From positions 1,364,001-1,428,000 of the forward strand of contig JARGXX010000138.1 of the NCBI GenBank assembly GCA_030374765.1: a DNA stretch of 64,000 nucleotides, read 5' to 3'. The DNA comes from Agarophyton chilense (Eukaryota; Rhodophyta; Florideophyceae; Gracilariales; Gracilariaceae). A program made the translations under genes and the position numbers. The notes under the pieces were generated by a model. It ran no database searches and was not told the origin of the DNA. It saw nothing but the letters and a program-made list of their open reading frames with translations. The first letter of the stretch is position 1. Every line of letters begins with the position of its first letter. Shown here piece after piece: positions 1 to 64,000 of this stretch.

Positions 1-3000
1 GGTGTGAAGTCTTTCGACCATCCGTTAAACTCAACCAATTCAACGAACAGCAATGGAAATTCATCGTCGTCTGTATCTGGCTCCGGACCAGCATCGGCTG
101 AAAGTGACAAAAGAGGAACCCTTTCCTTCAACAACGCAAACCTTGATCGTTCACTGCAAGACTCAACTCTTCTCGGCCCGCTCGTCGATAGCGGTGCACC
201 ATACTCAGCAATCGGTCTATTTGAACTAAATGTTCTAGCAGATCACCTTGGCCTGTCACACAACCCGACACTCAATGCAATCCCGAAGTCACTTGGGGGA
301 TTCACGTGCTGGCAGTATGGTGTCGGAACGCACGCAAGCCCCGCCCGCAAAATTCTAGGGTCAATTGTGCTGAATGCCATAACCGACAACAGTAACACAG
401 TTTGTATAACTCACCTCGTACTCGATGGTTCATCGCAATGGGTGATCGGTCGCAATGTAACCAGTCGAGCGAACATTGAACATATCGGTCGTAACGCACT
501 TGTGTTCCCCTTTCATGAAGAAGAAGATCTTATCTCTCTTGTCGAGCGTTGGTTTCTATCGTTTATAGAGCTATCCAGGTTCCGTCCGTTGACCCAATCA
601 AAGAACGGCTTATCGGTCAACTCCGGCTCTACACTGTCATGTCTCTCGGCAGTGTCTGTCAACCACTCTTCATGGCCTCGTGTCAAACACGTGCTTGACA
701 AAGTTCACAAACACGTTTGCGGACATGCTGCGTTCTCAGACTACAAGGTGTTTCTGGAGCGCAACGGCCTATGGAACGACGTCGTAGCCAAGTATCTTTC
801 AGATGTCGTGAACACCTGCAATGCATGCCACTCCACCTCGCTACCGAAACCATCCAGAAAAGTATCCATTAGCTCTCTATTGAAAGAGTTCAACGAAATA
901 CTGTGTGTAGACCACTTGTTCCTTGAAGGACTCTGCGTCTTTCATTGCATGGACCTCGTCTCACGGTTCTCCGCCGCACGTGTTGTAAGAACCACCTCTC
1001 TCAAAGAGGCAGTCATCGGCTTCGAATCATGCTGGAATTCGCAATTTTGGTACCCAGACTCATTTCTTGCTGACAAAGCGTTTACCACCGGTGACTTCCA
1101 GTCGTATGCCGACTCTCTCGGAATTCCGATTAAGCTTGTTCCCAAGCAACGTCATCACAAAAACCCCATTGAGTCAAAGCACAACATCATACGATCGGTG
1201 TTCTTGCGCTTGAAAGAAAGTGCCGGAGATGATTACATCCCGGAGGTTGCTGCCTATCAAGCAGTCACTATCTCAAATGACTTGTATGGAAACGATGTCA
1301 TGTCCGCATTCGAACTGGCAAAGGGCTTTACCAAACCGATCAACACAAAGCCAGCTGACACCGCTGTTCCCCAGGACGTCATCGACGCTCGTGACCAACT
1401 GCACGCCCGCCGCAAGTTGGCACTGATCCTTAGATCGAAATCGACCGACGAAGTACCGATAGCAACTGGTGACACGGTAGAAATCTTTCAAAAGAAAGAT
1501 TCTGAGAAGCGTGGCAGATGGTCTGAACCGAAGACAGTACTCGCAGTCGATCGCCATGCCCGCTCTATTTCCGTACCTGGCAGTAATGGCCGAGTCATTA
1601 CTGCCACGATTGAAGATGCTCGCCCCGCCATCTCCCCGACATCATTCGCTCAAGTTGTGCAAGATGCAATTGACACTCTCGATGAGTGCATGCCCGTATT
1701 ATCTGACACTGCTCATGATGAAACGCTTTCGACAAACGCCGATGATGACCGAAAGGACGAGTCGCACGTCACACCCGAAGACCCTCAGGACTTTTCCGAT
1801 GACCGCAATCACAGCCCAGCTGTTGGTGACCGAGTTGATGTTTTATGGAATGATGATGGTGTGATATACCCTGGTGCGGTACACTCGCGAGCCGAAATCG
1901 GCAAAGTGACAATACACTACGACAATGGGGACATTGAGAACGATGTAGACCTGAACAGTGTACCGTGGACACCATCTGACACTACCGAAGCCCCGCTTGC
2001 TGCTGCCAGCAGCAATCTGAAAGCTAGGCTACAGGTCACTAGCACTGAAGACACGATACTCTCATCGATGCTAGAGCACTTTAATAATAAGCCTTTTATG
2101 CGGCATCAAGATCAAGGATTTGATCAATACCCGCTCGTCAATGCGTATGCCCGGAAAGAAGAGACCTTTCTGAAGACCTCTCGCGTTGTTTGCATTCGAG
2201 ATATTCCTAAAGGAGCTAACGTCATCAACAGTCATACGCTCTATAAGATCAAGCACAATGACGATGGATCCTTGAAGTTGAAAGCCCGAATTGCGCCGCA
2301 TGGAAACGAAGACGCTCTCAAACACACCCTCAACAAAGACTGCGCCACCTGCTCGCCGACTGGGCTTCGTATCCTAGAATCTGTGGCATCTCTTTTTGGC
2401 TGGACACTTTATAAGGCAGACGTTAAAGCCGCATTCTTACAGACCGGTGCTGCTGAAAGAGATGTGTATGTGAAGCCACCTGCTGAGAGTCACATGCGTG
2501 CGACACAAGTGTGGCTCCTTTTAACTGCTGCGTATGGCTTAGTCAACGCCAACGCTAAATGGCAATCAAAGTCAGATGCCGTGATGCCAGAACTCGGACT
2601 AGAGCAATCCAAGCACATACCCCAGCTTTTCTTCAAGAAAAAGGATGGAAAGCTAGCACTTCTGGTTCCCAAGGTCGTAGATGACCTCAAGGCAGCAGGG
2701 GTAGGAGACCATGCCAAACAGTTTCTCTCAGCCTTTGATCAGAAGTTCAAGTTCGGCACGGTTAACTGCGGACCAGGTCACATGAGGTATTTCGGAATCA
2801 ACACAATCCAGAATGAAGACTTTTCTATCGCAACCAATGCCGACGACAAGCTTGAGGCGATAGGCGAGTGTCCGATCTCTAGACATCGGCGCAAAGAAAG
2901 CTCTGAAATTATCAACGCCATCGAGAAAGCTACGTACGCATCTATCAACAGCTCCATTGGCTGGATTGGAACCACTGCTTCTCCTATTTGTGCATTTTAC

Positions 3001-3672
3001 GCAAGCTATCTCCAGCAGAAAGCGCCTCAGACCCAAGATCACCACCTTGTTGAACAGACAACTATTACTCGTCGCTTGAAGAATCTTGGCACTACCATAA
3101 TGCACTCGCGCCCAAAAGATAACTCTGACTACGAGCTTTCGATTCTTGTCTTTGCTGATGCATCTCGAATCGACGATGTAGGACAGATAGGCGTCGTCAC
3201 TGGACTTCTGCTAGGTCCCATGCAAAAAGGGTCCATTTATCATGTTATCTCGTGGATTTCTCACAAGGCTAAGCGTCCTGTTCGCAGTGTTCCCGCAGCA
3301 GAAGTTTTTGCCGCCGCAGAGGGCATCGACGACGGCAGGGTAGTCTGAAATGTGTACAATGAACTACTGAATGTGAAGTTTAAATTGCATATTTGTGTTG
3401 AGTCAAAGGATCTCTTCAGTTCTATGTCGACTCAGAAACTATCAATTGATAAGTCGATTCGCGGAGATGTGGGCTCCATCAGGTACGAGTTTCAAACAGA
3501 GGCCGTCGACACGATATCTTGGATGCCTGGCACCATAAACATCGCAGATCCACTCACAAAGAAAGACAGCTGCCTCACCGATGCACTTCAACTAACTATG
3601 TTCACTGGGAAACTGACGATGCACTACGACTCCGTGGCCGAAACGCAGAAGTGTGAAAAGAACTTTGGCTAA
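1..3672 (+). pseudogene. Copia-1 polyprotein (PR-IN-Tudor-like-RT-RH), 5' part off window
   Basis: This is the 3' portion of a Ty1/copia gag-pol in one reading frame that is already open at the window edge, so gag and the 5' LTR lie outside. Domain order is copia-like. An aspartic protease has LVDSGA near nt 187. The integrase has a zinc-binding region (H..H..CNACH, nt 676-840) and core acidic residues in VDHLF, LADKAF and NPIESKH (nt 910-1180). A Tudor-like segment follows, then reverse transcriptase with an FLQTGA motif and VVDD in place of the usual YVDD (nt about 2680). The RNase H ends in the hallmark NIADPLTK (nt about 3540). A single TGA at 3346-3348 cuts RNase H, and the frame resumes immediately to 3672, so this is one nonsense change in an otherwise open frame. 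It is closely related to the Copia-C pieces at 5071-5345 and 30821-33290. Confidence 0.88.
1822..1968 (+). other. Tudor/agenet-like module inside Copia-1 polyprotein
   Basis: Between the integrase C-terminal domain and reverse transcriptase, the polyprotein has about 49 residues with the Tudor pattern. It runs VGDRVDVLW, then YPGAV, then VTIHYDNGDIE, then a hydrophobic end (NSVPW). Tudor domains are small beta barrels that often read methylated lysine or arginine. Here the module could tether the integration complex to chromatin, much as chromodomains do in gypsy chromoviruses. The assignment rests on pattern only. Confidence 0.6.
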
Positions 3673-5070
3673 AGAGAGAGCGATATGAATGTAGACACTC
3701 TCGTAGAATCTATCGAAAGCGCTGATATACAATGCATCTCCGTTTGTATTTGAATCCTGTATTACACGACGCCGGGTCTCACCTTACGTGACAACCGCTT
3801 GTGCATGGAGCCTCATGGCTACAAATACCAGAACTTGCACTCCGTTAAAGACGAGTAAAGACGACCAGACTGTACTTCGACTACACTCTCTGCTTAGATT
3901 CCTGTATCTAACTCCGATCATACTTATCTGCTGCACTTCCTTTTCTGGCGCTTGTAGCGCCCTCGTCTGGAAATATAGTGAGATACTCGCTAGTGTGAAT
4001 TTGGAGTCTTCAATTGGAGTTCGCTCTTAATAGTTTTTTCTTTCAACACACTGCGGTCCAGCGCGACATGGGTTCCTGAGCAGTTGACCTCACAATCATC
4101 AGACCTCATCAATTTGTGTATTGTTCTTCGAAACATTCTTTCGCATGCTAAGTCTGTAGTTGAGCTGCCTCTCGGCAGGAAACATGCTTGCGCCATTGTT
4201 TCATAGATACCGAATCAATTGAATTTTGAATTACAATCTTCAAGGGCGAGCGGCATGGTGGCATGCACACGAACATGTAATTGTGTTGGATGATCTGGTT
4301 GAGATCCAAGCCGCAAAACGTTCAGAGTCTGCATCCCGTTTTTTTCAAATTTCTGCCATTGTAAATCAGGAGATTCACTCTCCAATTGCATCACATAGAA
4401 GAACCCTAACGGTTTAAATCGATAAAAACAAAACTTTGCGTAGCATCAAACGGCTTGTAGAGAGCTCTTGTTTCCTGTCTCCGGGAATACAGTTCTCCAC
4501 CAAGGATAATGTTTTCGGGTGGTGCGTTTACCTTACAGAACAAAGAGAATGTCAGCCAACTCATACAAGTGGTTGATTCTGAACGAGAAATTTTGTGAAC
4601 CCCGTTCTATTCTGTTTCGAGCTTGGTGAGTGCCGATGTCTCACCGATCCTTGTGTATCACACTCAAACCAGAGTGATATCTTAGTAGCCGATTGCTAGC
4701 ATACTTTATACTGAATAATTTTGGTGGAGCAAATGTCACACACGAGGCTTGCTTTATCAGCGAGCATCGCCAAGAACAATAAGCTCACTGAGTGACGAAA
4801 GCTACTGCAGCTAGTGATATAGCAAAACGCACCTGTTGAGTTTTGCTACATCTTTCAGCATGGTATTCAATGGCCCATCAGCGTTCGATAAGCGAGACAT
4901 CCTCGCTATCGAGTTCAACGCTCGAAGGCACATTAAGTCCCGCGCCTTGGGCTCGCGCCCATAATTTGCAGTGCCATGTCTCGATATCAGCACTCTGTCG
5001 TGAATATAACTCACCCTCACGCATACAGCTGCAGCTCAACACGAAAACCGCTCCCAAGATAAGTTAAAGA
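3673..5070. other. No gene seen; expected 3' regions of two tail-to-tail copia elements
   Basis: Copia-1 ends on the plus strand at 3672 and the Copia-C RNase H ends on the minus strand at 5071, so this gap should hold their 3' untranslated regions and 3' LTRs. A purine run just after the Copia-1 stop (about 3671-3682) could be a polypurine tract. I found no clear pair of repeats and no credible ORF. Confidence 0.4.
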
Positions 5071-5345
5071 TTATGCTCCGAGCAAGCGCGACTGCCGAGT
5101 TGATGGAGTTGAATATCGTAATCTTTCACCCAGTTGATCTGTTCGAAGATCACTAACCGACTGCCAAAAATCTAGAGATATCTGTCCAGTAAACCGCAAT
5201 AGTTCAAGCGTCTGACAAAGTAGACTAGCTGGTTTCGTGAGCGGATCAGCGATGTTTGTTTTCCCTGGTGTCCAGATCATGCGGTCGATGTTGTTCGTTT
5301 CAAATTTATAGCGAACAACGAAACTGGTCAGCATGTGCAAGATCC
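5071..5345 (-). pseudogene. Copia-C, C-terminal RNase H fragment
   Basis: The minus-strand frame encodes a copia RNase H tail with VVRYKFET followed by IWTPGKTNIADPLTKPAS and ELLRFTG, matching the end of Copia-1 (SWMPGTINIADPLTKKDS, FTG) residue pattern by residue pattern. Coding similarity stops at about 5345, where the Helitron-like region begins. It probably belongs to the same original element as the gag-PR-IN piece at 30821-33290, which has the same strand and family, with the RT part lost between them. The alternative is an unrelated second relic of the family. Confidence 0.75.
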
Positions 5346-7552
5346 AGTCGTCGTCGCGGATTTGAATGAAGATGAAATCATTACAGCTCCAACAATCATC
5401 GGTGGATCACTTCCAAGTACCACGAGAACCACTGAAAACCATCCTCGGGCTAATGTCGAAGAAGAGATGCCTGCTCCGATGGAAGTTGAAGAAGATGAAA
5501 TCACTCCAGCTCCTGCACCATCCGCTGAGTCAGAACTTCAGCAGGTTCCTACTTTTGCTATTCATTCAGAATAACAACAATCGCTCCAAGAGCTTGATTC
5601 GACCGTCATGCTGTTTGCCTGACGTCCAGATCGTGGATTTTATCGCGTTTACTACGCATGGGATTCCGATGCTGCTCAAGCATGGATTGATCCAGCCACT
5701 CGTGCAAACATTCCTGAGTTTGAGACGTTGTCCACCGTAGGAACCCGCAGATGCAGAAGATGCGGTGAGTTTTCGCACACCTATGGTTCGTGTCCGTACG
5801 AAGACTGGACGTTACGAATTCATAGTTGCAAGTGGTGTGGGTGTGTGCTTTTAAAAAAAGAGGTACATGGAGTCTGTTGTGGCATGAAACGAAATTCAGG
5901 ATGGGAGGTCACCTTTCGTAGACGCCATACTAATGAAGAAATACGAAGCATATACCGTTCAAGAGCATTCCACTCGAACTTCTTAAACTTGAATACGCTT
6001 TTTGCCACCACTCAAGCGTTTATGGACATGTCCTATGTCACAGGATGTGGCCCTTCGTTTCTCAGACTAGAAGGAACTGCAGCACTCGCTCTCCCGGCAC
6101 ACAGACAGAGCAGCACGCGGTATAGTTTTCTTTGGGGCGCAGGGCCTCCTTCTCTGGATCTTGCTCACTATACAAGAGCAAACCTGCGAGCGTTTATCCA
6201 AGACATCAACGTGAAACACATGGTTCCGAGACTTTGCGAGGTGATTCAGCCCAAACCTGATGTGGTGCGAGAGCGGTATCGAGCGATGCTGACAACGGAG
6301 CAAATGCAGGCACAAGAAGAAAATACGGTTGACGTAAGCTCGCAAGCTGCGAACGAGGGAGTGATAGTTCGCGGATATGAGGGCACCAGAACTGCAACAG
6401 TGTCTGGTGACAACGTAGGTGCAGGTCCGGCCGATGTCCGAAGATGCTCCTGGAGCTGGACCATCCATGATGAGAACCTTCGTAGTCGATCCAGGCGGTC
6501 CGTACCATGTCGAGGCCCAGGTGCCTCAGTCGACTGAGGGCACAGTTACGGAAGAACACGCAGCTATCACAGGCGACACGGAGCAAGCAGGGGCTGCAGT
6601 AAACTCGAACAGCAACCCCCGAGTGCGGTGTAAATTGCTGAAACCGTCTTCTATGCTAGCAGAGAGAGGTACATTTCCCCTTCTGTACCCGTATGGCGAC
6701 GAGCATAAACCGTTGGACCTGCGTTTGTATCTGCAAGCACGAAATGGTACGCAAGAAAGCTTAGGGCTCGGTTTCGATCAGTGGAATCTTCAGAAGCTTA
6801 CTTGGGCACAAAATGCAAAGCGTCGACTGTATTCAGATAACTTTTTGCTTAATAGTGGTCCATTAGTGCAAATGTGGTTGCTTCGCACACAAACGAACAT
6901 TGAAGACATGCGACTTCAATACCTAGAACGGCAGCAGCAAGCACGCATAGTTCAAGAGACGGAAATCGTTCAAGCGCAAAATCAATCGACTGGCGGAATG
7001 ACTGACGCGCAATTCAGGCTTATGGGACGCATTTTGCTTTCTGATGACTCAGTGAACTCTTCTAAGTACTGGAAAAGTAAACGACAGGATGTGCAAGCGA
7101 TTGTGGCAAGAAAAGGGTCCCCTTCGCTATTCATCACCGTCACAATGAACGTATGGCGAGCGGATGTGAAGCGTTTAGGCATGGATACGACTCATCGGAG
7201 TGCTTTCCCAGCCCCAGCTAATCGTCCACGTCCACGCCCGTTTGACCGCCCAGACTTGATTTCCAGAGTTTACAACCAGTGCATCAACGATATTGTGAAA
7301 GACCTCGAAAAGAATTCAGAACAGTTATTCGGGTCCAAGTGCTTTGGACTTGCAGCAAAGCTGGAGTTTCAAGAACGAAACGTACGGCACCATCACATCC
7401 TGCTATGGTTAGAAGGAGGTGTAATAGAAGACGTAGATGCCATTGACAGTCTGATTCGAGCCGAAGTACCAAGTCCAGGGGAAGATGACGAACTGCGCGC
7501 CCTCGTTTTATCTACTTGCTTGTACGTCGCTAGCGGCCGTCGAGTTGCATAG
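5335..7552 (+). pseudogene. Helitron-like replication initiator, N-terminal and Rep parts, broken
   Basis: Two overlapping frames (to 6537 and from 6419) give one Helitron-type protein split by a frameshift near 6420-6530. The first part has a cysteine-rich N-terminal segment (CRRCGEFSHTYGSC, CKWCGC, CCG) typical of Helitron-encoded proteins. The second has LLYPYGD, LFITVTMN and the metal-binding region EFQERNVRHHHILLWL, which supplies the HxH of the HUH endonuclease. The protein stops at 7552, before the catalytic tyrosines and the Pif1-like helicase, where a tandem repeat begins. An acidic proline-rich stretch (5335-5574) may be the start of the same gene. The element is non-autonomous. Confidence 0.8.
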
Positions 7553-7932
7553 TCCGTCATTTTAAGTCTACACTGCAAGTAATAGTATTGGCGGCAGTTC
7601 AAACGGAAATATGTGCGTGCCGCGGCCGCTGCTAAGGCGCGCAGCGCCGCTAGCGGCCGTCAAGTTGCCAAGTCCGTGCCTGTACGTCGACACTGCAAGT
7701 TACAGTTTCGGAGGCAGTTTGAACGGCATAATATGCTACAACTGCCCCATTGCTTTTAAAATAAACTGTCCTTAACCAAGCATACCATACATTTCAGAGC
7801 TCGTTTCACGATATATCTTTAGTATATCGTGCACCATCTAATGCTAAACGGCACAGCGCTCCTAGTAGCCGATAACCTGCTATGATCCATCACTGTACGT
7901 CGCCACTGTCAATAATAGAATCTTCAGCAAGC
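7526..7932 (+). repeat. Imperfect tandem repeat, about 120-bp period
   Basis: A segment starting GCTAGCGGCCGTC and containing ACACTGCAAGT and GGCAGTT occurs at about 7530 and again at about 7650 with scattered mismatches. A partial third match (CTGTACGTCG then CACTG) lies at about 7893. The first copy truncates the Helitron protein, so these repeats may be non-coding Helitron sequence or a later insertion. The block is rich in GC palindromes such as GCCGCGGC. Confidence 0.6.
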
Positions 7933-8040
7933 TTGGCCTTATATCTCTGCAAAAGGCTACGCTTAGAGCTACAAACGCTACTAAAAGCTCAAGCATAGTA
8001 TAATAAGCTTCATAGAAACGAAATAGTCGAGCAGAACGAC

Positions 8041-8084
8041 CGCGGCGCGCAGCGCCGCCTGCGGCCGAAGGCCGCTTTCTCTTG
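8041..8084 (+). other. GC hairpin and probable Helitron 3' terminus
   Basis: GCGGCC-GAA-GGCCGC (8061-8075) is a perfect 6-bp hairpin, followed after TTTCT by CTTG (8081-8084). Immediately after, the Gypsy-A LTR sequence begins at TTTAGTAA. In the intact 3' LTR copy the same point reads A then TTTAGTAA (30152/30153). A hairpin a few bases before the end and insertion between A and T are Helitron 3' traits; CTTG instead of CTRR is an imperfect match. Confidence 0.45.
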
Positions 8085-8751
8085 TTTAGTAATTTTCAGT
8101 ATTTATGTAGCTACGCTATCGCTATTTAGTGTCTATTTTTTGGGCGCGCGCCCATTGTCAGGGGCCGCGCGCCACACTACTTAGGAGGTTGAGCACTGCT
8201 CCCCAATAAACACCCTCTTGGGAGAGCCGATGGAGGGAGTCTTGGCCCTGATCTCTTCGCCTTCGGCGCGTCTTCACCGCATACTGCGTGAGCGCCCGTT
8301 GCCCGTTAGTTCATCCACCCCTCTGTCGACCAGAGTGCTATCACCACCGTGGGTTCATATTTAATCGCCGACACTTGTCGTAGTCTCGCCCCTGTATAGG
8401 GTTTCGCCCCCGTTTCCTCTTGTTCTTCTTTTTGGCTCTCGTGAGTAGCCGCCTCACTCACCTCGCTCGTCCACCTCATACGAGTGTTTCCTCGCTCGTT
8501 TTCCGACAATCGCCGTGATACCGCTCCGCCTAGGATTGGTCACACCCCCGACTGTGCCGTGCTCACCTGAACACTCTAGGTATATCCCGCCGGATTGGCC
8601 TCAGTCTTACACCCGACTCCGTCGTGCCTTTCCAGAGTGGCTCTGTTCCTGTGCTCCACTGGGACGCGTCTCCTCCGCCTGAGGCGTGTCTCTCAAAAGA
8701 GGAAGATCCCGAACATCTTCGTGGTGTCTCCGCTCCAAGCCTTGTCCTAAA
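8085..8751 (+). repeat. Gypsy-A 5' LTR, outer end missing
   Basis: It is a direct repeat of 30153-30820, sharing landmarks such as the GC-rich segment near 8150, GAGCACTGCTCCCCA and the terminal TTGTCCTA(A/C)A. The first about 220 bp present in the 3' LTR (29933-30152) are absent here and replaced by the Helitron-like end. It ends at 8751, followed by the primer binding site. Confidence 0.8.
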
Positions 8752-8754
8752 AAC

Positions 8755-8773
8755 TGGTCTCCCAACTTAGAAG
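8755..8773 (+). promoter_or_regulatory. Gypsy-A primer binding site
   Basis: TGGTCTCCCAACTTAGAAG lies 3 bases after the LTR end. It begins with TGG, the complement of a tRNA CCA end, and differs at one base from the site of Gypsy-B (27004-27022). I could not name the tRNA. Confidence 0.7.
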
Positions 8774-8889
8774 TTTGAGTCGGGCACACTCAGTCACGAT
8801 TAATCGGAAAGAGGACTCACAAATTGAGGTTGATCTCTGTTGCCCTCTTTGAGGAAGTTTCTTGGCCCCACTAGCCGATCGGGTTTGGA

Positions 8890-10977
8890 TACTCACGTGT
8901 AACGGATTCTGATCTCAAGTCGTCCAAAGACCGTCCGAGGACGCGGAGTCGAACCGGTGTACCGGAAACATCGCAACCATCCCGTATTTCGGTCCTTTCA
9001 CGGTCTCATACCGGTGGATCGACTGGCGGGCCAGGTGGAAGGACCTCGAGACCTCCTGTCTCTGATTCGACAGCCCCAGCAAGTGGAGCAGGACCGGCGT
9101 CTGCCGCCGCCCAGATGCTCTCCCTCGCTAGGGACGTCACTCTCCATCTCAGCTTTGCAGCTGTGGAAGAGCAACTCCGCTCTATGCGGGAAGCTCAAGT
9201 CGTCCTTGCAGAGGAGTTCGATTCCCTTCGCAAGAAGGTGGATGACACTGCTACGCAGGATTTTTCTGAGGACCTTCGTGTCTTCTGTGTGGATATGAAC
9301 TCGATTCTAGAGTCCCTTGGTGGACTCTCGGCCTTTGTCAAGGACGCTGCAGACAAGTTCTCGCGCGTCCGAAGCCGTCTCGAGACGTTGGAACAAACCC
9401 TAGTGTCGGGGAATGATCCGGCCGAGTCGGTTGCAGTATCCCACAAGGGAAATAAGGAAGAGAACCGCCAGGCTCGAAAGAAGCGAAGGAACACGAATCC
9501 CTAACCGTCGGATTCCTCGTCCTCGGCGTCCGACTGTTCCGATTCATCGGTGGAAGTAGCTCGCCGTGAGCGTTCCTCACGCTCTAAGCGGTCAACAGTC
9601 ACCCATGGTGTGATCCGCGCCCGCACGAAGGGAAGGAAGCACACAGGTTTGAAGGAGCTGAAACCGACCAATTCGCTCTTTAAGAAGCTCTTATCAAACC
9701 GGTACTACCGTTTGGAGGACTCCTCTTTGGATCGTACACCACGTGGTATGGGAGGAGTGAAGGACTGCATTAAACGAAGGCAGCTCTCACTACGAAACCA
9801 GTTGTTTTCTGGAGAAGACCCAATACTGGTGTTGGATTTCTTGTCACGCTTTGTCGCGGAAGCTGACATCCTTGGAATGAACGAGGGACAGGCCTACCTT
9901 GCCTTACCGTACTTCTTACGTGGGCTTGCAGAAGACCAGTATCACTCTGTCAGAGGTTCATCAAGCGCCTCCGAAGGAGGGGTCACATGCTGGCCTAAAG
10001 CAGTTCAATACCTCCTGAGGTCGTATGCTACGAATTCCGCCATTCAGCAGGCTATACTAGCCCTGCGGGACACTCGCCAACGTCCAGGCGAGTCGGAAAC
10101 CGATTATTTCTCGCGCCTTAACAAGGCTTTCCACCGCTGTGGCAATGTTTACCCCGCTGAAGAGCGTTGTACCATGTTTGTCGATGGTTTGGACCCGGAG
10201 ATCCGGACTCTTGTTGCTCGACGTCGAGAAGATAGACCTAAAGCCACTTATTTGGAACTAGTGCAGTTCGCTCGTCTAGAAGGTGAAGCCCTGCGCGCAC
10301 GCACTCCTGGATCAAGGCTTAGGTCCGCAAAAGCGTTGATGTTACAACCGGGTACCCTGTCTGCTTTGATGATCGACGAACAGGCCTTTTGAAGGGATTA
10401 TAATAACGTGCAGCTAGCCAATAGCGAAGTTCATTCCATCCGGACAACGGAGTTACCCTCAACATTGGACGAGTCACAATACGTGATTTGGGATGACACG
10501 CTACTCTATGCGGATAATGGTCGCGTCCGTGCGCCACGCGTCCCACACGAGAGTGGTAATGTCCGCTTTTCGCGTCCTGGTTGGAGAGATACCCGCGTCG
10601 CGGTGAAGTTCGCCGAGCCTCGCCACCCAACACCGGATTTTGGTCTGATTTGTCATCTCTGCTACAAACAAGGCCAGACTTCTCCACAATGTGTGTTGTC
10701 CCTCAGAGAATGGGCTCAAGTCGTAGTCAATTACGAGGCCCTATCCCCAGAGGACAAAGCAGCTGTTCCGATTGCATCGTATATCCCCGCTCGAACGGAT
10801 GTTCCACGTCACGTGTCGCTTCCCCGAGCTCGGGTGGTACCTGCACCGGAATTTCGTGTCACCGATGTGGTCGGTCACCCCACCGCTTCTGCGGTACCTT
10901 CTGGACCTGATGCCCAGGCGTTGCCCGCTCAACGCCCTGAGCAGCCGCCTTCGGTGGAGCAGGCCCAGAAAAACTAA
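8890..10977 (+). pseudogene. Gypsy-A gag, two in-frame stops
   Basis: One frame carries a gag-like protein homologous throughout to Gypsy-B gag. It has a coiled N-terminal part, a Ser-rich linker, then a capsid-like core with YRLEDSSLDRTPRG, DPILVLDFLSRFVAEADILGM and GGVTCWP. The frame is broken by TAA at 9502-9504 and TGA at 10390-10392, and it continues after each. The zinc knuckle near 10650 reads CHLCYKQGQTSPQC: the histidine seen in Gypsy-B is glutamine here, so metal binding is probably lost. No good initiator ATG is visible; homology begins upstream of the first ATG (9115). Confidence 0.85.
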
Positions 10978-11093
10978 ATGTGGGAGTCTCCTCTCAAGGA
11001 GAGGCGCCTTCAGAGTCGAGGTCGACGGTGCCCGAGCCGTCCAAGCCTCGCTCCCCGGTTTAAATCCTTTTAAATAAAGAGGCCGTCAATGAC

Positions 11094-14000
11094 GTGAACT
11101 CGGAACACTTTAGTGTTCTGCGTTGTCCGTGGAAACGTGTTTCCCATAACCGGTTCCCGGATAGAGTTCTGGTGGTGGCCAAGAGAAACTACAAGGTCTA
11201 TGCTGACCTTAGCCTTTCACCCCAGTTTATGGTGCGACACCTTACCGTCTTAGACAGCGGTGCCGGTCCGAACTTTGTCGTGGAGGAAGTGTTACCGCCT
11301 GCTTTGCAGTCTAGGATCCGCCGCGACCACGTCCCGTAGGTCGCTGACGCGAACAACAAACCGTTGGATACGGTGGGGTTCATAGAACTGGTAGTCCGCG
11401 TTGGCGCTCGCGTGGTGAAACTCGACTTCGTCGTAAGTCGGAAATTAGCCGCCCCAGTCATCTTGGGTTGCGACTTTTGCGACCGCTTCGTCGAAGCGAT
11501 CTTCCCCCGCCAACGGCATGTCGAGATGGAGGATGGATCGTCCACTCCGATCGTTCGTCGTCCGCTGAGGCGTGCCACGAAGAAGCATGTCCCACTACCT
11601 GCAGCACAGGAACCTGGACCGGATAACTGTGAATCTAGTAAGCTCCGCGTTGCAGCGTCGTTGTGCGTCCCGCCTGATTCCCAAATGATGGTGAAAGTAA
11701 CCTCCCGTCAACACGGACTCCGGGTCTTGCAACCATTGTCGTCACTGTATGACAGGCACAGCCTCGCAACTACGAATGGAATCGTCCATGTGGAGCCAAA
11801 CCAACCGTTTCACGTGCTGATCGCCAATCTAGGGACTGTACCCCAGTATCTGGTGAAGAACCACGTAATAGGGTCCGTCATGCCTCACCCCATCGCTATG
11901 GTGCCGACAAAGCTGACTGCAGCTGACGTTCTCGGACTCGTTCACTCTAAGGAGGGGGACAGCCCGGAACCCGTTTCATCACCGGTACCCGGGGGTTCAA
12001 TCTGTAAAATTAGGGACGCAGCCCGTTTCAACGAGTGGGGACCACCCCGATCCAGCCCAAGAACTCGAGGACCTGGATCTCAGCCACGTCCCGGAGTCAT
12101 ACCGCCATCGATTTCGAGAACTCTTGAGGGACTTCACCACTATGTGGGACGGCTCCCTTGGTGATTTTGCCACTACGTAACACCGGATTGATTTGCTACT
12201 GGACATCCGACCCATCTCTCAGCACCAATACCGTGCCGGACCCGCCGCACGCGCGGAGGAAAAGACACAAGTGGATAAAATGCTTCGAGCAGGAGTCATT
12301 AAACCGGCTCAGTCGCCGTGGGCTTCTCCAATAGTACTGGCTCCAAAGCAGGATGGTTCCTGGAGGTTTTGCGTCGACTACCGTCGATTGAATGCCGTCA
12401 TCGTCCAGGACGTGTATCCAATCCCAAGAATGGACGAGTACATTGACTCGCTGGGCATTGCCACCGTCTTTACAACCCTGGACGCCAATTGAGGATACTG
12501 GCAAGTTCCGGTAAGGAAGCAAGACCAGGCTAAAACCGCTTTCGCGTGTCACTCCGGTCTCTACCGTTTCAAACGGATATCTTTTGGGCCTACCAACGGC
12601 CCCGCTACTTTCCAGCGAGCCATCGACATCCTATTGGCCCGCTTCAAATGGCGTACCTGCCTGGTCTACCTGGATGACATAATGGTCTTCTCAGATAACC
12701 TGGACAAACATCTCATTCATGTGAGGGATATCATAACCACTCTTCGAGATGCGGGTGTCACTCTTAAGTTGAAGAAATGTGACTTCTTCACGTACACCGT
12801 GAAGTATCTCGGCCATGTTATCGGTCCAGGACGTGTTACAATCGAGGAGACTCGTGTTAAGTCACTCAAAGAGGCTAAAGAACCGCGGACGCAAACCGAG
12901 CTTCGTTCCTTTCTTGGACTCGCGAACGTCTACCGACGATTCATCCCGCACTTTGCGGACAAGGCTGCACCGTTAAACGCGCTTTTGCGGAAAGGCCAAC
13001 CACCAAAACGGGACCCCTTCACCCCCGTTCAAACGGAATCTTTCAACTCTCTTAAGGATTCTGCCGTCTCCGCCCCGATCCTCTCGTTGCCCAAGCCTGG
13101 AAGGCCCTTCACCGTAGATACGGACGCCAGCGACTACCAAGGTTGTGCACTGTTTCAAACTGAACCCAATGGGAAAAGACGCCCCGTAGGGTACTGGTCC
13201 CGATCGCTCAACGTCCACGAGAAGAATCACTCCGTTTCGGAGACGGAATGCCTTGCAGTAGTGTGGGCATTACAAACGTTGCGCCCCTATCTCATGGGTA
13301 ATCATTTCACCGTTTTCACGGACCACACATCACTTAGATGGCTACTCTACATCTCAGAGCCTTCAGGCCGCTTGATGCGTTGGCGTCTCCTTCTACCGGA
13401 ATTTGACTTTGACGTGCAGTACCGAAAAGGATCGTGCAACACCCAAGCCGATGCTCTCTCCTGCCTGGTCACTACTGGCGAAGCACTACCCGTCAAAGAC
13501 GATGAAATACCCTGCTTTGCAGTGAATGGCGACGACGCTACCATCGAGGACGAGGAACAAGACACGGACTCTTCAGATTCCGGTTCCGAATTGGACGACT
13601 TTCTTCTCTCGGAAGATTCCGAGAAACCTTTACCAGGGAACTTCGTGCCTATTACTCCAGAGGAGATGATACGGGAGCAATTCGCTGACCCATTCTGCGC
13701 GGAGGTCCGCGCTCAAATAAATGGAGGAGATACTCTCCCCTTTCAGGTGAATGACGCCGGATACCTTGTACGGACCGTCGGATCGCACCCACAAATCGTG
13801 GTACCACATAGTCTCCAGTCGAGAGTATTGCGGATGTCGCACTACTCCAAACTGAGTGGCCACGTCGGGGGACGGAAACTTTACCTCACCCTACGCCGTA
13901 ACTTCTACTGGCCTGCTATGGAAGTGGACTGCTACGCAACGGTGCGGTTTTGTACCGATTGCGCTCGGAACCGTGTCAAACTCCGCCGTCATGCGACGAA

Positions 14001-15939
14001 GTTGAAGCTGTTTCCAGCTCGCGCTGCATTGGAGTTTGTGGCCATCGATGTACTCGGTTCCTTCCTTACCACTAAGCGGAATTACAAGTTCTTACTCGCT
14101 TCTCAAAGTTGGTGCGGACCGTACCGTTACGGAAGATCTCGGCTATGAGCGTGGCTCAAGCCTACGTCCTACACTGGGTCTTCGTCTACAGCCCACAGGT
14201 CCACCTCTTCTCCGATAACGGGAGACAGTTCGCCTCTCGTTTCTTCGAGGATGTGTTTCGCATCTTGGACATTAAGAACCTGTTCACGACCACTTACCAC
14301 CCCCAAACTAATGGGCAGGCCGAACAGTTCAGCCGGACATTACTTGCGAAACTCCGTTCATACGTTGCAAACCACCCTAAAAATTGGGACTTGTTCACTG
14401 ATGCGCTCACCTTTGCGTACAATACGCAGGTGCACAGGAACAACTGGATTAAAGCCCTTCGAGCAGGTACTGTCCCGTACCCCACCGCCCGTGGCGCTGG
14501 AACCACAGCCCACGCTGGATACCTTTCCGTCACCGACTGCTTACAGCGAAGCGTGGAAAACTTGGCTCACGAAGCTCGTTCCCGCCGCATGGAATTCAAT
14601 GGTCCGAGCCCAGGCCGCTTACAAGCGTGACTTTGATACCAAAGCCCCTCGCTCGCCGCCAAGTGATTATTGGAACCCAGAGAAGGAGAAACGCCACAAG
14701 CTGTCACCCGTTGCCGACGGCCCCTTCCGGATTATTTCAGTGGCTCCCGACACTGTCGTTGTTGACCTCGCTGGTAATCGCGAACGCATTTCCCGCCATC
14801 GCTTGGTATCGGCTCCTCCGCCGTTAACATCCGAACCTACTGGTGTGACTGCTCCCGTTGAAACGGATACATCGACCCCCTTACCCCAGGTCCACCCGCG
14901 TCCCTACGCCTTACCACACCCATCTCGGGGTTTTTCTGACCTTCCGCTACCCGCGGCGCCCAACCCGCAAGGAATCGTGTCGCGCGTTCGTCGCTCCTCC
15001 CCAGTCCACCCGACGCATACCAACCCCGGTGCATCGTCTAAGGAGGGGGAGGCGCCCGACAGCCGTCGTAATCCGGTCGATGCCGTCGCTGGAAACACCG
15101 CACCGTCGCATTTCATTCTTCGCCCATCAGGGGTGCCTGATACCGACGTCCTGCACGACTCGACGCAGTCGCTATCCAAGCCTCAGACCGCAGCTGCGGG
15201 TAACGCCACCAACACTCGCCGAAGTGTCACCACACGGGCAATACGGAATGCAAATGCGCTCAACGCACCGCAGCCTGATACAGTACGAGTGGACGACGCA
15301 CCGCTAAGTACCCCGCACAGGGAGCCGGATATATCCACGGCGCCGACGCCGGACAGCCAGCCATTGGGTCGCTCACGTGACTACACGGAACCTCGCCGTG
15401 GGACTGAGATTTGCGACAATGCGCCACCGCCCCAGCGAATCTCACCGCCGAAGCGAGCCTCACCACGCCGATTAGTGGAACTACCACCCGGGCTACCCGC
15501 TGGTGTGCGCCCTCCAACCGGAGTGGGAAACGCCGAAACAAGCCCTGCACTTGGGGAAAATGACCCGCCGAACTCGGGTCGACATTCTACTCAGCCAAGG
15601 ACTGCCTCGCGCGCTACACAGTCCGACTGGAGCGATGCTGCCCAACGCGTGATCACTTCGCTACCTCCTGGCTCAGGACGCGTACCACCCGGAAATAGCG
15701 ACACCGTCATACGAGATGGCTGGGAAGTGTACCGACAAGAGTTCGTGGTCGGACGCATTCTGGAGCACTCCTACCACCCAGAGGGGTATATCCAATACAT
15801 GGTCCGTTGGTACGGGTACGGCCCCGAATGGGATTCAGACGAACCGAAAGAGCACCTACCTCGGTCAAAGGTGGTACAGTATCATCGTCGTACTGTCACG
15901 GCTTTGCTGGCTACCATAGACCGAGTCCAAGTGGGATAA
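11094..15939 (+). pseudogene. Gypsy-A pol (PR-RT-RH-IN-chromodomain), multiply broken
   Basis: The segments collinear with Gypsy-B pol are protease with LDSGAGPNF (about 11255), reverse transcriptase with YLDDIMVF (about 12665), RNase H starting DTDASDYQ, integrase with an HH-CC finger and the acidic residues in AIDVLG, FSDNGRQF and GQAEQF, and a C-terminal chromodomain (YMVRWYGYGPEWDSDEP, about 15800). Lesions are TAG at 11337, a frameshift near 11990, TAA at 12178, TGA at 12490 replacing the Trp of DANW, and frameshifts near 14100 and 14450. The stop at 15937-15939 is 8 bp before the Gypsy-B insertion. Dead copy. Confidence 0.88.
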
Positions 15940-15947
15940 GAAGACAC

Positions 15948-16741
15948 TGTAGTGCAACGCCAAGGGCGGCGGAAACACACGAAGATGTCTGAGTCTTCCT
16001 CCAAGGAGGGTAGCACGGCGACGGAGCCTCTCCGGAGTGAACACGACTAAGTCGGGGTGTAAGGCCGAGGTTCACCGGCACGCCAAGCGGGGAGAGTGCG
16101 GGATGCTAGAAGGGAGCAGACCAGGTATGAGCTGTATTCCACGGGAGTGGGCAAGTGATAAAGGGGGGACCACCCAGTGGGGGCGATCGGGGGCATGGGC
16201 CACGAGAGCCAAAAGAAATATGTAGCAAACCCAATACTGGGGCGAGAACACGGCAGTGGTATGAAAGATATACCAGCTAACAGAGGTGAGTCTTCTGTTG
16301 ACGCAGGGTGGATAAGTCTACCGTTAGTAACGCGGCTTCACCTCCGTAGAGTGTGGAAGACTCGCGAAAGCGGAAAAAGACTTAGAGCCAAGAATCCTGG
16401 TTGGGGAGGTTTACTGAGTGTCAGGGCGAGATCGCCCTGGCACAATATAGTGTAGAATACTGTAAAGAGCTCCCTAACCTAGTGCAATAAAGCTAAATAA
16501 ATAGAGAAATATCCAGCTATGCTGTGCCAACCTGTCCTGGGCCACCCGTGGTACACGTGGGTAAGTCACACCCGAATCGGGGCCACGGCGCACGGCCGCC
16601 GGTGCACTTCGCGTACAACGCGTATACACCTGGCTACGCCAGCCCGCTAGTAGCGGTATTACTCATAGATCTCACAAGTATCGCCCGAGGCGGAAAAACA
16701 ACCAAGTCCTGGAAAACGGCCCTCACGAGTGTCGCACTTCA
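15948..16741 (-). repeat. Gypsy-B 3' LTR
   Basis: This is a 794-bp direct repeat of 27026-27819, bounded by TG and CA on either strand. It contains a perfect palindrome CAGGGCGA-GA-TCGCCCTG and, on the plus strand, AATAAA-rich sequence near 16490. The antisense gene starts 35 bp beyond its inner end, so this LTR may also act as the antisense promoter (inference). Confidence 0.93.
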
Positions 16742-16754
16742 TATCCCCCTCCTG
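16742..16754 (-). promoter_or_regulatory. Gypsy-B polypurine tract
   Basis: On the minus strand AGGAGGGGGATA abuts the 3' LTR start TGAAGTGC. This is the expected plus-strand primer. The same core sits before the Gypsy-A 3' LTR. Confidence 0.85.
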
Positions 16755-16776
16755 AGGCACGAGTACGACATCCGCG

Positions 16777-18711
16777 ATGGTGGGCAACGCGCCGAGACGA
16801 ATGAATAAGAGTGCAACCAGCTCGCTGGGATCCACTTCATCCGATGCCAACAAACGCAGTGCGGCAAAACTCCAGTCTCCTGGCAACAACCGTTCTCAAC
16901 GTTCCATCTCAACCGAATCCGCATCCTTGCGTGCCAGTCCTCCGATTCCTCGGCATCGTCTTTCGCTTCGCCGGTCCCCTCTTCCGGTCATCCGGCCTCT
17001 TCGCTCACGGATGAGAAACCAAAACAATCAACCCAACCGTCTCCCTGCGGGGTACTTCTCCGGCTTCCGGTCCGCTCCGCTTCCGCAAAGCGCGTCATCG
17101 GCTGCGCCACAGATTCCTATCGCGAACGCGGCTGCTGCTCCGTACGGAATGTTCCCCCCGAGAGAGTGGCCGCCCTACGACATGCTTGTCGGGCGCCATC
17201 CTGGGCATCATGCGTCCGTTCTCCGGCTTGCGCCGTGGTTCCACCCGATTGCGGTGTTAAATGAAGCGCTCATAGCGATGTACACCGATAGAAACGGGAT
17301 GCTTCCGGGCGACATTCCGGCCGTGGCGACAACTTCGTTGGATTGGCGACGCCGCGTAGCGGTTCCGGTCCACGCTGTGGCGCGCCGGGGTAGTGAAACC
17401 TCGGCTTCCGCTCATGCGGCCTTCGTCCTTCTTGGCCATCAACGGCTTCGCCGGGCTCCTTTCGAATATCCCATCCCCGATGGTCTCGGCACTGACATTC
17501 GGCTTTACCGCACTCAAGGTGAGATTGGTTACGTCGACCGCCTGGCGGGTTTGGAAACACTCTCGTGGAGGGGCATCCCGATAGCACGGCAAGAGGCCAT
17601 GTGCTGGACGCGACCGATTATCCGGGCAGAATTCCGCTACATGCGTCGACTTGCGCGGGCCAACTTCCTCGCCCTGATCCGCTTCGAGCGTCGAGCACGA
17701 TCCCGATTCGGGTATTTGGTCCCGTATCAGAACGTGGAGATCGAACGCCTTCACGTTGCCAACCGACAGGGTCGCTATGTCCTCATTCCACCGTGGTGGT
17801 CGAACCTCGAGGCCTGCCGGGGCTGTTACATCGAGCTGCCACCAGTCATCACGTACTACGGTTCGTACCTCATCGAGGATCCCGAGTCCGGACTGTGGTC
17901 CGTGGTGATTACCGAATGGGCAGTCCGCGCGGCGGTGTTCATCCTCTGGGAGGTGTATGACCAGTACAGACTGTGGTTCCTCCCGTTCCGGTTGAGGTCC
18001 GCGATTCGCAGCCTGGACCTGAGCATCCCACTTGGTGGAGTAACCAACGCCGAAGAAGTGGCGGGTCTTCTCGATTACATCGACCAGTTGGACTGGACCA
18101 CCGTTCCGATTGAACAAAGCGGGCGCACCGTGGGTAGCCGGGGTCAGGACCTGTCACCAGGAAGGCGTACTCCCTTGGGAGGTGATTTCGTATACTTTGA
18201 CCCTTGGGAAGGGCACGAAATCTCCGCGGAGGAAGCGAACAAACTCCGGTTTGCACCACGCCATATCCCCGAGGGGCATCCGATCGGTTTCGTGGACGCG
18301 GATGGATATTACCACGTCTACGACGGCGACGATCCAATAGTGGACAACGAACCCGACGAAGGGGAAGCGTACGCCGAGGCGGAGGTCGAGGGATCCGAAG
18401 CGGAAGGTCCTTATAACGCGGGGACGCCAGCCACGCCTTACGTGGATTTGGATAACCCCGCGGGGGCTGGGTTGGAGTACGCGGTAGCTGGACCACCTCC
18501 GGTTCTACCGGTGAATCTCCCAAGTGGTGGGACGTCCGCCCCAGGCGATGCGAGCTCCGCTCCGGCGGGTCAAGCGGCCGTGATCTCCCAGTTCCTGCGA
18601 CAGGTGGGGCTGGGGACCAACGCAGCGAGTGGCGATGTTGCCGCGATTCGCGAGCCCTTGATCACCTGCCTCAAGGGAGGTAACCAACCCGGCCCTTGTG
18701 ACTTAGAGTAG
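16777..18711 (+). CDS. Gypsy-B antisense gene (aORF-B), 644 aa, unknown family
   Basis: An uninterrupted 644-codon frame runs opposite to gag-pol. It starts at ATG 16777 (a second ATG at 16801) just inside the 3' LTR and ends 131 bp from the convergent pol stop. It is homologous along its length to the antisense gene of Gypsy-A. Shared blocks include GYFSGF.SAPLPQ, APWFHPIAV, WDWRRRVAVPVHA-like, YRTQGEIGY, RPIIRAEFR, RSRFG.LVPYQN, EACRGCY.ELPPV, GSYLIEDP.SGLWSVV and TEWAVRAA. The N-terminus is basic and Ser/Pro-rich and the C-terminus acidic. I see no signal peptide, clear transmembrane segment or known catalytic motif, so an envelope role is not supported. Conserved Trp, Tyr and Arg residues suggest a structured central domain of about 350 residues. 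Function unknown. Confidence 0.85.
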   Translation: MVGNAPRRMNKSATSSLGSTSSDANKRSAAKLQSPGNNRSQRSISTESASLRASPPIPRHRLSLRRSPLPVIRPLRSRMRNQNNQPNRLPAGYFSGFRSAPLPQSASSAAPQIPIANAAAAPYGMFPPREWPPYDMLVGRHPGHHASVLRLAPWFHPIAVLNEALIAMYTDRNGMLPGDIPAVATTSLDWRRRVAVPVHAVARRGSETSASAHAAFVLLGHQRLRRAPFEYPIPDGLGTDIRLYRTQGEIGYVDRLAGLETLSWRGIPIARQEAMCWTRPIIRAEFRYMRRLARANFLALIRFERRARSRFGYLVPYQNVEIERLHVANRQGRYVLIPPWWSNLEACRGCYIELPPVITYYGSYLIEDPESGLWSVVITEWAVRAAVFILWEVYDQYRLWFLPFRLRSAIRSLDLSIPLGGVTNAEEVAGLLDYIDQLDWTTVPIEQSGRTVGSRGQDLSPGRRTPLGGDFVYFDPWEGHEISAEEANKLRFAPRHIPEGHPIGFVDADGYYHVYDGDDPIVDNEPDEGEAYAEAEVEGSEAEGPYNAGTPATPYVDLDNPAGAGLEYAVAGPPPVLPVNLPSGGTSAPGDASSAPAGQAAVISQFLRQVGLGTNAASGDVAAIREPLITCLKGGNQPGPCDLE

Positions 18712-18842
18712 TATCCTGAGTGCTCGGTATTCCATCGATAGCTTCGAATAAAAACCAAGTGACTTGTGTAACCCAAAACCTTCCTTCACTCGCCGGTTCT
18801 CAAGCAAACCTACTTCTCTTTTCTCTTCCACCGAGGTAGGTG

Positions 18843-21800
18843 TTATCCCACCTGGGCTTTAACAACCAATGCCGGGATTCCCGTCCGCGTTCTGCGGTGA
18901 TATGACACCACCTTCGAACGTGGGAGATGTTCCATCGGCTCATCCGAATCCCATTCGGGCCCTAAACCGTACCAACGGACGAGGTATTGAATATAACCAT
19001 CCGGATGGTATGAGTGCTCCACTATGTGGTCGACCACGAACTCCTTCTCGTAGACTTCCCGCCCTTGCAGTGTACGCGTCACCGGACCAAACCGGTGTAC
19101 GTCCGCAGGTGCGTGTGGGCTACTGTGCCCTTCCCCCGAGGGGTCCATGGGTTGGCTTTGCCTTTCAATGCCCTGGGTAGGGGAACCAACCGGGGTCCGG
19201 GTTGCCTTGGCTGCTTGGCGGGTTGCTTCCGCCAAGGCGTCATGACGAAGAGCGTCAGTTCGACGGCTTCCGCCGGAGGCCTTCCCGTGGGGCAATTCTC
19301 CCAGTTTTTGGGTTGGAATGCTTTCCGAGAGTTTTCGTGCAGAAGTCACCCTTGGGGGGATCTCGGATTCATCCCAAGGCTGGGTTTCGCGGTCGCGTTC
19401 AGCGAGTCGTCGGGGTGAAATCCGTCGCGACGGTGCTGGACTTGACGCGGGAGGCGGTTTCATCACGGGGCGTTGTGCCTTGCCGGGTGAGCCGCCTTGG
19501 GCGTTGATTGGCGTATCTCCCGAGCCGGGTGTCGTCTGGTCACGTGACACGTCCGGCTGATGGCTGGGAGTACTCCGCGCCGTGCTGCGTTCCGCCTCCT
19601 CACGTGAGGGCGTGTGCAACGGCGCTGCCGGTATGTCTGCTCGCTTGGGCGACAAAGTACCGCGACGGGCGTGCAACTCCGGGTCAACCGTGCCTTCTTC
19701 ACCAACGGGCGGCGAAGTGCGCGGCGAGAAACCCCTGCGGGGAGCGAGTTCGTCCTCAACTATGCCTTTCGAGGGTTCAACTTCACTCGGCGACGAGGTA
19801 CTTCCGTCCTTGACGGGCACATTCTCCGGGGTGACCGGTGCGCCTTCGACAACGCTGTCGGGGTCAACCGAGACACTCGGAGTGCGTCCGCCACTGCGCG
19901 CGGGTTCTGAACCAGCATCAAGCGTGCTGGGTGTGAATCTCCCGTCTGCTAAGGTGTGCTTGCCCGGCTTAGCCGGTGTGTCCTGCCGTACAGTACGAGG
20001 GACCACTTCCGATCGATTCGGCCTAGAAAGGCCTGCGAGGGCGTGCTCTTAGTTTTCCAGCGTAGCTGGTGTCGACGAACCGCGACCCACGGGCTGCGAG
20101 TCAACGCTCGACGGCATAGCCGGTCCAGTATCGCGAGGGCGAACAGCATCTTGCGACGATTTCGGTTTCGCTTCGGCGAGAGGGTTTCCACTACGTGGTG
20201 CGTCCTGTCGACTAGAGTCCCCGTGGGGAGTGCGATCAGACGCAGATGCGGTGGCGCTTCCCATAGAGGGTTCAGCAACGGCTGTAGCGCGCAAATGCGG
20301 TGGCGCTTCCCATAGAGGGTTCAGCAACGGCTGTAGCGCGCAAATGCGGTGGCGCTTCCCATAGAGGGTTCAGCAACGGCTGTACCGCGCAAATGTGGTG
20401 ACGCTTCCCATAGAGGGTTCAGCAACGGCTGTAGCGCACAAATGCGGAGATGGCACGTCGGTAAACGGGACCTCCGGATCACCGTTGTTCTTGCTGGTGT
20501 GTCCAGGAGTCCGTGCACCACGGTTGTCATGACGCGACGAAGCGGTTTCCGTCTCTCGACGAGAGTTATGAGCCTCCTCCCCCTCCTGAGACGGAGCGGC
20601 ATGGAAAGTGGTTGAAACGCCAAACGGGCGGGGGTAGACACCGCGCCGTGGCGTGAGAGAAGAGAGGCCATTCTGGCCTTGGTCCGATAAGATCGGCAAG
20701 TCAGAGAGTTCCCGGGTAGGGTGTGGTAACGCAGAAGGTCTGGAAACCACGGCAGTGGGCTGAGCCACTGTTGTGTGCCGAGCACCATCATCCTCAGAGA
20801 GGGATTGTTGACCCATTTCGGTTAATTTAAACGTCGGTGGCGGGGCGAGTACAACGCGGTCGCGGGAGATCCGCTCATGAGCGTCGACAATTTCCACCAC
20901 GATGGTGTCGTCTTTCACCGAAATGACCTTGTAAGGACCGTCCGCGACGGAAGTAAGCTTGTGCTTCGTTTCCTTTTCAGGGTTCCAGTACTCCTTACGG
21001 ACGAAGACGAAGTCACCGGCTTTGATTGGCGGGGCCTTACCGCGTACGCGAGAGTCGAAATCACGCTTGTAAGCGGCTTGGGCACGAGCCATCGAGCTTC
21101 GGGCGACCGGGATCAGCTTCGTAAGCCACTCTTTCCACCTGTGGCGATAATCCTTCACGGAAGGGAACGCATCCAGCGTGGGCTGGGGTTCTAACGCGAC
21201 AGCGGGTGGAGCGCGGGACAAGACCAGTTTGAATGGAGTCAAGCCCGTAGTACGGTGTACCTGCGTATTGTACGCGAACGTCAAGGCGTCGGTATATAAA
21301 TCCCATGTCTTTGAGTGGTCGCCCCAGTAAGAACGGGGAGACGCTAATAGCGTTCGGTTAAACCGCTCCACTTGCCCATTACACTGGGGGTGATAGGTCG
21401 TTGTGAACAGGTTCTTGATGTCAAGAATCCTGCACACGTCCTCGAAGAATCGCGATGCGAAGTGTTTTCCGTTATCGGATAGAAGATTAACCGGCGGGCC
21501 GTAGACGAATACCCAATGGGTTACAAATGCTTGTGCAACCCTGAAAGCGGATATCTTCCGTAGAGGTACGGTCCGAACCAGTTTTGAGAAACGATCCGTG
21601 ATAACGAGTAAAAACTTATGTCCACGTCGTGTGATGAGGAGCTTACCGAGGATGTCAATGGCGACAAACTCGAGAGGAGCACGTGCCGGGAATAGTTTCA
21701 ACTTCGTTGAGTACTTGCGAAGTTTCACCCGATTCTTAGCACATTCGGTACAAAACCGCACCGTTGCGTAGCAATCCACCGCCATGGCGGGCCAGTAGAA

Positions 21801-24695
21801 ATTCCTTCGCATAGTGAGGTAGAGCTTCCGTCCACCGGCGTGTCCACCAAGTTTCGCATAGTGCGATAGATGCAAAACTCTAGACTGTAGAGTATGCGGC
21901 ACCACGACTTGTCGGGATGACTGAACCGTCCTGACGAGGTATCCAAGATCGTTCACCTCGAAAGGGAGTTGTGCACCGCCATTAAGCCAGGCGCGAATCT
22001 TCGTACAGAAGGGGTCACCCTGCTGTTCTCTGACCATCTCCTCCGGGGGAATCGGCACAAAAATACCCGGCGGGGGTTTCTCTGAATCGTCCGAGACGAG
22101 CAATGCGTCAATATCATCATCCGATTCCAGGCTTTCGTTCCATTCATCGTGTAACCAATCCGGGTCCCCCGGTGTTCCATCGTCTACGACGAGGCAAGTT
22201 ATATCCTCGTCATCGACGGTTAGAGCTTCCCCATTCGTGGGTAAACGCGAGAGCGCGTCCGCTTGCGAGTTCTGAGTGCCGTTCTTGTAGATCATTTCAA
22301 AGTCATATTCCGCGAGGCGGAGTCTCCAACGCATTAAGCGGCCTGACGGCTCAGAGATGGTCATGAGCCATCGTAGGGACGAGTGATCCGTGTAAACGGT
22401 AAAGTGCACACCCATGAGGTAGGGGCGGAGTGTAGAGAGGGCCCACACAACTGCGAGGCACTCCTTCTCCGACACGGAGTAGTTTTGCTCGTGGACATTG
22501 AGCGAGCGTGACCAGTACCCAATGGGTTTGCGTTCTCCTTCGGGAGTAGTTTGAAAGAGCGCACAGCCTACCTGGTAGTCGCTAGAGTCCGTGTTCACGG
22601 AAAACGGTAGTCCGGGTTTCGGTAACGATAGAATCGGTGCTGATGTGACAGCCTCCCTAAGGGAGTTAAAAGCATCCGTCTGGGCGGACGTAAAGGGGCC
22701 CAGTTTAGGTGGTTGACCTTTCCGCAGAAGCGCGTTCAAGGGGGCCGCGATGCCAGCGAAGTTAGGGATAAACCGTCGGTAGACGTTGACCAATCCTAGA
22801 AAAAAGCGCAGTTCCGTCTGGGTAGCGGGTTCTTTCGCCTTGCCAAGGGACCTCACTCGAGCTTCCTCGATCATTACACGTCCAGGACGGATAATGTGCC
22901 CGAGATACTTCACAGTATCGGTAAAGAACACACATTTCCTCAGTTTGAGGGTTATTCCAGCGTCACGTAGCGTGGTCATTATGTCCCTGACTTGGGTGAG
23001 ATGGTCATCCAGATTGTCTGAGAATACAATGATATCGTCCAAATAGACGAGGCAAGTACGCCACTTAAAGCGGGCCAACAAAATGTCGATAGCACGCTGA
23101 AAGGTAGCGGGAGCATTGGTTAGACCAAAAGGCATCCATTTGAAACGGTAGAGTCCCGAGTGACAGACAAACGCAGTCTTATCTTGGTCCTCCTCCCTAA
23201 CGGGAACCTGCCAATATACCCAATTGGCGTCCAAAGCCGTGAACACGGTAGCAGTGCCGAGAGAGTCGATGTACTCATCCATTCGTGGGATCAGATACAC
23301 GTCCTTGACGGTAACATCATTCAAGCGACGGTAGTCGATGCAAAAGCGCCAGGACCCATCGGGTTTCGGAGCCAGTACCACTGGGGATGCCCACGGCCAC
23401 TGAACCGGTTCGATCACTCCAGCTCGGAGCATTTTGTCCACTTGGAACTGTTCCTCTTCTCGAGCCTTGGAGCCTGCCCTGTAAGGGTGTTGAGCCACCG
23501 GTCGGGTGTTCGGCAATAAATCTATCCGGTGTTCCGTTGTATTTATCTCACCAAGAGAGCCATCCCACATTGTGGTAAAATCCCGTAACATTTCGCGCAG
23601 ACTTTCACGCTGTGACTCCGGTACATGACCGAGGTCGAGTTCCTCGAGTTCTTTCACGGGGTCTACCCGGTCGTAACTCGTCGGAACGGGCTTCTTTTCT
23701 GTTTCGGCAGGTTGCGATTCCGAATCATTCGGTGATTGGACGGCAGCTTCCTCCCCCTCCTTAGAGTGAACGAGACCGAGGACTTCGGCAGCGGTCAGCC
23801 TAGTGGGGACCATCGCGGTGGGGTGAGGCATTACCGATCCAATAACTTGGTTTTTCACCAGTGACTGGGGGGTAGAGCCCAGATTGGCAACGAGCACGGT
23901 GAACGGCTTGTCTGGGACAATCTGCGCGACTCCATTCGCCACGGCGAGTTGATATCCATCGTGCAGAGATGAGAGAGTCTGAATGAGTCGTAAACCGTGT
24001 TGACGGGAAGTGACACGCACCCATACTTGGGACTCTGGCGGGATTCGGACAGACGCAGCCACGCGGAGCTTGGTAGACTCCCGAGAAGCGGGTGGAGGTT
24101 TCTGTGCGGCAGGGAGCGGTACGTGCTTCTTGGAGGCACGCCACAGCGGACGACGGACAATCGGGACCGACGAGCCGTCTTCCATCTCAACACGCTTTAA
24201 GCGGGGCCTTATGGCGTTAACGAATCTGTCACAGAAGTCAAATCCCAAGATGATGGGGGCAGACAATTTCCGGCATATAATAAAGTCGAGTTTCACCACG
24301 AAGGAGCCCAAGCGAACGACGAGAGCGACGGTTCCAACCGTTGACAACGGGTTGTTATTCGCGTCCGCGACGTCGGGCGCCACGCCAAGGCGGATCTGAG
24401 ACCGCAAGGGCGGGGGCAGCAGCGACTCCACGATGAAATTCGGACCAGCACCTGTGTCCAAAACAGTAAGGACTCGAACCATAAACTGTGTAGAGAGGCC
24501 AAGGTCGGCATACACCTTGTAATTGCGCTTGGCCATTACTAAGACTCTATCCGGGAACCAGCGGTTAAGAACACGTTTCCACGGTCGACGTAGAACACCA
24601 AAGTGTTCAGAGTCCACGTCTGAGACGGTCTGGTTTCTCGTGAGGATTGTGACCGGGGAGCGAGGCGGAGACGCCTCGGGCGTCGTCAACCTCAC
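18843..24695 (-). pseudogene. Gypsy-B pol (PR-RT-RH-IN-chromodomain), broken only near its end
   Basis: One frame runs from about 24695 to 20370 without a stop. It covers protease (VLDTGAGPNF), reverse transcriptase (YLDDIIVF), RNase H (NTDSSDYQ), and integrase with an HH-CC finger (H..H, CTEC) and acidic residues in AIDILG, LSDNGKHF and GQVERFN. The same frame then meets a stop in a 49-bp repeat array (20370), reopens, meets TAA at 20049, and continues to the chromodomain (YLVRWYGLGPEWDSDEP, about 18890-19050), ending at 18843. The catalytic core is therefore intact, with only the linker to the chromodomain damaged. There is no ATG at the start; expression probably depends on frameshift or readthrough from gag. 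Confidence 0.9.
20243..20440 (-). repeat. 49-bp tandem array, about four copies, in the pol linker
   Basis: The unit contains GTGGCGCTTC...CCATAGAGGGTTCAGCAACGG. GTGGCGCTTC starts at 20251, 20300 and 20349, with a variant at 20398, an exact 49-bp period. Since 49 is not divisible by 3, each copy is read in a different frame, and one of the three frames contains a stop, which here ends pol. Confidence 0.9.
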
Positions 24696-24733
24696 TGTTG
24701 GGGACGCCTCTCCCGAAGGGGAGACTCCCGAAA

Positions 24734-26865
24734 TCAGTTTTCCTGAGTCCCATCCGCCTGGGGCGAGGCCTCAGAATCCTGAACCACTAGCAATGGGGCG
24801 CCAGCGGCGGGGTTTGAAGGAACGGGGCGGTGGTCGGGAGCCTGCTCGGCAGGGTAAAGCAACGCATTGCGCGGTTTCGCCTCCGGAATACTGCGTGGAA
24901 AATCGATCTTCGCTCGAAGATACGACGTCATCGGAACAATCCGCTTTTCCACTGGGGTCAACGCCTCATAATTACCGATTACTCGGGCTACTTCCCTCAT
25001 GGCGAGAATACAGTTCGGTGAAATGTGACCGTGTTCGTAGCATATGCGGCATATGAGTCCCGGGCGTGAGGGCTGCAAACCGGAGCGAGCATCCGTGAAC
25101 TTCACCGCTTGGCGGGTATCCTTCCATCCAGGGCGACTCTGTCGGAGCGCACCGTTTGAATACGGGATGCGAGGTCCGTGAACACGGGGAGAGTCTGCGT
25201 ACAGCAGTGGTCCATCCTGGGCCGTGTCATATGAGTCGTCCGTCGTAGACGGTAGTTCGGTTGTCGGGACCGCATTAGGATATTGCTTCGGGCGAAGTGT
25301 ACGTTGTCGTACTCCTGTTGGGGGCGTTCAATCGCAACCAGCGATAGGGATGGCGACTTCGTTTCCATCACCAACGCCTTGGCGGTTCGCGACCTGTGTC
25401 CGGGGGCACGAGCTCTTAAAGCGTCACCTTCCGCTTGCACGTGTTGGACCAACTCCAGATACGTGGTCTTCCTTCGGTCTTCCCGGTAACGGGCCACGAG
25501 TGTTCGGATAGTGGGGTCCAGTTTATCGATGAACATGGTGCAGCGCTCTCCGGCGGAGTGTACGTTCCCACTACGGTGGAAAGCCTTGTTCAGGCGCACC
25601 GAGAATTCGGTTTCCGTTTCTCCAGACTTCTGGCGCGTATCGCGAAGAGCGAGAATGGCCGACTGAATCGCGTGATTAGTGGCGTAGGACCTCAAGAGGT
25701 ATTGTACTGCTTCTGGCCAGCAGGTTACCCCTCCTTCGGAGGCTCTAGACGAACCTCTTACAGAGTTGTATTGATCCTCGGCGAGGCCTTTCATAAAGTG
25801 CGGGAGTGTAATAAACGCCTGGCCTTCGGTCATACCGAGAATATCCGCTTCGGCAACGAACCTCGCAAGGAAATCCAACACCAAAATGGGGTCTTCTACA
25901 GAAATGTTCTGGTTCCTGAGGGACAGTTGCATACGCTTTATGCAATCCTTCACTCTACCCGTGCCACGGGGCGTGCGATCCAAAGAGGAGTTCTCTAGCC
26001 GATAGTATCGGTAAGAAACCAACTTCTTGTACAGGGGGTTGGTACATTTCAGCTCCTTCAACCCGGAGTGTTTCCTTCCCTTCTCGCGGGCGCGGACCAC
26101 ACCTTGGGTGGCAGACGACCGTTTAGAACGGGATGAACGCCTGCGATGACCATCGTCAGAAGACGAATCTGACGAGTCCGACCCATTTGAATGGTGAGAG
26201 CCACGCGACGACCGTGAGGAGTTCGACGATTCCGAGTCATCGCTGTCACGCTTTCCACGCCGACGGCGGGTATCGCCCCTTTTCCTCTCGTGTTTCGCTT
26301 GGTGCGACACAACAACCGGCTTCTCCGGGACGTCTTCCATCAAGATGGTTTGCTCTAACGTCTGGAGATGGGCGCTAACACGATTGAATCGGGTCTCGAC
26401 ACCTTCCACGTAAGCGGCGGGACCACCAAAACATTCCAACAGGGTGTTGACGTCCGCCCGCAACAAGCGGAGGTTGTCAACCACTTCCTTCATAGAAGAG
26501 CCATCACACCTGGAACGCAGGGCTTCGAACTCTTCCACGAAGGCATTGTGCGCTTTCCGCATTACGCGGACCTGCTGCCTCACACTTGAGTTGGTGTCGA
26601 TGTGGAACTCGTTTTTCTGGGCCTTTTCGTCGGCAGGAGCCGGGTCATCCACGGCAGGGGCCGGTCCAGCACCAGAATTGGGTCCATTCTTCGACGCCTT
26701 AGGCGGTAGCTTGTTGTTCTTGGAGGAGTTCGACCCCTTACTCTTGCCTTTCAGAGCGGCTTGAGGTAACTGCGGGAAAACCCTTCCAGGGTCCGCAGGC
26801 ACCACGTCATTGACGGAACGGCTCCGCGTGATCGCGGGTTCCGCTTCCGACGGTAGTCGTGACAT
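24734..26865 (-). pseudogene. Gypsy-B gag with a frame change before the zinc knuckle
   Basis: The main frame starts at ATG 26865 (MSRLPSEAEP) and runs 587 codons to 25102. It has a lysine/serine-rich N-terminus, a helical region, an RS-rich basic linker and a capsid-like core (YRLENSSLDRTPRG, DPILVLDFLARFVAEADILGM, GGVTCWP). Compared with Gypsy-A, homology leaves this frame around 25300 and continues in another frame that stays open to 24734. That frame holds a perfect CX2CX4HX4C zinc knuckle (CRICYEHGHISPNC, about 25010-25051). The last part of the 587-codon frame is therefore probably out of frame. A one-base indel or a programmed frameshift would explain it. Pol is in the third frame. Confidence 0.85.
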
Positions 26866-27003
26866 GGTTGTAGCGTTGACCACTAAGAATAGGACAACAA
26901 AAGCTTCCACCAAGTGGGTCCAAACCAAGAAATTGGAAAGCAGATCTCGACGAGAGAAGACAGCACAGCAATGTGAAAAACAACCAAACCAGGTCCCCCT
27001 AGC

Positions 27004-27022
27004 CTTCTAAGTCGGGAGACCA
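27004..27022 (-). promoter_or_regulatory. Gypsy-B primer binding site
   Basis: On the minus strand TGGTCTCCCGACTTAGAAG begins 3 bases after the 5' LTR end (TACA). It matches the Gypsy-A site at 18 of 19 bases, so both elements use the same primer tRNA, which I could not name. Confidence 0.75.
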
Positions 27023-27025
27023 GTT

Positions 27026-27819
27026 TGTAGTGCAACGCCAAGGGCGGCGGAAACACACGAAGATGTCTGAGTCTTCCTCCAAGGAGGGTAGCATGGCGAC
27101 GGAGCCTCTCCGGAGTGAACACGACTAAGTCGGGGTGTAAGGCCGAGGTTCACCGGCACGCCAAGCGGGGAGAGTGCGGGATGCTAGAAGGGAGCAGACC
27201 AGGTATGAGCTGTATTCCACGGGAGTGGGCAAGTGATAAAGGGGGGACCACCCAGTGGGGGCGATCGGGGGCATGGGCCACGAGAGCCAAAAGAAATATG
27301 TAGCAAACCCAATACTGGGGCGAGAACACGGCAGTGGTATGAAAGATATACCAGCTAACAGAGGTGAGTCTTCTGTTGACGCAGGGTGGATAAGTCTACC
27401 GTTAGTAACGCGGCTTCACCTCCGTAGAGTGTGGAAGACTCGCGAAAGCGGAAAAAGACTTAGAGCCAAGAATCCTGGTTGGGGAGGTTTACTGAGTGTC
27501 AGGGCGAGATCGCCCTGGCACAATATAGTGTAGAATACTGTAAAGAGCTCCCTAACCTAGTGCAATAAAGCTAAATAAATAGAGAAATATCCAGCTATGC
27601 TGTGCCAACCTGTCCTGGGCCACCCGTGGTACACGTGGGTAAGTCACACCCGAATCGGGGCCACGGCGCACGGCCGCCGGTGCACTTCGCGTACAACGCG
27701 TATACACCTGGCTACGCCAGCCCGCTAGTAGCGGTATTACTCATAGATCTCACAAGTATCGCCCGAGGCGGAAAAACAACCAAGTCCTGGAAAACGGCCC
27801 TCACGAGGGTTGCACTTCA
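27026..27819 (-). repeat. Gypsy-B 5' LTR
   Basis: This is the 794-bp partner of 15948-16741. The differences I see are C/T in GTAGCA(C/T)GGCG and two changes near the CACGAG...GCACTTCA end. It is followed by the GACAC target duplication at 27820-27824. Confidence 0.93.
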
Positions 27820-28028
27820 GACACCCGATGGGGATAAAGGAACAGAATATCTAAATAAGGACCCTTGGAAGAAGGAGAAGATGCACAGAAGACCTGGAGA
27901 AGGACACTCAGAAGAAGTGGAAGAGAAGAAAGAAAACAAATACGTCATAGACGGAAGCGGTTTACTATTTTCGAAGTTGCTTCACACACTACCGCACAGC
28001 GGGATATGTTAACCAAGATCACAAGGGA

Positions 28029-29897
28029 TTAGTTCGAAGAACCCAGATTGCCGTGCGCGCCAACCGAATCGCTAGCGGATTTACTCCCGCCGGTCAGGCG
28101 TGCCACGAGGGCGTCTCTCATCGCACCGATGTCGCCGCTCGCCGCTTGCTCATTCAGTCCAACACCCCAAAGGAACTGGGAGATCACGACCGCCTCTGGG
28201 CGTATGGGAACCTGGATAACTTCCGGTTCGTCCGGCAACGGCTCCGCCACTGGATCGATGACCGCACCTGCGTGAGTCGCTCCCTGCGCCGGCCACGCCG
28301 TAGTATCGGCACCATCGGGGTCCCCCACGTCTTCCATGACCTCGTCGCCACGGTATTCGCTCGCCTCCTCCGGGAGATCATCACCGCCATAGGCGTAGTA
28401 GAAGTCATCCGAGTTGACAAACCCCACGGGGTGCCCATATGGTATGCCTCGCGGAGCCCCCCGGATTGCCGACGCCTCAGCCTCGGAGATCTCTTGCTGC
28501 TCCCATGGGTTAAAGAAGATGAAATCTCCCGCCAACGGCGTGCGACGCCCCGGAGACCTATCAGCCCCACCGGCTTCTTGACCACGGCCGCTCTGCCGGA
28601 CAGGCACGACAGCCCAGTCGACACTCCCAATGATGTCGATGAGCTCCTGAGCTTCATCAGCGTTATTGACACCTCCAAGAGGGAGTTGAAGGTCCAGCTG
28701 CTGGATGTAACCACGCAAACGCGGAGGAAGATACCACAGTCGATACTGGTCGTAGGCTTCCCACAAGATGTACGCCGCGGCTCGGACTGCCCATTCGGTT
28801 AGGACCACAGACCACAAGCCGGAGTGCGGATCCTCGATGAGGTACGAGCCCAGATAGGAGACGACTGGAGGCAACTCCAGGTAACATCCCCGGCACGCCT
28901 CGACGGAGGACCACCACCCAGGCAGGGGAACGTATCGCCCGAACGGGTAGAAGGGACTAATCCGGTTTATCTCCGTGTTCTGATAAGGGACAAGGAACCC
29001 GAAGCGGGATCTGCCCCGACGCTCCTCGCGGATGAAGTTCTGTAACGACCGATATCGGGACTCACGACGAAGGTGACGGAACTCGGCACGAATGATCGGA
29101 CGGACCCAGCAGATCGCTTCTTGACGCGCTCGCTGTTGACCGCGCCATGCGTAGGTTTCCAACGCCGCAAGGCGGTCACAATAGCCGATCTCACCCTGAG
29201 TCCGGTACATCCGTAGGTCGAAGCCGAATTCGTCGGGGATGGGGTATTGAAAGTTCGCCCGATTGATCCGTGAGTAGCCGATGCGGACGAAGGTACAATG
29301 CGCCTCTTCCGCCGACTCGCGCCTTCGCCGCAGAATCGCGTGAACGGGAACCGCCACACGGCGTCGCCAGTCCCACGAAGTGGTGATCAAAGCCGGCAGC
29401 TCGCCCGGGAGACGCGCATTGCCACCAGCATACGCGGCCACGAGTTCTTCGTCGAAGACCGCTATCGGATGGAACCACGGAGCTCTCCGGAGAATCGCCA
29501 CATGTTGACGCGGATTTAACCCGACGAGTTCGTCGTAACTGGGCCAGGTGTCCTCCGCAGGAGTGATGTGGATTGAAGCTTCAACGGGAGCCCGGGATCG
29601 GCTCGGCGCGGTTGAGGAGGCACTCCCCTGCGGAAGGGGAGCCGAAAGGAAGCCGGAGAAGTAACCCCGGCGGGGTTTGTTACCACCGTTCATCGGGAGT
29701 ACTAGTCGCCGAGGTATCGGGATGTGGTCGCTGGAAGTTGGTGTGCGATGCGGAAGAGCGCTCGAAGTTCGAGGAGTGGTTACCGCGTTGTTGCGTTTGT
29801 CGTTCGGTGATGCAGCTCTGCCTTCGACAGTCGAGTAGTCGATGGACGCGTTACGCGGCTCGCTCTTATGACGGTTGGACCGTTGCCTCCCCGCCAT
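28029..29897 (-). CDS. Gypsy-A antisense gene (aORF-A), 622 aa, unknown family
   Basis: An intact 622-codon frame starts at ATG 29897 (MAGRQRSNRH), about 35 bp inside the 3' LTR and polypurine tract, and points toward pol. It is homologous to aORF-B over nearly the full length, with the same order of blocks: GYFSGF, APWFHPIAV, WDWRRRVAVPVHA, FQYPIPDEFG, YRTQGEIGY, WVRPIIRAEFR, VEACRGCYLELPPV, GSYLIEDPHSGLWSVV, PLGGVNNADEA, and FLWGVGLNEQAASGD near the end. Before Gypsy-B inserted, its stop lay about 210 bp from the pol stop. It remains open although gag and pol of the same element carry eight lesions. No signal peptide or known enzyme motif. Function unknown; conservation between two diverged elements argues that the protein is made and useful to the element. 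Confidence 0.87.
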   Translation of the reverse strand: MAGRQRSNRHKSEPRNASIDYSTVEGRAASPNDKRNNAVTTPRTSSALPHRTPTSSDHIPIPRRLVLPMNGGNKPRRGYFSGFLSAPLPQGSASSTAPSRSRAPVEASIHITPAEDTWPSYDELVGLNPRQHVAILRRAPWFHPIAVFDEELVAAYAGGNARLPGELPALITTSWDWRRRVAVPVHAILRRRRESAEEAHCTFVRIGYSRINRANFQYPIPDEFGFDLRMYRTQGEIGYCDRLAALETYAWRGQQRARQEAICWVRPIIRAEFRHLRRESRYRSLQNFIREERRGRSRFGFLVPYQNTEINRISPFYPFGRYVPLPGWWSSVEACRGCYLELPPVVSYLGSYLIEDPHSGLWSVVLTEWAVRAAAYILWEAYDQYRLWYLPPRLRGYIQQLDLQLPLGGVNNADEAQELIDIIGSVDWAVVPVRQSGRGQEAGGADRSPGRRTPLAGDFIFFNPWEQQEISEAEASAIRGAPRGIPYGHPVGFVNSDDFYYAYGGDDLPEEASEYRGDEVMEDVGDPDGADTTAWPAQGATHAGAVIDPVAEPLPDEPEVIQVPIRPEAVVISQFLWGVGLNEQAASGDIGAMRDALVARLTGGSKSASDSVGAHGNLGSSN

Positions 29898-29919
29898 GTC
29901 GACGGCGTGTTCGTCACCT

Positions 29920-29932
29920 AAGGAGGGGGATA
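29920..29932 (+). promoter_or_regulatory. Gypsy-A polypurine tract
   Basis: AAGGAGGGGGATA directly precedes the 3' LTR start TAAAGGACAATG, mirroring AGGAGGGGGATA before TGAAGTGC in Gypsy-B. The LTR start has probably mutated from TG to TA. Confidence 0.8.
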
Positions 29933-30820
29933 TAAAGGACAATGCCCTTAAAGAGGGTTTCTTCGCTGGACTTAGAGATTTCGCTCGCTTGAGGACTAGC
30001 TTGGTCTATGAAAACCTATACCGCTATTGCGTGCTGGCGGCCGGTTAGGACCGGAAGTGCACACTGGTGGAACACGTGGACTGCACGGATGCCGACGATT
30101 GAGTGCGAGGCGTGGCACACGTGGCCCGGATTCTACCTAATGGTTAGTATTATTTAGTAATTTTTAGTATTTATTTGGCTACGCTAATCGCTATTTAGGG
30201 TCTATTTTTCGGGGGCGCGCCCACTGTCAGGGGCCGCGCGTCACACTACTTAAAAGGTTGAGCACTGCTCCCCAGTAAACACCCTCTTGGGAGATTCCAA
30301 GGAGGGAGTCTTGGCTCTGAACTTTTCGCCTTTGGCGCGTCTTCACCGCGTACTGCGTAAGCGCCCGTTGCACGTTAGTTCATCCACCCCTCTGTCGAAA
30401 AGAGAGCTACCACCACCGTGGGTTCATATTTAATCAGCGACACTTTTCGTAGTCTCGCTACTGTATAGGGTATCGCCCCCGTTTCCTCTTGTTCTCATTT
30501 TTGGCTCTCGTGAGTGGCCGCCTCACTCACCTCGCTCGTTCACCTCATACGAGTGTTTCCTCGCTCGTTTTCCGACAATCGCCGTGATACCGCTCCGCCT
30601 AGGATTGATCACACCCCGGACTGTGCCGTGCTCACCTAAGCACTCTATGTATATCCCGCCGGATTGGCCTCGGTCTTACACCCGACTCCGTCTTGCCTTC
30701 CCAGAGTGTCTCTGTTTCTGTGCTCCACTGGGATGCGTCTCCCCCGCCTGAGGCGTGTCTCTCAAAAGAGGAAGATCCCGAACATCTTAGTGGTGTCTCC
30801 GCTCCAAGCGTTGTCCTACA
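29933..30820 (+). repeat. Gypsy-A 3' LTR, complete
   Basis: It begins after the polypurine tract and ends TTGTCCTACA at 30820. Positions 30153-30820 pair with the 5' LTR remnant; 29933-30152 have no partner because the 5' copy is truncated. Beyond 30820 copia coding sequence begins at once. Confidence 0.8.
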
Positions 30821-33290
30821 CGGCTCTTAACTTTTTGCCATTCTTGCCAGGTACTGTTACAGTCCGACTTGCTATATCATACGCCAGAACAGGCTTGGGT
30901 TGAGACCATCTTACCCTCTTCTCGTTCTGGTGCTTGATGAAGATCTGGAGCGTGCTTTGTACTGTGACAGGAAATTATTGCATCGCCTTCGATCGCATTA
31001 TAAAGGTCAGCTTGCGCTTGGCGAGAAGCTGTTAATGTGTCTCGGGGAGGTTTTGGGGGATGATACACGGCTCAGACCATTGTTCAATTGGTCTAGTATA
31101 CCCCTTCGCAAATTCGTGGGCTGATATTGCATCGTTTTTGTAGAGGTCGTTCAAAACTCTCAACGATTGTTGTACTAGCAATGAAGCTCGATTCGTAGTA
31201 CCAGCAGGATTGGCCTCCTTCAACCTTAGTTAGATGTCGCGAATAATTCTGTGTTTCGAGTCCCACACGTTTTTTTATGTCTTGGAGGCGGGATGGGTCT
31301 CGCTTTTGAACCGAGCTTGTCCAGGTAGCTACGGAAGATCTCGTTGTCAAAGGGTGGGTCGAACAGGACAGCTTCGTTTGTCCAAAAGGGGGAGATCCAA
31401 TGTGCATTTATTACAGAAATGGCGGCATTCATCTTCCACGATTGCTCCTGCAGAGTACCGTGTTGAGACATCCATGATGTGCATGAAACAATGCTCATCA
31501 AGGTACATGTGATCGACACACACTAATTCGTCGAGGGATCTGGTCATGTTCGCAAGGAAGATTTTCCTGGTCGGCTGTGGTCTTGCGGTCGTCGGACATA
31601 CTGTACACCTCTCCAGTTTCTGCTTAAGATATTCAGCTACATGGTTGCTCCACAGACCGTTGCGCTCGAGCAGAATTATTATGTCTGAGTAGGTGGAGTG
31701 ATCACACACGTGATGGTCAATTTTGTGTACTATATTCTTCACTTCCGTCCATGGTCGGTTGTTTTCGTATTCATCCAGCTTGGCCGTTTCACAGAACAAC
31801 GCCTTCTGGTTCAGAGGCGTCATGTGGTCAGATGGATGCGTGAACACAGTATGCGGGACATAGGAGTGCATGACCCAATTCGTCAGTGAGATAGTGTCTA
31901 TCGTGCTACATCCAGGAGTTGGGGGTATTTGCAAGACGTTCCCGTGCAAGTGCATTATGTTGCAATACTGTGTCACATTCCTTCCAATCCCTCACTGCGT
32001 AGATCCTTCCACAACGACGTGCCTGACATTGACAATGTTGCCTGCATCAGAACGAGCGCTTAAAACAATAGAGCCAAGTACGCGACGAGGCTCACTCTTG
32101 TGGTTGCCACTTCCGTATTGCCAGTTTGGACGATCGGCAATTGTGTCAGGGATTGGGTCCAACTTGCCAATCCAGTCGGGACATACCATGTGTTTGATGA
32201 CATTCAGCTCTTTCGTGCCAATGCCAATGTAGAGTGCTCCGTCATCAACAAGTGGTCCAATGAAATTGTGATAGGGATGCGACTCGTTTCCTAGAGTCAC
32301 CATGTTGAAAGCAAGGACATTCTTCTGTTCTGTCACTTGCGTCGGCGCAGCATCATAAGATTTCAATCCTGCCTTGAGAGAGCCATTTTCTCTGTGATCG
32401 CCAGCCCAGTGTCCCAACTTTCCACATTTGTTGCATTTCGTTCTTGTTTTCTTCTCTTCCAATTGCTCCAGTGTCATTCTCTGCCTACTGTAGGCAAACC
32501 GATTGTTGCTTCTGTTCCTCTGGGTGTAGGCGGCCCTACTGCTCAGTGTATTCGTCTGCGAACTATCAGAGCCATGAACTGGGTCGCATTGTCGGAGAAC
32601 TGAAGCTATCGCACTGTACGATATGCTCTCCACAAATTTGCTAGTCGTCGCATTTGTTTCGAACGAAGAGTTCTTAGGCGCAAAATTTGCCAAAACAGAG
32701 ACTCTCTTTGTGTTTTCAACGTCGCAATGGGCCAACAATATAAAAGCGACGAGAGCTTCCGACAACTTCTCGGCTTCTAGATGGACTTTTTAGTCGTAAT
32801 ACGTTCTCCTGAAACCGTGACTCAACGTTTTTCACACTTTCGCTGCGGTTTCTCTTCGTATGGTGCAGCGTCAAAAAGGTCTGATACACTTCCGACACGA
32901 CTGCGAGCGGATCTCGCAGGTACAAGGCGTTCTCGATGGCTTCTGCGCCATCAGCTGATTGAATCTTTTCCGAGGATATAGATTTGCAGATGTCTCGAGC
33001 GCGACCGTAAAGCTGAGAATATAGAACGATGCCCATGACTTACGGCTTGACCTTGTAGGGGGTTCTGTCTGCGAGAAGGTTTTGGTACGTCTTCCACTGA
33101 GCCACGACGGAAGCATACAGTTCTTGAATTCCCTTCCCATCTCTCCAGGGAATAGTACGAGGAACCCAGGAAAAGTGCGGTCGCGACGGCAGTTCATTAG
33201 AGCTTTCTGGGCCCATAAAAATAAGAGGGGTAGGGCAAACAACACTCGACGGTGCTACAAGCAATACTTTTACTACGCAGCGGTATTTGT
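30821..33290 (-). pseudogene. Copia-C gag-PR-IN fragment
   Basis: The minus strand, in several frames, encodes a gag region (33245-32716) and a zinc knuckle-like CNKCGKLGHWAGDH. A protease follows with GPLVDDGALY (DDG instead of DSG), then QYGSGNHKSEPRRVLGSIVL. The integrase has DHHVCDHSTYSD, LLERNGLWSN, CTVC and CVDHMYLDEHC, and at the end a VTVPGKNGKK segment of the integrase C-terminal domain. All have clear counterparts in Copia-1. Coding stops exactly at the Gypsy-A LTR. Many stops and frameshifts make it dead. RT is missing; the RNase H end of the same family is at 5071-5345. Confidence 0.82.
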
Positions 33291-33453
33291 CGGCTGAGCT
33301 GCCTTCTTTTTGCTGCGGTACTCGCAGACCATACGACTTAAATAGATTGTAGACCGCCGATAACCAGGCATATCTAACTATGGCAACACCTGTGAAACGC
33401 TACAGAACAGATATATTCCGCGTGTAGGCTGTTAGGGTTGCATACGATCATTA

Positions 33454-33520
33454 TCGATACAGTATATTGTACCATTGAAGATACTTTATATCGATACAGT
33501 ATATTATACCATAAAAGATG
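33454..33520 (+). repeat. Two-copy tandem repeat, 37-bp period
   Basis: TCGATACAGTATATT followed by (G/A)TACCAT(T/A)(G/A)AAGAT occurs at 33454 and again at 33491 in an AT-rich spacer. No function is apparent. Confidence 0.7.
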
Positions 33521-33557
33521 CTCATCGGTTTTCGAAACGTTCTACACATGACCTTAC

Positions 33558-33803
33558 TCAGTGAGGGAATCATTTTGGCTACAGATCTTGGTTAAGGATG
33601 CAACTGGAACCAATAGTGAGACTTTGTTCATTTATGAAGATAATGAGGGCTCAATATCTTTGAGCAAAAATGATGTTGTCAATGAACGAACCAAACACAT
33701 TGTCGTCAAATATCAACTAGTGTAAAACGCTGTCGAGAAGAGATTGGTCACAATTGAGCACCTCTCGACGAATCTAATGGCCGCCGACTTGTTCACGAAA
33801 TAA
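33558..33803 (+). pseudogene. Copia RNase H relic (Copia-E)
   Basis: This is a plus-strand remnant of a different copia lineage, with the classic RNase H end SVRESFWLQ, then IYEDNEGSISL, NERTKHIVVKY, TIEHLSTNLMAADLFTK. One TAA interrupts it at 33723-33725. It is followed by a polypurine tract and an LTR, so it is the 3' tail of an element whose rest is gone. Confidence 0.8.
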
Positions 33804-33863
33804 TTACAAAGCAATAAGCACTAACGGTTTGGTGAAATCATTGGAGTGAAGATTTACAGTTTG

Positions 33864-34187
33864 GAACGAGGGGGATTGTTAGAAAAACGCGCCTAGACGT
33901 TCCAACGGAACAGAAATGTAATTTAGGATATAGTCTGCCCTATCTGGGCAGTGATCACGAGAAACACATTTTTCAAGGAGTTTGTAAAACCCAAATTTTG
34001 GAAACAGACGAAACGAACAGACCTGTGAAAAGCAGTTCTGTGACCAAGCTGTAACCCAGCTGGAAGCCTATAAGAAGGGCTGCACAGCTGCGGCAGCCCT
34101 CCTTCAGTCTGCTCAACCACATCAATAAACTCAAGCAATGAATCGTCTAATAAACACAAAAATGAGGTTTTGCTGTTTCTCATTACA
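33864..34187 (+). repeat. Copia-E polypurine tract and 3' LTR
   Basis: GGAACGAGGGGGAT (about 33863-33876) is followed by TGTTAGAAAAACGCG, a typical copia LTR start, at 33877. The LTR contains a TATA-like TATAAGAAGG and two AATAAA signals, and ends ATTACA at 34187, about 311 bp. There is no second copy in the window, so the end is inferred from the TG...CA rule. Confidence 0.65.
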
Positions 34188-34756
34188 GTAAAAGGTATAT
34201 CTCTAAGCTATGTTATACCTGGGCTATCCTCTAGAACGTAATAAAAAATGACAATGCTATTGTAAAGACAGAAATTCTTTCCCCAATCCCTTGACTGCCC
34301 TTTCTCTCGTAAGGTTCCATAAGGTGGCACATCAGCAAATCGACTGAACGACCCTTCTATCACTTTTTGTGGCTTCCACTCCTCGAGGCGACAAAAATAA
34401 GATACACAGAGAAGGCGAAAGAACTACAATTACGCATCTCCCAGTCACAGAACCAAAGACACGGTAGTCGTAGTGTGTCTTAGTAGACATTTAAGTGTCC
34501 CTGTGGCAGCGTTACTGACTATTGGGGCGGTAAGATGATTCCGATTTGCTCTACGTGACACAGACCAGAAACTCGGCCATTTTACTTAACGATTACCAGG
34601 TAATCCCCGAAGATTTGTGGTTTCGTTTAGAACAATCAGACACTTGAAGCTGTTTTCAGTTGATTCTTCAAAAACGCTTAAGGTTTTTTAGAGTCAAAAT
34701 AGCACCAGAAATCTATATTATTTGTAAATCATCACGGAGACTCGCAGAAAACGGAA

Positions 34757-35377
34757 TCAAAAGTACTCAAGATAGACCAGCACACACTCACTCATGACAC
34801 GAGCCCTCCGAGCGGGCATTTTTACGACTTCTTTCACTCTCGGTGGTGAGATTGATGTATTGAGAACTTCGTACTCGGTGAGGTATATGGGCACACAGGC
34901 TCCGTTCGGTATATACCTTCTCATTGCTCCCCCTGCCAAACGCCCAATCCCCGATCCTCGAATACCAGGAATGTTTTCGGTGCTAAACAGAGGGCCTGGG
35001 ACGGTTTTGTAGTCACATATCATATTCCAATCAGGCTGCACTCTGCAGTGAAACACATCACGAAGGGTATCCAAAGACTTAACGTATCCAATAGCGGTTT
35101 GGAAATTGCTTCGTTTGGAAACAATTCTCGGCGTGAAAGGTCCAGATGAGCTTCCGTTCAAAGTGTAATTGCCCGTTCCCCATTGCACATGATGCCAATG
35201 CTTGTAAATGGCATGAACTCCGTCCAAGGCAAACTTACACAGACCGTAATCTCCTTCAACCTCGCACCATTCTGAAGTTACATACTGGTCACTTTCCCAC
35301 AGTGAGTACCCATGGACATGAGAAAAACAAATATAAAACACGAGAACGGCAGAAAAGATAGTGTTTGATAGTTTCAT
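34757..35377 (-). CDS. Predicted secreted protein, 206 aa, unknown
   Basis: The first true ATG is 35377 (MKLSNTIFSAVLVFYICFSH), which gives a standard signal peptide ending near VHG. The mature part is about 183 residues with six or seven cysteines and one NGS-type glycosylation site (NGSSSG). No family is recognised. The frame is open and single-exon and lies in AT-rich sequence between transposon relics. It could be a lineage-specific extracellular protein; a chance ORF of this length with a signal peptide is less likely but possible. Confidence 0.65.
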   Translation of the reverse strand: MKLSNTIFSAVLVFYICFSHVHGYSLWESDQYVTSEWCEVEGDYGLCKFALDGVHAIYKHWHHVQWGTGNYTLNGSSSGPFTPRIVSKRSNFQTAIGYVKSLDTLRDVFHCRVQPDWNMICDYKTVPGPLFSTENIPGIRGSGIGRLAGGAMRRYIPNGACVPIYLTEYEVLNTSISPPRVKEVVKMPARRARVMSECVLVYLEYF

Positions 35378-35670
35378 GCTGAGTGCTGGCAAATGCTCGA
35401 CACAAGTGATACTTGATCATGAACACTTTTAGAAGTTGAGACCTGTTTATATAGCAGATAATCTCTGCACCCCGTTTTGTTTTGCAGACCAACAGAACTC
35501 ACGAACAACCTGTCGTGCTCCAATCATGGCATCTAGCTAGCTGTCAGGCCCAACGCAACGAAACACCCTAAATCGATTATCTCGTTGATGATGAAAGAAG
35601 TCATCCCGCGACTCACCTCAACATGCATCATTTCAGTAACTGAGGAATGATCTAGTGTCTTTGGGACAGC

Positions 35671-36454
35671 TGGCCTCATATGAGGCCAATTTTTACTTCT
35701 TTGTATTTCAGCAATAAATACGATCTGCGAGCTCTGCATAACTGTAACATATTGTTGGACACCTTGCCTTTGTTGGCATCTACGTTTGGAGTATGCAATA
35801 CTAGAGTCTCTATTGGACAAATGGCCTATGACGTCAAACTGAAATTTTTCGTGCTGAGTTTTAGTTATTTTGACCGGATTAATTTCGTGTTTCGACCTCG
35901 TATCATCTTTTCAAAAACATCCACGCTTCATGAAATTTTTTCTACGAAGAAAACTAAAGGAACACAATAATATAGAATATATGTTAAACTGATTGCCTGA
36001 CTAGTTACTGTATTAGGCTATAAAACAGGCTTTTTTGGATGCAAAAACAGTGGTTGTACTCTAAAATATCGTTCTGGAGATGTTCATGAAACAGAACTAC
36101 TCCTCAAAAAGAACATCAATTTCAAACAGTTATTCCGGTCGCATAGACACTAGATGATTGAAAGAGATTTTAGCTTTCGACGTGTTTTCTTAGGATCGCT
36201 TGAACCAATAAATCTTTGGTTACTGTTTTACTTGCGCCTACTAACGTTTGCTACACCGAAAATATATCGTTTTAAAGAAGAACGTTAAAGCTGTGTTTAA
36301 CCAGGTTCTACAACCGTATCAGCAATGATAAGGATTAATGGTTTTTATTTCTGTTTAGACTCGAGAACTCCTTCACCGTCCTGATTTGAAAATTTAATTC
36401 CTTAATGAATTTCAGATACTTTTTAAGAGAATTATTGGCCTCATATGAGGCCAA
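35671..36454. mobile_element. Palindrome-ended non-autonomous transposon, copy 1
   Basis: Both ends carry the palindrome TTGGCCTCATATGAGGCCAA or a near copy (left 35671-35689, right 36435-36454). The interior matches copy 2 at 50980-51408: AGCAATAAATACGATCTGC, CTCTGCATAACTG, GTATGCAATACTAGA, TGATTGAAAGA, TTTGCTACAC and more. It has no coding capacity. Copy 1 is longer because another element (35806-36148) has inserted into it. Confidence 0.75.
35806..36148. mobile_element. 343-bp insertion nested in the palindrome-ended element
   Basis: It is flanked by a perfect 6-bp direct repeat ACTAGA (35800-35805 and 36149-36154). Copy 2 of the host element (51131 region) has ACTAGA once, so it is the empty site. 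The ends (GTCTCTAT... and ...ATAGAC) are weakly inverted. There is no coding potential. A 6-bp target duplication would suit several DNA transposon or retroposon classes. Confidence 0.65.
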
Positions 36455-37505
36455 TACTGCGGGCGCACAGACTTGTTTCTCTTGTGATATGGAATGCATC
36501 TACACATGGAAAATACCATGAAAAACGCCACAATCTGCTCTTCAACAACCATTTTGGCTCTCGTAAGGTCTGATTGAACACAAAGACTTTTTCTCAAGCA
36601 GCAGTTTGGGTTGGCTTTTGTAGATTTGCAAAGTAGACTTCTTCATTTCTCTTTTGTATTCAGACTCGACAAATAAAAAGCATGGAATATTGAAATGCGC
36701 CACCGACGTTGAAAGCATCAGCAAGCCTTTGACGGAGCCCAGTAGTTCATCTAATTATATTGCCGGGTTTTCCATCTCGGACACTGAATATTTGCAGGTA
36801 TACAGTAAATCTAGTCCTTATCGTTCTGCTATGGGCTCTTTCAAGGAACGAAGAATACCATTTCTATTTCAAAGCGATTTGGTGACTTCAAAATGCTCAA
36901 CTTCCAAGCTTTGTGATACGCTTAATCGGCACCCCAGCGAATCGATCCGAACAACGAATGCACCGACACCAAGCCCACGGCGCCTGTCAGTGTTCTTTTT
37001 GGGTGGTTCAGAAAGACAGTACCGGCTGCCTATCTAACACTGGCGCCGTTCCGATATGTACCAAACCGACACTGGTGCTTGTGTCGTTTGAATGTGTTCA
37101 AACAACATCAGGCGCATGAACAACTCTCTCCCAATATCCACCATTTAATGTCTCACGTAGGGACTGCACGCACTTGAAAATAACGTTTGCCCGCGATCAC
37201 GACATCGATCGTCATCCTTGATTACCTTTCGATTATCCAAACCATGCTATAAAAGTTTTATTGTGTTCTTATTCACATTCCTGACACCATCTAAAGCAGA
37301 GACAAATGATACTAAAAAAATCTTGACATTTCAAGAAAAAGTTTCCATTTTGATCAACAAGTACTGTTTTATTGTGTGTTTTTCTACTTCATGTACATCT
37401 TTTTAATGTCGTGCAAGGTTTTGCTAATTTCTTTTCCTTCTTATTCAAATAAATATTTTTTCGAGGAACATCAGAATTGGATTTATTTGAGCTATTTAGA
37501 AGCAA

Positions 37506-37937
37506 ATGGGCGCACTTTGTTCTCGATCAACGTCAAATTCATTGCATACGTTGATAGCGATGGAGTCGAGATCGGTTTTTTTTCGTCGGCTACGATCTCA
37601 CACAAGTTTCTTGCACCCGAGAGCAAATCAAAATCCCACTCTTCCACCCCTTCGAACAGCCAATCTCATGGGGAGATTGTTGAGTGCAGCAGACAGTCAT
37701 CTCTGTATCGCGATTGGCATGGCAGCCATGACAAACTTCTGCCCCCAAACAGTAAGATCAAACTTCCTATGCGTCTACCTAGCGATCAATAATTCTTTTT
37801 TGTTTTGCAGAGCTTCAAAGCATTCTTTGCTCATTTTTTGGCTCGTATTCTTGGAAACTATTTTAATTCCTGTAATTGGGTTTACAAGCCTTCCTGTACC
37901 CCTAAATCACACTGATATGACGTTCATAAGCATTTGA
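37506..37937 (+). CDS. Doubtful small ORF, 143 aa
   Basis: A frame from ATG 37506 begins MGALCSRS, which resembles an N-myristoylation plus palmitoylation signal, and ends with a hydrophobic segment (LLIFWLVFLETILIPVIGF). An overlapping frame (ATG 37391 to 37792) is equally long, so at most one is real. There is no homology I recognise. Confidence 0.2.
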   Translation: MGALCSRSTSNSLHTLIAMESRSVFFRRLRSHTSFLHPRANQNPTLPPLRTANLMGRLLSAADSHLCIAIGMAAMTNFCPQTVRSNFLCVYLAINNSFLFCRASKHSLLIFWLVFLETILIPVIGFTSLPVPLNHTDMTFISI

Positions 37938-38748
37938 CGTAGGCTAAATGTGATACATGAACACGAAAGACATCAATTGGCCCAGTTGTTCGATAATCGA
38001 AGTATGGCATATCTTTTAATTTCGCAAACCGAACTCCGCCCAGTGTTGGAAAGATCATTTGCTTTTCTTTGATTTATGTTTTGCTACCCATATGGTTTGA
38101 CAGATTTAGTTAATACTTCTTGCACTTCTTGTGATGATTTTGTTCCAACCTTAATCTGTTGCTCTAGTGCACCAAATCAGAGAATAATGCGGATGTGCAC
38201 CAGACCTCCAGCAAATAGCAAATCAACAATTCTTTCCAAGACAATGATTTTTGGGGCTTCAGAACTTTTCTTTTTCATCCACTACTCTTAGACGTAGAGA
38301 GGCTCAACAGAAGGATTTGATTGTGGAAAGACCATGATACCATCTTGCTGAAGATATTCATAGCTGTTTGAAGGGTTTGTTTCTAAATCCGAGCATTATA
38401 AAAACCGAAAAACAATTGTAGCAGTCCGGCGTCTCAAAAATTTGAGAGAATTGCATGAAGCACTAAAATCTTGGCAATTATCATATATTTAGCTTTTGTA
38501 GTCCATGTGTTTTTCGTGCCTATGAGAAAACCCATTAAAAAATAAAATCTGGAAAAGCTTGGAATGGAAGGATACAACATGCGCAAAAAATACTTTTAAT
38601 ACTTTTAGGCCGCAACGTTTACAGTCCCTTCTAGAGGTCAAGATTTCCTCGACCAAATACTGCCCCAGGAGCGTATTAACCTACAGTATATAGATCCCAC
38701 CGAAGTATAAATAAAAAGCTCTCGATTTCTCAGTTGAGGTACCTTCCT

Positions 38749-38958
38749 ATGTATACAATAGATATTGTCATTCTTCTATGGTTTGTTTTTCTCTTTGCCG
38801 TTTGTTCGACATTTTTCTTGTTTGTAGCTTTGAACGCTTTTCTGCTTTCATTTCGTGCGGCAGTCATTTTGTACGATAAACGATTTTCTGTACATGAAGT
38901 TGATCGAGAAGCATATACATGGATCGCCGACATGGATTCAGCTGAAGTGGAAGTTTGA
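38749..38958 (+). CDS. Possible small membrane protein, 69 aa
   Basis: The frame from ATG 38749 has a strongly hydrophobic N-terminal half (VILLWFVFLFAVCSTFFLF) and an acidic end. A TATAAATA sequence about 40 bp upstream (38706-38713) could be a core promoter. No homology was recognised; it may be chance. Confidence 0.25.
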   Translation: MYTIDIVILLWFVFLFAVCSTFFLFVALNAFLLSFRAAVILYDKRFSVHEVDREAYTWIADMDSAEVEV

Positions 38959-39992
38959 TTATTGTAATACAATCAAAGTGACTTCCTTTATAACTAGAAT
39001 GTCATCAGCCCTCCCAAGCGATGAAGAAAACGATTTTTATTGGAGATGAAATGCTTTGGAAGGAGACTTGCCTCGCTCAGATCTTAACGGTCCGGGAGTC
39101 ACAGCCCCACTGGCAGACAACGCGCGGGCCCTTGTGTTTTTTGGGCAGATTTTGTATCTGAGCTGTGACAATGATGTTTTGAATTTCAAGTTTACACCCT
39201 AGAGCTAGAAATATTTTTACTTTAGTAGTGGTCAAGCATTTATTTTATTAGTCATTCGTGCGCAACCAGAACCAGAACATGCATCAGAGAGCCAGAGGTT
39301 ATGTAACCTTGTGGAAAAGAATTGGTTCTCTGCGGATTGTTTCTTTCGTCGAGTAGGAAATCGCTCTCCAAAGCGAAGTAGGAGCAGGTAAGCTAGGCGA
39401 TTCCGTTTCTGTTTCTCATGACGACAGTGCTGTAGAGACCCATTGTCCTAGTAGACGCTGTAGAACAGTACATTATATAAATATGTTTAAACTCACAATA
39501 TGTGTCGTAGGGAAGGTGGTAGGAAAAGAAAAGCAACCCACAATACTGTTGGCACGATTCGAGAGAAGCCAGCCAACAAAAGGCGAATAATTACTCCATA
39601 CTCAAGCGAGGTGGGCGTACCATGGCAGAAGGATGTTCGAAAGTGCCAGCTGGTCGCAGTTGTTCCAAGTAGTTGAGCGGAACTTTGCTTTTGGGTGGAT
39701 TTACGACTTGAACGTTGAACGGAATCCCAAATAGAAAATTGGTCCACAAACAAAATCACACATCATGGGTGCGCCGCCATTGATTTCCTTTTGGCGTTTT
39801 ACACAAACGTTTACATGCCCCAATTCAACGGGTGTAGGAGAGAAGGGAACCTTCACATGTTCCTTTTTGGAATACACTCTCGTATTGCTACGATGTGAAG
39901 CAAAGCTTTTCTTCCCAAACAATTGCCTCCGGACTTGAAAATGTCTACACTACCTTTCCAGAAGATCACAAATGATGAAGAGATTTAACTAG

Positions 39993-42194
39993 TCAGCTAT
40001 TGCTACCCTCATTTTCGATGAGATTTGCAAATCGAAGAACAAAATCGTCACCCACAACGCAAAGCGTGTTCGTCGTGGTCGAAAAGTTCCAGCGGCTTGG
40101 CAACACATCTATATCATAAGAGCCTACCCGTGTAGTCTTTCCGCCGCGGTCCACTATATATAGCCGATTTCGTAGCGTAGCCATCGTTCTGTGCCGAACT
40201 AACACCTGTCTTCCAAGTTCTTGAAATGCTTCATATCTGCCAGCACAATATGTAACTTCTTCGAGGGGAAGAGACTTCGCGACTCCATAGTTCTTCCACA
40301 GAGAAATCTCTTGATCGCTCACTGTTACCATGACACTCGTCGATTCTTCTCCAAAAAATAGGCTGTAAAGTGGATTCAGCTCGGGTGACTCAATGAGAAG
40401 TGAAGGACAGTCGAGATACTCAAGGCGCCGGATTCTTATCACGCCATCTTTTCCTGAAGATCCCATGTGCTTTCCATCTTCACTTAAGGCTATGCTGAGA
40501 ACGGCACCATCATGCTCTTTCCATTCACCGACTAATGTGTCATTCCATATTTCTCGGATTCCGACAGTTCCGTCGTCACAGCCATATGCAACCCTGTTTC
40601 CATCCTTGAGCATCTCTAAAACGTTCAAGCACCGCTTTGTTTGAATACTTTTTCGCGAAGTTCTTGATATAATGTCCATGACTTCAATCACACCGTCTTC
40701 ATGAGCAAGTACAACATCCTTTTCGTTCGGTGATAGACAAATTGCTTTCGTAGTTCCCTTATTTATTTCTTTTTCTTTCCGTCTCATATCCCAAACACGG
40801 ACTCCACCACGAGCATACCCCCCTACGCAAAGCATCTCTTCTTTCTTTCGGATTAGACCCAAGCAAATCAGTGGGTTGCCGATTCTCTCCATTTGACCAA
40901 CACACTCCTTTTCACATACGTCATAGGTCAACGTCACACCAGCCTCTGTCCCAATCGCCAAAGCCCCACTTGGACTGATGTCCAAAGCTGAAGCGCAATC
41001 TTCACTTACCTGGAAGCATTGGACGAGCTTCCAGTCTTTATGTACGACCCATACTCGAACACAACTAGCCTTCAAACAAGCCGCCAAGTATCGAGAGTTA
41101 GCACTTCTCACGAGCTTCAGAATCGCGCTTCCGCAGTCAATTCGGCGTTCGAGAATTTCCGAAGAATCGCTGACATTCCAGAACCGAATATAACCATCTT
41201 CTCCTCCGGTAACTATCATCCCAACATCAAGTCCGAAAATGCCTGTTACGGACTTTCCACCGTGTGCCTCGTTCAACCTCCATGTCTGTTCATTTAGATG
41301 AAAGTCCCAGCAGCAAATGCCTCCGTCGCTCCCACAAGAAAAAACTGTGTTGCTTTTATTTGTTGAAAACGCCACATCGTTTACTCCCGATAGATGAGCC
41401 TTCTTAATATCCAAAAGGCGCCGGTTTTTCTTTGTCTCAAAAACAACCAAAGAGCCATTGCTGCCACCAGATACTCCATATTTGCAATCTTCGCTTAAAG
41501 ATGCGCAACTTACATTAGATTCATGTCCAGTCCACTGAGTAGTCGTGTCGAAAATGTCTTCTATTGCTCCCATTGAGAGTAGTCCATTCGCACTGCCTGC
41601 AAGGACAAGTTTCCCGTCGGGTGATAGACTAATGCAGGAAACGGGAGAATCATATACCGCAAGCATGTCAACTCCTCTGCTAGCCTGTAGAAGGAAGGGC
41701 TCAGAGAATCGCAGAAAAGTTCTAGGAGCGTTTTGAACGATGTATTTGAGGTATCGATCAATGATTTCATTTTGTTTTGCAGCTTGAAACAATCTTGAAT
41801 AAAGCTGAAACCAGATCTCTGCTTCGTCTTCGACGATAAAATATTGTGCCAGGCTCAAAGCATTCTTAAAAATCTTTAGTTCTTCAGCCTTGAAACAATC
41901 TGTTGAAGAATCCGTTGTGAATTGGTCTAGGTGGCCAATAGCAAATGTTACATCTTTGAAAAATAAATTGAAGCCATCCTTTTTCACTCGTTTTGATATC
42001 CAATCTGGTCTAGTTACTAGTGTGCTCATTTCATCTTTTAGTCCAGCACCACCGAGATGGTGCACAATATTGTGTCTGAAATAAACATCGTTTAAAGGGA
42101 CATTCCACCACGGGCGGCACCCGTGCCGGTCATCTGTAACTAAATTCCAATCATTTGCGTATCGGTCTATGACACTCTTGTGCCAGGTTTCCAT
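39993..42194 (-). CDS. WD40-repeat protein resembling the C-terminal half of an NB-ARC/WD40 STAND protein
   Basis: 733 aa, single exon, starting at ATG 42194 with a good context (ACCATGG) and an in-frame TAG 15 bp upstream, so the start is firm. Residues 1-80 (WHKSVIDRYANDW, RPWWNVPLNDVYFRHNIVHHLGGAGLKDEM, WISKRV) match the helical segment that follows the winged helix in APAF1-like NB-ARC-WD40 proteins. Residues about 170-725 form roughly twelve WD repeats, several with GH...SPDG...SG..DG.I..WD-type spacing (GHESNVSCASLSED, SCGSDGGICCWDF, VTGGEDGYIRFWNV, GSSGKDGVIRIRRL). No P-loop or NB-ARC domain is present or encoded upstream. Likely a scaffold, possibly derived from an innate-immunity or cell-death STAND gene that lost its NTPase. 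WD40 is certain; the STAND origin is probable. Confidence 0.88.
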   Translation of the reverse strand: METWHKSVIDRYANDWNLVTDDRHGCRPWWNVPLNDVYFRHNIVHHLGGAGLKDEMSTLVTRPDWISKRVKKDGFNLFFKDVTFAIGHLDQFTTDSSTDCFKAEELKIFKNALSLAQYFIVEDEAEIWFQLYSRLFQAAKQNEIIDRYLKYIVQNAPRTFLRFSEPFLLQASRGVDMLAVYDSPVSCISLSPDGKLVLAGSANGLLSMGAIEDIFDTTTQWTGHESNVSCASLSEDCKYGVSGGSNGSLVVFETKKNRRLLDIKKAHLSGVNDVAFSTNKSNTVFSCGSDGGICCWDFHLNEQTWRLNEAHGGKSVTGIFGLDVGMIVTGGEDGYIRFWNVSDSSEILERRIDCGSAILKLVRSANSRYLAACLKASCVRVWVVHKDWKLVQCFQVSEDCASALDISPSGALAIGTEAGVTLTYDVCEKECVGQMERIGNPLICLGLIRKKEEMLCVGGYARGGVRVWDMRRKEKEINKGTTKAICLSPNEKDVVLAHEDGVIEVMDIISRTSRKSIQTKRCLNVLEMLKDGNRVAYGCDDGTVGIREIWNDTLVGEWKEHDGAVLSIALSEDGKHMGSSGKDGVIRIRRLEYLDCPSLLIESPELNPLYSLFFGEESTSVMVTVSDQEISLWKNYGVAKSLPLEEVTYCAGRYEAFQELGRQVLVRHRTMATLRNRLYIVDRGGKTTRVGSYDIDVLPSRWNFSTTTNTLCVVGDDFVLRFANLIENEGSNS

Positions 42195-42209
42195 GGTAGA
42201 CCGTTGCTA

Positions 42210-44415
42210 TTATGGTCGGTGCTCAAAGCTGGAAAGCAGTACAGAATCCCGATGAGTGTAGTATAGAAAGAGTAGCAGTCTATAGGAACGATTTTTACAA
42301 GAGAAGATGCGCTCAAAATAACATGATAGCTCTATAAAAACCTACCGTGAGCCGGCAAAAACATGTGAGATTTTGCTCCAAGGCAACGCATGTAAGTCGA
42401 GGTGTTTTGGATTGGACTTGAGCTATTCTCGAGGTTTTCTGATTCTTTTTAAAATGCAGTCATTCTCACAAGAGCTAACGGGGCTTCCAAAGAGTTCTCA
42501 ATTCGACCGGGGATGGAACACGAGACAATTGCAGTTCTCGAAAGACGCGTAGCTAGCATGCCAAACGTGTCCAGTTGAAAATTGTGTTTCATGGACAGTA
42601 AAACTTGTAATTTGGAAATTTTAAAAAGTATTATTTGAATTCGAAGTTTTCGGAAATGTGCACCCGAGGTGAACATCACATCAGCAGTGCAGTGTTCAGC
42701 AAAAAAAGAACTCGTGTTTTGTATGGATTCATGCTACGTTGTCAACGCCATCAATAACCACTTTTGGCTTCCATCAAAGATTTCTGGAAGACAGACGATA
42801 AGTAAACTGAGCATATACAGCAGCAGTCGATAGTGCTTCATGTTTTTCTAAGCATATTTGTGTAAAAAACCTTTGCCATTTAAGAGTTGAGATGAAAGGC
42901 AGAAGCTCGCCTGGTTTTAGGTGATGTGGGCTTTAATTTTTTTTTGATGAGATTTGAAAGGGTTGTTAGAATTGTGTTCTGCAAGAGTAATCGGAAAAGA
43001 AGTACTCAGTCAGGTTGCTCATGATGTGACCGACATATAAGAGGTTCGTTGGCTGGTTTGCAAGTGTTAAAACTTAACTTTGAATTCATGCAAATCAAAA
43101 GAACAATTAGATTTGGAGCCATCCTACTGTGGTGTTTCTCAAGTTGATGCATCGCAAACGTTCGAAAAAAAGAAAGTATTTAGCTCCAGGTCGTATTCTC
43201 ACGAGCAGACCGAACGAATACTTCTGTTCGAGCTCAAATTCAATTCTATTGACGGTGAAATTGTAACATGAAATGGGGTTCTCCGGGCTGTGTTTCATTG
43301 AGATGTGAACATATGCCAAGTTGGAGAGAAATAGCCTTTAGTCAGAAACCAAAATCATGGTATTGAATGTGTCCATGAAGATGGTATGGTTGAAGCACAA
43401 CTCGAAAAAATGAATGTTTTGTATAAAACTTTTCAAATATAACAAAAGGAATCATATAAGACAGATTTATTAATAAATGTTAGGCGCCCAAATATTTCGA
43501 AAGCCATGGAATACGTGTGTGTTTTGTATGTGGGGTTGAAAATATTGAATTTTTTGTTACATTTGGCTTACAGTTGTGACACGGAATTGTGACAGCAATA
43601 AAAACATCGAAGAGAACGAAGGCACTGATTGCAAAGCTGCGAATGAAATAAAGAACTGAAACATGACGGCATTCGTTCAAAAGCAACAGGTAACCTTACT
43701 TTGATGCAGTGGGAAAGAGAGAGATACATATATCGAAACGGGCGGGAGAAGGCGCACGGAGGTTGGAATGAGCTGTTCGTTTGTGCAATTGTTGGCAAGA
43801 GGTGTGAAGATACCTTGGGTACATTTTGTGCGCACATGGAAAGATAAAGCGTAGCAGAGCGAGCGGCCAGCTTTCGAAAGATTGTTGCAGTCACCAAGAC
43901 GTGTTAAGTGAAAAAATAGAGTATGTTAAGCATGGAAGGGGGCTCATGCCTCTGAGGCCTTGCTGGGTTTGTGGCTGTGGTGCCTCTCAAAGAACGTGCT
44001 CTCGCGAGTGTGCGTAACACTCGAGAGAGCCCGTGAAGAGTGAAGGGGAAGGTTGGCAGAATGCGCTTACAGTAGTGATTCGCATTGTTACGTCTCACCA
44101 CGATCGCCACATGCTCACCAAGAAGGTTGGTATCGATCAGTTGTTTTGCGTTGTGTGGACATGGCTTTTGATGAGAAAATCAAGACTCGCGTGTAAAAAG
44201 CTACGTGTGTAAATGGCTTTCGTCCAATTTCCCGCTTTTCCTGCAACTCCTCCTGCAAGATCCGAGGGACACTCGGCGTCGAAATCATGGCATGACCATT
44301 TCGGAGGCGGTTAAGTAGATGAGAGATGTGCAGCTTCACCATCGCTCTGTCCTCAGCCATGTCTTCAACTCGACGCACAAAGCTATCAATCTGTTTCGTC
44401 AGCACCACGCAAACT
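42210..44415. other. Spacer without a confident gene
   Basis: About 2.2 kb between the divergently placed WD40 gene and the secreted-protein gene. It holds short ORFs only, some with hydrophobic or basic stretches but no recognisable family. It presumably contains the promoters of both flanking genes. Confidence 0.4.
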
Positions 44416-44961
44416 ATGAATTTCCTTCCATTCAGCGCCATTCTTCTGTTTCTGGTTTCTTGGGCCGTGTCAAACGGAGAACTCATCACATGCACCCATA
44501 CACACCCACCAGTGTGTACTCTCGAAAATGGAATCCGCGTCTCATGCAGCGATGAAGCAGTGCCACAGCCTCCCCGACCCGATTTGTCTTCAGTTTCTGC
44601 TATGCAGCCGTCGGTACGCACGACCGTGCTTGATGCCACGCACCTACGTACTTCAAATCGATACGTAGTATCGCACCGCGCATTTGTCAACGTAGATCTG
44701 GATTCGTCCAAGATAGCGTCTACACCCCCGGTGGAGCTGTTATTGGATTTCGAACAGTTGGATGTGCCTGGGCTCTGTAGCCCACAGTACAATGACATCA
44801 CACAGTACGATCAAGTGGCAATCGGCTTTCCGTTTGGGAATTGTTGCTATGCTTGCCCTTGTTCTAAAAAATCGTGTGGCGGAGGTGCTGGAGGTTCTCT
44901 CTTATGTTGCAGGCCTTGTCTACTGCAGTCTGCATTGTCTAGTTCCCAGATTGCCCGCTGA
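44416..44961 (+). CDS. Predicted secreted cysteine-rich protein, 181 aa, unknown
   Basis: ATG 44416 starts MNFLPFSAILLFLVSWAVSNG, a clear signal peptide. The mature protein has scattered cysteines, a proline-rich early segment and a dense cysteine cluster near the C-terminus (GNCCYACPCSKKSCGGGAGG, then LLCCRPC). The same frame extends upstream but the signal peptide fixes the start. No family was recognised; probably extracellular, disulfide-bonded. It precedes the kinase gene by about 330 bp on the same strand. Confidence 0.6.
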   Translation: MNFLPFSAILLFLVSWAVSNGELITCTHTHPPVCTLENGIRVSCSDEAVPQPPRPDLSSVSAMQPSVRTTVLDATHLRTSNRYVVSHRAFVNVDLDSSKIASTPPVELLLDFEQLDVPGLCSPQYNDITQYDQVAIGFPFGNCCYACPCSKKSCGGGAGGSLLCCRPCLLQSALSSSQIAR

Positions 44962-45289
44962 TGAAAAGGAGAACATGTATTTGTGTGCACCGGGAGGCGG
45001 TCAGAAACGAGTTTTACGCCACCAATACGTAATGTAGTGTTGTAATTTCACAAGCTTTTATGAATTAAAACAAACCCCACACTGAATCAACGTATAACAC
45101 CATGAGAAGAGTGGAAGGCGAAACAAAACTGGCGTGGAAAGCAGAAGCGTTTTGTTTTCTTTGACTATAAAACGCACGCAACAGTTTGTGCAGACTCTCT
45201 GGCACAACGATTGATGTTTCTCAAAGCGAGGTCGAACAAGAATACTTTTGAAGAAAACATTTGAGAATCGAAAAGACCGTGACGTAGAA

Positions 45290-46186
45290 ATGCCTTTTGC
45301 AAGGAATACACTCATCGCCAATGAGTACAAAGTGATTCGAAAAGTGGGCGATGGTGGGGAGGGATGTGTGTATCATGTAAAAGGTACAAATGGGGCTCAC
45401 TATGCTATGAAGGCGGCGAGGGGCCACGGATTTCTGAGGAAAGAATATGAAATGTACTGGCGGCTTGGGTGCGTTGGAAGTCACACTGAGTTTTTCCCTA
45501 CGATCTACTCGTACACAATACACGGCGAACACGACGTGCTGATCATGAGCATCCTCGACGAGTCGTTGGAAAGTTTGAAGGACAATAATCGTGGAAGGCT
45601 TTCCATGAGAAACGTTCTGTTGATCGGGGTTGAGCTCATTAAAATAATACAACAAGTTCACTCCAAAGGTATATTGCATCTCGACCTGAAGCCTGCGAAT
45701 ATTATGTTGCGAAACGTGGGAAACCGGAGAAAAAAAGTGAATATTATCGACTTTGGCTGTGCGCGCCTATTTATTGATCCGCGATCGGGTCGTCACATCC
45801 CGGCCGCATCGCACGTCTCTTTCGATGGAAGCCCCGTGTTTGCGCCCAAACGAGGGCATTTGTCGCGGAGCACGTCACGTAGAGATGATCTGGAGAGCAT
45901 CGGGTACGTGCTGGTGCATCTTGCAAAGGGACAACTTCCTTGGGAGGACATTGCCGGACAGACGTGGGAAGAGGAATTTGAACGGATGGGGCGGGTGAAG
46001 ATGGAGATGAGTTTGGAAGATGTGTGTGTTGGAACGGCGGGCATCCATGAGTTTCTGCAAGAAGTTTCTTCGACGGTGTTCAGGCAGAAACCCAATTACT
46101 GCTCTCTCATTCAGAAGCTGGAGTTTGCTATTGTTTCCATCTCCGGAGCATCCGGGCTTTCCTCCAGTTGGTTGGAGAAGTGCTAG
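45290..46186 (+). CDS. Protein kinase, casein kinase 1-like, 298 aa
   Basis: Catalytic landmarks are in order: a glycine loop GDGGEGCVY, AMKA with the ATP-binding lysine, catalytic loop HLDLKPANIML, IDFG of the DFG position, a SPVFAPKRGH activation end and RRDDLESIGYVLVHLAKGQLPW, which is characteristic of the CK1 family. The HRD arginine is leucine (HLD), so this would not be regulated by activation-loop phosphorylation in the usual way. It likely phosphorylates Ser/Thr substrates in cytosol or nucleus. The ATG at 45290 follows a non-ATG open stretch. The stop is only 11 bp from the target site of a Tc1 element, which must have replaced its native 3' end. Confidence 0.88.
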   Translation: MPFARNTLIANEYKVIRKVGDGGEGCVYHVKGTNGAHYAMKAARGHGFLRKEYEMYWRLGCVGSHTEFFPTIYSYTIHGEHDVLIMSILDESLESLKDNNRGRLSMRNVLLIGVELIKIIQQVHSKGILHLDLKPANIMLRNVGNRRKKVNIIDFGCARLFIDPRSGRHIPAASHVSFDGSPVFAPKRGHLSRSTSRRDDLESIGYVLVHLAKGQLPWEDIAGQTWEEEFERMGRVKMEMSLEDVCVGTAGIHEFLQEVSSTVFRQKPNYCSLIQKLEFAIVSISGASGLSSSWLEKC

Positions 46187-46199
46187 CAGACACTAGCTA

Positions 46200-46325
46200 A
46201 AGTCTGTTTCAAAATCATATCCCTCGCGCAAATTTTCCAAAAATCGACGTTTTGGCTACAGTAAAACTAACAAAATCAGTGTGAAAAAATTTTCAAGTAA
46301 AAAAACTGTTTCAAAATCATAACCT
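46200..46325. repeat. Tc1 left inverted repeat with two transposase sites
   Basis: The outer site is GTCTGTTTCAAAATCATATC (46202-46221) and the inner is CTGTTTCAAAATCATAACC (46306 on). The right end (47374-47499) holds the matching pair in reverse orientation. Confidence 0.85.
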
Positions 46326-46355
46326 TTATTGCATCCTTTTTATTCTAACGCGAGT

Positions 46356-47351
46356 TCAGTAGTTTATTTTTGCTCCTTTAGCCTGTATAACACTTATACA
46401 ACGCTTTGGCATTGATTCTATAAAAGGATTGATGGCATTACAGTCAATCTTTTCCCAACAATCTTTGATACAATTTTTCAGATCAAAAACTGTATCAAAT
46501 TGCCTTCCTTGCCCATAAACCATTCGGGCCAACATTTCCCAAATGTTTTCGATAGGGTTGAGGTCAGGAGAGCGCGCAGGCCATTCCATAACCGACATAT
46601 TTAGACTATTGAACCACTGTTTCATAAAATTAGACTTATGCACAGGTGCATTATCTTGCTGAAAAATGAATTCTTCTCCATGCATACAGTATGAAAAAGG
46701 TAAAAGATAGTTTTCTAGAACCTCAGCATACTTCTCAGAGTTCATTGTAGTTTCAACAAAAGCCATATCAGTTGCTCCTTTAGTGGAGATTCCAGCCCAA
46801 ACCATTACTGATGCGCCTCCTGAATGCCTAGTCACAAATTCCTTCTTTTCTTTTCGTAGATCATGCCAATAAAATTTATAGCAATCTGGACCATCAAGGT
46901 TAAACTTTTTTTCGTCGGAAAAGATAACATTATTCCATTCAGTTTTCCAATAAGCCTTTTGAGCACACCATTCAACTCGACTTTTCTTGTGATTATCTTT
47001 TAAAAAAAAAGTTTTCCTCATTTTTGTGTACTTGAACAAAATTTGACAGTTGACTTTACGCCATATTGTAGATCTTGATAGAGGCAAATTTAGGTTTTTG
47101 ACAATTTTCCCGCAAGATGAAGTGTTGCGACATAGTTCTCGCTTAATTCCGCGCTTATCGGCCGGGGATAGTGCCGTAGGACGGCCGGTTGAACGCTTTG
47201 TTCCGTATGTAGCGGGGTTTTTGATGAAGTTGCTGATTGTTTTTGGGCTGCGCTTGAGTTTTCGGGCTATATCTGCTGGAATCATACCCTGACCTACTAA
47301 TTCCATGATTTCGAGCTGTTCAGAGCGTGTCAGAGGTGCGCCACGAGCCAT
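46356..47351 (-). CDS. Tc1-family transposase (DD34E), 331 aa
   Basis: It starts at ATG 47351 (MARGAPLTRSEQ) and is uninterrupted. The N-terminal third is a paired helix-turn-helix DNA-binding region (ADIARKLKRSPKTISNFIKN) with a GRPTALS linker resembling the GRPR motif. The catalytic triad is D in FSDEKKF, D in FQQDNAPVH and E in NPIENIW; exactly 34 residues separate the last two, the Tc1 signature. It catalyses cut-and-paste transposition through the flanking inverted repeats. Length is normal for the family. The open frame continues upstream of 47351, but that stretch lies outside the inner repeat and is not conserved. Confidence 0.93.
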   Translation of the reverse strand: MARGAPLTRSEQLEIMELVGQGMIPADIARKLKRSPKTISNFIKNPATYGTKRSTGRPTALSPADKRGIKRELCRNTSSCGKIVKNLNLPLSRSTIWRKVNCQILFKYTKMRKTFFLKDNHKKSRVEWCAQKAYWKTEWNNVIFSDEKKFNLDGPDCYKFYWHDLRKEKKEFVTRHSGGASVMVWAGISTKGATDMAFVETTMNSEKYAEVLENYLLPFSYCMHGEEFIFQQDNAPVHKSNFMKQWFNSLNMSVMEWPARSPDLNPIENIWEMLARMVYGQGRQFDTVFDLKNCIKDCWEKIDCNAINPFIESMPKRCISVIQAKGAKINY

Positions 47352-47911
47352 AATTGAGCGAATGATTGTATAAAGGATATACTTTTGAAACAGTGTTATT
47401 GACTTAGTGGTTTTTATTTGTTGTGAAATGTGCTCTACAGTACGTGAAATGCCTTTTTGGCGCAGTTTTTGTAAAGGGATATGTTTTTGAAACGCACTGT
47501 ACGTAGTTGGTCTCCAGCAGTAAAGATGCAGCGGCGGGGGCCAATCCAAATCATCGCACGTGGCATCGTGTGCACGTTTGCACGCTGGCCGCGTGGCACA
47601 CGTTCTGCAACGAGCACAGCCTGCAGCGTTGCAAGCTTCAATGAGTTTAGGTGACGCTTCGGTACACTTGTAACTTTTTGTACCGACAAGCGCGTCTCTA
47701 TCTCGGCGAGTAAACTCGCTGCAAGTGCGCGCCACGGCGCGCCACGGCGCGCGCGCCTCGCTGTGCCACGCGTTTGGCGCGCGTGTTGATCCTCGTGCGC
47801 GAGTCCACGCAGCGCGTCGCCCAACGCGCTCAAGGCGCATCCGCCGCCACCTCGCTCTCTTCCTTCTTCTTCTCCCGTCTCCGCCACCCCCGCCCGCGCC
47901 TCTCTTTCGCC

Positions 47912-49513
47912 ATGCTTTTCTCCGCGCTGCTTCTCTCCTTCGCCTTCGCCCTCTCCCTTGCCTGCCGAGCGTCGCTCGCCGCCGACACCGCCGACATCGT
48001 CATCGCCGGCGCCGGCACCGCGGGCTGTCCGCTTGCGGCCCGTCTGTGCGTCGCGCTTCCACACAAGCGAATCACGTTGCTGGAGCGCGCCGCCCCGCGC
48101 TCCAAGCAAGCAGAGTTCATTGTGCGCGCCCCGCGTCTCCTGTTCTCCACCTGGACGTCGCCTGAGCTGCTGGAGACCTTTCCGTCCCTCGTCAACCCGG
48201 CCCTCAATCGATCGCATGACGTGCTCACGGGTCGCACCTTGGGAGGCACCTCGGCCATCACCGGCATGCAGTGGAGCGTCCCGCTCAACGGCTCCATCGA
48301 GAGCTGGGGCGTGCGCGGTCTTGACACCGCTTCTGCCGCCTTCTACTTCCAGCGCGCCTACCGTCAGCTCTCCGTGGCCCCGTCTCGTCAGCGTCTGCGC
48401 TACGCACAGGCCTACGTCGACGCCGCTCAGCGCGCCGGTTTCCATCTGTCACAACATCATCTAGACGGCGTGTTCCGCTCCGTGTGGCACAACCATCTCA
48501 CCATCGACCGCAACCTTCGTCGTACCGACGCGTGTAGCGCGTATGTGCAACCCCTCCTGACGGGCGTCTGTCGCCACAACTTGCGTCTCGTGCAGAATAT
48601 CACCGTCACAGCCGTCAAACTCAACCGTCGTCGTGGCGGCGTTCTGCGCGCCACCGGAGTAAAAGCATTGCAGACGCAACCGGATAACTCCACCGTAAAA
48701 CGCTTCTTTGTGGCGAGCGATGAGACCATTCTGTCGGCGGGACCGTACGGCAGCGCCAAGATTCTGCAGCTGTCTGGCATTGGACTGCGCCGTGTGCTGC
48801 GCGCCGCCGGCGTGCCGCTTCGTTTGTCACTACCGGTGGGTGAGCGCACGCTGTGCAGCTCTTCTATCGGAGTGTCGTCGGTGTACACCGGAGTGCCCAA
48901 CGAGCCCGTTAACAACTTCTCGCTCGTCAACGATGAGCGTCAGCGTCAACTCTGGGAGCAGGGACAGACCAGCGTGCTGGGCACCGCCGTGTCCGCTGCC
49001 AACGGCCGCGTTGGAACCGACGGCTACTTTGGCTCCTCCTTCGTGCCGTTCTGGCCAGACGTGCCAGAAGTCTACTCCTACTGTCATCTCAACTCGCAGT
49101 CGCGCGGCTTTTTACGCATTCGTGACGCCGATCCCTTCTCGCCGCCCACTGTGCAAAATAACATCATGGGCAACCGCGGCGAGTACGCCCGCATCGTGCG
49201 CTGCCTCCAGTCGCTCGTCGCCATTCACAACCAGTTCCCGCCGCACTTCAACATGAGCTTCACCAACCCGGAGCGCGGAGAAATCACCGAGGACTGGGTG
49301 CGTCGCACCTTGAACACCGGCGCTCACTTTGTCGGTGCTTGCCCCGTTGGAGACGTTCTGGACGACCGCCTGCGAGTAAGAGGTGTGCAATCTCTTCGTG
49401 TCATTGACTCGTCTTCGCTGAGAGATTTGCCCACTTCGGCCGGTCCAATGGCTTCGGTCGTCATGCTTGCAGAGTTCATGTCCGACTTGATTTCCAAGCT
49501 CTATCGTGATTAG
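47912..49513 (+). CDS. Secreted GMC-type flavin oxidoreductase, HOTHEAD-like, 533 aa
   Basis: ATG 47912 gives a signal peptide (MLFSALLLSFAFALSLAC) directly before the FAD-binding motif DIVIAGAGTAGCPLAARL. GMC signature 1 (GRTLGGTSAITGMQW) and signature 2 (GPYGSAKILQLSGIG) are present, as is the C-terminal AHFVGACPVG...LRVIDSS block with one catalytic histidine. The second catalytic position, normally His or Asn in P..N(P/T)xA, reads PTSAGPMAS here, with no His or Asn. It should bind FAD and act outside the cell or in the secretory pathway on an alcohol or cyanohydrin-like substrate, if active. The gene is GC-rich against AT-rich flanks, and its upstream region (47700-47911) has CGCGCC clusters. 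Confidence 0.9.
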   Translation: MLFSALLLSFAFALSLACRASLAADTADIVIAGAGTAGCPLAARLCVALPHKRITLLERAAPRSKQAEFIVRAPRLLFSTWTSPELLETFPSLVNPALNRSHDVLTGRTLGGTSAITGMQWSVPLNGSIESWGVRGLDTASAAFYFQRAYRQLSVAPSRQRLRYAQAYVDAAQRAGFHLSQHHLDGVFRSVWHNHLTIDRNLRRTDACSAYVQPLLTGVCRHNLRLVQNITVTAVKLNRRRGGVLRATGVKALQTQPDNSTVKRFFVASDETILSAGPYGSAKILQLSGIGLRRVLRAAGVPLRLSLPVGERTLCSSSIGVSSVYTGVPNEPVNNFSLVNDERQRQLWEQGQTSVLGTAVSAANGRVGTDGYFGSSFVPFWPDVPEVYSYCHLNSQSRGFLRIRDADPFSPPTVQNNIMGNRGEYARIVRCLQSLVAIHNQFPPHFNMSFTNPERGEITEDWVRRTLNTGAHFVGACPVGDVLDDRLRVRGVQSLRVIDSSSLRDLPTSAGPMASVVMLAEFMSDLISKLYRD

Positions 49514-49773
49514 AGTGTTGACTGAATTTCCAACCATGCCCCATTGGAAACTACGTATTCTATTTAGCCAAATTAGGAAAGCCTTCTTGTATCTCCCGGG
49601 CGCGATTCTTTTCCTAGCACGGGTGCATGTGAATTTGTACAGTGCATAATTGTTATACAATTTCTGTCCAGCAACGCTCCATTGGCATTGAAAAGCCCAA
49701 CTTGCCCACGCCCACCCTCCTCTCTGCCCTCTTGCTCTCGCCCAATTCCCTTCGAGAAATAGACGCTACTAAA

Positions 49774-50445
49774 ATGAGACCTCCATCTACGATTCTGTTT
49801 TCTCTGCTTTCGCTACTCGCCTTCACGTTTGCGCAACAGTTGCTCCAACATGTATGCCCATGCCGCTGTGAACATCATTCCAACGCCCATGCAAAAGCGA
49901 CCCGCCTGTGCCAGTATCCGCATCTCAGCGACCTCTGCCACGTGAGTTCTTGCACTACCTTCCAAGGACAACATGGATATTCATGCTCGTCATACCCCAA
50001 CTCCCTGGTTGTCTACACGAAAGATCTAGAACAATTGGAATTAGTCATGGCATACACTTGGGACAGGGTGCCATCCGAACCAAACGCGCGTCATCTCAAC
50101 AGTCACATTTACTATTTCTGGGGCGTTGATATTGAGAACGAAAAAACTGGAACCAAGGGGGAAACAAGATACGTGTTCGATCTTCACACTGCTTACACCA
50201 CAGGTGTTCTTACCGAGCGCACCATTCTGGTGCACGCCGACTGGCATACTGACGTGAATTATGGTCCAGTTCGCTATCGAGTGTACTTCCGAAGCAAGCT
50301 TGACAAGTCTGAATTGCCTGGTGGAAGCGTTGATCTGGAAGTACATCCTGGAACGCAACCCCCGATTGACGCCACTCTGATAGCCAGATTGGCCATCAAG
50401 GTGAAGCCTCTTTTCGCGATTGTCCGTGTGGAGCTAGTTGATTAG
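49774..50445 (+). CDS. Predicted secreted protein, 223 aa, unknown
   Basis: ATG 49774 begins MRPPSTILFSLLSLLAFTFA, a signal peptide. A cysteine/histidine-rich segment follows (HVCPCRCEHH, then LCQYPHLSDLCHVSSC), then a beta-rich region without cysteines (YVFDLHTAYTTGVLTERTILVHADW, RYRVYFRSKL). No family was recognised. It lies 260 bp downstream of the oxidoreductase on the same strand. It is probably an extracellular protein. Confidence 0.65.
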   Translation: MRPPSTILFSLLSLLAFTFAQQLLQHVCPCRCEHHSNAHAKATRLCQYPHLSDLCHVSSCTTFQGQHGYSCSSYPNSLVVYTKDLEQLELVMAYTWDRVPSEPNARHLNSHIYYFWGVDIENEKTGTKGETRYVFDLHTAYTTGVLTERTILVHADWHTDVNYGPVRYRVYFRSKLDKSELPGGSVDLEVHPGTQPPIDATLIARLAIKVKPLFAIVRVELVD

Positions 50446-50979
50446 AGGGCGGCGTTTCCTCTCACGTTCAGCGTTTTTAATCTTTTATGAAGTGGTGGCT
50501 CAAAAATTAAAGCCATGCAATCAAGCTATTTATATGACGGTTAACTAAGTATCTTTCGCAGGAACCAGTAGTAGTTTCACTAAATAAGACAACCAGTTTG
50601 TAGGGCAGTCATTGAATCCCAACAAATACGATTATTGTGATAGGGAAATTTTGTACTTGTGCCTATCCAACGATAAGCCTTTCCTTTCGTCCCCTTGTTT
50701 GAGGCCGTCCCATGACTTCTTCAAAGTGGAACTTCAAACGCAGCCTGGCATTCAAAATCGTACTCCGTGCAACCGAATTTTGAACTTCACCTTCAATGAA
50801 GGCCGCTCGATCATTGCTGTCTTCACTGAAGTTGAAGGGTAGATGAGATGCATGCTCTTTAGAAGTGCATCTAGAATCGATACTTACACCTGATTTATCC
50901 GAGCTCTGGAAGTGCCATGCCTACTCTCAAAGCAAGAATTCGTCGACGCCCGAACGAAAGGCTTGTGTCTGTACGACAG

Positions 50980-51408
50980 TTGGTCTGATGTGAGGTCAAT
51001 TGGTCTCATTTGAGGCCATTTTTTATTTCTTTTAAATAAAGCAATAAATGCGATCTACAAGCTCTGCATAACTGAAACACATTGCTGAACAATCTGCATT
51101 TGATGGAATCAACATTTGAAGTATGCATTACTAGATGATTGAAAGATATATTTACTTCCGACATGTTTTCATTGGATCGTTTAAAACCAAAAATATTTGG
51201 TTGTTGTGTTTTTTGCAACTACTTAAGTTTGCTACACAAAAACTATATATTTTAAAGAAGATTAAAGCTCTGTTTGAGCAGATTCCCGAGCCTTTTTGTC
51301 AACGATTAGAATGTATGGTTTTTTTTTGTTTTCTTTTTTTTCGCTCTAAATTTGAAAATTCATATTTATCCTTTTTTTTGGAGAACTTTTGGTCTCATAT
51401 GAGGCCAA
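50980..51408. mobile_element. Palindrome-ended non-autonomous transposon, copy 2
   Basis: The left end has two successive degenerate palindromes (TTGGTCTGATGTGAGGTCAA and TTGGTCTCATTTGAGGCCAT). The right end is TTGGTCTCATATGAGGCCAA (51389-51408). The interior matches copy 1 without its 343-bp insertion. No coding sequence. Confidence 0.72.
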
Positions 51409-51577
51409 GTCTAAGCCAAATGAAGAAGCCTTCGCTCTCCTTCTTTTCTGGAAGCACAGAAAGAGCTTTGGTGACTTGTTTTGTGGGAATTCGAGACGTG
51501 CACGCACTGCGAGCTGGAAGCACATCTCTGTAATTTGACGTCGAAATACGATTACTGCTGTGTGGTTGAGTTGGTGT

Positions 51578-51783
51578 TGTGCAATACACGATTGCCACCT
51601 GGCACAAAGCCGCCGGCGCTGCATACTAAACCTCACTCTTGCTCCACCCCGAGACACTGGGGACAGAGGAGCAAGAGGGGACACCTTTTGCCCGTTCCAC
51701 CTTCCTCGGTTCCACGGCGCGTTTCAAGTGCATACTAGACACCAGACCAACAGCCCTCCCGCTCTGCGTACGACTGCTTCCCA
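51578..51783 (+). repeat. Copia-2 5' LTR
   Basis: It starts TGTGCAATACACG and ends GACTGCTTCCCA, pairing with 59002-59206. It includes a GGAGCAAGAGGGGACACC segment shared by both copies. Confidence 0.87.
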
Positions 51784-51786
51784 AAA

Positions 51787-51799
51787 TTATGGGCCCAGT
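51787..51799 (+). promoter_or_regulatory. Copia-2 primer binding site for initiator tRNA-Met (internal)
   Basis: TTATGGGCCCA lies just after the LTR and is the exact complement of the TGGGCCCATAA anticodon stem-loop found in eukaryotic initiator tRNA-Met. Drosophila copia and yeast Ty5 prime from half-tRNAs cut in this loop. The likely gag ATG (51789) lies within the site. Confidence 0.7.
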
Positions 51800-53164
51800 G
51801 GCAGGAGCTGCTATGTTTTTCAATCCGACAGACCCGCTAAAGATTAATCCGGCCAAGGATCTACAACAATGGCGCCGCAACGTTTGTCGATGGATGGATA
51901 CTATTTCTACGGCTGTCAAGAAGGGCATCGATCGTCGTCACCAAACAATATCTGCGACTTTTGGTCGACAGCTGTACGGCAAAGCATTACCTAGTGCTCA
52001 GAAATCCGTGGTCGACGAAGCCCAAGAAAAAAAAATGTTTATTACAACCAAAAAGACCAAGTAAAGGCGGTATGCAAAATTGTTGAACTTGTCGCAGTCG
52101 ATCCACCATTTTCTGTTGTTTCTCGTTTGATTTCTTCCTTCAATCGTGTTAAATACTGCCGTCGTCGCAAGGATGAGCCTTTGGCTAGCTTTGTATCATG
52201 TTTCTGCGGCCTGGCTGCCGATCATCTCATGCATGGTGAACTCTCATCTTCGTCTCAGATTGGAGAAGTTCTGGCAATAACGCTACTCAACAATGCATCT
52301 TATAGTGAGGAGACGTTGACCAATGCCAAACTTCAACTCATCTCTCTCTCTAAAGCTTGCATGAGAAGTGGAAGTTATACTGGGGATACCCAGAACCACA
52401 TGAATCTTTTGAAGGTTCAGGAGTCCGTAAACAACCTCCGTGAAATGCTATCGAGGCCTCACCTTAAGATTTTGAGGGGTGATAATCACAATATGACGAA
52501 GGCAAAGCTTTTTGTAACCAAGAGAAGGGTCAATGAAGCGGTCGTTGAGTTCGAGGGAAATCTTACAGACACTCACTTAAAGACCAGCCCAACTCCTTCT
52601 ATCAGTAAGCTCCTTCAACCCTCCCGGAGATGCCGTCTAAACCTGGATGACGCGGTTACAGTCATAGGGAATCTTTCTTTTACCCCTTCGAGCTCTGCTG
52701 CTCACAATACAAGGGAAGATCTTGAAAACATCGTGGGTCAGAAAGTTCAAACTGCTTCATTTGCGATTTCCCAATCCAACCAGAGCGTACTAACTCGCTT
52801 GGGAAACAGGAAGGAGGGAAATGCATCAACCGTGTCTTTCCAACCGGGCAATGCGAAGAGGAAACGCACCGATGCTAAGGCTGGAAAAGGTGGAAAGTCG
52901 TCTTTCTGTTTCGAGTGTGGTGATACCGAGCACATGGCCGGCAATGACTTGTGCCGAAGTTCTTCATTTCTGACAAAAAGAGGAAGCTCGAACGCCAACG
53001 CAACGATTCAGACGGTAGGTCCCAAAATCCTCGTCGTGGAGGAAGACATCCCAGGAAAGATGCCTCCAGAGAACGGAGCCGTGTATCTAACGCGGATTTT
53101 ACGCCAGGCGCCGCCCCATCGAAGCGCAATCATGCCTAAAGTCATGGGTTGGGGCGACTTCTGA
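51789..53164 (+). pseudogene. Copia-2 gag, one frameshift at an A9 run
   Basis: From ATG 51789 (MGPVAGAAMFF, or 51813) the frame encodes a gag N-terminus (LQQWRRNVCRWMD). It is thrown off at a run of nine A (52027-52035). Coding continues in the next frame (KIVELVAVDPPFSVVSRLISSFNRV, DEPLASFVSCF) to a zinc knuckle-like CFECGDTEHMAGNDLC (about 52905) and stops at 53164. The protein packages element RNA. The A run could be an indel or a slip site. Confidence 0.8.
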
Positions 53165-53165
53165 T

Positions 53166-56100
53166 GTGGTTAGTTGTACGAGAGATCCGAACCCCATCAT
53201 TGACATTGGTTGTCCCCATAGTGTGGGGGGAATCGAATCTGCCGCTGCACTATCAATCGCAATGGGCATCCAATTTCACGTTAAAGACCTCGACTGTGAC
53301 CCCTTCTATAACGGTTTTGGTCCAGAATGTTCAAATCCGAAACTCGTATTTGGTATTTGTAGTATCCGATCTAACGGAGAGAACAGACACCTGCGACAGC
53401 GTTCGGACTGCCGATGGGTCGCTTGCGGCGAGGGAAAAGGGGTGGTAGAGCTACAACACCAGCGAGCTGGAAGTGGGGTTTAAGGCCACAACTCGCCAGC
53501 GAGGGTGAACAGTGCAACTGTAAAACGTTGATGGAGCGTAGGTACAAGACGGCTCGTGAAGTGGTTGGGGGCTGACTATCTATTATAGCTCGTCCGGATC
53601 TCCGATTAAGGAATCCTAAGCGAGGAATAGAATAGTCATGATGCCCATGTTGTCTCTTTTACTTGGAGTCGGCGCTCACCTCGGGTACACTACATACTGT
53701 GTGCCAGGGTGAGTGCCCAAATAATACGTAAATAATACCCAGTGGTCAACCACTTAACCAAACCACTGTATGGGTACGATCCCTAATGGAAGTCTAGCTA
53801 CAAAGGGTAGTAAAGCCTGCCATGTGGATCGCCACTACATGCGCCATTGCAAGCCACTCCACTCGTGATACCACGTGTCCCAACACTGTACCCTGCCTCC
53901 TGGCATCCTACGCGGTGTGCCGTTTCATATCACAAGTTTGATGACATCACTCACTTATGAGTTCCAACCGCGACTTCGCGAAAAATCATCCCATCGGATT
54001 CCCCGACGTAGTAGAATACAAGTTCTACATTACGGAAGGCGACGGTCCTCTGCTACTGGGGAACGACATAGTGTCACGTTCGGACCTCATGGGTTCGGAC
54101 AACACGCTCGTAGTGCCCGTTTCGGTCGGAATCTCTCGGGACGACGCAGTTCTGTCAACGTACGTCCTAGGAGAAGAAAATGACCGCCGAACACACTTTT
54201 TCTTCGTCCCTTCGATAACGACGTCGTTCAAATCCTTCTTCTCTTCTCATTCTTCCTTTCTCTCTAGGAATCCTAATCCGATCGCCAAACTATCTGGAAA
54301 GGACGGCATGGATCGGACCCATGCCGGCCGCTTCGCGACAAAGCTTCACTGCCAGTCCCATCTCTCCACCAAGGACATGAAAAAGCTTTGCAGTCGAAGC
54401 GGGATACTAAATCGAACACTTGCTGGTGAGCTCGAACAGGCCTACAATTCTTGCACTTCATGCAAAAGGTCTGGCCGCCCATTACATTCTCGAAATACAT
54501 CACTCAAGAGGATACTGGGTGAGTTCAACGAGCACCTTCAAGTGGATTTCCTATTCATACGCGAGTTTGGAAACATCCCCATTTTGCATATGAAGGATGT
54601 GTCAACTGGTCTCTCCGTTACTGTCTTGATGACTTCAAGGGATATGACTGATACCGCTCGCATGATTGTCGTTCATTGGTTTGATGTCTTTGGGCCTCCA
54701 TCACAATTATCAGGAGACCCATAGTTCAATAACGACTCGATTCAGCGATTGTGGGCCGAGAATCAGATTTTATTCGAACCGCGGCCTGCTCCACGCCACA
54801 GAGAAATTGGAAGCGTTGAATCGAGCAACGAGACAATCCGTGCATTTGCCCAAACGCTCCTTCTCGACGAACCTCACCTGAGGGAAACTCGTCAAGTGTA
54901 TCGCACTGACTTTGAGATCTTCTCCAAAGCCACATTCCTGAAGAATGTGCTGTATGGTAACAAGTCATTCAGCAGATTCGAGCTTGTTCACGGCTACAAT
55001 CCTTCTGTTTCTGGGTTACCCAAGCAGATGCTACCAGAGAAGCTCCTTTCTTCCTACCACGAACAAGTTTCCAGGCGTGCCGTACACACCTTACTTCGTA
55101 CCAAACCATCGTATCCTTTATCAAAACACCTGTTGGCACCAACCACTTCGGTGTATGTCGTTAAGAGACTTGGAAAACATGGTCCCTGGTACAAGGCATT
55201 CGTGGTCACTACTACTGACTATATAGTATCGATCTCTCCGAGCAAAAATCTCCAGGGACCGAAGCATCAGATCGCCTACAAGGACATAAGGTTAGTCCCG
55301 CGTTCATCCCTTCTACAGGAACTGGACAAACAGGAGTTTGAATATTCGTCCTTCCCGCACACTAACGTCCAAGAAGAACCGATCCCAGTCCCTAAAGAAA
55401 GGAATGAGGCCGATCGTTCTTCTCTTCCGCCCCTCAAAGATGAAGAAATCACAGACTTCCCTGTGCAGAACATAGAAGACCCTTTGAGTTTCGACCCAAA
55501 CATATCGGACGAACCAAATTTGTGGTCTCTGCATCCGTTCTCTTCATCCTTCTTCGCGTCGAAGGAAGACACAACGGCTGTGAACGCACCCTCAATGGAT
55601 GTCGGGAACCCTCAACTCTGCGGATATGTTGGAGACACCTCGCTTAGGTTCCCTACAATTGGCGAAAAACAATTGTCTTCGGAGCAAAGAATTCTCGAGC
55701 AGATCAAGAATATCATTGGAGACCAACCCGCCACACAAGCTAAGCTACAGTTCGCCCCGCGATGGATAATCGACAAGGCCATCGAAGCAGAGAAGAGAAA
55801 CTACTCTGAAGCCGAGGCATACAAGCCGATCTCCATCAAAGGACTCCCGCGAAATGCAAATATCATATCCTCCCATCTCTTCTTCGTGACGAAGTTGGAT
55901 GGAGAGAATGGTAAGCTCAAGCTCAAGTGCCGTCTAGTACCACATGGAAATCGGGATTCCCAAAAGGACAACATTCGATCTGACTCCTCTACGGCTCAAT
56001 TAACCTGCATCAGACTTCTGCTTTCCCTCGCAACTTTACTACACCTCACCTTTGGAAGCATTGACATCTCTAGAGCGTATCTGCAATCAGGCGACCTCAA

Positions 56101-57331
56101 ACGAGATATATACATGCAGCCTCCAAAGGGATGGACACAGTTCGTAGACGAAGTATGGAAGCTACTCAAGCCAGCTTATGGCCTAGTAGATTCCGGTCGT
56201 CTCTGGCAGCTATGCATCGAGGAATGGTTGTGCGACTACGGATTCCGTACTGTCCCTGGTATGCCACAGATGTTCATATTGTCGGACGACCATGCATGTA
56301 TATCCCTACTCCTGGCCAAATTGGTGGACGATCTTCTCCTTGCCGGATCAAAGAGTGAGGAGAACAAATTCTCCAAGGCTCTCTAAGCTCGCTTCAAGAT
56401 TGGCAGAGCACTCTTTAAGAACGAGATTATTTTCAGCCGCCCTTGGATTCGGCAATTTGAAGACTTCTCGATCGAGATCTCTATAGCAGAGTTTATGGAA
56501 AAGCTCGCCCCCATTTCGATCTCGTCGGATAGGAGGAAGCAGTCCGAGGATCTATGCACCCAACAAGAAGTCCGATAAATCCAGTCTCTTGCTGGAAAAC
56601 TCAAACTCCTCGGGCATGGTGTGCTGCCTCAAGCCGCGTACGCTGCCAGCTTCATGCAGCAGCTGGTCCCAGAGATGCGCGTTAGGCATCTTCTGCAGGC
56701 AAACCAGATCCTCAACCTTGTCTTAAAGCTACGTCCGATAGTGAAGTACATGGCTCCGAGATCCGCGATGGTATCGGATAACATGAACGCTTGCCACATA
56801 GTGACGTTCTCTGACGCCAGCACTGAAAAATCATCCTACGGCCAAACTAGCTACATCAGTGGCATCGCCTTCTCCCAAGGTAAGAACGTTCCCTACCACA
56901 TTGTCGACTGGCATAGCGCGAAGCAAGGACGCATATTCTTTAGTTCAATTGGTGCTTAATTTCTTGCGGCAGCAGAATCCACAAACAGATCCATACTACT
57001 TAGGGAATGCATGGAAGTTCTTGCATCGGATTTCGGTTCGCTCGTCCTTTACGTCGACTCATTTGGTTTGTACTCAACGATCACTACCCTTCACGAATGC
57101 CAAGACTACCGATTGCGCCCCACCGTGTCGCGCCTCCGTGACTCCTTCGAAGCTGGAGACATATCCTCCATGGGTTGGATAGCGGGAAGTCTCAACTTAG
57201 CCGACGCGTTAACAAAGGGCAGTCATCATTCATTTCTTCAATTGAACAAAGCTATGGTTCAAGGAATACTCAGCAAAGGTATCATATCTACTATCGGCCA
57301 CTATCTTGGGGCATGCAACTCTAAAGCTTAG
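53166..57331 (+). pseudogene. Copia-2 pol (PR-IN-RT-RH), broken
   Basis: Protease is recognised from IIDIGCPHSVGGIESA (53205 on) and, after an insertion, GPLLLGNDIVSRSDLMGSDNTL. The integrase has an H..H..CTSC finger and QVDFLF. RT contains GSIDISRAYLQSG, KPAYGLVDSGRLW and LVDDLLLAG (LVDD replacing YVDD). RNase H ends in GWIAGSLNLADALTKGS and the frame stops at 57331. Nonsense codons at 54722 (TAG), 56384, 56576 and 56957 (all TAA) interrupt one frame; a change of frame follows the 53.4-53.9 kb insertion. The element is not autonomous. Confidence 0.87.
53420..53870. other. Non-coding insertion in the Copia-2 protease
   Basis: Protease coding (ICSIRSNGENRHL) stops near 53400 and resumes near 53890 (GVPFH, then EGDGPLLLGN). 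The roughly 450 bp between has no ORF. Short pieces (GGGGTTTAAGGCC, GTGCCAGGGTGAG) resemble parts of the Gypsy-B LTR, so it may be a diverged solo LTR. Its exact ends were not found. Confidence 0.45.
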
Positions 57332-57351
57332 GATCTAATATGGCAAAGATA

Positions 57352-58701
57352 TCAAACCCCGATTGAAGAACCTTCTTTGTGACGACTTTTCTTCCCGCCG
57401 CGAGTGCGTTTCCCATCCTTCCTCTCTTGTAGCAAGCGCACTACGCGACAGTCCGCAATGTGACTGAAAGAACGGTCTGATCCTATACAGGACTCCAGGG
57501 CAACCTGTGTGAGATCCAAGTGATACTTCTCCACTGGACCAACTATGACGTTGCGTTCCCCATCTATGCAAATTGCATACAGGTATCCGTCAATAGCCTG
57601 AATACTGGCAAAGAAGTCTTTTTCGCTATCGAGAAAGTCATCCAAATCAAAGTTTTCTTCTCGATGTCCAGTCCCATCACGAAGATACTCGAGGCTAACA
57701 ACACGGATCCTTTACTTCACAAACCCCTGCATATCCTAGAGGTCCCGAAACTTCCCTCGAACCTCCCTTTGCGCCTCCCGGTTCCAATGCTCAATCTCGA
57801 CAACATCATCAAACCCAAGACCTGAAATGGCGTTCAGATATACCTCATTATCGTCTGAGTTCTTCCTAACCCTAACGATGAGATACGCCCAATACTCTTC
57901 AGCCTTCTCGGTCCCAATGGTGAGCGCTGATGCACTACTTAAGGAATCTTTAAGGCATAGAAATGTCTCGTCGCGGAACTGCACAGAAGAATGACGGAGA
58001 TGTAAACTTCGGATGCGAGAAGACGGCGAGCGCGCTTCGGGTTGAAGCACGGTGAGCCTTTGCCCTGGCCGTGCGCTGCAAGTAGCAAGGATGCTCTTGA
58101 TCGCCTCGTACCGATCCTTTCCACCTCAGTGCAAGGTTCCTTCGGCTCCTTCGCCACCATATGTCACCATACTTTTCGTTGCATCACCTTCGACTGCCTG
58201 ACTGTACTCGATTCGGAAAGTGTGCATATCTATGCGGCACACGACGCTCGTGTCATGCTCCAAAGGATAGAATTGGTCCTTGATCTCACCCCGACCTCTT
58301 CGTGACAACCACACCTTCTCTATCATCCAAGGGTTGTACTCAATGGCTATATCGGGATCTTCGTCGTCATTCAAGGCCTCTGTAAGGCCCAATCAAAAGA
58401 GCATCAACTCCCAAAACTAAGTGCCCCGAAATTGCCGAATGAAATGCGTTATCTTCCGCCCAGGCAATATAATGGCTTCGTTCTCGCTAAATCGCACCAG
58501 GTTGTTGCTACCTTCGAATGTGATTAAGAAGACTTTCGGCACGCCACGCTCCGGTTTGGAACAAAGAAGCCTCACGATATTCTTGCCTAAATACTGGTCA
58601 AGATATGTTTCTCTCGTAATTCTCGCCGCTTTGCGCACAAGTTGGCGCTTTGGGGTTTTTCCGCCGACAGATTTGCGAGCCGTCTGCTTAGTACGAGCCA
58701 T
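57352..58701 (-). pseudogene. Copia-2 antisense gene with histone H3 tail N-terminus (decayed)
   Basis: On the minus strand, one 450-codon frame starts at ATG 58701 and stops at 57352, just 20 bp from the convergent pol stop. Its first residues are MARTKQTARKSVGGKTPKRQ followed by LVRKAAR, matching the H3 tail at 20 of 26 positions. R2, K4, R8, K9, S10, K14, K23 and R26 are kept; K27 is not. The rest is not H3: acidic and basic stretches, YLGKNIVRLL, an aromatic-rich region (NPWMIEKVWLSRRGRGEIKDQF), YWAYLIVRVRKN and a basic end (KRTRGGKKSRHK). In-frame stops at 58417, 58393, 58126, 57736 and 57712 mean this copy cannot make the full protein; no frameshift is needed. A 94-aa product from the first part remains possible. 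Confidence 0.72.
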
Positions 58702-58990
58702 CGAGAAGATCACCTGAGCAGAAGTCTACCACGCTGTCCGAAGAGAGGTGACACGTCGACTTCCGCGTCAAAGGTTTTCCCAAGAGTGATGGAAGCAGTG
58801 ACGTCGCGAATATGGCAAAGTGGCGCATGCGTGTCAAATCGAGAAGAAAGAGAGAGGTGGTCGCAAATCGCTGAAGGCCCGCACAGCCCGTGACGAAGAC
58901 GCGCGAAAGAAATATCGCGTTTAGGGGCAGGAAGCGAGTTGCCGGGCATTTGACCGCACTCCAAAAAATCTGATTCTATTCTATCGCGCC

Positions 58991-59001
58991 AAGGCGGGGA
59001 G
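58991..59001 (+). promoter_or_regulatory. Copia-2 polypurine tract
   Basis: AAGGCGGGGAG directly abuts the 3' LTR start TGTGAAAT, as expected for the plus-strand primer. Confidence 0.75.
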
Positions 59002-59208
59002 TGTGAAATACACGATTGCTACCTGGCAAAATGCCGCCGGCGCTGCATTCTAAACCTCACTCTTGCTCCACCCCGAGACACTGGGCTTGGAGGAGCAAGA
59101 GGGGACACCTTGTGCCCGTTCCACCTTCCTCGGTTCCACGGCGCGTTGCAATGCATACTAGACACCAGACCAACAGCCCTCCCGCTCTGCGTACGACTGC
59201 TTCCCATA
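59002..59208 (+). repeat. Copia-2 3' LTR
   Basis: It is a direct repeat of 51578-51783 beginning TGTGAAATACACG and ending TTCCCA or TTCCCATA, followed by GGTGT, the putative target duplication. Confidence 0.85.
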
Positions 59209-59216
59209 GGTGTGCT

Positions 59217-60790
59217 CTACGGTCGACGGTCCAGCTTCGCTATGATGTTTTGACGTCTCATTCCCCCTGACGCAGAAGTTGTCAGTTGTGCACATACCAA
59301 TTCGATCCATTTGGGATTGGATGGTTTGTCGGTGAGCTGCTTCGTGAGTGAACTGGCGATTATATCTTTGCCATGGTTTTTTTTCAAATACAGGCCGTCG
59401 TTCGTTGTGAGATCTTGTAAGTAGAGGTGCTTGATGTCAATGTGTTTGCAGCGTTTTGTTGGTGCTTCATTGTTTGCGATTTTGACAGCAGATGCGTTGT
59501 ATATAAAAAGAGTGGGATCGTCATTGTTCATTGTGGCAGTCCTTTCATAAGTTGTTTGATCCGGAGAAGGTCCTGTGCTGCTCGCGCAGCCGAGATAAAT
59601 TCTGCTTCATTGGTTGATAAGGCTTCCGTCGCTTGGCGTTTGAAGTGCAAGTGAATGCAGCTTTGGTATATCATAGTGACGCTGCCGAACACAGATTTTC
59701 TGGTGATTTCGCAGCGACCTAAGTCAGCATGTGCAAAATATTTCAGTGGTTCTGTTGTTTGTCCTGGATAAAACAGTCCGTATTGTGCAGTTCCTTTGAG
59801 ATATTTTCCGAATTTTTGTAACAGTATCCAGAGTCGGGCAGTCTGTTTTCTTATGACACGAGCAAAAGCAGACATCGCGTATGCAATGTCGGGGCGGGTC
59901 GAATCTGCGAGATAGCGTAGGTCGCCTATGATTTTACGGTATAGAGCAGCAATGTTTGGCTTGTTTGGTTCTGCTGATTTTGGTGCGTCGTAATGGAGTC
60001 CGAAGAGATTAGGGGAGCTACCTGGGTTTGCTTCTGTACATTTCAATTTGGTGCATATTGTGGTGGCCAATGTTCGTTGACAGAGATGAATGCCGTTGTT
60101 TGTTCTTGTGATGTTCCAGTTGAGGTATGATATTGGACTCCCTTGCCGATTGATATTGTATATCTGGCGGAGTAATTGGTGTATTTGGTTGATTAGTGTC
60201 TCAGATGTGGCAGCGATCAGGAAATCATCGATTGATACTGATATTATATTTTGGCGTATTGTTTGGCTTGTTTCAATTCAAAGAGTGATGTGTCTGATAT
60301 GCATTGACGGAATCCGTGCTGTCGAAGGTTATGATGGAGGGCTTTTTGTATATGTATCCGGCGGGTGGTGTGCCGTATAACTTTAGTCGTAGTTGGCCAG
60401 CTTTTTGGATCTGTTGGAAAGATCCGTTGATTTTTCGTGGTTTCCATAAAAGATGGGTTCGGGATGGTGGTATGGTTCGTGGAGGTAATCTGATTTTATA
60501 TCGAGGTGTTCCAAGTGCAGGTTATGTACTGCGGCTATTGCTAATACCAGTCGTACTTAGTTTTTTTCAGCCATGAATGAAGCTGTTTTGGATTGGTCAA
60601 AATTCGTTTGTGGGGTCATGAGATCTCCGCGTATTAAGCATCTTTCATTCCGTTGTAGAGGCGACGACGGGCTTGACTGCTTGTATTGGAAAGTCCATGT
60701 TGTTAAAATGATTTTGTGCCGCGGGGGCAGGGGATTTGCATGCCAGTCGAAGGATTGTGAGGAGTCTAATGGTTTTCAATCTTGGTTGTG
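59217..60790 (-). pseudogene. Copia-3 relic (RT and RNase H)
   Basis: The minus strand carries a copia RT-RNase H remnant in broken frames. Recognisable parts are LAIAAVHNLHLEHLDIKS near 60530, HGFRQCISDTSLFEL, YLADSTRPDIAYAMSAFAR near 59890, a STNEAEF active-site region near 59580 and KHIDIKHLYLQDL with SLTKQLT near 59350. Gag, protease and integrase are absent. It lies immediately beside the Copia-2 3' LTR and belongs to a different copia lineage from Copia-1 and Copia-2. Confidence 0.8.
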
Positions 60791-60879
60791 CGCCTCTTCC
60801 CATTGTTTTGCATCAGGGTATCGGCGTGTTTGGGCTATAGACTTAGGGGATGGGGTATGAATTGAGAGTGATGTTGGCA

Positions 60880-63800
60880 TTGGGGAACACAAATCGGTCG
60901 GCTCTGAGATTCTCTCAACTGTGAAAGAGCCCGCCTTTACTTTTGTCAGAGCATCGCGCCCATGCTCTTGTATCAGGTGCTCCCTCGGTTCGCGACCCTT
61001 GGGAAGTTCTGCAACGGTCAATTGATCCTTTCTTTGAATTAATCTAACTGTCAGTCTTTGCGACCTTAACACCGCCCCATGCAACTTAAGCTCTCTAAGA
61101 TTCATTACGAAACCAATTTGCAAAGCTTTTGTGCTTCTGTTTTCAACTTCCTGGCCTGCGAAGTGCACAGAAAATCCTCAAGTAGGTCGGGTAGATCCTG
61201 GTGAATTGTTTCAATGGCCTCCCAGGTTCGATCAATATGGTCGGGTAACCCTTGCCATTTCACTAGGATTTCGAAAGTTGTTCCATGCCTTCGAATGTCT
61301 TTTAGTGCTTCCGCGGTTTGGTATGTAGTTTCCGAATGTTCTGCGTATTGTAGAAGCTCTGGATCCACGACTTGATCCTGTATATCGCTTCTGTACAGGA
61401 TCATTCGTCGAGTGTGCACTGATTCCTTCTTATCGTTTAGCAGGTCTGTTACCTCTTAGACCTATTCTGATACTGCTTTAGTAACTTGCCGTGGTCCTTT
61501 TCATTGCACGAGTAATTTATGGCCTTTTTTCTGCGTTTGTCGAACCAAAACAAAATCTCCGATCTCGAATCGCGCATGAGTTACGTTGGTCTTTGAATTG
61601 TGCCGTTCAATGGTTCTTTGTTGAATTTTCAATTCTCGGTGAGCCAATCCTCGATGTACACCTTCCAAGGAGTCCTGTCTACGGCTGATATTTATTAGCT
61701 GCCGAGCCCGGATCTCGGTGAACTGTTGCACATGACTCGGATCTCTGAGTGAGAGAGATTGTAGAAGTGGCCTTGATGTCAGGCGTTCGGTATAAACATC
61801 TATTGGTGTGCGATAGACTCCTAGGATGCCTTGGTCTCGTGGACCTAGGCACTTCAGCGGTGCATGATTGATGATACTCTGCACACACTCCGATACGCTC
61901 GCCCAGTCCTTCGGTGCGAGTTTTAATTCGTGAAGCACGGCTTTTCAAGCTCTTTGCACCTCCCGGCACACTCTCTCTACCGAACCATTCGCCCACGGTG
62001 AGTACGGCGTACTGAAATGGTGGCTGATCTTCAGTTCCTGGGCCAATAGACTGAAGAGCGTGTTTTTGAAGTGCAAACCTTGGTCCGGTACCATCCACTT
62101 CATGACACCGCATGTAGCAACCCAAGTTGCAATGGCTTTCGCTGCCGCTTCGGCTGTGGCTCGTGCAGTGGGCCATATCCAAATGAAGGATGACAAATCA
62201 TTTCGGATTAATAGAAGGTACATCAGATTGCTTGTGCTTGGGCCCATGTACAAGAAGTCGATGTGGACGACTTCATTCGGTTTTGGCCGATGTATGCTTG
62301 TCCCAAGCGGTCTTTGGATAACGTGACCTTTGCGAGTGACAAGGCAGTGTAAACAACTTTTAACAAACATGTCAATTACTTCATACATCTCTTCCCAAGA
62401 AAATTGTTCTTGCACAATTCTTTCCGTCGCTTCAATTCCGCGATGACCACTAGCTCCGCAGTGATATAGGATCAAAACTTTGAGTTTTAACTCTTCGGCT
62501 GGACGCGGCAGCCAAATGCGTCCCCGTTCGCGATACAGTCCATCATCACCTAAAGCGAGGCCCTCAGGCACTCTTTGTACACTTTGAGCCTCTCTAATCT
62601 GGTCAATGAAAGGCCACTGGATGGTTTCAGTGGCAGGAATGATCTGATCCGCTGTCTGAACCAAGCTGCACACCATATTTGTGGGAAATTTGTGCTTGCG
62701 ATACCCTTTGATCCATCTCGTTAGCATATCAGCACATACATTTATTTCACCCGCAATGCGTTCGATGTGATAATGGAAGCGCGAGAGAAAAATGGCCCAC
62801 CTTTGTACCTTTGCTACAACATGTCGTCCTAATGAAGGGATCAGTTCACACGGCGCAAAAACAAACAACAGGTTTCGATGATCTGTAAAGAAGTGCACTG
62901 GGGGCTTGTCCAGGAACAGGTAGTCAAGCTTCTCAAATGCTTGAAAGATTTCAAAGGCTTCCTGTTCATAGGTGCTCCAATTGCACTACGCTCCTTTGAA
63001 TGCACCCCCCAGAAAAGCAAGTGGTTCATGCTCCTGTTCCTTTACAGGTTTTTTGAGACCTTCCGGATTGATCTGCGTTACCACAGCAGCACAATGGTTG
63101 TTGGAAGCATCCGTATAAACACACAGGTCCTTTCCTCTTCGGGGGTAGGATAAGAAGACGGCATTACGCAAGCTGTCCTGTAGATCTCTGAAGGCCTCCT
63201 TGTGTTCCTGGCCCCAGGACAGGGTGCCCAATTGCATCCATTTAATTGCCCACTTCTTCCTCTTGTCTTCCTTGGTGTATTCTTCCTCGAGCACTGTAAC
63301 CAAGGATGCAACTCGTCGTTCATATTCGGGGATCGAGATTGCCATCCATCGGCAACAGTGTATGAATTCACACAATTCCTCCGCGAACTCCGGTTCTCGC
63401 ATATCTTTCAGACCTTGCACGTTGGTTGGGTCCATGCTGCATCCGTCTTTGTTTATAACTCTTCCACACCATCTTATCTCGCGGTCAAACAGCTTGAACA
63501 TTTTTGCCGACAGAAAGAGATGGGTTTCCTTACATATCTCAAAGAATCGCCCTAGAATTGAGAGCAACTCCTTTTCATCGCGCGCATGGATGTTAAAATC
63601 GTCGATCCATGCTTCCAGTTTCTTTCGTAGCTCTTTGAAGAGAGGTTCAATGGTTGACTGGAAATGGGCTGCTGCATTCGTCAACCCGGGTATGGCTCTT
63701 GTTGAGGAGTAAGTTCCGTTCGGGCAGACAACACCACAGGAATCATATGAGTCTGGATGCAATGGGAGCTGTCAATAGCCGTGAACGAAGTAAATCACCG

Positions 63801-64000
63801 CGAAACAATCGCTCCCTCGGAAGTCGTGGATTTCGGACTCCAAGTGCGGCATTGGCCAAGCCTGCTTGATCATGGCAGCATTCACAGGTCGAAGGTCAAT
63901 CTCATATCTGTATTGCGCTTTGGAGCCATTATTTGGCATCAAAAAAGGCGCTGCTTGCCATTCTGCGTGGGGGTTTGGTATAAAAATGCCTAGTTTCAGC
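60880..64000 (-). pseudogene. Gypsy-D pol (RT-RH-IN-chromodomain), runs off right edge
   Basis: One minus-strand frame contains RT (QYRYEIDLRPVN, GLTNAAAHFQST, WIDDFNIHAR with IDD as the catalytic pair), RNase H (VYTDASNNHCAAV, FFTDHRNLLF) and integrase (HCGASGHRG..CLHC finger; acidic residues in HIDFLY, VPDQGLHF and GSVERV). A chromodomain (FEILVKWQGL..DRTWEAIETI, about 61200) follows. In-frame stops occur near 63774, 62986, 61945 and 61501-61445, without frameshifts until the end. It is a separate chromovirus lineage from Gypsy-A/B; no antisense gene or LTR is visible in the part seen. Confidence 0.85.

Follow-up and report, generated by a model that had tools for sequence, protein, structure and literature searches.

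An antisense frame with a histone H3-like N-terminal tail in a Ty1/copia retrotransposon of the red alga Agarophyton chilense

The window, that is, the whole 64-kb stretch of Agarophyton chilense DNA analyzed here, contains a Ty1/copia retrotransposon at positions 51578-59208 (Table 1). Its long terminal repeats (LTRs) are 93-94% identical and form a direct repeat pairing the 5' LTR with 59002-59206; GGTGT flanks the element at both ends, so that paired LTRs and a target-site duplication are both present. The pol region includes a Ty1/copia-type reverse transcriptase. No Pfam match was obtained for the open reading frame (ORF) preceding it, the place relevant to an integrase upstream of reverse transcriptase, or for the final pol-side ORF. 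Antisense to pol, between the end of that last ORF (57331) and the 3' LTR, lies the frame considered here, the antisense additional ORF (aORF). The sequence-only reading had placed this frame inside a bounded copia element, on the strand opposite to pol and before the 3' LTR, and the LTRs, the GGTGT duplication, and the RVT_2 match all agree with it. A repeat of about 660 bp is nested in the element (53363-54019) and also occurs at loci L009, L012, L020, and L023 with 84-93% identity. Near the copia element, at window positions 61105-62898 on the minus strand, is a gypsy-type element in which an integrase is accompanied by a chromodomain (Pfam Chromo, E 8.6e-8). The genome around the window encodes light-harvesting proteins (9 matches on 7 contigs) and phycobilisome linkers (13 matches on 7 contigs), a gene content that fits a red alga and speaks against an oomycete host.

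Table 1. Features of the copia element and its antisense frame (window coordinates)
Feature	Position	Strand	Remarks
Target-site duplication GGTGT, 5' copy	51573..51577	.	Partner 3' copy at 59209-59213
5' LTR of copia element	51578..51785	+	Alignable to 51783; last two bases from the duplication
pol part with Ty1/copia-type reverse transcriptase (RVT_2)	54749..56386	+	Pfam PF07727, E 3.3e-21
Final pol-side ORF	57011..57331	+	By eye, end of copia RNase H region (...LADALTK...)
aORF with H3-like tail	57352..58701	-	Pseudogene here, 5 internal stops
Basic C-terminus	57355..57429	-	By eye, NLS-like (candidate nuclear localization signal)
Conserved Asp position, frame residue 388	57538..57540	-	Gly in window copy; D in 24/26 copies
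Conserved His position, frame residue 375	57577..57579	-	Tyr in window copy; H in 21/26 copies
Conserved Cys of Cys-His-Asp motif, frame residue 249	57955..57957	-	C in 25/28 copies
Codon at H3 K27 position	58618..58620	-	Ile; I, V, M, or L in 28/30 aligned copies
H3-like N-terminal tail, Met plus residues 1-26	58621..58701	-	20/26 identical to host H3
Stretch from aORF start codon to 3' LTR	58702..59001	-	Candidate antisense-promoter site; alignable in other copies
3' LTR of copia element	59002..59208	+	Alignable to 59206; end from the duplication

The aORF opens with MARTKQTARKSVGGKTPKRQLVRKAARI on the minus strand from 58701 and is still 1350 bases long. The 450-codon frame initially described is nevertheless not open in the window copy: stops at residues 95, 103, 192, 322, and 330 leave 129 codons as the longest open piece. 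Searches of the 79.8-Mb genome assembly that contains the window found DNA matches to the frame in at least 45 stretches at at least 40 loci, the locus count being a lower bound, since 40 of 53 candidates were scored (the window's locus among the 40). Codon 1 is covered by 25 aligned copies and is ATG in 24 of them, and pol and the aORF are collinear at 8 of the 19 non-window loci, each fetched at 9.9 kb. Related elements thus carry the frame, the absence of which had been named as grounds for dismissing it, and no locus among the 40, that of the window included, encodes the full antisense protein intact; the longest open stretch has 377 codons. Protein-level matches in the genome numbered 111, including the gypsy type described below and two host H3 genes. 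A protein-database search with the copia protein, which required shared 5-residue words, gave no match, and no relatives of the aORF were found on viral contigs.

After the initiator methionine, 20 of 26 residues of the window copy are identical to the genome's own H3 (L001), while the runner-up among ungapped H3-tail matches in all six frames of the window reaches 10 of 26. The copy with the longest open stretch (L009) matches H3 chains in the PDB over approximately residues 1-30, with an E value of about 1e-5. Chance similarity to H3 can be rejected on these grounds, and an H3-tail sequence is thus present inside a mobile-element protein. The window tail keeps K4, K9, S10, K14, and K23, just as the sequence-only reading had claimed, and has R in place of K18. 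Its likeness to H3 stops at R26, and position 27 is I instead of K. The same reading had seen nothing like the H3 core after about residue 26, and a histone-fold core is indeed absent: the H3 match of L009 stops at residue 25-32, and no Pfam match follows. Across the family, 27 aligned copia tails match H3 at between 12 and 21 of 26 residues. K4 is kept in 25/28 copies, K9 in 25/29, K14 in 21/29, and K23 in 25/30; K18 is replaced by R in 22/30, and residue 22 is mostly G, not the T of H3. Position 26 is R in 21 of 30 copies, K in 6, and I in 3. At position 27, the same number of copies has I (21), V (5), M (1), L (1), T (1), and D (1), and H3 residues 28-30 differ as well in most copies.

The tree of 28 aORF rows is star-like with long tips, indicating that most changes reflect decay after insertion; for this reason, changes private to one copy were compared with changes common to three or more copies. 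The comparison covered two-state columns only, without ancestor reconstruction, in 32 of the 40 copies, after removal of 4 that were partial and 4 that were nearly identical to others. Private changes comprised 192 nonsynonymous and 46 synonymous ones, those common to two copies 91 and 28, and those common to three or more copies 72 and 52. The private and three-or-more classes differ in the aORF frame (Fisher p = 1e-5, with columns treated as independent and recurrent mutation as a possible contributor), while the same test in the other five frames gave 0.46, 0.02 (opposite direction), 0.46, 0.005 (a frame that shares third positions), and 0.71. Stops over the 32 rows, terminal ones included, number 160 in the aORF frame versus 217-826 in the other five. 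Noncoding decay alone is disfavored by this frame-specific shared variation and by the lower number of stops; purifying selection acted on the aORF frame before the copies decayed. Older protein relatives, 39-57% identical, show dN/dS values of 0.28 to 0.56 over five estimable stretches of at least 127 codons from four loci.

A protein search of the genome also reached open 471-codon stop-to-stop frames with 24-25% identity to the copia aORF. At L049 and L050, these frames are open over 424 codons from an ATG and lie in antisense orientation beyond the 3' end of a gypsy-type integrase, which, rather than LTRs, is the basis of their class assignment. The copia and gypsy aORF proteins are homologous, aligning from residue 1 with 23% identity (BLASTP E 9e-16). 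The N-terminus of L049, MAVTRQRVRAQRTRRVPRSHVRGLAMRV, aligns gap-free to the copia tail, with a high score at offset 0 only among 13 offsets; out of 100,000 shuffles, 8 reached the score obtained against L009, 93 that against L012, and 99 that against host H3. The L049 tail has no lysine and carries Val at position 27. An older gypsy relative, L053, has Lys at position 4, and L052 lacks most of the tail. Protein-database searches with the gypsy protein and with the family alignment, again requiring shared 5-residue words, returned P0003 alone, a protein 98% identical to L049 that starts after the tail; its source name, GEZJ01002355.1, is of the kind given to transcript records. Comparisons between young gypsy copies reveal no constraint (L049/L050, dN 0.013 and dS 0.010; L049/L051, 0.011 and 0.010), but constraint is evident in the older pair L049/L053 (dN 0.14 and dS 0.37). 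That copia and gypsy-type elements of the same genome both carry such genes suggests that the gene passed from one element class to the other, as might be expected of an accessory gene that is useful.

Other members of this group differ in extent. Five copies of the gypsy-type antisense gene (C96, C88, C77, C100, and C71) are missing the same internal part; each lies in a stop-free 276-codon frame and is 94-97% identical to L049 over the first 129 residues of the latter. A wider family with the Cys-His-Asp module, related to L062, has 83 genome matches (e.g., C4:951278-951808 and C10:797204-797722), some of them in open frames of 477-525 codons. In two members of the wider family, L064 and L065, the N-terminal parts contain Ser-rich stretches, and inspection by eye revealed nothing like the H3 tail.

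The body of the protein carries a conserved Cys-His-Asp motif: in the family alignment, the Cys stands in a CLQASLANA-like context, the His in DHxVxVD, and the Asp in ILDxVE. Each of the three positions is kept in most copia copies (Table 1), the window copy lacks the His and the Asp, and the motif is also kept in the rows of other families that cover those columns. A pseudo-enzyme, with the motif lost in the copia type, was considered because Tyr replaces His in the window copy and L009, and was rejected, as most copies keep the motif. The order of the three residues suits a papain-like peptidase. No Pfam match was found for the copia, gypsy, or P0003 protein, and no peptidase match in Pfam or the PDB; profile matches of other rows were weak and mutually unrelated. 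A single-sequence fold model of P0003 had a pLDDT of 35, too low for use. Basic C-termini are present in several relatives, as in the window copy.

How old is the tail? Where its amino acids agree with H3, the share of identical codons is 0.387, 0.336, and 0.271 for three host H3 genes, whereas the codon use of the element itself predicts 0.314, 0.306, and 0.321; the highest share (0.387, for L001) was obtained with nonindependent copies. When 6 selected copies were compared with each of the 3 genes (18 comparisons), the dN between tail and host H3 was 0.18-0.30, and the dS is at least 1.6 in 5 comparisons and not estimable in 13. The residues have therefore been retained while synonymous codons are near chance, which disfavors a recent insertion of host H3 DNA. 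The possibility of a recent, isolated H3 insertion with nothing conserved downstream, which the sequence-only reading had set against its own proposal, is disfavored on both counts, given the near-chance codon agreement and the downstream homology to the gypsy relative. That reading's suggestion that the element captured the 5' end of a host H3 gene remains plausible; what changes is its timing, as codon randomization and the gypsy relative point to an old event. Random synonymous codons would likewise result if the capture were younger and the donor H3 differed in its codons, yet we consider this less likely because the distant gypsy relative exists. The tail is not better conserved than the body across decayed copies: the mean share of the commonest residue is 0.776 in the tail versus 0.795 in the body, and 285 of 395 body windows are as conserved as the tail or more.

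H3 fragments occur elsewhere in the genome. A mobile element at L007 (approximately 1510-1637, minus strand) contains an antisense H3 5' fragment, frameshifted, that extends from the start codon to about residue 42 and is followed by GTGAGG, a possible splice donor. L008 is alike over 1.6 kb, has only the later H3 part (approximately 1501-1590), and encodes a hAT dimerization domain on the opposite strand. In this genome, the L007/L008 fragment appears to represent a separate event in which the 5' end of an H3 gene was captured. Further H3 matches lie on C77 and C31 and twice on C75.

The explanation that we favor, at roughly even confidence, is that the frame is a degenerate copy of an ancient accessory gene, encoded antisense downstream of pol in LTR retrotransposons of this alga, whose product may have used its tail on chromatin. 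It builds on the tail itself, the long retention of its residues, the past selection on the frame, and the homology to an open antisense gypsy gene. The undecayed gene would encode about 450 residues: an H3-like N-terminus, a middle region, a Cys-His-Asp peptidase-like domain, and a basic C-terminus. Removal of the initiator methionine is expected when residue 2 is Ala, as it is here, and would leave ARTKQTARKS as a free N-terminus, as in H3; several H3-tail binders need a free N-terminus. The protein would enter the nucleus and offer its tail to host factors that bind the H3 N-terminus (readers, methyltransferases, and demethylases), which might then be occupied by a decoy or, with the tail as bait, be brought to the peptidase-like domain. 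Such engagement of host factors would weaken silencing of the element; the part of this proposal in which we have least confidence is that the effect is counter-silencing and not, for instance, targeting of integration. Several of the observations above weigh against it. None of the scored copia loci is intact; the star-like tree makes the selection signal depend on few shared sites, to which recurrent mutation could add; the tail does not surpass the body in conservation; the body occurs without the tail in L052 and P0003, and the L049 tail is lysine-free; and the young gypsy copies evolve without constraint.

Alternatively, a fragment of an H3 gene may have become the 5' end of the aORF, adding a start codon and basic residues only and being amplified with the element. 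The star-like tree, the unexceptional conservation of the tail, and the existence of tail-less relatives are all compatible with such a passive relic, as is the other H3 fragment found in a hAT element of this genome, frameshifted in the copy examined. Yet the best-preserved copies still agree with host H3 at 20-21 of 26 residues despite synonymous codons at about chance, and residues too should have been lost from a passive fragment this old. We regard this scenario as unlikely, though foremost among the alternatives.

The residue at position 27 raises the possibility of an oncohistone-like inhibitor of PRC2. Here, the tail, which keeps A24, A25, and R26 followed by Ile or Val, would sit in an EZH-type methyltransferase as an unmethylatable substrate and block silencing of the element by H3K27me3. 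PRC2 is inhibited by H3 that carries Met or Ile at position 27 and, in the same manner, by EZHIP, and it prefers Arg directly before the target lysine, as described in portions of PMC6513997; H3 K27I occurs in leukemia (PMC6562757). In another red alga, Cyanidioschyzon merolae, H3K27me3 covers half of the repetitive elements according to a section of PMC5405695, and the A. chilense genome has two VEFS-box and two preSET_CXC matches, that is, PRC2-type domains. The aORF fits such a role at the sequence level in that position 27 is I or M in 22 of 30 copies and V or L in 6 more, with R or K before it in 27 of 30. The likeness to H3, however, ends exactly at position 27, so that this residue may belong to the fusion partner, and residues 28-30 are also unlike H3 in most copies. 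Val, moreover, occupies the position in five copies and in gypsy L049, and to our knowledge, Val at H3 position 27 is not a strong PRC2 inhibitor. This mechanism appears improbable, ranking after the passive relic. A compound version is a little more doubtful still: an anti-silencing gene derived from the host's own H3 tail, with an H3-like tail already in the common ancestor of the copia and gypsy versions, in which the change of K27 to Ile or Val would trap PRC2 and the peptidase-like domain would act on captured factors or tails.

The Cys-His-Asp domain suggests another role for the tail. Cleavage of the H3 tail between residues 21 and 22 is known for some papain-like peptidases. If the domain were a peptidase that cuts H3 tails, its own N-terminus could be a built-in pseudo-substrate that holds it inactive or serves as its first cleavage site. 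The conservation of the motif in copia copies and other families would suit this model, and residue 22, at the clipping site, is mostly G instead of T. Profile and fold searches, in contrast, give no support for a peptidase, and the gypsy form keeps the motif yet has lost most of its likeness to the tail. We consider this model very unlikely. Finally, that the antisense RNA matters rather than the protein, through double-stranded RNA or copy-number control and with the frame incidental, accords with the antisense promoters and RNAs known in other LTR elements, for which parts of PMC7264820 propose a silencing role, but is made highly improbable by the frame-specific selection and the protein homology to the gypsy gene at 23% identity.

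The accessory gene that we propose can be compared with known H3 mimics and with known antisense genes. In SNAG-domain factors such as Snail and GFI1, a peptide at the N-terminus mimics that of H3 and so holds LSD1; the peptide is short and loosely H3-like, whereas the aORF keeps K4, K9, K14, and K23 each in at least 21 of 28-30 copies. EZHIP and H3 K27M/K27I share with the aORF an Arg followed by Met or Ile at the K27 position, but in the passages on EZHIP in PMC6513997 and PMC12713659 the likeness is a short H3-like peptide near the C-terminus, while that of the aORF covers the first 26 residues. Influenza NS1 is a viral H3-tail mimic that engages machinery recognizing H3K4, as part of PMC12937675 relates. 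The NS1 mimic is C-terminal, whereas the aORF match of 20/26 lies at the true N-terminus of a protein in a retrotransposon.

Among antisense genes, HBZ of HTLV encodes a bZIP protein without an H3 tail that acts on transcription. Like the aORF, it lies at the 3' end of an LTR element, and an antisense promoter is located in the HTLV 3' LTR (PMC7264820, in part). Antisense accessory genes of plant LTR retrotransposons are well described and of unknown function in the sections of PMC7264820 devoted to them. The plant aORF-3R genes (Grande gene23, RIRE2, and Retand TRP28) are likewise antisense between pol and the 3' LTR and, like the algal aORF, are found across family copies, are suspected of a nuclear role, and have an old origin, according to portions of PMC7264820 and PMC11963269. 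The word "histone" is absent from the main texts of both sources. The algal aORF differs from them in its H3 tail at the start, its copia and gypsy-type relatives in one genome, and its Cys-His-Asp body. A Gag-derived protein has been termed a case of histone mimicry (PMC8121366), but the likeness described in part of that source concerns the fold and the Dengue capsid, not the H3 tail, and we did not count it as a precedent. Among the open-licence papers listed in literature searches, none described a histone mimic from a retrotransposon or transposon in its title or the start of its abstract. Antisense accessory genes and histone mimics are each known separately; here they are joined in a retrotransposon.

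Overall, the aORF directly names a candidate target for an antisense accessory protein, namely, whatever binds the H3 N-terminal tail, which makes the question open to experiment. If the tail works as proposed, this would be a case of a retroelement exploiting the chromatin substrate of its host to counteract silencing by chromatin, with the change at K27 as a natural counterpart of the oncohistones of tumors.
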